Shown here in pieces: positions 1-36,117 of a stretch of DNA of 36,117 nt. Both the position numbers and the translations under genes were made by a program. The stretch is taken from positions 1 to 36,117 of the forward strand of contig JANXUU010000147.1 of assembly GCA_025356055.1 (NCBI GenBank). Direction: 5' to 3'. This DNA is from Sphingomonas sp. GTDB taxonomy: Bacteria; Pseudomonadota; Alphaproteobacteria; Sphingomonadales; Sphingomonadaceae. The notes below the pieces were generated by a model. It was not told where the DNA came from, searched no databases, and was given only the letters and a program-made list of their open reading frames with translations. How positions within the stretch are numbered: position 1 is the stretch's first letter; each line of letters begins with the position of its first letter.

Positions 1-933
1 TCGGCCGGGGAGGGTGAAGTCGCTCCCGTCGCGGGCGGTGAAGCGGCGGTCGGGCTCAAGCGCGCGAGTCATGGTCGCGCCGCCCTTGTCGAATCTGGCC
101 TCAAGCGTGCCGTTCATCAGCCCGAGCCAGTTGGCATAGGCCGCGACCTTGTCCTGCGCATCGACCGCGGCGATCGAATCCTCGAGGTCGACGATTGCGG
201 TCAGCGCGGATTCGAGCACGACATCGGCGATCCCGGCCATGTCGTCGCGGCCGATCGGGTGGGCCTTGTCGATGACGAGTTCGATGTGCAGGCCATTGTG
301 GCGCAGGAGGAAGTTACCGCCCGATGTGCCGACGAGTTGCGCCGGGTCCTTCAGCGCAGGATTGCCTCCGGTCCAATCGGCCCATGAGCCGTCGGCGAGC
401 GGCACCGCGTCGTCGAGAAAGGCCTTTGCCCAGCCAATGACCTGAGCGCCGCGTGCCGGGTCATAGCCCTTTCCGCTCGCCGCGCCGGGCAGCGCATCGG
501 TGCCGTAGAGCGCATCGTACAGGCTGCCCCAGCGCGCGTTCGCGGCGTTGAGGGCGAAGCGGGCGTTGAGCACCGGGACGACCAGCTGGGGTCCGGCGAG
601 CCGCGCGATCTCTTCGTCGACGTTGGTGGTGGTGATGGCGAAGGGCGCAGGCTCGGGGACGAGGTAGCCGATGTCGCGAAGAAAGGCCTGATATTCGGAC
701 TGGTCGATCGGCTGGCCCGGGCGAGCCCGGTGCCAGGCGTCGATCCTGGCCTGAAGCTTGTCACGGGTCGCGAGGAGGGCAGCGTTTTGCGGAGAAAAGC
801 GGGTGAAGATGGCGGCTACGCCCGGCCAGAAGGCGGCGGGATTGAGCCCGGTGCCGGGGAGTGCCTCGCGCTCGAGGAAGTCAGCCAGGGCGAGGGCGAC
901 CTGAAGCCCGGCCTTATTGATCAAGTCGCTCAT
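1..933 (-). CDS. glcB: Malate synthase G, N-terminal 311 residues (runs off left edge)
   Basis: Condenses glyoxylate with acetyl-CoA to malate, the second glyoxylate-shunt step, in the cytoplasm. Translating the minus strand from ATG at 931-933 gives an uninterrupted frame to the window edge, starting [20 protein letters not shown]. It holds segments typical of the G isoform: [56 protein letters not shown] and the [15 protein letters not shown] motif. Malate synthase G is about 700 residues, so slightly less than half is present. The catalytic arginine and aspartate and the CoA-binding C-terminus lie outside. A purine-rich AAGGCGG stretch sits 6-12 bases upstream of the ATG. The frame is open at the edge, so it is a truncated view and not a broken gene. 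Identity rests on recognised family segments. Confidence 0.93.
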
Positions 934-1038
934 GTGTCCGCCTTCGATTGGATCCCGTCGCGCCTTGCCCCGGCGAGCGCCGACGGTCCAGTGACATTTC
1001 GAAGGAGTCGCGGCTGACATCGACCAGTGCCGCCAAGC

Positions 1039-1065
1039 AAAAAGGGCGGAGCTTTCGCTCCACCC
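1039..1065 (-). terminator. Intrinsic terminator of the autotransporter gene
   Basis: On the minus strand this reads GGGTGGAGC, loop GAAA, GCTCCGCCC, then TTTTT: a 9-bp stem with one G-T wobble, a GNRA-type tetraloop and a U-tract. It begins 31 bases after the autotransporter stop codon. It separates that gene from glcB, so the two are separate transcripts. Structure is read directly from sequence. Confidence 0.9.
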
Positions 1066-1095
1066 CTCATTGTTCAGATCCAACGAGCCGTTCGC

Positions 1096-5622
<4,527 letters not shown>

Positions 5623-6129
5623 GATTGGACCCCTTTTAGCCAATTAATGGCGGAAAAGCTTATTCGTTACGGCAGACTCGTTTGCTAGACGGCAATCAAA
5701 ACTTGCGCAAGATTATTGTTCTGACAAAATTACCACACCGCCCGACGAGCGGCTTGAGCGAATTATTGCCGCTACAAAAATGAATAAATTGGAAACGACG
5801 GGCTGGAAGAGCTGAGCGGGATCGAACCGCCGACCCATTATCTTCAACCGGTACGACTGGCCGTGTTCATCCACCACGGGCAATCCATCTTCCGGCTTGT
5901 CGTCTGGCCAGGGGATGGTCCAATGAAGCAGCCGGGCCTAAGCCGATGGCAGTGCTTAGGATAAAGGCGGGACTGTAGACGTTGCCGAGCGGCAACCCGC
6001 CAACGGCAGAACGAAGGTTAATCATCGATCCAGCCGATATGTTCAGTTTGACCGAATTACTAAAATAAAACTCGAAAAGCTGCGACGCTCGCACCTCGCT
6101 GCATGATCCATGATTGCAATGTCAAAGGT
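5623..6129. other. Intergenic gap between autotransporter and pilus operon
   Basis: About 500 bases without a supported gene. It is more AT-rich than its surroundings near 5650-5790 and 6010-6090, fitting promoters for the autotransporter (minus strand), but no convincing -35/-10 pair was picked out. An open frame on the minus strand at 5867-6094 (75 codons) has no ribosome site and no recognised domain. Another open stretch on the minus strand at about 5750-5945 reads plausibly protein-like (LPVVDEHGQSYRLKIMGRRF) but has a stop just before it and no start. It could be a decayed gene fragment. A tRNA-like segment inside it is listed separately. Confidence 0.5.
5804..5836 (-). other. tRNA 3'-end-like sequence (possible tRNA-Ala fragment or attachment-site remnant)
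   Basis: On the minus strand this reads GGGTCGGCGGTTCGATC, then CCGCTCAGCTCTTCCA. GGCGG-TTCGATC-CCGCT folds as a 5-bp T-stem with a 7-base T-loop (one G-T pair), followed by 7 acceptor-like bases, one discriminator-like base and CCA. It closely resembles the 3' end of alphaproteobacterial tRNA-Ala. No D-arm or anticodon arm precedes it, so it is not a working tRNA. Such fragments are left where integrative elements use tRNA genes as attachment sites. The same bases can also be read as protein in one frame, so chance is possible. Confidence 0.4.
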
Positions 6130-6669
6130 TCAGGAAAGCGCGGCGGCGGCGGGTGGGCGAAGGTGCAGCCGGTCATACAGCGTCTCCTTCGCGCGATACT
6201 GAGCCGTCATCATGATCGCGGCGCCCGCGACGATCGCTACGCCATAGGGGATCTTGCCGCGACGGGCCTTGCCTTTCCCCGCAAGACGCGAGCGGACGCT
6301 GCGGGTCGAGAGCATGACGACGGCGAGGACTCCGCCGGCAATGAACACCGCAGCCACGAGCCACATCGCGCCCATAAGACTGAACCAGAGGCCGGTCACT
6401 GCGAACAGCTTGGCGTCTCCGCCCCCGAAATTGCCGGTCGCAAAGCCAATCGTACCAAGCGCAAGCAGCGCCGCGAACACCGCGAAATTCTGCCACAGTG
6501 GAAAAACGCCGTCGCGATGGAGCGCCATCGCCACGACGGCGAGGACGCAGATCCCGAGGCAGGTCAGGTTGGCTATGCGCAGGCGCAGCGCGTCCTCGAC
6601 TGCGGCGGCGAGCAGGAACAGGGCGAGGAGTGCGATCAGCCAGGTCGGCGCAGCGGTGATGAGGTTCAA
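6130..6669 (-). CDS. cpaA: Prepilin peptidase CpaA/TadV (A24 family)
   Basis: Membrane aspartyl protease that cleaves the leader from Flp prepilins and TadE/TadG-type pseudopilins. The 179-residue product has about five hydrophobic segments and both A24 aspartate motifs: EDALRLRIANL near the first helix and GGGDAKLF later (the GxGDxK type). The frame is open far upstream, but TTG at 6667-6669 is chosen as start: it overlaps the preceding gene's TGA in a TTGA junction, follows GGAAGCGG, and gives the usual small-family length. It is the last gene of the tad operon. It lacks the cysteine-rich methyltransferase domain of PilD-type enzymes, as expected for CpaA. Confidence 0.92.
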   Translation of the reverse strand: MNLITAAPTWLIALLALFLLAAAVEDALRLRIANLTCLGICVLAVVAMALHRDGVFPLWQNFAVFAALLALGTIGFATGNFGGGDAKLFAVTGLWFSLMGAMWLVAAVFIAGGVLAVVMLSTRSVRSRLAGKGKARRGKIPYGVAIVAGAAIMMTAQYRAKETLYDRLHLRPPAAAALS

Positions 6670-7457
6670 GGAGCCGCTTCCGCCCAAGTGAGGTTGCTGG
6701 CCGCGCGCTGGTACCAGCTGCCGCGCACAACGATCGCGCGCGAGAAGGCAGCGATCGCGCGGGTTCGATTGTGGAACAACAAAGCAGCAACCCCGGCATC
6801 GTTGAGGCGCGCGGCCCACGCCTCGTCCCCCTCGTTGGGCAAGCGCGCGGGCAACTCCTGAGCGATCGCAGAGCGGACAAGTTCGAGATTTTCTCGGATA
6901 CGCGAGGTTGTTGGTGACTGAGCGGTGGCTTTTTCAAGCAGCACGCCAGCCTCGCGCCAATGGCCGCGCAGCATTTGCGACCAACCGCGATTGTTAAAGA
7001 TCGCAGCCTCATTGGGGGACAGCGCGAGCGCGTGGGCGTAGGCCGCGTCAGCGGACGGCCAATCGCGGGCCATGTCGCCAACCACTCCCAACGCGTTCCA
7101 AGTGCGCCATGATGCGTCAGGGAAGCGCGCTGCCGTGGTGATCAGCCGCGTTGCATTCGCCGTAGCGCCTTGGCGAAGCGCAGCGATCCCGGCGCGTTCG
7201 GCGAACAAGGCGCTGGCGGGATCGGCAGCTGCAAGTTTTGCATAGCGCACGGCCGCGTCGCCATCGTGGCCTGATTGGTAGGCGATGTCGGCGAGGAGCG
7301 CGTCGACCGGGCGCCCCGACGTGCCCTTGGCGACGATGGCCTCGACGATCAGGCGCGCCTGTTCGACTCGCCCCGCGGCGACCGCCTGCCGGGCATCGCC
7401 AAGCGTCGCGACAGGCAGTTCGGCCGCGGCGAACAACAGGGTCAGCGCAAAGATCAT
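6666..7457 (-). CDS. TPR-repeat protein of the tad locus (periplasmic)
   Basis: A 263-residue protein opening with a short hydrophobic leader (MIFALTLLFAAAELP), so probably exported. The rest is helical repeats of tetratricopeptide type. The clearest are WNALGVVGDMARDWPSADAA followed by YAHALALSPNEAA, then IFNNRGWSQMLRGHWREA. Such proteins act as pilotins or scaffolds in Tad secretion (compare TadD), but a specific partner cannot be read here. ATG at 7455-7457 overlaps the stop of the preceding lipoprotein gene by 4 bases (ATGA), and its own stop overlaps the cpaA start, so the three are translationally coupled. Whether this gene or the next TPR gene is the functional TadD equivalent is open. 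Confidence 0.85.
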   Translation of the reverse strand: MIFALTLLFAAAELPVATLGDARQAVAAGRVEQARLIVEAIVAKGTSGRPVDALLADIAYQSGHDGDAAVRYAKLAAADPASALFAERAGIAALRQGATANATRLITTAARFPDASWRTWNALGVVGDMARDWPSADAAYAHALALSPNEAAIFNNRGWSQMLRGHWREAGVLLEKATAQSPTTSRIRENLELVRSAIAQELPARLPNEGDEAWAARLNDAGVAALLFHNRTRAIAAFSRAIVVRGSWYQRAASNLTWAEAAP

Positions 7458-8362
7458 CCCGCGCTGGTCACTCGTCCACCAATCGCGGCGTCACGACCGA
7501 GCAGGACAATGATCGCTCCGCCTTCTCCGCCTTGCTGGCGCGTGGCGGCGCCAAAGCGCGCCGCGAGGCGGCGGGCGATTGCTTGGTGGCCCGTCGGGAA
7601 CAGGACGAGGCTGGCTAGGCGGGTACGCGGAGCATTGCCGATGACGATCCCGTGCCAGCCCTGACGTTCGAGCCAACTTCGCGTTTGCGCCGCGAGACCC
7701 TGCCGGCGGGCAGCGTTCAGTAAGTGGACCGAAGCGAGGGTTGGCTTGGCAGGAGGCGCCGCAACGGCACTCCGGACGACTGTCGGGGCCAGTGGCACGG
7801 TCATCGGCAAGGTTACAAGCGCTACCTCGCCAAGCGACAGCCGTTCGAGGTGCGGGCCGATCGCCCGCCTCGCTTCGACGGGCACGGTCACGCGATCGGC
7901 CGGACGGGCGGGGGTGAGAGCCAGGGTGACTAACGCAGACCGTTCGACCTTCGGGCCGGTCGTCTCGCCTCGCACTGCCGCGGCTTGCTGGTCGAAACCT
8001 TGGGCTGTGAGCGAGGAAGCGAGCGCGCCGAGCGTGGCGCGATCGTGCGGAGCGGTCGCCAACGCTCTTTCGTAATAGCCCTGCGACAGGTCATAGCGGC
8101 CCATCAGTTCATAGCAGGCCGCCATCCCCTGAAGCGCCGCGATGCTTTGCGGATCTTCGGCGAGCGCGCGGCGGAAGGATTCGAGCGCGAGCGCGGCATC
8201 GCCGATGACGAGATGCGCGCGCCCCTCCGCTAGTCGCGAATCAATCGGCGCAGCGCTTGCCGATCGCGCGCCGAGCGGACGGATTTCGACCATTTTTGGA
8301 CTGGCGCAGGAAGCCAACAGCGTGGCGGCGACGATTATGGCGGGCAGGCGCGTGCGATTCAT
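7454..8362 (-). CDS. tadD: TPR lipoprotein with LytR_C-like C-terminal domain (TadD-like)
   Basis: A 302-residue lipoprotein. Starting at ATG 8360-8362 gives MNRTRLPAIIVAATLLASCA, a standard lipoprotein signal with lipobox LLASC. This ATG lies one base after the tadC stop (TGAGATG); an in-frame ATG 15 bases upstream would overlap tadC. Residues ~45-125 carry TPR units (ALESFRRALAEDPQSIAALQ, then ACYELMGRYDLSQGYYERAL), as in TadD, the pilus assembly lipoprotein that helps secretin function. The last ~90 residues (VHLLNAARRQGLAAQTRSWL onward) resemble the LytR C-terminal domain. The pairing of TPR and LytR_C in one tad lipoprotein is noteworthy. The gene symbol rests on position and architecture. 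Confidence 0.8.
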   Translation of the reverse strand: MNRTRLPAIIVAATLLASCASPKMVEIRPLGARSASAAPIDSRLAEGRAHLVIGDAALALESFRRALAEDPQSIAALQGMAACYELMGRYDLSQGYYERALATAPHDRATLGALASSLTAQGFDQQAAAVRGETTGPKVERSALVTLALTPARPADRVTVPVEARRAIGPHLERLSLGEVALVTLPMTVPLAPTVVRSAVAAPPAKPTLASVHLLNAARRQGLAAQTRSWLERQGWHGIVIGNAPRTRLASLVLFPTGHQAIARRLAARFGAATRQQGGEGGAIIVLLGRDAAIGGRVTSAG

Positions 8363-8363
8363 C

Positions 8364-9344
8364 TCAATGTACCCCATGGAGAGCGGGAATCAGCGTCCGC
8401 ACGACGCGGATCGCGGCGGGAAGCATCAGCACGCCAATCATCACCGGCAACATGCAAGCGACCAGCGGGATCGACAGAAGCACTGGCAGGCGATGCGCTT
8501 TTTCTTCGGCCCGCATCCGCCGCCGCTCGCGCATTTCGGCGGCGTAGACGCGCAGCGTCTGGGCAATCGAAGAGCCAAGCGTGGTGGACTGGATCAGCAA
8601 CGTCGAAAAGGCACGAATCTCGTCGGCACCGGCGCGGTCGGCCATTCGACGAAGCGCGTCCTCGCGGCTGCGCCCGGCGCGAAGCTCGAGCACGACGGTA
8701 CCCAATTGCTCGGCGAGCAACGGGTGCGATGCGGTCATTTCCTGACCGACGCGGGCGAAGGCGGCCTCCAGCCCGAGGCCGGCCTCGACGCACACCAGCA
8801 TCAGATCGAGCGCATCGGGAAAGGCGTTGATCAAGGCTTGTTGACGGCGGTCGGACTTGGCCTTGATGAACAGCGACGGAAGGTAAAGGCCGGCGACGGC
8901 GGCGATCATCAGCATGAAGTACAAGCGCAAGATGCTCGGCGAAGAGCCGGCCAGCCTGAGCATCGCAAAAACAAGCAGCGGCAGCCCGAGCACCATCATC
9001 AGCCGGATGAGCGTATAGACGCGCGGCGCGGCGGGCTCGATGAAGCCTGCGGCGATCAGTCGCTGGCGAAGCTGATGGTCCTTGGTGTCGATCAGCGGAA
9101 GCCCCGACTTTTCGACCGCATTGACTAATCTGACCCACGCGCTGGCATTGTCGCGCGGACGCAGCGAGCTGGCAGGATCCCCCACCGCGCCACCGCGCGA
9201 GGCTTCGCCGACTAGGCGCTGGCGGGTCAACTGGCGGGTTCCGAACGCGCTTGCGATGACGTAGGAGATCGCTGCGACAAGCGCGAAGAGCCCCGCGAGG
9301 AGCGCCAGTTTGAGCAGGCTGTTCTGGGCGATCAATTCGGTCAT
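8364..9344 (-). CDS. tadC: Flp pilus inner-membrane platform protein TadC (GspF domain)
   Basis: A 326-residue type II secretion F-domain protein that, with TadB, forms the inner-membrane platform turned by the CpaF ATPase. It begins MTELIAQNSLLKLALLAGLF with a first transmembrane helix, has two hydrophobic helices around residues 125-170, the F-domain segment ALDLMLVCVEAGLGLEAAF, and two C-terminal helices. It follows tadB after 6 bases and nearly touches the next gene, within the single tad transcript. Length fits the family (about 300-330). Confidence 0.93.
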   Translation of the reverse strand: MTELIAQNSLLKLALLAGLFALVAAISYVIASAFGTRQLTRQRLVGEASRGGAVGDPASSLRPRDNASAWVRLVNAVEKSGLPLIDTKDHQLRQRLIAAGFIEPAAPRVYTLIRLMMVLGLPLLVFAMLRLAGSSPSILRLYFMLMIAAVAGLYLPSLFIKAKSDRRQQALINAFPDALDLMLVCVEAGLGLEAAFARVGQEMTASHPLLAEQLGTVVLELRAGRSREDALRRMADRAGADEIRAFSTLLIQSTTLGSSIAQTLRVYAAEMRERRRMRAEEKAHRLPVLLSIPLVACMLPVMIGVLMLPAAIRVVRTLIPALHGVH

Positions 9345-9350
9345 GCGCCG

Positions 9351-10352
9351 CTAGACCTTCAAATCGACCATTCGCCGGATCATGAAGAATCCGATCAGGT
9401 ACAATATTATTAGCGCGCCGAAGCCGGGCACGAATGCAGGATCACCGGCAACGTCGAGGAAAAATGAGGGGTTGAGCAGGAACAGCGCGACCAGGACGAT
9501 GATCGGCAGTGCGGTCAGCATGATCGCGGACATGCGTCCCTCGCTCGACAACGCGCGGACCTTCATCATCATCGACGCGCGGTCGCGGATGACCTTGGAC
9601 AGATTCTCGAGGATTTCGGCGAGGTTGCCGCCCGTTTCGCTCGCCACCGACAGCGAGACGACGAACATCCGCATGTCCTCCATCCCCCACCGGTCGGCCA
9701 TCGCACCGATCGCGTCGCGCAGGTCGGCACCATAAGTGACTTCATCGACCACCAGCCCGAACTCGCTGCCGATCGGATCGGCCATCTCGACGGTCAAAAG
9801 GTCGAGCGCCGCTGCTACCGGATGGCCCGCGCGCAGGCCGCGAACGAACACATCGAGCGCGACCGGAAACTGGTCCTGCATCTTGCGCCGGACGCGGTTG
9901 GCCTTGGCTTGAAGGAACATCATCGGAATCATTCCGCCGACCAGTCCGGCGATCGTCGCGACGAGGAGCAGCCGGCCGGGGCTGATCGCGATTCCCTTGC
10001 CGACCATCAGCAGGAGGATGACGAGGAAGAGGATCGTCGGAACGACGCACAGCATCAGCAGGACCCGCGCCGGAGTCAGGGCGATCTGGCTGGCGATGAG
10101 CAGGCGTTCGAGGCGGTTGGCCATTCCCGAAAAGCTTGGTGGCAGGCTGGCGGCGAAATCGCCCGTGCCGCGCCGAAGCAGCGTGCGCGTCTCGGCGCGG
10201 CTGTGGCCTTGCTGAAGCAATGTCAGCCGAAGGTTGATCGCGCGGCTTTCCGACCGGTTTGCCGAAATCCACGAGATCAGCGCCTCGACTCCCAGCATCA
10301 CTGCGCCGAACACGCAAACGAGGAACAGCGCTTTGAGCCAGCTGCCGGTCAT
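9351..10352 (-). CDS. tadB: Flp pilus inner-membrane platform protein TadB (GspF domain)
   Basis: A 333-residue partner of TadC. The first helix is LKALFLVCVFGAVMLGVEAL, two more lie around residues 95-145, and the F-domain core includes FPVALDVFVRGLRAGHPVAAA and GGNLAEILENLSKVIRDR. The C-terminal helices end in FMIRRMVDLKV. The open frame extends 31 codons upstream into cpaF; ATG at 10350-10352 is preferred because it sits in a TGATG junction with the cpaF stop and begins [11 protein letters not shown] with the helix placed as usual. The order cpaF-tadB-tadC is the standard tad order. Confidence 0.93.
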   Translation of the reverse strand: MTGSWLKALFLVCVFGAVMLGVEALISWISANRSESRAINLRLTLLQQGHSRAETRTLLRRGTGDFAASLPPSFSGMANRLERLLIASQIALTPARVLLMLCVVPTILFLVILLLMVGKGIAISPGRLLLVATIAGLVGGMIPMMFLQAKANRVRRKMQDQFPVALDVFVRGLRAGHPVAAALDLLTVEMADPIGSEFGLVVDEVTYGADLRDAIGAMADRWGMEDMRMFVVSLSVASETGGNLAEILENLSKVIRDRASMMMKVRALSSEGRMSAIMLTALPIIVLVALFLLNPSFFLDVAGDPAFVPGFGALIILYLIGFFMIRRMVDLKV

Positions 10353-11749
10353 CAGTCGAACTTCGCATCGGGACGGAACAAGTCGCCCGGAAGGGTGATG
10401 CCATGCGCGCTGACCTGGTCGGCAAAGCGCGGGCGAATCCCGCATGCCTCGAACCGACCGATGACTTCGCCTTCGGGGCCGACCCCGGTTTGGCGATAAC
10501 GGAAGATTTCCTGCATGGTGATGACGTCGCCCTCCATCCCCGTCAGTTCGGACAGGCTGGTGACCTTGCGCCGGCCGTCCGACAGGCGGCTGACCTGGAC
10601 GACGATATGGATCGCCGAGGAGATTTGCGCGCGGGCCGAGCGGGCGGGAATGTCGATTCCGCTCATCCCGATCATCTGCTCGACGCGCGACAAGGCATCG
10701 CGTGGATTGTTGGCGTGAACCGTCGTCATCGAGCCTTCGTGACCGGTGTTCATCGCCTGGAGCATGTCGAACGCTTCGCCGGCGCGCACTTCGCCGACGA
10801 TGATCCGGTCGGGCCGCATGCGCAGCGCGTTCTTGACCAGTTCGCGCTGGGTGATCTCACCCTTGCCTTCAATATTTGGCGGGCGCGTTTCGAGCCTGGC
10901 GACATGCGCCTGCTGGAGCTGGAGCTCGGCCGAATCTTCGATCGTGACGATCCGCTCGCGCGGGTCGATGTAGGCCGACATGGCGTTGAGCAAGGTCGTT
11001 TTGCCCGAACCCGTGCCACCCGAGATGAGGACGTTGCGCCGCGAGGCGATCACCGCGCGCAGCACTTCGGCGATTTGCGGCGGGATGCTCCCGATCTCTC
11101 GCAGTCGCTCCATCGAGATCGGCACTCGCGCGAACTTGCGAATCGAGAGCAACGAACCATCAAGCGCAAGCGGCGGAACGACCGCGTTGATGCGGCTGCC
11201 GTCGGCGAGGCGAGCGTCGACCATCGGCGAGCTCTCGTCGACGCGGCGCCCGACCGCGGAAACGATCTTCTGGATGATGCGGAGCAGATGGCGCTCGTCC
11301 TTGAACCGGACGGGGGTCGGTTCGAGCATGCCGAAGCGCTCGACGAATACCGAGTTGTAGCCGTTGACGAGGATGTCGGTGATCGTCGGGTCCTTGAGCA
11401 ACGGCTCGAGCGGCCCCAGCCCGAGCAATTCGTCGAGTACGTCGCCGACCAGCTGCTTGCGCTCGGTCTGGTTGAGCGCATGGCTCTGCTTCGCCAGCTC
11501 CTCGTGGATGATGTCGCCGATCTCGTCCTCGATCTGCTCGCGCGACATCTGGTCGAGCGCGGACAGGTTGATGAGGTCGAGCAGCCGCTGGTGGAGCGCG
11601 ACCTTGAGCTCGGTACTCCCGTCGCGCGTCGCGAATGCCCCGGCATCGCCCATCGTCATCAGTCGCTGGTCGTCGCGCGAAACGGCCGGTTCCGCTTCCC
11701 CTTGAGTGACTGCGCCCTTGGCGGGCTTGCGGACTTGCCACAGGCTCAT
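10352..11749 (-). CDS. cpaF: Tad/Flp pilus assembly ATPase CpaF (TadA)
   Basis: Cytoplasmic hexameric secretion ATPase (GspE/VirB11 family) that powers Flp pilus polymerisation. In the 465-residue product the Walker A motif [14 protein letters not shown] lies near residue 245. It is followed by the Asp-box region ([12 protein letters not shown]), the Walker B region ([20 protein letters not shown]) and the His-box ([20 protein letters not shown]). The N-terminal part ([20 protein letters not shown]) matches the CpaF N-domain. ATG at 11747-11749 overlaps the cpaE stop in an ATGA junction. All motifs look intact, so it should be active. Best-conserved anchor of the locus. Confidence 0.97.
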
Positions 11750-12951
11750 CGTTCGAGCCCCAGCGCGCCAGCCAGCGCGGCGTTCATCAGGTCGAGTTCC
11801 TTGCCGAGCTGGCTCTTGCGTTTGAGTGCATCAATTGGCACGCCGCGCTCGGTTGCGCTACGCATCAGGGCGGGGTCACTAACGACAGTGAAGGCGACCT
11901 CGCGCCCGAGCGCGGTTGCAACATTGTCAGCGCCGAGCGAGCGATACTGCGACTTGTCGAAGCGGTTGATTACGACGCGGATGTCGAGCGCGTCAAGGTC
12001 CTGCGAAGTGATGAGGTCAAGCTGGCGGCGAGCGCGGTGAAGGCTGCCGACGCCTAGGTCGGTGACCAGCAGAATCAAGTCGGACGTCGCGAGCAACGAC
12101 AGGGTCCAGTTAGTCCAGTTGGTCGGCAGCTCGACGAAAACGGTTCCGAATTCCCGTTTGGCGGCAGCGACGATTTCCATCAGTTGATCGGAAGCCATCA
12201 GTTCGAGCGGCATCATTTCGGCCGGCGCGGCGATCAGCTGCAGCCCGCTTTCGTGGCGAGTGGTGACCGAGCGAAGCAGTGCTCCGTCGAGCCGCGATCC
12301 GGCCTGGAACAGATCGGCAAGGGTGAGCCGCGGACGCATCCCCAACTGGAAGGCGGCATCGCCGAACTGAACGTCGAGATCGATCAGGCACGCCTCGCGC
12401 CCCTGTGACGCCTCGGATCGGGCGAAACGGATCGCGAGCTGGGTAGTCAGCGCGGTCGCCCCCACACCGCCAACGCTTTTGATCACGGTCACCAGCTTGG
12501 CGGCGCGGGTCGGCAGTGTCGGCGCTTCGGGCGCGGCTCGCCGATCGTGCACCGGCATCAGCGAGGCTTCGAGATCGACGATGTCGAGCGGCAGCGGCAG
12601 CACGTCGTGGGCGCCCGCCTTGAGCAGCGCGCGGACCAGCGCGAGCGGTGGCTCATAGGCGGCGGCGACCAACGGCGTTGCGGTGCTCGTCGCGAGCCGC
12701 TTGAAGCGCTTGATCGAAGCCGGGCTGTCGGCGTCGACCTGGATCACTGCGGCGGCAGCGTCGGTCAGTTCCTGCGGGTCGATCCAGTCGCTCACCGGGA
12801 TCACGTAGAGCTCAACCGGGAAGCCCGCGACGCGTGCGCCGACGAGTGCCCCGGCGTCGCCCTGCGCCCCGCTAAGGTACAAGTTCACCGCCGCTTCGCG
12901 CCGCGCGGTGTGCCAGGCGTTGGCGGGTTGAGTGGAATTATACGCGGTCAT
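11746..12951 (-). CDS. cpaE: Pilus localisation protein CpaE (TadZ), pseudo-receiver plus ParA/MinD-type ATPase
   Basis: CpaE/TadZ places the Tad machine, often at a cell pole. The 401-residue product has a degenerate receiver-like N-terminal domain (residues ~40-140, including AAYEPPLALVRALLKAGAHD) and a MinD/ParA-like domain from ~155. The P-loop reads KSVGGVGATALTTQLAI: the deviant Walker A is present, but the usual KGG lysine is replaced by SVGG after K. ATG at 12949-12951 is chosen over an in-frame GTG 9 bases upstream because AGGTG then sits 6 bases ahead. It is preceded by ~100 non-coding bases, the only real gap inside the machinery operon, and its stop overlaps cpaF. Confidence 0.92.
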   Translation of the reverse strand: MTAYNSTQPANAWHTARREAAVNLYLSGAQGDAGALVGARVAGFPVELYVIPVSDWIDPQELTDAAAAVIQVDADSPASIKRFKRLATSTATPLVAAAYEPPLALVRALLKAGAHDVLPLPLDIVDLEASLMPVHDRRAAPEAPTLPTRAAKLVTVIKSVGGVGATALTTQLAIRFARSEASQGREACLIDLDVQFGDAAFQLGMRPRLTLADLFQAGSRLDGALLRSVTTRHESGLQLIAAPAEMMPLELMASDQLMEIVAAAKREFGTVFVELPTNWTNWTLSLLATSDLILLVTDLGVGSLHRARRQLDLITSQDLDALDIRVVINRFDKSQYRSLGADNVATALGREVAFTVVSDPALMRSATERGVPIDALKRKSQLGKELDLMNAALAGALGLER

Positions 12952-13050
12952 ATCAGGCACCTGGGTTCATGGGTAACAAGTCGTGCGCACCGATACCACG
13001 CCAGATCAACGGCGAACGTCGCGCGGTGCCGGGCCGGGACAGTGCGCCAC

Positions 13051-13683
13051 TCACTCCGAATATTGCCCACTGGCGTCCTCCGCCGTCAGCGTGGAGCTGA
13101 ACGACGGCAGCGTTAAGGTCGCGAGAAGCAGGCTGGTGATCGGCACGAACTTCAGGTTCTTCACCGACACTGTGACGAACGGTGAAATGTCCATCGAGGT
13201 GGCCCCCCCGTCGCCGGCGGTGCCCAGCCCGGATCCCGAATAGCTGACAACGACATTCGCGGCGGTGATGTTGGGATCGATCGCCTTCATCCGGTCAACG
13301 ATCTTGTTGAAGGTGGTTGAGTCCATCGTTCCGGGGCTTGGATATGGCGTCGTTATGCCACTACATCCGGCGCTGGTGCATTCGATCAAGCCGAGCGCGC
13401 TTGCGGGAATCGGGTCACCGGCCTTGACGGCCGGCCTCCCCCCTGAAGCGATTGTATAATCCTCGGAGACAAGGCCGGGAGCGAGCACGTTCGTGACCAC
13501 CGCCATCCGGACCCCCATCTGCGTCGCCTTTTCGGCTTCGTTGGTTTCCCACAGGAAGCGGCCACCGTCGATGATCCCGAACAGCAGGATCAACAGCAGG
13601 GGCAGGACCAGCGCAAATTCGGCCGCGCTCGCTCCGCGGCGATCGCGAGCGCAACGCAGCGACCAATGACGCGCGCCGCTCAC
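13051..13683 (-). CDS. TadE-like pseudopilin protein (second copy)
   Basis: A 210-residue TadE-family protein, a minor pilin-like component with a prepilin-type N-terminus. The sequence DRRGASAAEFALVLPLLLIL gives a G-cleavage site with glutamate at +5 followed by a hydrophobic helix, so it is a predicted CpaA substrate. GTG at 13681-13683 overlaps the stop of the previous gene in a GTGA junction. The frame is open far upstream in the neighbour's coding region, so length alone would mislead. The exported part carries one cysteine pair (IECTSAGCSG) and ends LTAEDASGQYSE. It is followed by the ~100-base gap before cpaE. Confidence 0.88.
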   Translation of the reverse strand: MSGARHWSLRCARDRRGASAAEFALVLPLLLILLFGIIDGGRFLWETNEAEKATQMGVRMAVVTNVLAPGLVSEDYTIASGGRPAVKAGDPIPASALGLIECTSAGCSGITTPYPSPGTMDSTTFNKIVDRMKAIDPNITAANVVVSYSGSGLGTAGDGGATSMDISPFVTVSVKNLKFVPITSLLLATLTLPSFSSTLTAEDASGQYSE

Positions 13684-14198
13684 AGGCCCGACACCGGCGC
13701 TTCGGACGTCGCATGCATGCACAGCCCTGCGGGAGAGACGCCGAACAAGGAGGTGTAGGAAACGTCGGCACTGACCGTGACGACGGGAATATCGGTTCCA
13801 AGCCCCGCCCATACCCCTGAATAGCTGGCTTTGGGGACGCAGCGCATCGTAACTGTCACGCTTTGCGTCGCCGGGCTGCACGCGTTTGCCCAGAAATTTG
13901 ACCCGAAGCGGCCGGTCGCGGTGCCATCGAACGATCCCGTCTTGGTAACGTTGATGATCGGCGTGCTGGCGACGGCATTGACTGTAGAGGGGCAAGTGTA
14001 GCCCGCCGCTAGCGGCAGGCGCGAGCCGAACCGCGCGCCGTCGCGCACGCTCTTGGCGACGGCATGCTCGGTCATGAAATAATTGCCCGTTTCGACCGAT
14101 CCGAACAGGATGATAATCAGCAACGGCGCGACCAGCGCCATTTCGGCCGCCGCCGCGCCGTTTCGATCGGCAAAGAACGATGATACGCGCCGCATCAT
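13680..14198 (-). CDS. tadE: TadE-like pseudopilin protein (first copy)
   Basis: A 172-residue TadE-family protein beginning MMRRVSSFFADRNGAAAAEM, then a hydrophobic helix (ALVAPLLIIILFG). The G-AAAAE junction fits prepilin peptidase processing with glutamate at +5. ATG at 14196-14198 overlaps the tadG stop (ATGA, with a second ATG directly after). The exported domain contains four cysteines (CPST, ACSPA, RCVPK, LCMH), consistent with two disulfides. The stop overlaps the next TadE-like gene's GTG. TadE and TadF/G-type proteins are needed for Flp pilus assembly; which of the two copies corresponds to TadE or TadF cannot be settled by eye. Confidence 0.88.
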   Translation of the reverse strand: MMRRVSSFFADRNGAAAAEMALVAPLLIIILFGSVETGNYFMTEHAVAKSVRDGARFGSRLPLAAGYTCPSTVNAVASTPIINVTKTGSFDGTATGRFGSNFWANACSPATQSVTVTMRCVPKASYSGVWAGLGTDIPVVTVSADVSYTSLFGVSPAGLCMHATSEAPVSGL

Positions 14199-15811
14199 CG
14201 CACCAGATACGGTTTGTTGCGTGAATAGTATTGGAAGCCCGATCCACCTGCTGCGGTCGACGAGGGCCCGACGATCTCGCCATAGATTTCCTTGCCGTTG
14301 GTTGTCCCCGGATAGGTCCGGTCTTCCGACGGTTCGGTCAGGAACACGTCGAACGCGCGCAGCTTGTCGAAACTCGTCTTGCCCGAAATCGCGGTGCAGT
14401 CGGCGGCGACGATCGGCAGCACGCGCCGATCCTTCTGCTTGGGATAGGCCGTGCGCGCGGCTGGCGCGGCGGGATAGCCGCACTGGGTCTGGACGGTCCA
14501 ATCATAGCTGGTAGGGTTGTTCTTGGGTTTGGGTGTCGACGGCGACGCAATACTCACCGTTCGCTGCGGAGTTGTCAGCAGCGTTGCTGCGTTTGTCGAT
14601 TCCCATTTATAGACGTCGTATCGCGATAGCGAGGCGAATGCTTTGCCAGCAGACGTCGCCGCCGCACTTTCCATGCCCACATGATTAGCGGTGAAATAGG
14701 CTTGGCGGGTCCATGCGCCGTCGCCCACATTGGCGGCGAAGCCAGTTCCCGCGCAGGTGCCGTAATGGCAAGTATCGCGCGGGAAGCCGACGACGGGCGC
14801 AACAGGCACTTCGAGCGCCCCCACCCCATCCGCCGGGCAAGTCAGGGATGCAGCGGCGGTGTTGGCTTGCGCTTGTGTCGGGCTGACGTTGGTCGGCGTG
14901 TTGATGGTCTTGTCGGCGAGGCGGAGGATCATGTCCTTGCGTGCGTTCGCGGCCGGGCAGCCGTTGCCGGTGGCGGTGTCGCATGCAGGCGTACAGGTTG
15001 ATCCGCTCCCGCACACCTTGTTGTTCTTGTTGTTATAAACGTCGAGCCGAGTGTTAAGCGCGTCCGTAACCGGAGTTTTCGTTCCTGGCTCCGTTACTGT
15101 GGCCGACGTCGCTTGGCATCCATTGAGTCCGAAGCCCAGCAGAGCGTCGAACGCGCCATTGAGACCGGCCCCGAAATCGAGGAGGCCGTAATTCCCTGAG
15201 GTTCCCTGGAGTGGCTTGAGGACGATTCCCTTGCCGATATCGGCCGAGGTCGGGAAATCCGGCGTCGGCGCGCAGACCACCAGCGGGGCGATGTCGCATA
15301 CCGACGACTGGACCCCGGCCACCGCCTTTGCCGTGACATTACCGGACGAAAAAGCGGCGACGATCGGGGTGAGCGCATAGTTGGCCACGCGCGCGGCGGT
15401 GGTGACGACGACGAACTGCGCCTTGGTCGGATCAGTCGTGACCGTGCAGGGGGCCGCGCTGTCCGCTTTAGAATCGTCGAAGGCGGAGCAGTAGACCGTG
15501 GTCAGGTTGACGGTAGAACCCTTGGAATCATTGGCGAAGCGCGTGAAATTCGCTGCCAGCCGATCGGTATTGGTGGCCGACTGGATCGATTTGTCGGCGC
15601 GCGTAATGGCATCGCTCTGCCGGTCGAGCTGCGAAGCAGCGGCAAGGGCTGCCTGGTCCGCGGCCCCTTGAAGCTCGGTATCGAGACCCGCCAGCCGGGC
15701 ATAGTCGAACGCGATCCCGCCGACACCGATGAGCGCGACCAGCGACAGTGCCACGGTCGCCGCTACCGCACCTTTCGTGTCTTTGTAGAAATCCCGGACC
15801 GAGCGTCCCAT
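14195..15811 (-). CDS. tadG: TadG-like pilus assembly protein, cysteine-rich
   Basis: A 538-residue protein with the N-terminal Flp-assembly TadG-like segment: KDTKGAVAATVALSLVALIG, then FDYARLAGLDTELQGAADQA and ALAAASQLDR. One helix anchors it; the remainder is exported. I count 14 cysteines in the exported part, including the cluster VCGSGSTCTPACDTATGNGC. No DxSxS von Willebrand metal site, common in other TadG proteins, was seen. ATG at 15809-15811 has GAGG about 9 bases upstream, where the preceding lipoprotein ends. An in-frame ATG 33 bases further up lies inside that gene. TadG may act at the pilus base or tip; its role is not read from sequence. Confidence 0.88.
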   Translation of the reverse strand: MGRSVRDFYKDTKGAVAATVALSLVALIGVGGIAFDYARLAGLDTELQGAADQAALAAASQLDRQSDAITRADKSIQSATNTDRLAANFTRFANDSKGSTVNLTTVYCSAFDDSKADSAAPCTVTTDPTKAQFVVVTTAARVANYALTPIVAAFSSGNVTAKAVAGVQSSVCDIAPLVVCAPTPDFPTSADIGKGIVLKPLQGTSGNYGLLDFGAGLNGAFDALLGFGLNGCQATSATVTEPGTKTPVTDALNTRLDVYNNKNNKVCGSGSTCTPACDTATGNGCPAANARKDMILRLADKTINTPTNVSPTQAQANTAAASLTCPADGVGALEVPVAPVVGFPRDTCHYGTCAGTGFAANVGDGAWTRQAYFTANHVGMESAAATSAGKAFASLSRYDVYKWESTNAATLLTTPQRTVSIASPSTPKPKNNPTSYDWTVQTQCGYPAAPAARTAYPKQKDRRVLPIVAADCTAISGKTSFDKLRAFDVFLTEPSEDRTYPGTTNGKEIYGEIVGPSSTAAGGSGFQYYSRNKPYLVR

Positions 15812-15824
15812 GACCGTCTCATCC

Positions 15825-16118
15825 TCAGTGTTGCGAGCCGCCACCGGTGGTCGATGTGCTGGTCTTGATGTCCTCGACCTTCTTCACCGTGTCGGTGCGA
15901 TAGCGTTTGGTTGCGGCGGCGGCCGTCGCTCCGCTGTCACCGGGCAGCGCGCCGCCGGCGACGTAGACCGGGTCGGGGTTGATGATCTGGACCGCGGCGT
16001 TGAACTTGGCCGCTTCGCCGAAATGAACGTCTCCCGATCCGATCACGCTGTTGGCGGTGTTGCAGCCACCCAGCGCGAGCAGCGCGGCGAGCGGGATAAA
16101 GCGCTGGCTAGAGAACAT
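15825..16118 (-). CDS. Small lipoprotein in the CpaD position of the tad operon
   Basis: A 97-residue lipoprotein: MFSSQRFIPLAALLALGGCN carries lipobox ALGGC. It then has NPDPVYVAGGALPGDSGATA, KRYRTDTVKKVEDIKTSTST and a glycine/serine tail. It lies between cpaC and tadG, where Caulobacter-type loci encode CpaD, but CpaD proteins are about 200 residues, so it is half size. It could be a shortened CpaD or an unrelated pilotin-like lipoprotein. ATG at 16116-16118 is favoured over the one two codons upstream because AAGGA is then 8 bases away instead of 2. It overlaps the cpaC 3' end by 11 bases. Confidence 0.78.
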   Translation of the reverse strand: MFSSQRFIPLAALLALGGCNTANSVIGSGDVHFGEAAKFNAAVQIINPDPVYVAGGALPGDSGATAAAATKRYRTDTVKKVEDIKTSTSTTGGGSQH

Positions 16119-17682
16119 GGCCATAGTCCTTTTCGAAACCCAATGGCGCGCTTTGCGACAAGTTACCGCCGCTCGGCAGCGCTCCTAGCGGGCGCGCGGG
16201 CGGCGGGGGTGGCGGCGGGCCGGCCGGCGACGAGAAAGCCGCTCCCGCTGGCGGAACCCCGGTATCGGTCCGCCCGAGCAGCAGCAGGTCGGCCTCGTTC
16301 GGCGGGCCGACGCGATCGGTCGGCACCTTGAGCGTGGCCGCGCGAACGGGGCGCACCAGCCGCGGCGTGACGATGATCACCAGCTCGGTCTCCTCATGCT
16401 GGAAGCCGGTCGAGCGAAACAGGGTGCCGATGATCGGGATCGAGCCGAGGCCCGGCAGCTGCCGCACCGTGTCCTGGAAATCCTTGCGCAATAGCCCGGC
16501 CATCGCGAAGCTCTCGCCATCGCGCAGCTCGACCACGGTCCTCGCGCGCCGCGTCTGCAGGCCGGGGATGCGCAAGCCGTTAACTACGATCGACGCCGAC
16601 GGGTCGATCGAGCTGACTTCGGGCGCGACAACCAGGTTGATCACCCCGTCGGCGAGCACCGTCGGCGTGAACGCCAGGCTAACCCCGAACGGCTTGAACT
16701 CGACCGTGATATTGTTGCTGCTACCATTGCCGCCCCCGCTGCCACCCTGGCTGACGGGAATCGGGAATTCGCCGCCGGCAAGGAAGCTCGCGGTTTCGCC
16801 CGACAGCGCGACCAATGTCGGTTCGGCGAGGGTGGTCACGACGCCCTTGGTTTCGAGGAGGTCGAGTGTGGCGTTCAGGTTGGTCCCCAGCGCGTGGAAG
16901 GCGCGGGTGAAAATGCCGAAACTGCTGGTAATCGCGCCTAACGCGAGGACGCCGTTGCCGGGCGAGGTCGAGGTCGAGGTCGATCCGGTGAACGGGTCGG
17001 TGATGGTGTTGGTGACGTTGGCGCCGGGCAGCAGGCTCGCCCCGCCGCCACTGACCCCCTGGAACGCGCCGTGGTTGCTCTTGACGCCAAGGCCTAGGCC
17101 AATCTGCGCAAGTGCGGACCGCTTGACCTCGGAAAAGCGCACTTCGAGCATGACCTGCTGCGCGGCGCCGACCGACATCATGTTGATGACCTTGCCCGGG
17201 GCATAGGTCTCGGCGAGCTGGACCGCGCGATCGGCGGCGGGGCCGCTCGACACGATCCCGTCGAGCACCACCGAATCGTTGGAAATTCGCGCGCCGATGC
17301 GATCGTCGGGCATTATTTCCGACAGTTGGCGCTTGAGCGTGATTACATCGGGTCCGACGACGACGTCCATCACCGCGATCAAATTGCTCGACCGGTCGTA
17401 AAGCGTCAGGCTGGTAGTGCCGTTCTTCTTGCCGAGCACATAGAGCGAGCGGTTGGTCAGCGGCAGGACGTCGGCGATGTCCGGATTGCCGATTAGCGCC
17501 TTGGCGAACGGCCGATCGACGCGAAGCACCTGGCTTTTGTTGACCGGCACTTCGAGCTGCCCGGCGTGCAGGCCATCGGCCATGCTCATCGGCGCGATCT
17601 GCGCCTTGGCGGTTGACCCGATCACCCCAGCGCCGAGCGCTGTCGCGACCAGCAGCGCGGCTGCAAATTTGTTAAACGCCAT
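16108..17682 (-). CDS. cpaC: Outer-membrane secretin CpaC (RcpA)
   Basis: Forms the outer-membrane channel for the Flp pilus. The 524-residue product has a signal peptide (MAFNKFAAALLVATALGAG), the pilus N-domain (VPVNKSQVLRVDRPFAKALI near residue 46), a BON-like segment, and the secretin domain with VALSGETASFLAGGEFPIPV, FGVSLAFTPTVLADGVINLV and VVELRDGESFAMAGLL. It closes with ETELVIIVTPRLVRPV and a proline-rich C-terminus. ATG at 17680-17682 lies within the last codons of cpaB (11-base overlap), and its own end overlaps the next lipoprotein. Length is normal for CpaC. Confidence 0.96.
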   Translation of the reverse strand: MAFNKFAAALLVATALGAGVIGSTAKAQIAPMSMADGLHAGQLEVPVNKSQVLRVDRPFAKALIGNPDIADVLPLTNRSLYVLGKKNGTTSLTLYDRSSNLIAVMDVVVGPDVITLKRQLSEIMPDDRIGARISNDSVVLDGIVSSGPAADRAVQLAETYAPGKVINMMSVGAAQQVMLEVRFSEVKRSALAQIGLGLGVKSNHGAFQGVSGGGASLLPGANVTNTITDPFTGSTSTSTSPGNGVLALGAITSSFGIFTRAFHALGTNLNATLDLLETKGVVTTLAEPTLVALSGETASFLAGGEFPIPVSQGGSGGGNGSSNNITVEFKPFGVSLAFTPTVLADGVINLVVAPEVSSIDPSASIVVNGLRIPGLQTRRARTVVELRDGESFAMAGLLRKDFQDTVRQLPGLGSIPIIGTLFRSTGFQHEETELVIIVTPRLVRPVRAATLKVPTDRVGPPNEADLLLLGRTDTGVPPAGAAFSSPAGPPPPPPPARPLGALPSGGNLSQSAPLGFEKDYGHVL

Positions 17683-18595
17683 GACCCCCCACCTCGTAAC
17701 TGTCGCCCTTCGTCCCCCGGACGACTTCGATACTATCGGTCTTCTTGCTCGGCGGCGCCGTTTTTGTCGTCCGCACGACGGTGCGATGGATGACGTGCAC
17801 CGGCGCCCCAGTGCGCACCGGGACCGCGCCCAGCGACATCACGTTCGCGGCGGCCGCCATGCTGCCGAAGCGGTTGGTGCGCAGGTCGTTGAGGCTGACG
17901 GTCGCGGCGCCGATATTGTTCTGATCGTCGCCCGGCTTGCGCAGCACGAGGCTGAGCGATCCGACCTGCTGACCGAGCGCGAGTTTCTGCGCATCGAGCG
18001 GCGTGACCTCGAGCGTCGCGGTCTTGGCGACCGACGCCTTGCCATCCTCGCCCTTGGTGTCCTGGTCGATGGCGATGACGCGCGCATTCTGCAGCAGGAC
18101 ATCGGTCAGTTGCTCATTGCTGTTGTTCTGGCCGACGACGCTGCGAGTGACGAGCACATCGACTGAATCATTGGGTTGGACAAAGCCGCCGACACCCGAA
18201 ACGTCGTTGATACGGACTGCGGCGGCGCGCTTGCCATCGGGCAGCAGCGCGGCGATCGACGCAGCCTTGCCTTCGCCCGAAATCTTGCTGGCGAGGATCG
18301 GTTCGTTGACCTGGATTGGCAGGAGTGCCGCGCGGCGTTTGTCTTGCGGCAGAAGTGCGGCGAGCGATGGAAAACTTCCCGCGGGAATGCTGGTGTTGGG
18401 AAAATCGACGAAGCGAACTTTGTCAGGTGTAAGCTCAGTGCCATAGGCTAACGGAACCGCAGCGACCGCGACCCGAGTGCTTCCCGATAACTCGGCGCGA
18501 CGTTGCGAGCCAATCAGGAAGGAATTAGCGAGGAATACGGCAACCAGGCCAAGCACAAGTGCTACCCCCAATGCCATGACAGTCCGACGATTCAT
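17672..18595 (-). CDS. cpaB: Flp pilus assembly protein CpaB (RcpC), SAF domain
   Basis: First gene of the machinery part of the tad operon. The 307-residue product starts with one membrane helix (MNRRTVMALGVALVLGLVAV), followed by a SAF-type domain (VPLAYGTELTPDKVRFVDFP, then DKRRAALLPIQVNEPILASK) and the RcpC domain (AAAVRINDVSGVGGFVQPND, SVDVLVTRSVVG). It acts in the periplasm with the CpaC secretin. ATG at 18593-18595 is chosen over an in-frame ATG 39 bases upstream because the helix then lies at the normal position. The only Shine-Dalgarno-like element is a run of eight G (18603-18610), 7 bases from the ATG. A 192-base gap with a terminator separates it from the pilin genes. Confidence 0.93.
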   Translation of the reverse strand: MNRRTVMALGVALVLGLVAVFLANSFLIGSQRRAELSGSTRVAVAAVPLAYGTELTPDKVRFVDFPNTSIPAGSFPSLAALLPQDKRRAALLPIQVNEPILASKISGEGKAASIAALLPDGKRAAAVRINDVSGVGGFVQPNDSVDVLVTRSVVGQNNSNEQLTDVLLQNARVIAIDQDTKGEDGKASVAKTATLEVTPLDAQKLALGQQVGSLSLVLRKPGDDQNNIGAATVSLNDLRTNRFGSMAAAANVMSLGAVPVRTGAPVHVIHRTVVRTTKTAPPSKKTDSIEVVRGTKGDSYEVGGHGV

Positions 18596-18602
18596 TCCGA
18601 CG

Positions 18603-18610
18603 CCCCCCCC
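18603..18610 (-). repeat. Run of eight G just ahead of cpaB
   Basis: Eight consecutive C on the plus strand (G on the transcribed sense strand) lie 7 bases upstream of the chosen cpaB ATG and serve as its only ribosome-site-like element. Runs of this length can slip in replication. A length change would alter spacing, or the frame if the upstream ATG is used. Confidence 0.6.
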
Positions 18611-18787
18611 GACGCTGCTTAGAGCCCGTTTCACAATTCATGAGGTCCGCGACATTCACATTCGCTTTGTCTGCGAAGAGGCAATAAATACCTCACTTCC
18701 GTGCGACATAGACACCTGAGGCGGCATCAACGCGCGAGGTAAGCAATTTCGAAACGGCCTCTTAATACGACCCGCCAATTAGCGGAA

Positions 18788-18819
18788 GAAATTGGAGCCA
18801 CCTAGATGGTGGCTCCAAT
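18788..18819 (-). terminator. Hairpin after flp2: terminator or attenuator before cpaB
   Basis: A perfect 12-bp inverted repeat (ATTGGAGCCACC, 5-base loop, GGTGGCTCCAAT) starts 3 bases after the second pilin's stop codon. It is followed on the minus strand by TTCTTCC, a weak U-rich tract. It lies between the pilin genes and cpaB, which are transcribed the same way, so partial read-through would give more pilin than machinery mRNA. It could also protect the 3' end of the pilin mRNA. Confidence 0.8.
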
Positions 18820-18822
18820 CAA

Positions 18823-18999
18823 TCAGTTGCAGACTCGTGTACTTATACACGTTCCCGCATTAGTCATCGCGGTTGAGATGCTTACTCCCAAAGCAATCGC
18901 GGCGACGGCAATGCCGGTGCCGACGATGGCCAGGATCAGCGCATATTCCGCTGCGGCCGCTCCGGACTCATCCCGGAGCATATTGGTGAAAGTTTTCAT
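18823..18999 (-). CDS. flp2: Flp-type pilin, second copy
   Basis: A 58-residue prepilin, MKTFTNMLRDESG then AAAAEYALILAIVGTGIAVA. Cleavage after G13 gives a mature 45-residue subunit with glutamate at +5 and tyrosine at +6, the Flp signature, and one hydrophobic helix. The C-terminus has cysteines 51 and 57 (CISTRVC), enough for a small disulfide loop. A strong GGAGGAAG site lies 7 bases ahead of the ATG. It is a tandem duplicate of the adjacent upstream pilin, with a 20-base gap, and is followed at once by the hairpin at 18788-18819. Confidence 0.94.
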   Translation of the reverse strand: MKTFTNMLRDESGAAAAEYALILAIVGTGIAVAAIALGVSISTAMTNAGTCISTRVCN

Positions 19000-19019
19000 G
19001 GCTACTTCCTCCGAAAAGA

Positions 19020-19205
19020 TTACAGGCAACCAGACGCAATGTGGGTCGTGATGCAAGTGCCGGCTTTGTTCATTGCTGTGGAAATGCTGGCGCCCAGTGC
19101 GATCGCAGCAACAGCAATGCCCGTCCCGACGATCGCCAAAATGAGCGCATATTCCGCCGCCGCGGCGCCGGAGTCGTCCTTCAACATGGTGATAAAAGTC
19201 TTCAT
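19020..19205 (-). CDS. flp1: Flp-type pilin, first copy
   Basis: A 61-residue prepilin, MKTFITMLKDDSG then AAAAEYALILAIVGTGIAVA. The mature form after G13 is 48 residues, with glutamate at +5. It is nearly identical to the neighbouring pilin through the helix and differs at the C-terminus, where cysteines 51 and 60 (CITTHIASGC) frame a slightly longer loop. AAGGGA lies upstream of the ATG. As the first gene of the locus it should be the most strongly transcribed. Whether both copies enter the same fibre cannot be told. Confidence 0.94.
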   Translation of the reverse strand: MKTFITMLKDDSGAAAAEYALILAIVGTGIAVAAIALGASISTAMNKAGTCITTHIASGCL

Positions 19206-19552
19206 GGTTAAGTCCCTTACGATTATCTCGCGCCGCCCCCGGCACGAGTTGTCGCCGTGCGAATTTCACAAAGACTTCCGGTCACTTCAGGGCGACGGCC
19301 CCTCAACGCGGTGATCGCTAAGTCCCCTAACTCGCTAAGCTGCTTATTTAATCTGCTTTAATTAAACCGCTGTCAACTAATCCAGAATCGCTTTGGCGCG
19401 CCCGACGCCGCTGCCCTACCAACGCGCGAAGCTATTGATTGGAAATGCTAAAGACGGACGCCACACTCGTTGCCCTGCCGTAACTAGTATCATAGTGGGA
19501 CAGAAAGGCGTGGCCCGCGCGCAACAGGCTCCTGTCCAACGTTAACAGGTAT
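19206..19552. other. Leader and control region upstream of the pilins
   Basis: About 350 bases without a gene. It contains the candidate pilin promoter and, at its far end, the CtrA-like motif, both listed separately. The 19310-19380 part is AT-rich against a GC-rich background. No small gene with a ribosome site was seen on either strand. Confidence 0.6.
19348..19376 (-). promoter_or_regulatory. Candidate pilin promoter with TTAA boxes
   Basis: On the minus strand TTGACA (19371-19376) is a perfect -35 box. A 17-base spacer leads to GATTAA, with TTAAAT two bases further on, both modest -10 candidates. The spacer contains TTAATTAA, and another TTAA lies in the -10 area, with 6 bases between the outer two boxes. 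CtrA sites need TTAA-N7-TTAA, so this cluster is only suggestive. A transcript from here would have a ~140-base leader before flp1. Confidence 0.45.
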
Positions 19553-19557
19553 TTAAC
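19542..19557. promoter_or_regulatory. Possible CtrA binding site (TTAA-N7-TTAAC)
   Basis: The plus strand reads TTAACAGGTATTTAAC, an exact match to the alphaproteobacterial CtrA consensus TTAA-N7-TTAA, extended by C. It lies ~340 bases upstream of flp1 and overlaps the stop codon of the convergently placed membrane gene. In Caulobacter CtrA controls Flp pilin transcription, so control of this locus is plausible. The distance from the candidate promoter is large, and such short motifs also occur by chance. Confidence 0.4.
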
Positions 19558-20356
19558 CTTCGGCAAGCCGATTCGCGGCGTTCGCCTGGTCGGAAAGCCG
19601 GTGGCGGAACGTGACGTTCACCCGAGTCGAAAGCAGAAGATAGGGGAGCCACACCCAGACGCTGATCAGCGTCTTCTTGACGTTGCCGTCGAGGACGCCG
19701 CGCAGCGCCTGACCGACCGCTGGCGGCAAATCAGGCGTTGCGCCAACCCCTGCGGCAATAACCAGCTGCATCGCCAGGTCGGCGGCCCAGATGCCCATCA
19801 GGAGCAGCGGGAACCAGGGCGTCCGCCTAAGCCCCGCGACAAAGGCGACCGCGTAAAGGCTGCAGAACAGGACGACGTCGAAGCTCATCAACACATGGAG
19901 CGTCGACAGCCAGTGCGGGACTCCCGCGGGGATTGGCGGGTTGGAAGCCAGATATTCGGCCGCGCGCACCGGCACGTTGAGCAGGATGCCGACCAGCAGC
20001 GACACCATCAGCCCGGTCGTCCCGAACAGCGGATGGCGCCGCGCCTCGGCTAGGGTGACAGGGTGGGTGCGCGGCCACGCGAACCACGGCTCGCTGCGAG
20101 GAAGGGCATCGCCGTCGGCGAACCAGCGCAGTGCGAGCAACGCGGACGCAACCGGCGCGAAGGCCAACAGCAGGTATGGCGCGATCAGCGACAGGCCCGG
20201 ATTGGGCACATGGACAGGGGCGAAGCCGATGCGCAGAACACAGGCCAAGCCGGCAATCAGCAGCCACCCCTGCATGATCCGGTCGAACCGCGATTCGAGC
20301 GACAGCAACAGCGCCGCGGAGCGGGCGTGCAGTCCGGATCGAATGCGATGAACCAC
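19553..20356 (-). CDS. Polytopic membrane protein, DUF2569-like
   Basis: A 267-residue inner-membrane protein with about five or six hydrophobic segments (for example LIAGLACVLRIGFAPV, FGTTGLMVSLLVGILL, MSFDVVLFCSLYAVAFVAGL). Its C-terminal part, TLISVWVWLPYLLLSTRVNV then TFRHRL, resembles the end of DUF2569 proteins, which have no assigned function. GTG at 20354-20356 is the start in the open frame, with AAAGG about 10 bases ahead. A later in-frame ATG (MQGWLLI) is possible, but the upstream segment has a basic amphipathic look and is kept. It shares the orientation of the pilus genes but is separated from flp1 by ~350 bases. Confidence 0.7.
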   Translation of the reverse strand: MVHRIRSGLHARSAALLLSLESRFDRIMQGWLLIAGLACVLRIGFAPVHVPNPGLSLIAPYLLLAFAPVASALLALRWFADGDALPRSEPWFAWPRTHPVTLAEARRHPLFGTTGLMVSLLVGILLNVPVRAAEYLASNPPIPAGVPHWLSTLHVLMSFDVVLFCSLYAVAFVAGLRRTPWFPLLLMGIWAADLAMQLVIAAGVGATPDLPPAVGQALRGVLDGNVKKTLISVWVWLPYLLLSTRVNVTFRHRLSDQANAANRLAEG

Positions 20357-20455
20357 TTATCGAAGCCTTTCTATTCGCGTCGCGTGGAACACCGATGCGG
20401 TGACCACAGTTGCAGAATGGTTAATGCTCGGCGGATCGCTCGCGTTCCGCCCGCC

Positions 20456-20950
20456 TCACCGGAGCGCTGAACGCGAGGGCAGGATGATGCCCCAGCGGGT
20501 GACTTCGTGGATCGCCGCGATTGTCACCGGCGCACTTCCGCCGAAGCCGAACGCGAAGTGGCTGTGATCGCCCTCGTCGAGCGATTCAACCAGCTGGTAA
20601 CCGGCGCCCCGCAGCGCTGTCGCGATCATCGCGTGGGTGACTCCGGGACGGCGCGCGATGTCGATCGCCCGACCGCGCAGGTGATAGCTGTTGGCAACCC
20701 CGCCGACCGCGCGATTATGCTCCGCGCTGCGCTCCATGCTGGTGATCCGGCCGAACCGTCCGCCGACCTGTGCTGCACCGTGGAGGTTTCCGCTCGAACC
20801 TTGAACGATGGGTGACCCGCGCCAGATCCCGGCCGGGCGAACCGTGCCCAACACGCGCACCCCGAAATCGGTCTGCGCCCGCGCCGTTCCGGCAATTGCG
20901 AGCAGTCCGCCAAGACAGGCGCAAAGACAGGAGTGGTTGATCATTTTCAT
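20456..20950 (-). CDS. Secreted peptidase M15-family protein (D-Ala-D-Ala carboxypeptidase-like)
   Basis: A 164-residue protein with a signal peptide (MKMINHSCLCACLGGLLAIA ending near GTARA). The metal-site motifs of the M15 family are present: SYHLRGRAIDIA (HxxGxAxD) and EGDHSHFAFG (the HxH end). These bind zinc in peptidoglycan D,D-carboxypeptidases, so it probably trims cell-wall peptides in the periplasm. ATG at 20948-20950 is selected because GGGGG lies just upstream and the signal peptide starts there; an in-frame ATG 48 bases earlier would bury it. It lies alone between the membrane gene and a gene-poor stretch. Confidence 0.88.
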   Translation of the reverse strand: MKMINHSCLCACLGGLLAIAGTARAQTDFGVRVLGTVRPAGIWRGSPIVQGSSGNLHGAAQVGGRFGRITSMERSAEHNRAVGGVANSYHLRGRAIDIARRPGVTHAMIATALRGAGYQLVESLDEGDHSHFAFGFGGSAPVTIAAIHEVTRWGIILPSRSALR

Positions 20951-21357
20951 GGACCCCCGAGAAATCTGACACCCCTGGCCGCAACCAAGTTGAAGCAACT
21001 TCCTTTCAAGCAGGCATTGCCCCGCGCAATCACTGTTTCTTTCGACGTAACGCGGAACCTAGTCCGACTTAACGCTGCACTCTCGAAACCTCAACGAGTC
21101 TGCGCGACCGCGTTGCAAGCGCAACTCCCGCAGAGGAATGTCGCGATAGGAAGGCGTCGTTCCAACGGCTTGGAGACGACCGTAGCCGAAGTCAACGTGC
21201 GGAAAAGCCCTCCCAGTCCGACGCAAATTCGGACGCCGCACGGTACAATACTCGCGCGAGTGGATCGACAGGTTTTATGCGCGTGCCGATCGCGTCGTAG
21301 GCGCCAAGCAGGCAGTCGTGACAGCTTCCGATCCCTTGCGGACGTCAGGTGGCGAGA
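20951..21357. other. Gene-poor stretch before the mer-like operon
   Basis: About 400 bases containing the promoter side of the M15 gene and the 3' flank of the MerA-like gene. A 60-codon open frame on the minus strand (21059-21241) has no ribosome site and no recognised domain. I see no terminator of convincing strength and no terminal repeats. It marks the left boundary of the metal-resistance block. Confidence 0.5.
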
Positions 21358-22710
21358 TCAAGCGAGCATGGAGGCAACATCGGAGGCGGCTGTTGGATAG
21401 GCGAACATCGTGTCGATAAGCGCTTCAGCCGTGAGTCCGCTTCGTATCGCTAAGGCGAACAAATTGATCACTTCGTCCGCGCTAGGCCCAACCAGATGCG
21501 CCCCGAGGATCATCCCGGTGTTCTCTTCTATGATCACCTTGTAGGCATAGATTGTTTCATTAAGACGACGGGCGGTAAACCACTTGGGAACCGACGCCGC
21601 GTTCACCTTAAATTGAAGACCCATCTTATGCGCGTCGGCTTCGCTGAGACCGACTGCGGCCATTGGCGGCACGGTAAAAACGACGCTTGGAACGCCACGA
21701 TAGTCGGTCCGAGCGTCCGCGCCATCAAGCATGTTCGCCGTGACGATTTTCGCGTCGTGGCTCGACACGGGCGTCAGGGGCGGTCCGCTCGCCGCCGCGT
21801 CCCCCGCTGCGTAGACGCGCGGGTTCGACACGCTTTGTAGTCCGGGGGTCAATCTGATCCGACCCTGATCGACAACAACATTACCTGCCGCGAGATTGAG
21901 CGTAGCAAGTTGCGGCGCGCGCCCGGCGGCGTGAATTACGAGATCGGCGGTGACTGCGATTTGCGCGCCTTGGCGCGAAGTCGCAAGCACCGTTAGCCCG
22001 TCTTGCGCGCGGGCGACGCTGTTGGCGGTGACGCCGGTATGGACCGCAATTCCCAGCGCATGGAACGAGGGCATTAGCCACTCGACCAGATTTGCATCGA
22101 ACTGGGGCAGCAGGCGCTCACCGCGCTGCAGGATTGTGACTTGCACCCCCGCTCTGGCCGCGAGGTGCGAGAATTCCGCGGCAATATAGCCGCCGCCGAT
22201 CAGCACGATGCGGGGCGGCAAGGATTCGAGTTTAAGGAAGTCGTCGCTGGTCGCAACCAACTCCTCGCCAGGGATCCCGAGCACAATCGGACTAGCGCCG
22301 GTCGCGATCAACATGTGGCGACCGACGAGCTCATTCCCCTCGACTATTATCTTGTCCGGAGCGATGAACCGCGCGAGGCCGTGAAAGGCGTCCACCCCGA
22401 GATCGGCATAATGTTCGACCTGTTTTGCCGGAATGGGGTCCGTGAAGCTTCGTTTAAACGCCATCAGCGCCGGCCAGTCGATGCGCAGTTCGCCTTTGAT
22501 GCCGTGCGACTGCATGCGACGCGCGGCATCGAGCGTCTCTTCGCCGCTGACCAGCATCTTTTTTGGGTCGCAGCCTCGAAGCGCACAGGTGCCCCCGAAC
22601 GGGCGGTGATCGATCACGGCGACGCGCCAGCCTCGTTCGCGCACACGAGCAATTGCAACTTGGGCCGCAGTGCCCGATCCGATCACGATCAGGTCGTAGG
22701 GTTCGCTCAT
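21358..22710 (-). CDS. MerA-like FAD/NAD(P)-dependent disulfide oxidoreductase lacking the C-terminal Cys pair
   Basis: A 450-residue flavoenzyme of the class I disulfide reductase family. It has an N-terminal FAD motif (DLIVIGSGTAAQVAIA), the redox disulfide C42/C47 (GGTCALRGCDPKK), an NAD(P) motif (RIVLIGGGYIAAEF), a second FAD segment (NPRVYAAGDAAASG) and a dimerisation domain. Near the C-terminus MFAYPTAASD has tyrosine where glutathione reductase has its catalytic histidine, as in mercuric reductase, but the chain ends SDVASMLA. There is no CC tail and no N-terminal HMA domain, so Hg(II) reduction as in classical MerA is doubtful. ATG at 22708-22710 is preceded by GGAGG at ideal distance. 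It is the last gene of the merT-led operon. The open frame extends much further upstream, but the ribosome site settles the start. Confidence 0.88.
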   Translation of the reverse strand: MSEPYDLIVIGSGTAAQVAIARVRERGWRVAVIDHRPFGGTCALRGCDPKKMLVSGEETLDAARRMQSHGIKGELRIDWPALMAFKRSFTDPIPAKQVEHYADLGVDAFHGLARFIAPDKIIVEGNELVGRHMLIATGASPIVLGIPGEELVATSDDFLKLESLPPRIVLIGGGYIAAEFSHLAARAGVQVTILQRGERLLPQFDANLVEWLMPSFHALGIAVHTGVTANSVARAQDGLTVLATSRQGAQIAVTADLVIHAAGRAPQLATLNLAAGNVVVDQGRIRLTPGLQSVSNPRVYAAGDAAASGPPLTPVSSHDAKIVTANMLDGADARTDYRGVPSVVFTVPPMAAVGLSEADAHKMGLQFKVNAASVPKWFTARRLNETIYAYKVIIEENTGMILGAHLVGPSADEVINLFALAIRSGLTAEALIDTMFAYPTAASDVASMLA

Positions 22711-22732
22711 GTTAGCCTCCATGTGGTGCGGT

Positions 22733-22957
22733 TCAGCAGCAAGCCCTGCCCGAGGCATCGGCCTGGATCGGCGGGCAAGGAACACTGCCGAAGGAACAGA
22801 AGACGCAGCAATGGCCCGGGTTCGGACGGAGGACGACGCCGCATCCGGTGCAGTCGTAAAAAAACTGGCAAGCGTCGGTCGGCATGGTTTCAAGCGCCGA
22901 GTGCCCGCATTTGGGGCACGTGATCGTCGACTGCAGCACTGGCGCGGCGTCAGACAT
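22733..22957 (-). CDS. Small GDCCVxC-type heavy-metal-binding protein
   Basis: A 74-residue cysteine-rich cytoplasmic protein. It has a zinc-ribbon-like start (TITCPKCGHSALETMP), then DACQFFYDCTGCGVVLRPNP, the signature GHCCVFCSFGSVPCPPIQ and a terminal CC. It matches the GDCCVxC family with H replacing D. These small proteins occur with MerT-like transporters in sphingomonads and probably hold the metal between MerT and a reductase; this role is inferred from context. ATG at 22955-22957 lies inside the merT 3' end (8-base overlap), so translation is coupled. Alternative: a zinc-binding protein unrelated to mercury. Confidence 0.85.
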   Translation of the reverse strand: MSDAAPVLQSTITCPKCGHSALETMPTDACQFFYDCTGCGVVLRPNPGHCCVFCSFGSVPCPPIQADASGRACC

Positions 22958-23330
22958 AGAGATATCCCGCGATCAGCAAGACCACGCCCACGATCAGGCC
23001 GACAAGCGTCAGAAGACGCACTACCGGCGGCGTGCAAACCCCGTTTGGCCCGCACGTCGCGGCGTACCGCTGCTGCCGCCATAAATAGATCGCTCCCCCA
23101 GCCAGAGCCAGCGCAGCAAACACCAAAAGCAACGACCGGTTCGGCGCGGAAACGGACGCGACCCCACCCAGCCAGGCTGTGCCGAGCCCCAGGCTGATCA
23201 GCAGCAGCGGAAGGGCGCAACAGGCGGCCACGCCGAATGCGGCAGCGAGTCCGCCAAGCGTCAATAGTGCCGAAGCACTAGCCTTTGGCGGTGCTGGCGG
23301 ACGTGTCTCCACCGGTGAGATTTCGGCCAT
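22950..23330 (-). CDS. merT: MerT-type mercuric ion transport protein
   Basis: A 126-residue inner-membrane protein with three hydrophobic helices. Vicinal cysteines 37-38 lie in the first helix (FGVAACCALPLLL), and a second pair follows the second helix (ATCGPNGVCTPP), matching the cytosolic C-x5-C loop of MerT. MerT brings Hg(II) into the cytoplasm. No MerP gene is beside it. ATG at 23328-23330 gives 6 bases to AAGGAG; an adjacent ATG one codon upstream is equally in frame. It is the first gene of a three-gene operon driven by the MerR-type promoter at 23360-23390. Confidence 0.92.
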   Translation of the reverse strand: MAEISPVETRPPAPPKASASALLTLGGLAAAFGVAACCALPLLLISLGLGTAWLGGVASVSAPNRSLLLVFAALALAGGAIYLWRQQRYAATCGPNGVCTPPVVRLLTLVGLIVGVVLLIAGYLYV

Positions 23331-23359
23331 CATATGCTCCTTGAGATTGCTCGGCCGTG

Positions 23360-23390
23360 CTCTTAATGTCTGTAGCAACTACAGACTCAA
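23360..23390 (-). promoter_or_regulatory. MerR-type promoter/operator of the mer-like operon
   Basis: On the minus strand a -35 box TTGAGT (23385-23390) is followed by a 19-base spacer and a -10 box TAAGAG (23360-23365). The over-long 19-base spacer is the hallmark of MerR-activated promoters; the classic mer promoter has TTGACT-N19-TAAGGT. The dyad GTCTGTAGTTGCTACAGAC (23368-23386) has 8-bp arms and a 3-base centre and lies almost wholly in the spacer. merR starts 33 bases beyond it on the other strand. Confidence 0.9.
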
Positions 23391-23422
23391 GCGATTTGTT
23401 TTTACAAAACAAGGGTTACGCA

Positions 23423-23836
23423 TTGCCGTCCTTGACCATTGGCCAGCTGTCCCAGCACACCGGAGCCAATATCGAGACCATCCGCTACTATGAGCGGATC
23501 GGCTTGCTACCCGTGGCACTTCGGCAAGGCCGCTACCGATCCTACGACGTGAGCGATGTCGCGCGACTTGGCTTCGTTCGCCGATCGCGCGAACTCGGCT
23601 TCTCGATCAAGGAGGTGCGCGCCTTGCTCGACCTCGCCGGTGGCGGACACGAAAGTTGTGCCGAAGCCCGCGACCTCGCCGCCGTCCACCTGCGCGATGT
23701 GCGATCACGCATCGCCGATCTGCGCCAGATGGAGCGGACGCTGGCCAAGACCGTTCAAGCTTGCGATGCAGGAGATGACGCCGGATGCCCGCTTATCGAG
23801 ACATTGGGAGGCAGGCTGAACGCTCAATTGCGCTGA
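23423..23836 (+). CDS. merR: MerR-family metal-responsive regulator
   Basis: A 137-residue regulator transcribed divergently from merT. It has a winged helix (LTIGQLSQHTGANIETIRYY, then ERIGLLP), a dimerisation helix and the metal loop. Cysteines 79 (GGHESCAEA), 114 and 122 (ACDAGDDAGCPLI) align with the three Hg(II) ligands of MerR, but the last two are separated by seven residues, one fewer than in Tn501 MerR and equal to CueR. TTG at 23423-23425 is chosen because AAGGG lies 7 bases upstream and the protein then has normal length; earlier in-frame ATGs fall within the operator. It represses and activates the divergent operon by unwinding the 19-base spacer. Confidence 0.92.
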   Translation: MPSLTIGQLSQHTGANIETIRYYERIGLLPVALRQGRYRSYDVSDVARLGFVRRSRELGFSIKEVRALLDLAGGGHESCAEARDLAAVHLRDVRSRIADLRQMERTLAKTVQACDAGDDAGCPLIETLGGRLNAQLR

Positions 23837-23880
23837 CGTTTGGTTTCGACGCGGGCAGCTTTCCGGTACGGGCTTCACCG

Positions 23881-25284
23881 CTAGACTAGCCCGGACAGCC
23901 TGAGCGCAACGCCAACTGCGGCGCAAGATGCCAAGGTCGGCAGCACACCTACCTTCAGGCGGAACATGGCGATGATCGCGGCCACGGTTAGCGCCAGCGC
24001 AACTGGATTCAGAGTCTGGAGCACAGGGACTTCGATCCGACCAAACGCGAAAGTCACCTCTTGCACCCGCCCAAATAAGGTGTGCAGCGCAAACCACACC
24101 CCCAGATTGAGAACCACGCCCACGACGGCCGCGGTGATCGCGGCAAGTGCTGCCGACAGAGCCTTGTTGCCCCGCATGGCCTCGATGAAGGGGGCGCCGA
24201 GAAATATCCAGAGAAAGCAGGGCACGAACGTCACCCACGTCGTGAGCAACCCGCCCAAGGTCGCCGCCAGCAACGGGGGCAAACCGGTGGCGTGCCGGAA
24301 CGCGCCCATGAACCCGACGAACTGCGTCACGATGATCAGCGGACCTGGCGTCGTTTCCGCCATGCCGAGCCCGTCAAGCATCTCGCCGGGGGCGAGCCAG
24401 TGATAGTGCTGCACTCCCTGCTGCGCGACATAGGCAAGGACGGCATAGGCGCCCCCGAAGGTCACCACCGCCATCTTCGAGAAAAACAGCGCGATCTCGG
24501 TGAACACGTTTCCGCGGCCATAGATCGCAAGCAGCGCCGCCGTCGGGGCAAGCCACAAGGCCAGCAAGGCTCCGCTGATCCGAAGCGACCAGCCCAGGCT
24601 TGCACGCGCATGGTCGGGGACATGCTCGCCAAGAGCCGTTTCGGCATCCGGAACGGTCTTGCTATCGCGCCCGCCATGTCCGCCACCAACGAAGAAAGCG
24701 GGGTGCCCGGCGGCACCACCGACGAATCCGACAATCGCGGCTGTCAGGACAATGAGGGGGAAAGCCGCGCCAAGAAAGAAGATTGCCGCGAAAGCCGCTA
24801 CGACGATGCTGCGCATGACATTGTTTTTGAGCGCGCGCGACCCGATGCGAATGACGGCCTGGAGCACGATCGCAAGCACTGCGGCTTTCAGGCCGAAGAA
24901 CAAGCCTTCCACGACGGGCACGTTGCCGACCAGGGCATAGATCCAGCTCAACACCATGATTGCGACGAGGCCCGGCAGCACGAACAATACGCCGGCGACG
25001 AGCCCACCCCTGGTCTTGTGGAGCAACCACCCGACGTAGATTGCGAGCTGCTGCGCCTCGGGCCCTGGAAGCAGCATGCAATAGTTGAGCGCGTGGAGGA
25101 ACCGTTCCTCGCCGATCCAGCGCTTTTCTTCGACGAGGATGCGGTGCATCACCGCGATCTGCCCGGCGGGGCCGCCAAAGCTCAAGGCTGCGATTTTCGC
25201 CCAAACCCGCACAGCCTCGCCGAACGCAATGCCATGCTCGCGCGGGCTTCGGTCGAGCGAGTCCGCATTGGCGCCAACGGTCAT
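23881..25284 (-). CDS. chrA: Chromate transporter ChrA, two-domain
   Basis: A 467-residue inner-membrane protein of the CHR superfamily with two homologous halves. The first has LSFGGPAGQIAVMHRI and LPGPEAQQLAIYVGW; the second has VTFGGAYAVLAYVAQQ and TTPGPLIIVTQFVGF. A ~60-residue hydrophilic linker (HGGRDSKTVPDAETALG) joins them. It exports chromate, probably by the membrane potential. ATG at 25282-25284 follows an AGGA element by 9 bases and gives the family length; the frame is open further upstream without support. It converges with merR (45 bases between stops). No chrB regulator is beside it, so its control is unclear. Confidence 0.94.
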   Translation of the reverse strand: MTVGANADSLDRSPREHGIAFGEAVRVWAKIAALSFGGPAGQIAVMHRILVEEKRWIGEERFLHALNYCMLLPGPEAQQLAIYVGWLLHKTRGGLVAGVLFVLPGLVAIMVLSWIYALVGNVPVVEGLFFGLKAAVLAIVLQAVIRIGSRALKNNVMRSIVVAAFAAIFFLGAAFPLIVLTAAIVGFVGGAAGHPAFFVGGGHGGRDSKTVPDAETALGEHVPDHARASLGWSLRISGALLALWLAPTAALLAIYGRGNVFTEIALFFSKMAVVTFGGAYAVLAYVAQQGVQHYHWLAPGEMLDGLGMAETTPGPLIIVTQFVGFMGAFRHATGLPPLLAATLGGLLTTWVTFVPCFLWIFLGAPFIEAMRGNKALSAALAAITAAVVGVVLNLGVWFALHTLFGRVQEVTFAFGRIEVPVLQTLNPVALALTVAAIIAMFRLKVGVLPTLASCAAVGVALRLSGLV

Positions 25285-25571
25285 CGCAATTATTCCTACT
25301 GACTCGTGAAGTGGGTCGACTGGCGAAGCAGCGCGGCGCCTGTCAAGCCATTCGCCAGCCCTGTTTTCATCGCAATTGTGCGAACTCTGATAGAACCGCA
25401 GCAACGATTGGCCGGACCAAGGCGTTGTTCCATTCTGGAAAATCAAGCAGCCGATTTTTAGCAGTTTCCGTCTTGCCGCGGCACTCCGCCACGTTTTAAT
25501 CGATGATGTATCGCGCAGCCGCTCGCTACGGGAAAGCGGACATCGGCCGGCGCTGACCGTTGGAGAAGAAA

Positions 25572-26477
25572 ATGCTGAAAAATGTATTGATCGCCGCGTC
25601 ATTGAGCCTGACAGTTGCCGCCCCCGCCTGGGCCGCACCCGATTGGGCGAAGGTCGACAAGGCGCTCGGCCGGCCCGGATTGATGCAAGCCGGTGGCGTT
25701 CATCGCTACGGGTTTCCGCGCTCCGACCTTAAGGTCACGCTCGATGGCGTCGCGATCAAACCGGCGCTGGCGCTCGGCTCCTGGGCCGCTTTTCACGAAA
25801 TGGGCGATCAGGCGATGGTGATGGGCGATCTTGTTCTCACTCAAGACGAGGTGAACCCGGTCATGAGCCGACTGCTCGCGGGCGGGTTCACGATCACGGC
25901 GCTGCACAACCATCTGCTCCGCTCGGCGCCCGCCACGATGTATATGCACATCTCGGCGCACGGCGATCCAGTGAGGCTGGCGCAAGCCCTGCGCGAGGGG
26001 CTGAGCCTCAGCCGCACTCCGCTCGCTTCTCCGTCCCGGAATCCTCAGCCGCCTTCGGCCGGCGCGGGCAGTTCCTCGCCCCTCGCTCTGGACACGGCCG
26101 GACTCGACCGGATCATGGGTGCGAAGGGCAAGGCGAACGGCGGAGTCTATCAGTTCAGCTATCCCCGAGCGGAAAACGTCATGGACGACGGAATGGTCAC
26201 GCCCGCCTCGATGGGCACCGCGACGGCGATCAATTTCCAGCCCACGGGTGGAGGCAAGGCCGCAATCACCGGCGATTTCGTACTGATCGCAAGCGAGGCC
26301 GATCCGGTCATGCGAGCGCTGCGCGCGAGCGGGATCGAAGTGACGGCGCTTCACAACCACATGCTGCGCGACGAGCCCCGACTGTTCTTCATGCACTTCT
26401 GGGCGAACCGCGATGCGGCGACGCTTGCCAGAGGTCTGCGCGCCGCGCTGGACAAGATGAACCTGCAACGGAGCTGA
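25572..26477 (+). CDS. Secreted protein with two DUF1259 (LppY/LpqO-like) domains
   Basis: A 301-residue exported protein with a signal peptide (MLKNVLIAASLSLTVAAPAW, cleavage near AWA-AP). It contains two copies of the DUF1259 domain at residues ~25-145 and ~175-300. Each ends with the same elements: ITALHNHLLRSAPATMYMHI in the first and VTALHNHMLRDEPRLFFMHF in the second. The HNH and MH residues look like metal ligands, though the family has no established activity. ATG at 25572 follows GGAG by 6 bases; a TTG 12 bases upstream is in frame but would destroy that spacing. It is followed after 10 bases by the beta-propeller gene, so the two form an operon divergent from chrA. Confidence 0.88.
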   Translation: MLKNVLIAASLSLTVAAPAWAAPDWAKVDKALGRPGLMQAGGVHRYGFPRSDLKVTLDGVAIKPALALGSWAAFHEMGDQAMVMGDLVLTQDEVNPVMSRLLAGGFTITALHNHLLRSAPATMYMHISAHGDPVRLAQALREGLSLSRTPLASPSRNPQPPSAGAGSSSPLALDTAGLDRIMGAKGKANGGVYQFSYPRAENVMDDGMVTPASMGTATAINFQPTGGGKAAITGDFVLIASEADPVMRALRASGIEVTALHNHMLRDEPRLFFMHFWANRDAATLARGLRAALDKMNLQRS

Positions 26478-26487
26478 GTGAGGCGCC

Positions 26488-27507
26488 GTGATTCGACGCT
26501 TCCCGGCCGTCCCTCGATGTGGCGCGCTGGCCGCGCTCACCCTCGTCCTGACTGCTGCCGGTTGCAGTGCCGCACCAACCGAAGTTGACGGGAGCGACCC
26601 CCGTTCTCCTCTTCACCTGACGCGGCTGATCCAGCTTTCGCAAGTGAGGGGCCGGATCGACCACCTTGCGATCGACCTCGCACGTCGACACCTGTTCGTG
26701 GCCGAATATGGTAATGGATCGGTCGACGAAATCGACCTGACCTCCGCCCGGGTTGTCGGCCGGATCGAGAGACTTCATGGGCCACAGGACCTAGCCTGGC
26801 TCCCCGGCCAACATGAACTTGTTGTGGCGTCCGGGGACGGCTCCGTCCGCTTTTTTGCGGAGACCGATCGGCGCGAGCTTGCTCGGATCAACCTTGGTGC
26901 CGACGCCGACAATGTTCGGGTTGACGGCCGCAATGGCCATGTCGTGGTTGGCTATGGGGATGGGGGCCTGGCGACGATCGATCCGGTGAGCCATCGTCTG
27001 ATCGGTCGGCTGCTCCTGCCGGGTCATCCCGAAGGGTTCAGGCTGAACGGGTCGCGCGCACTCGTCAACGTGCCTGACAAAGGAGCGATCCTGGCGGTCG
27101 ATCTCGATCGCAACCGAATCACTGCGACATGGGGCACCGGCCTGCGTCGACTCAATTTTCCGATGGCGATGACGGCCGCGGGTGACCGGATCATGGTCGC
27201 TTACCGCTTCCCCGCTGCGGTCTCGGCCGTAGACACTGGGACTGGGCGCGTGGCGTTCACCCGATCGGCCTGCGGCGACGCGGATGATCTGTTTCTGGAA
27301 GGTGGGCGTGTGCTCGCCATCTGTGGTGACGGTCACGTCGATGTGAGCAATGCGACTACTGGCCACTCGGAAATGCGAATTGCCACCGCACCAGGTGCGA
27401 GGACTGGCCTGCTGGTGCCAGAGTTGCGAACGTTGTTCGTCGCCGTGCCGGCACGACAAGGTCCGGCGAGTGTGTGGGTCTTTGCGGTCAAAGGCTCGGC
27501 CTCATAG
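26488..27507 (+). CDS. YncE-like beta-propeller lipoprotein
   Basis: A 339-residue exported protein with lipobox TAAGC near residue 26 (ALTLVLTAAGCSAAP). It is followed by about seven propeller blades of YVTN/YncE type, for example HLAIDLARRHLFVAEYGNGS, VDEIDLTSARVVGRIERL and HEGSMTT-free but regular repeats such as DNVRVDGRNGHVVVGYGDGG. Family members bind ligands or act as periplasmic scaffolds. No enzymatic motif was seen. GTG at 26488 is the start, with GAGG a few bases ahead. It lies 10 bases downstream of the DUF1259 gene and probably works with it, perhaps at a shared periplasmic site; this is inference from position. Confidence 0.82.
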   Translation: MIRRFPAVPRCGALAALTLVLTAAGCSAAPTEVDGSDPRSPLHLTRLIQLSQVRGRIDHLAIDLARRHLFVAEYGNGSVDEIDLTSARVVGRIERLHGPQDLAWLPGQHELVVASGDGSVRFFAETDRRELARINLGADADNVRVDGRNGHVVVGYGDGGLATIDPVSHRLIGRLLLPGHPEGFRLNGSRALVNVPDKGAILAVDLDRNRITATWGTGLRRLNFPMAMTAAGDRIMVAYRFPAAVSAVDTGTGRVAFTRSACGDADDLFLEGGRVLAICGDGHVDVSNATTGHSEMRIATAPGARTGLLVPELRTLFVAVPARQGPASVWVFAVKGSAS

Positions 27508-27598
27508 CGGTATCGCTGCTCGGGCCAATGCAGCGCTGAGAAAGCGACCTCTGCGGGTCGACTGGGAAAGCCTACGCGCCTGATCCTGCGGGCATGAA

Positions 27599-27630
27599 TG
27601 CGCCGGGCTTACAGTCGCAAGCCCGGCGCA
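27599..27630. terminator. Hairpin between convergent genes, likely bidirectional terminator
   Basis: A perfect 12-bp inverted repeat (TGCGCCGGGCTT, 8-base loop, AAGCCCGGCGCA) lies between the propeller gene (plus) and the glycine-rich gene (minus), 17 bases from the latter's stop. No long T-run follows on either side, so it is a strong stem with weak tails. Confidence 0.7.
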
Positions 27631-27646
27631 GAGGCTATCTTTTCGA

Positions 27647-28597
27647 TCAGCCAGCTGTGGTAGTCACGACACCACCTGAGATACTTAACGAACTTGGCGA
27701 GAGCCGATATGTCTGCCCCGTGGAGGACGTCACGATAACTAGCCGAATGGAACCGTCGGACCCACTCACGACCTTGCTAACAGTGCCCAACGTCGAGCCG
27801 GTACCCGTTTGAACCGACATGCCAGTCGCAAGACCCGCAAGCGATGTGCTCGTGACCGACCCGCTTGCCAAAACGCTGTGCTGATTTGCATGGCTTATGC
27901 CGGTGGTCGACGCGTGCTGGAGGCCGTGACTATTGAGACGCCCCTGTTGGCTCGCAGCGGCGGCCGTGTCTTTCGATCCGTTGATTCCGCTTAGTCGCGC
28001 AGTGGTTGAAACGATTCCACCGCTCATCGACAGTTTGTTGGCCGGAACCGCATACATGCCGCCATTGACGCCTTTGACCAAGGCGACAGCAACCGAACCA
28101 TCGCCCTTGGTGCGGATTTGCTGCACCGTCCCAACCGCTGTCCCGTTCGAATAAAGCGTCATACCCGTGGTGAGACCGGTGAGCGCGCCGTGGGTCACCG
28201 ACGTCGCCGCGGTGGTCCCAGCCAGCACGCTGTTGAGATTGGCGTTCGCAATGCCGGTCGCCGACGCATGGTCGAGGCCCCGGCTGTTTGCGCGACCATC
28301 GCTGCTGTGTTGGCTCCCGTTATCGGACCCGTTATGAAATCCTCCCATCCCGCCGCCGGCGCCCATGCCGCCGCCATAGCCGCCCATCCCGCCGCCGGCG
28401 CCATAGCCGCCCATTCCGCCGCCGCCGCCGCCACCCATGCCGCCTCCTGGACCACCCATTCCGCCGCCTGCACCGCCACCGCCGCCGCCGCCGCCGCCAC
28501 CGCCACCGGCGTGCTGGGCAAGGGCTGGCGTTGAAGCCGTCAAAAGTGCTGCGGCACTCGCCAGCAACAGTGAGGAAATGGGGTTCTTGGTAATCAT
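27647..28597 (-). CDS. Secreted glycine-rich protein with two homologous ~100-residue domains
   Basis: A 316-residue protein with signal peptide (MITKNPISSLLLASAAALLT ending TPALAQ). Next comes a long glycine/methionine-rich segment of about 60 residues (poly-G, then GGMGGYGAGGGMGGYGG). Two related units follow: NSRGLDHASATGIANANLNS at ~105 and NSHGLQHASTTGISHANQHS at ~215. Each is followed by a PRC-barrel-like stretch (LTTGMTLYSNGTAVGTVQQI; LATGMSVQTGTGSTLGTVSK) and ends GGIVSTTA or GGVVTTTA. ATG at 28595-28597 has AAGGAGAG 5 bases upstream. The function is unknown; it could be a surface or matrix protein. It lies downstream of, and in the same orientation as, the S8 protease, with ~130 bases between. 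Confidence 0.82.
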   Translation of the reverse strand: MITKNPISSLLLASAAALLTASTPALAQHAGGGGGGGGGGGGAGGGMGGPGGGMGGGGGGGMGGYGAGGGMGGYGGGMGAGGGMGGFHNGSDNGSQHSSDGRANSRGLDHASATGIANANLNSVLAGTTAATSVTHGALTGLTTGMTLYSNGTAVGTVQQIRTKGDGSVAVALVKGVNGGMYAVPANKLSMSGGIVSTTARLSGINGSKDTAAAASQQGRLNSHGLQHASTTGISHANQHSVLASGSVTSTSLAGLATGMSVQTGTGSTLGTVSKVVSGSDGSIRLVIVTSSTGQTYRLSPSSLSISGGVVTTTAG

Positions 28598-28728
28598 GAT
28601 TCTCTCCTTGGGGGCGACTGAAAGATCAAAGCCTGCCCACATCAAACGTTTGAACCGACCTATTTCGTCCCAACAGGGTCGATTGCGCAGATCTGGCGAA
28701 GAATGCCCTCGTAAGCGCCCTTCCCCGA

Positions 28729-30051
28729 CTATTTCGCGACCTCGGCCAACAGGTCGATGCCGACGAGGCCGCGACCAAACGCATTACCACTGGCCCGGCG
28801 GCGAATCGCTTTACTGGAAAGCAGGGAAAGCGCCCGTCGGGCGGCCCCCGGGTTTGGCGACGTGACGAGGTCGGCAAGTTGACGACTGACGATCGGAGCT
28901 GCGAAAGAAGTGCCGCGAACCACCGTCATCCGTCCGGACGGATCTGGGACTGTTGCAATTCCAGGTCCGACAAAATCCACTCGCTTGACCCGGCTCGCTT
29001 CGGGCAAAAGCCGACCGTCCGCCCCTGCAGCGGACACCGCGATGACTCCGGGATATGATGCGGGATAAAGGAGTTCGGCCCGTGGCCCGTCATTCCCTAC
29101 GGGGGCAACGATTATATATCCTCGCACGATCATCGCGTTCGTGGCCGCGCCGACCAGCCCGTTGGAAGGCCCGACCATACTGACATTAATCACTGGAACG
29201 CGCTGGCTCGCCATCCAGCCCAAGGCGCGCGCCAACAGTTCCGCGGTTCCTCCCTGCATACCCACACCAAATATGTCGGCCGCATAAATCGTGATCATTC
29301 CTCGCTCGCGTGCAAGCAATGCGGCAACGGCGGTGCCGTGGGCCGCGACCGCCGGCCCGCTGCTGAAGCTTCGCCGCACGATCCGGACGCGCGCCGAAGA
29401 TTCGACAATTGGGGCAACGCCGGTGTCGATCATGCCCACCACGGCCCGGGCGCCGGTGCTGGACTGCATGGGCACGGACGCCACCAGACCTTGCGCGGGT
29501 CCCGCGCTGCTTTCGAAGTAAACATGGTTCAGGTCGAAGCGACCGTCGGGATCGATCCGTCGCAACCGTTTGATGGCCTGGCTTGCCGACAGGTCGTCAT
29601 GCTCGACAACCTCGACCGTGATACCGAGTTCGGCTATTTCGCTGCGCCGAATGACCTTGAAACCAGCTCGCTCGATCCGGGCAAGTTGATAGGCTTCCAG
29701 ACCGCTGGTCAGCACTTCGCCGCGCACCGCCAGCGCGCCGTTGCGATCGAGTTCATAACCCGCCGGACGATCACGTGCGATCAAAGTTGCGCGGTCGGAC
29801 TGGGTCTTGGACAATCGCTGATCCCGAGCAATATCGGCCTGTTCGAGTCCGCTGGAGCCGCGACTTGAAGCGTTGTCATTCCATTCGGGAGGCCCGCGCC
29901 CCGGCAGGTCGCGCGACCCCGTTATGTCGCGCGGCATCGGCATATTGCCTGGCATCCCGCCGGGCGAGCCGCCGGAACGGCCCTGTCCATGCGCTGCACT
30001 CGGGCAGCAGGCCATGACCGTCAGCATCAGATAAAGAAGCCCGGTCTTCAT
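28729..30051 (-). CDS. Secreted S8-family (subtilisin-like) serine protease
   Basis: A 440-residue exported protease with signal peptide (MKTGLLYLMLTVMACCPSAA). A glycine/proline/methionine-rich linker follows, then an inhibitor-like prodomain (RRIDPDGRFDLNHVYFE near 165-180). The catalytic domain has D209 (MIDTGVAP), H238 (AHGTAVAAL), N320 (PVGNDGP) and S382 (RGTSFAAPIVS); all four are intact, so it should be active. ATG at 30049-30051 has GGAG 6-9 bases upstream, within GGAGCAGGGA. It diverges from the ECF sigma gene, with ~115 bases between the starts, so it is a probable target of that sigma factor. Substrate unknown; the neighbouring glycine-rich protein is a candidate by proximity only. 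Confidence 0.92.
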   Translation of the reverse strand: MKTGLLYLMLTVMACCPSAAHGQGRSGGSPGGMPGNMPMPRDITGSRDLPGRGPPEWNDNASSRGSSGLEQADIARDQRLSKTQSDRATLIARDRPAGYELDRNGALAVRGEVLTSGLEAYQLARIERAGFKVIRRSEIAELGITVEVVEHDDLSASQAIKRLRRIDPDGRFDLNHVYFESSAGPAQGLVASVPMQSSTGARAVVGMIDTGVAPIVESSARVRIVRRSFSSGPAVAAHGTAVAALLARERGMITIYAADIFGVGMQGGTAELLARALGWMASQRVPVINVSMVGPSNGLVGAATNAMIVRGYIIVAPVGNDGPRAELLYPASYPGVIAVSAAGADGRLLPEASRVKRVDFVGPGIATVPDPSGRMTVVRGTSFAAPIVSRQLADLVTSPNPGAARRALSLLSSKAIRRRASGNAFGRGLVGIDLLAEVAK

Positions 30052-30165
30052 TCCCTGCTCCACCACTGGCCGCAAGTGCTGCGGGGGCAAAATAATTTCG
30101 GTTGCGATAATGTTAAGGGACTAAACGACCCGGCCCAGACGTTTCTTCCACAGGGGACAAAAAGT

Positions 30166-30672
30166 TTGTCGGACTTCAGGCGCGAAATCGTTGCGATGCT
30201 CCCGCGCCTGCGCCGCTTGTCTTGGGTGATTGCTCGAAGCGATCAGGATAGCGAGGATCTTTTGCACCTCACAATCGAGCGAGCACTCGAACGGCGAACT
30301 CAGTGGCAGCCGGACACCCGGCTCGACTTATGGATGTTCAGGATCATGAAAAATCTGTGGATCGACGAAATGCGAGCGCGCACCCGGTGGGGAAAGCTCG
30401 TCGAGCGAATACCCGACGGTGTGGACATCGGCGACCATGGCGCAGGCGCGGACGATCTGCTCGACACGGTCGAGCTTTCGCGCGTCAAAACTCTGGTTGA
30501 CGGCCTGCCCGACGATCAGCGGCTGGCAATCAAGCTCATCCTTCTTGGGAAGTATTCCTACGCGGAAGCAGCGGCGCTTCTTGAAATTCCCGAGGGCACG
30601 CTCACCAGCCGTCTCGCCAGGGGTCGGGCCGCACTGTTGCAGCGGTATAAAGTGAAAGAGACCAGGCATTGA
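30166..30672 (+). CDS. ECF-type RNA polymerase sigma factor
   Basis: A 168-residue sigma factor with region 2 (IARSDQDSEDLLHLTIERAL, LDLWMFRIMKNLWIDEMRAR) and region 4 (LPDDQRLAIKLILLGKYSYA, EAAALLEIPEGTLTSRLARG). TTG at 30166-30168 is chosen as start because AGGGGA lies 8 bases upstream and gives the usual length; an open frame continues upstream without support. Its stop overlaps the next gene's TTG (TTGA), the common sigma/anti-sigma coupling. It is transcribed divergently from the S8 protease. Its signal is unknown. Confidence 0.93.
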   Translation: MSDFRREIVAMLPRLRRLSWVIARSDQDSEDLLHLTIERALERRTQWQPDTRLDLWMFRIMKNLWIDEMRARTRWGKLVERIPDGVDIGDHGAGADDLLDTVELSRVKTLVDGLPDDQRLAIKLILLGKYSYAEAAALLEIPEGTLTSRLARGRAALLQRYKVKETRH

Positions 30673-31388
30673 CCAGTGCTCACGACGAGAACGTGGTCGC
30701 ATACGTCGATGGCCAACTGGATGGTGACGCGCTACTCGCGTTGCAGACGCAGCTAGCCAACGAACCGGATTTGGCCGAGCGGGTCGCTGCGCATCGCTGG
30801 ATCGCGCGACAGATTACAGCCGCCTATGGATTGCCACCGCTAGGTGACAATGACGCTTTGATCGCTCGCTTTGAACTAGGCGGTGCCCGGGTCGTCGCGC
30901 TCTCAGAGCACCGCCGGCCTGTCGTTCCGCGCGGCCAAAGGATTGCCGTCCTGGCGGGTATTGCTGCCAGCCTCGCGTTGGGGATGATCGTCGGCCCAGC
31001 ATTCCTTGCTTCAAACCCGGCGATGGTCCGGGGGCCGGGACGCTGGCCGACGGCCAGCGGTATGTTAGCTGCCAGCCTGTCAAATCAACTTGCGGGCGAT
31101 GCTGGTCGGGTACGAATTGGTCTGTCGTTCCGTACGGATCATGGCATCTGCCGCACCTTTCGCACCGACCAGGGCGTGGCCGGCATTGGCTGCCGCGAAG
31201 CTACCCATTGGTCCGTTCCTATCATGGTCACCACCGTTGGGCGCACAGGCGACGCCAAGGCTACGGAGTTTCATCTTGCCGCCGGAGACTTTCCGCCCGC
31301 CATCATGGCTCAAGTGGACAGGCAGATCCGGGGCGAACCCCTATCCACCATCGAGGAAGCAGAATTACGGGAACGCCAATGGCAATAG
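30669..31388 (+). CDS. Membrane anti-sigma factor, zinc-free type
   Basis: A 239-residue protein cotranslated with the ECF sigma gene (4-base TTGA overlap). The N-terminal ~85 residues (DENVVAYVDGQLDGDALLAL, then QTQLANEPDLAERVAAHRWI) form a sigma-binding segment without the HxxxCxxC zinc motif. One helix follows (IAVLAGIAASLALGMIVGPA). The ~125-residue exported part has one cysteine pair (GICRTFRTDQGVAGIGC) and a C-terminal helix rich in charged residues. It presumably holds the sigma factor at the membrane until a periplasmic or envelope signal arrives. Release by the neighbouring protease is possible but unproven. Confidence 0.85.
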   Translation: MTSAHDENVVAYVDGQLDGDALLALQTQLANEPDLAERVAAHRWIARQITAAYGLPPLGDNDALIARFELGGARVVALSEHRRPVVPRGQRIAVLAGIAASLALGMIVGPAFLASNPAMVRGPGRWPTASGMLAASLSNQLAGDAGRVRIGLSFRTDHGICRTFRTDQGVAGIGCREATHWSVPIMVTTVGRTGDAKATEFHLAAGDFPPAIMAQVDRQIRGEPLSTIEEAELRERQWQ

Positions 31389-32040
31389 CTTATTTCACCG
31401 GCAACCAGATGTACTGGCCGTTGCGCGGCAGAACATGCTGAGAGGATATCGGTGATATAAAACTTCGGCACGGCCTTGGATCGAACAGCAGCGTTTTCCG
31501 AACTGCTACTGTTAATCTACCATTTGAAGACGTCCGTTACAAAAGTTGGACGTCCAAGCGGCTCGGCATGAATGCAAGTGGCCTTTGTTAACAGAACTGC
31601 GTCGATCCCGACCTGCTAATTGAGGGAACTGTCAGCGGGCTTGCTGAGCCGGTTCGCCTTCAGGAGGAAAAGGTTCGGCACATGGAACTCTTGGAGACCG
31701 GCGCCGAGGCGCTGCGGGTGCGAGCACCGCTCATGACGCGGCCGGCGGAGATGTCCTTTGGTGCAAGCTGGCTGGCGAGCCGTCGGTCAGCATTTGAAGT
31801 TTGCGCCCCTCGCCGTCCATCCGCGCATATCCGACCTTGTCTTGGAAACGTCCGTGCGCGCCAGTGTCCCGACCACGATCGACAGCCGGTAATGGTCGGT
31901 CGAGCCGGGGCTTCTCATTTGTGATGTGCGACCCAATGCAATTACAAAGGCTTTGGCCACTTGCAGCGAGCAAACTGCCGTCCGAGCGGCGATTTGACCA
32001 TGCCAAACTACGCCCGAATTCGGGTGAGTATCCCGCCCGG
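31389..32040. other. 650-base gap without a recognised gene
   Basis: Lies between the anti-sigma gene and the multicopper oxidase. An open stretch on the plus strand ending at 31924 reads plausibly (LIEGTVSGLAEPVRLQEEKV onward), with an AGGAGG 14 bases before an ATG at 31682, but no family was recognised. A minus-strand frame at 31731-32006 overlaps it. An inverted repeat (GACGTCC and GGACGTC with a 12-base loop) lies at 31529-31554, and a 12-bp palindrome (CCCGAATTCGGG) at 32013-32024 is close to the oxidase stop. The stretch may hold decayed genes. Confidence 0.5.
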
Positions 32041-33639
32041 CTAGGCGCGCACCCGCATGTTGACCATCATGCCGGCGTCCTCATGTTCCAGATTGTGGCA
32101 ATGGAACACGTAAGTCTGGTCGCCGCCAAAATCATGTGACAAGTCTACGGCCAGGCGCACGGTTTCGCCGGGCCAGACCAGCACGGTATCCTTCCATCCG
32201 AGGTCGCTCACGATCCGGCCATTGCCATAGCCGCCGAGTGCGCGGATCTGTTTCGGGCTATTCTGGCGTGACAATACCTGAAATTGAAAACCGTGCATGT
32301 GCATCGGATGCGGCATGCTTTGCTGGGCGTTGTGCAGTTCCCATATTTCGACCGTGTTTCGCCGCGCGTCGATCGGAAAGGCATCCTTGCGGTAAACCTC
32401 GCCGTTGATACGCCAGCGCATGCCCGCCAGCTCAAGGCGCACCTTGCGCACCGTCGCGCGACCGACGTCGATCGGCTCCACCTGCGACAATCGCGCCGGC
32501 ACTGCGCGCGGCCCGTTCGCGGGCCTGGTCACCACCAGCTTCAGAAGATTGAATTCAACGCTGTCACCAAGCCGCGCAGTGCGATTGGCACCGGCCATTT
32601 CCATCGCGCCTTCATTATGCATCGAATCAAAGGCGAGACTTTTCAGGAAGACTGTGTCTCCCTGGCGCAGCTGGCTCGCGTCGAACAGCACGTCAAGCCG
32701 CTCTCCGGGCGCCAGAAACGCGTCCTTTACCTCGTAGGGACGGTCAAGCAGTCCGCCATCGGTCCCGATTACGCGGTAAGCCAATTGTTGTTTGCCGCGC
32801 ATGAACACGAGCCGATAGATGCGTGCGTTCGAGCCGTTCAGGCAGCGAAAGCGATAGAAGCGCGGGCCGATTTCGAGGGTTGGATTGGGCGTGAGGTTGA
32901 CGAGGATGATGTCACCGAAATGGCCCATCAATTTCTCCGTCGCGTCCGGCTGATAGACGAGTTCGCTGGCGGCGCTGAAGCGCTTGTCCTGGATCACCAG
33001 CGGCAAATCGGTTTCGCCAAATTTAAGATCGAGCGCGCGCGTCAGCCGCTCGTCATCGTCATCCTCGACAATGAAGAAACTGGCGAGGCCGCCATAGGCC
33101 TGCTTCGCCGTCAAATTCTCGGCGTGGGTGTGATACCAATAGGTGCCCCCGCGATTATTGACCGTGAATGCATAGGGGTAATTCTTGCCGGGGCCGATAC
33201 TGTCGGTCGGGTGGCCGTCCATGTTCGCCGGGATATGCAGCCCATGCCAATGAATGATGGTCGGCTCGTTCAACCCGTTACGAAGCGTGGCGGCGAAATG
33301 ACCGCCGCGCTTGATCCTGAAGATCGGGTTCTGGAACGTCTTGCCCGCATAGCTGGTCTCGAACAGCAGAAACGGAGAGGCTCGGCCGGCAAGGAGCGGG
33401 AAGGTCGCTGTGCGTGCCGTGAGCGCAAGCGGTACATCGGAAACGTCCAGGACCCCCAACGGCCCCTCGGCGCCCGGAATAAACAACGGGTTCGTGAAAT
33501 TCTCGGCCCGCACCGGGTCGTGCGGATAAGGCGCAAACGCCGCGTCGGGTGCGTCCGTGCCGCGGCAGCCAACAAGCGACAACCCGTAGCCGACGGCGAG
33601 CGTCGAGGAGCCGCATTGCAGAAACATGCGGCGGTTCAT
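32041..33639 (-). CDS. Multicopper oxidase with Tat signal and lipobox
   Basis: A 532-residue exported oxidase. All four copper-ligand motifs are present: HWHG (130-133), WYHTHAEN (~167), HPMHMHG (~450) and HCHNLEHEDAGMM (~513-525) with the axial methionine. Three cupredoxin-like domains fit the length. The N-terminus MNRRMFLQCGSS resembles a Tat signal (RRxFL) and leads to LSLVGC with lipobox cysteine 25, suggesting a Tat-exported lipoprotein. It probably oxidises Cu(I) or other metal ions in the periplasm as CueO/CopA-type enzymes do; a laccase role cannot be excluded. GGAG lies 8 bases upstream of ATG 33637-33639. No other copper gene (copB, copZ) is beside it. Confidence 0.93.
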   Translation of the reverse strand: MNRRMFLQCGSSTLAVGYGLSLVGCRGTDAPDAAFAPYPHDPVRAENFTNPLFIPGAEGPLGVLDVSDVPLALTARTATFPLLAGRASPFLLFETSYAGKTFQNPIFRIKRGGHFAATLRNGLNEPTIIHWHGLHIPANMDGHPTDSIGPGKNYPYAFTVNNRGGTYWYHTHAENLTAKQAYGGLASFFIVEDDDDERLTRALDLKFGETDLPLVIQDKRFSAASELVYQPDATEKLMGHFGDIILVNLTPNPTLEIGPRFYRFRCLNGSNARIYRLVFMRGKQQLAYRVIGTDGGLLDRPYEVKDAFLAPGERLDVLFDASQLRQGDTVFLKSLAFDSMHNEGAMEMAGANRTARLGDSVEFNLLKLVVTRPANGPRAVPARLSQVEPIDVGRATVRKVRLELAGMRWRINGEVYRKDAFPIDARRNTVEIWELHNAQQSMPHPMHMHGFQFQVLSRQNSPKQIRALGGYGNGRIVSDLGWKDTVLVWPGETVRLAVDLSHDFGGDQTYVFHCHNLEHEDAGMMVNMRVRA

Positions 33640-33975
33640 TTGGTTTGCTCCAATCAGGAATCCGACTTTCGCCGCTAAAACCCCGCCCGCCGCAGATGTT
33701 CGACCCTTTGCTTCAGCGAAGCAAGCGCGTAAAAGTCTGCCAAGTCATGTCCAGCAAAGACACGTTGCTGGGTGGTAGGGGTCGGCCAGCCATTTCGCGC
33801 CTAATTACCTGAGAAAATTATATCATTCCTTTCGGGTTCTAACCTTTTTCTTGCTGGTCAGCGCGCTCACGGGGCTCAAGACGACGCGGGCCGCTTGCGC
33901 CCACGCGATCACACGAAGCTACCGCTTCTACAGCTACCGCTTCTACAGCTACGGCGACTCCTCGCTGCTGCTGCT
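33640..33975. other. Gap between multicopper oxidase and TSUP permease
   Basis: About 335 bases with no supported gene. The part near the oxidase start should carry its promoter; AT-rich sequence at 33805-33850 fits but no boxes were assigned. The 15-bp tandem repeat at 33917-33952 is listed separately. Confidence 0.5.
33917..33952. repeat. 15-bp tandem repeat, 2.4 copies
   Basis: The unit AGCTACCGCTTCTAC occurs twice in direct succession (33917-33931, 33932-33946), then AGCTAC begins a third copy that diverges. It lies just beyond the TSUP permease stop, outside any supported gene. The function is unknown; it may vary in copy number between strains. Confidence 0.8.
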
Positions 33976-34731
33976 TCAACCCGCGAAATAGCTCCACAGC
34001 ACGCGGGCGGTGAGGGCGAGGCTCAGGAGGACCAGCAGCGGGCGGATCAGCTTTGCGCCGAAGCGCATCGCGGTGTGGCTGCCGAGCCAGCCGCCGGTCA
34101 TCGAGCCGACCGCCATGCACAGCCCGAGCCCCCACCAGATCTTGCCGCCGATGGCGAAGAACAGCACGCTGGCGAGGTTGCTGGTCAGGTTGAACAGCTT
34201 GGTCTGCGCGGTCGCGCGGGTCAGGCCGACGCCGCGCAAGGCGACCAGCGTGGTCGCGAAGAAGCTGCCCGTGCCCGGCCCGAAGAAGCCGTCGTAAAAG
34301 CCGATCGCCCCCGCGATGGGAGTGTAGCCCCTGGCCGAAATCCGCTCGTGCGCATCCTCGTTGCTCATCCGCGGCGAGACGATCGTGTAGGCCGCCATCA
34401 CCAGCAGCAGCACCGGAATGATCAGCTTCAACGCATCGTTCGACACCGCCTGCACTAGGAGCACCCCCACGGTCGCCCCGGCGAAGATCGCCGCCACCGT
34501 CCCCTTGTGCGCGCGCCAGTCGACCAGCCCTTTGCTGGCATAGTTGCGAAACGCGGTCGCGGTGCCGAACATCGACTGCAACTTGTTGGTCCCCAGCGTG
34601 GTGAGCGGCGGCACCCCGGCAAACAGCAGCGCCGGGACCATGATCAGCCCGCCGCCACCAGCAATCGCGTCGATGAACCCCGCCAGCACGGCGGTCGCGG
34701 TCAGCGCGGGGTAGAGCCACGGGTCGATCAT
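33976..34731 (-). CDS. TSUP-family permease (TauE/SafE type, YfcA-like)
   Basis: A 251-residue inner-membrane protein with about eight helices. The family repeats are visible: [20 protein letters not shown] with TLGTNKLQS in the first half, and [20 protein letters not shown] with [13 protein letters not shown] in the second. Family members export sulfonates, sulfite or related organosulfur anions; the substrate here is not known. ATG at 34729-34731 has GGGCCGG ahead. It diverges from tgt across 47 bases, so the two probably share a promoter region. It is likely part of the conserved chromosomal backbone rather than the metal block. Confidence 0.92.
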
Positions 34732-34745
34732 CCGGCCCGCTGTAG

Positions 34746-35931
<1,186 letters not shown>

Positions 35932-35979
35932 GGTATAGTGATAGCGGCCCATAATTCATTTTATGACCACACCAGTCTA

Positions 35980-36117
35980 GGGTCAGGACCCATTGATCTG
36001 AGAGGCGCGATCTGATTCAGGCTCCGCAAGGAGACTGAGCATGAGCAACCTTTACTGGCTGACAGACGAGCAGATGGCGCGGCTTGAGCCGTATTTTCCC
36101 AAGAGTCACGGCAGGCC
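35980..36117 (+). mobile_element. Left end of an IS5-family insertion sequence (partial)
   Basis: The junction CTAG/GGTCAGGACCC lies about 56 bases after the tgt stop. The element's outer bases, GGGTCAGGACCCATTGAT, include a small palindrome and look like a terminal inverted repeat. 61 bases inward a transposase gene begins. TA or CTAG at the border could be the duplicated target. The right end is outside the window, so the limits and completeness are not verified. Confidence 0.75.
36041..36117 (+). CDS. IS5-family transposase, first 25 codons (runs off right edge)
   Basis: From ATG 36041, with AAGGAG 7 bases upstream, the frame reads MSNLYWLTDEQMARLEPYFP then KSHGR. This is the characteristic N-terminus of IS5-group transposases (the helix-turn-helix that precedes the DDE domain). 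Many such elements (IS427 group) split the transposase into two frames joined by a shift; this cannot be checked here. Confidence 0.88.
   Translation, partial: MSNLYWLTDEQMARLEPYFPKSHGR

What the first reader, a model, noticed from the sequence alone, without database searches (positions are those of the whole stretch)
21358..22710. mer-like operon with a MerA-type flavoenzyme that lacks the metal-binding C-terminal Cys pair
The redox pair C42/C47 and the MerA-like tyrosine in FAYPTAASD are present, but the chain stops at SDVASMLA. The vicinal cysteines that hand Hg(II) to the active site in MerA are absent, as is the N-terminal HMA domain. The GDCCVxC protein encoded next door ends in CC and has many cysteines, so it could supply the missing metal-delivery function in trans. 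That would be a split mercuric reductase, or a different metal or thiol reductase using MerT for entry.
Basis: partly seen in the sequence, partly recalled or inferred. Interest (0 to 1): 0.7.

Follow-up and report, generated by a model that had tools for sequence, protein, structure and literature searches.

The report
Short mercury reductase with helper protein
A bacterial mercury-resistance operon uses a shortened reductase of a kind already shown to detoxify mercury, and in the related loci examined this enzyme sits beside either a small cysteine-rich protein or a full-length mercury reductase, but not beside both.

Summary
Window 21358-22710(-) encodes a 450-residue FAD/NAD(P) reductase with redox pair C42/C47 and Tyr438, but no N-terminal HMA domain and no C-terminal Cys pair, behind MerR, MerT and a GDCCVxC protein ending in CC. 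The short end is a family trait, not a truncation. The nearest solved relative, GbsMerA (PDB 8k40, 39% identical), has the same architecture and reduces Hg(II) alone in vitro (PMC10587081). A strictly "split" enzyme is therefore not needed; this is most likely the operon's mercuric reductase. The window's genome has no MerA over the curated cut-off. Not found in print: of 96 loci with this reductase type, 49 carry GDCCVxC without classical MerA, 39 classical MerA without GDCCVxC, 0 both, 8 neither, with at least 12 label changes on the tree. GDCCVxC also stays apart from MerA elsewhere (0 of 30 MerA loci; 0 of 60 GDCCVxC loci). But it usually occurs without such a reductase (59 of 60 loci), and the reductase-less Tn5563 module often sensitised hosts to Hg. 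Best reading: GDCCVxC is a MerT-linked Hg(II)-handling protein, helpful but not obligatory. Delivery to the reductase is inferred, not shown.

The parts
21358..22710 (-). short (GbsMerA-type) mercuric-reductase-like flavoenzyme, 450 aa; no NmerA domain, no C-terminal Cys pair
22570..22587 (-). codons of the redox-active pair C42-ALRG-C47 (followed by Asp48, equivalent of GbsMerA Asp47)
   Evidence: invariant in A2; role by homology to PMC10587081
21397..21399 (-). codon of Tyr438, equivalent of GbsMerA Tyr437, whose Phe mutant lost activity
   Evidence: mutant from PMC10587081
22733..22957 (-). GDCCVxC-family protein, 74 aa, nine core Cys (C14, C17, C30, C36, C39, C50, C51, C54, C61) plus CC tail; predicted zinc-ribbon-like core
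22950..23330 (-). MerT-like membrane protein with a CC pair near its N-terminal hydrophobic stretch and a Cys-x5-Cys loop; overlaps the GDCCVxC gene by 8 bases
23360..23390 (-). MerR-type promoter/operator TTGAGT-N19-TAAGAG with dyad CTGTAG-N3-CTACAG, reading towards merT
   Evidence: such an element in 15 of 26 distinct MerR/MerT intergenic regions of GDCCVxC-bearing loci, 1 of 520 shuffles
23423..23836 (+). MerR-like regulator; start codon uncertain (the ORF opens at 23357 but the promoter covers 23360-23390). Three Cys in the metal-site positions (SCAEA; ACDAGDDAGCPL)
   Evidence: roles of the Cys positions recalled

Best explanation
This is a compact mercury-resistance operon (MerR | MerT - GDCCVxC - short reductase). 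MerR senses Hg(II) and switches on a 19-bp-spacer promoter. MerT brings Hg(II) into the cytoplasm. The short GbsMerA-type flavoenzyme reduces Hg(II) to Hg(0) with NADPH, FAD and C42/C47; Asp48 and Tyr438 of the partner subunit do the metal handling that the C-terminal Cys pair does in classical MerA. The GDCCVxC protein is a MerT-linked, zinc-ribbon-like cytosolic Hg(II)-binding protein. It buffers incoming Hg(II) and probably passes it on, improving but not enabling the reduction. Shown by homology to a tested enzyme: fold, architecture, Tyr dependence and Hg(II) reduction without a helper. Shown here: operon layout, promoter, recurrent pairing, and no locus with intact GDCCVxC and classical MerA together. 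Inferred: that this enzyme's substrate is Hg(II), that GDCCVxC binds Hg(II), and that it hands Hg(II) to the reductase.
For: Best solved relative by sequence is 8k40 (39% identity), a mercuric reductase without NmerA and without the C-terminal Cys pair: 474.7 umol/min/mg with HgCl2, Y437F inactive, protects E. coli (PMC10587081). The same key residues are invariant in A2 (20 rows). The operon has MerT and MerR and a MerR-type promoter. No protein of the window's genome reaches the MerA cut-off (completeness 97.4%). Context: 49 GDCCVxC only, 39 MerA only, 0 both, 8 neither of 96. At 90% identity, 55 clusters: 25 GDCCVxC, 25 MerA, 2 MerA+neither, 3 neither. The GDCCVxC label needs at least 12 changes on the reductase tree, 5 forced by strongly supported branches. 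Twelve further loci outside the 96: 3 GDCCVxC, 4 MerA, 0 both, 5 neither. GDCCVxC and MerA are also apart without the short reductase: 0 of 30 MerA loci at up to 1.5 kb, 0 of 60 GDCCVxC loci at up to 6 kb. MerT- or MerF-like neighbour in 20 of those 60.
Against: GbsMerA is only 39% identical, and I know of no closer tested enzyme. GbsMerA also uses Ag(I), GSSG and Mn, so Hg specificity is not certain here. MerR (116.7 of 150.85 bits) and MerT (43.2 of 150) miss the NCBIfam equivalog cut-offs. GDCCVxC is usually without this reductase (59 of 60 loci), and 40 of 60 have no MerT/MerF-like neighbour: some sit by genes that read as Cu-ATPases, CcdA, arsenite efflux or rhodanese (by eye), so its role may be broader than Hg. 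The Tn5563-type merRTP cassette carries GDCCVxC, and the Tn5563a merRTP module lowered the Hg MIC in six strains and raised it in two (PMC4447125), so GDCCVxC alone, if present there, does not protect well. Of 96 loci 8 have neither partner (3 of them cut by contig ends), as do 5 of 12 further ones. The independent-pair test reached only p 0.0625, with 5 pairs.
Confidence: 0.65

Rival explanations
1. Obligate split mercuric reductase: the GDCCVxC protein docks on the flavoenzyme dimer and its CC tail is required to hand Hg(II) to C42/C47, as the C-terminal pair does in MerA.
For: Pairing in 49 of 96 loci, none with classical MerA, with repeated switches; CC tail in 27 of 32 distinct partners; several gene orders among the 49 (33 upstream within 150 bases, 4 downstream within 150, 5 downstream beyond a MerR gene, 7 other).
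Against: GbsMerA works alone in vitro (PMC10587081). The CC tail is also common without the reductase, 41 of 61. No frame carries both a reductase and a GDCCVxC match in the three sets scanned. Reductases with neither partner exist. No reductase column clearly tracks the partner (best p 4e-5 among some 450 columns times residues).
Confidence: 0.1
2. The GDCCVxC protein has no role with the reductase: it travels with MerT/MerF importers as an independent Hg sink, MerT partner or thiol-repair protein, and the reductase happens to share the operon.
For: Only 1 of 60 GDCCVxC loci from the window's class has the reductase, 20 have a MerT/MerF-like neighbour. The Tn5563-type cassette has merRTP-GDCCVxC with no reductase gene beside it.
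Against: Among loci with the reductase the pairing is frequent, and changes of context are mostly between GDCCVxC and MerA.
Confidence: 0.2
3. The flavoenzyme mainly reduces something else (Ag(I), glutathione disulfide or another thiol or metal), and the operon handles another soft metal.
For: GbsMerA has half its Hg rate with Ag(I), and activity with GSSG (PMC10587081). The window sequence scores almost as well against glutathione reductase NF004776 (298 bits) as against MerA (315), both below cut-off. Some relatives sit in no recognisable metal context.
Against: MerR/MerT/MerR-type promoter context; no His-x4-Glu pair (Tyr438 and Ser443 instead); Hg was GbsMerA's best substrate of those tested.
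Confidence: 0.12
4. Decayed MerA that lost its tail and is inactive.
For: Absence of the canonical metal-binding tail.
Against: The same end is kept in diverse relatives and the catalytic residues are invariant in A2; GbsMerA is active.
Confidence: 0.02

Closest known systems
GbsMerA, Gelidibacter salicanalis (PDB 8k40/8k41; PMC10587081)
   Same: About 450 aa, CALRGCD, Tyr before PT..SD, no NmerA, no C-terminal Cys pair, next to MerT/P
   Different: 39% identical; ArsR instead of MerR; its paper names the downstream gene only as hypothetical, so whether it has GDCCVxC is unknown to me. Hymenobacter and Pontibacter plasmids show ArsR, MerTP, this reductase type and GDCCVxC together
Classical MerA (Tn501 type; TIGR02053)
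   Same: Fold family, redox CxxxxC, the Tyr near the C-terminus
   Different: No C-terminal vicinal Cys, no NmerA, below curated cut-off; Gln97 where Tn501 has Tyr100 (via GbsMerA Val96)
RclA (Cu(II) reductase) and hypothiocyanous acid reductase MerA
   Same: Same flavoenzyme family; RclA lacks the C-terminal Cys pair too (PMC10587081)
   Different: 194 of 740 and 203 of 650 bits; the window enzyme has Tyr-x4-Ser in place of RclA's His-x4-Glu
GDCCVxC domain-containing (seleno)protein, NF041374
   Same: The small neighbour is a clear member (102.9 bits, cut-off 40)
   Different: GHCC instead of GDCC; no paper on the family's function found
Tn5563 merRTP module (P. alcaligenes pRA2 and relatives)
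   Same: MerR and MerT with GDCCVxC next to them
   Different: Has MerP, no reductase gene beside it; described as a partial or defective mer module, and GDCCVxC is not named in the passages I read (PMC4785139, PMC4447125)

Membership tests
classical MerA | redox-active Cys pair CxxxxC | tested here: met
   C42/C47, invariant in A2
classical MerA | vicinal Cys pair at the C-terminus (screened for by PMC8261052, passages) | tested here: not met
   chain ends SDVASMLA; no Cys in the last 14 residues of 95 of 96 reductases of this type, window included, L181 disrupted
classical MerA | conserved C-terminal-domain Tyr (Tn501 Tyr441) | tested here: met
   Tyr438 by alignment to GbsMerA Tyr437
classical MerA | NCBIfam TIGR02053 cut-off | tested here: not met
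   315.4 of 454.45 bits
GbsMerA-type short mercuric reductase | full-length alignment, CxxxxCD, Tyr-P-T-x-x-S-D end, no NmerA, no tail | tested here: met
GbsMerA-type short mercuric reductase | Hg(II)-dependent NADPH oxidation | not testable with these tools
   GbsMerA assayed in PMC10587081; the window enzyme not
RclA / HOSCN reductase | family cut-off and His-x4-Glu pair | tested here: not met
   Tyr438 and Ser443
GDCCVxC (NF041374) | family cut-off | tested here: met
   102.9 of 40 bits
zinc ribbon | zinc-ribbon fold | tested here: inconclusive
   model pLDDT 80.8; best Foldseek E 0.58, best VIA Z 3.2; several of the weak matches are zinc-binding domains by title or recall; Pfam Zn_ribbon_TFIIB 18.4 of 22 bits
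split mercuric reductase | physical complex and Hg(II) hand-over | not testable with these tools
   no complex prediction on hand; only indirect context evidence
MerT | Pfam MerT gathering score | tested here: met
   41.8 of 32.9 bits; NCBIfam MerT equivalog not met, 43.2 of 150

The most novel reading that the evidence does not exclude
Short MerA-type reductases use interchangeable Hg(II)-delivery partners acting in trans: either a GDCCVxC zinc-ribbon protein whose CC tail and C50/C51 stand in for NmerA and the C-terminal Cys pair, or a neighbouring classical MerA. GDCCVxC would then be an unrecognised cytosolic Hg(II) chaperone fed by MerT/MerF-type importers, and 'defective' mer modules such as Tn5563 would be import-plus-chaperone cassettes that rely on a host reductase.
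Probability: 0.3. Interest if true: 0.75.

Novelty: new variant of a known kind. Interest (0 to 1): 0.48.

Why it matters
Surveys that define MerA by the C-terminal Cys pair (such as PMC8261052, which screened for it) would pass over these enzymes, so genomes like this one would be scored as having no mercuric reductase. The either/or pairing with GDCCVxC or classical MerA gives a concrete, cheap test of what a widespread Cys-rich protein family does (over cut-off in 60 of 385 sampled genomes of the window's class), and of how Hg(II) reaches a reductase that has no tail of its own.

Tried and rejected
Truncation or frameshift artefact: rejected, the end is conserved in the family. RclA- or HOSCN-type reductase: rejected by score and motif. 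A different metal read from MerR: the Cys-x7-Cys spacing (MerR of L067 and L074 has x8) looked like a lead, but 26 of 37 MerR genes scored in MerA-type loci have x7 with the upstream Cys also present, as do 34 of 43 in GDCCVxC-type loci, so it does not separate them. CC tail as a reductase-specific feature: not supported (27 of 32 v 41 of 61, Fisher p 0.09). Reductase columns that track the partner: nothing convincing. Natural fusion of reductase and GDCCVxC: none in the loci scanned; the one MerT+GDCCVxC double hit, L181, lies in a disrupted operon. Selenocysteine: two proteins have an in-frame TGA at the C30 position, and both genomes have SelA over cut-off (G208, G298); a third with TGA at C51 (G122) has no SelA over cut-off, so that one is doubtful. 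Negative genome-wide relation of GDCCVxC and MerA: wrong, 11 of 34 MerA genomes also have GDCCVxC, more than expected (p 0.01); they are apart as operons only. Literature: no paper in the held library names GDCCVxC (the two hits are papillomavirus papers, judged from the listing); GbsMerA appears in one paper; searches showed, by listing, no paper on this operon type other than the GbsMerA one; of the papers listed I opened the GbsMerA paper, PMC8261052, PMC4785139, PMC4447125 and PMC12195606 (passages only except the first; the last held nothing relevant).

Exception looked at: L189 (classical MerA locus) carries a degraded GDCCVxC-like stretch 1.5 kb away on the other strand, 35 bits, below my 60-bit cut; it was counted as MerA only.

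L069 was dropped from the 96 because its reductase is split in two frames (neither half reaches 500 bits). L140, L181, L150 and L216 were left out of the tree and the clusters. In the sample of the window's class 60 of 65 GDCCVxC places over cut-off were fetched at up to 6 kb; the other 5 are the window and G229, G367, G344, G007. Of those 60 loci, L098, L107 and L125 hold weaker hits of my MerA profile (297, 299 and 76 bits) without a CC end, and two more hits lie under 30 bits; I take them for other flavoenzymes or chance. Classical MerA in the 96 loci was called at 100 bits, so fragments count (L061 and L141 partial; L170 ends without the Cys pair).

Full report
Observation. The reductase at 21358-22710(-) is as described: C42/C47 in GGTCALRGCDPKK, Tyr438 in FAYPTAASD, no HMA domain and no Cys tail. 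The operon on the minus strand is MerT (22950-23330), GDCCVxC (22733-22957, overlapping MerT by 8 bases) and the reductase, 22 bases further on. A divergent MerR-like gene lies on the + strand. Between them is TTGAGT-N19-TAAGAG around the dyad CTGTAG-N3-CTACAG, the layout of MerR-type promoters (layout recalled; the long 19-bp spacer is also named in the listing). The same kind of element was found in 15 of 26 distinct MerR/MerT intergenic regions of GDCCVxC-bearing loci, and in 1 of 520 shuffles.

What the enzyme is. By NCBIfam it is below the cut-offs of MerA (315 of 454 bits), glutathione reductase, RclA and hypothiocyanous acid reductase. The best solved relative by sequence is 8k40 (E 1.9e-105, next 4e-65), GbsMerA, 39% identical over 446 residues. 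Its paper (text parts 1-3 of 5 read) reports the same two absences, Hg(II)-dependent NADPH oxidation by the purified enzyme at 474.7 umol/min/mg, half that rate with Ag(I), some with GSSG and Mn, total loss in Y437F, and protection of E. coli. The window enzyme has the equivalents Asp48 and Tyr438. Of the 96 reductases of the locus table, 95 have no Cys in the last 14 residues; the other, L181, is disrupted. PMC8261052 (passages) screened putative MerA for the vicinal Cys pair, so such enzymes would be left out of that survey.

The window's genome. No protein reaches the MerA cut-off; the three best score 315-346 bits, the window enzyme among them, in an assembly of 97.4% completeness. There is one GDCCVxC gene.

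Survey of the pairing. A scan of genome contigs with 20 aligned relatives gave 80 loci. With 15 plasmid loci and the window these make 96, annotated with profiles that I built from annotated plasmid genes. Result: 49 with GDCCVxC and no classical MerA, 39 with classical MerA and no GDCCVxC, 0 with both, 8 with neither; 33, 30, 0 and 5 if at least 3.5 kb is held on each side (Fisher p 2.6e-19 and 1.8e-14, not corrected for kinship). At 90% identity 92 of these reductases form 55 clusters: 25 GDCCVxC, 25 MerA, 2 MerA+neither, 3 neither; at 80%, 2 clusters hold both contexts, so close relatives have changed partner. On a quick tree of 92 reductases and 4 outgroup rows the GDCCVxC label needs at least 12 changes, 5 forced by strongly supported branches; 5 independent pairs on such branches went the opposite way in 4.8 of 5 on average, p 0.0625, which is not significant alone.

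The pairing seen from the small protein. In 385 genomes of the window's class, 60 have GDCCVxC over cut-off and 34 have MerA over cut-off. Of 60 GDCCVxC places fetched, 0 have a classical MerA within the stretch held (three weaker flavoenzyme hits, 76-299 bits, lack a CC end), 1 has the short reductase, and 20 have a MerT- or MerF-like gene within 1.5 kb. Of 30 MerA loci, 0 have GDCCVxC within up to 1.5 kb. At genome level the two co-occur more than expected (11 of 34, p 0.01), so the separation is one of operons. A Tn3-family element with merR-merT-merP-GDCCVxC and no reductase gene beside it is common on plasmids: 151 of 72,556 records hold at least 80% of the cassette in one place, among the listed ones a 32,743-base P. 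alcaligenes plasmid, NC_005909, which I take to be pRA2, the source of Tn5563 (name recalled). In PMC4447125 (passages) the merRTP module of Tn5563a lowered the Hg MIC in six strains and raised it in two. I did not check that that copy carries GDCCVxC.

What the small protein may be. Nine core Cys are invariant in an alignment of 87 proteins. A model from 80 sequences has pLDDT 80.8, with only weak structure matches, several of them zinc-binding domains. In two SelA-bearing genomes the C30 position is an in-frame TGA, which suggests that this Cys is reactive.

Mechanism. The safest reading is a working short mercuric reductase behind MerT, with GDCCVxC as a Hg(II)-handling protein of the import side. 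The either/or pattern with classical MerA is what would be expected if both supply cytosolic Hg(II) handling, but it would also arise if two operon types simply evolved apart. Only biochemistry can tell these apart.

Noticed in passing
window 23881-25260 (-): Chromate transporter (PF02417, two stretches, 231 bits) directly beyond merR, so the mer operon sits in a small metal-resistance cluster.
   Followed up: partly
window 16108-19269 (-): Tad/Flp pilus genes: secretin, RcpC/CpaB and two near-identical pilin-like reading frames in tandem (about 18823-19269; one scanned, weak Flp_Fap match below cut-off).
   Followed up: no
window 25560-26477 (+): Protein with two DUF1259 (PF07485) stretches beside the chromate transporter.
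   Followed up: no
L077 1213-1425 and NC_005909: GDCCVxC gene inside the Tn5563-type merRTP module, not named in the passages of the two papers I looked at.
   Followed up: partly
L124, L132 (G298, G208): GDCCVxC proteins with an in-frame TGA at the C30 position, downstream of a frame that reads like MoaE (by eye), in genomes with SelA.
   Followed up: partly
L112, L118, L119, L131, L135: GDCCVxC gene 12 bases behind a gene that reads as a heavy-metal P-type ATPase, by eye only.
   Followed up: no
L189 8840-9021 (-): Degraded GDCCVxC-like stretch in a locus that has a classical MerA and the short reductase.
   Followed up: yes
L139, L141, L142, L144, L145, L147, L152: The same gene order MerR | MerC-MerT-MerP-MerA-MerB-like-short reductase in seven records of different names, suggesting a mobile mer cassette.
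   Followed up: no
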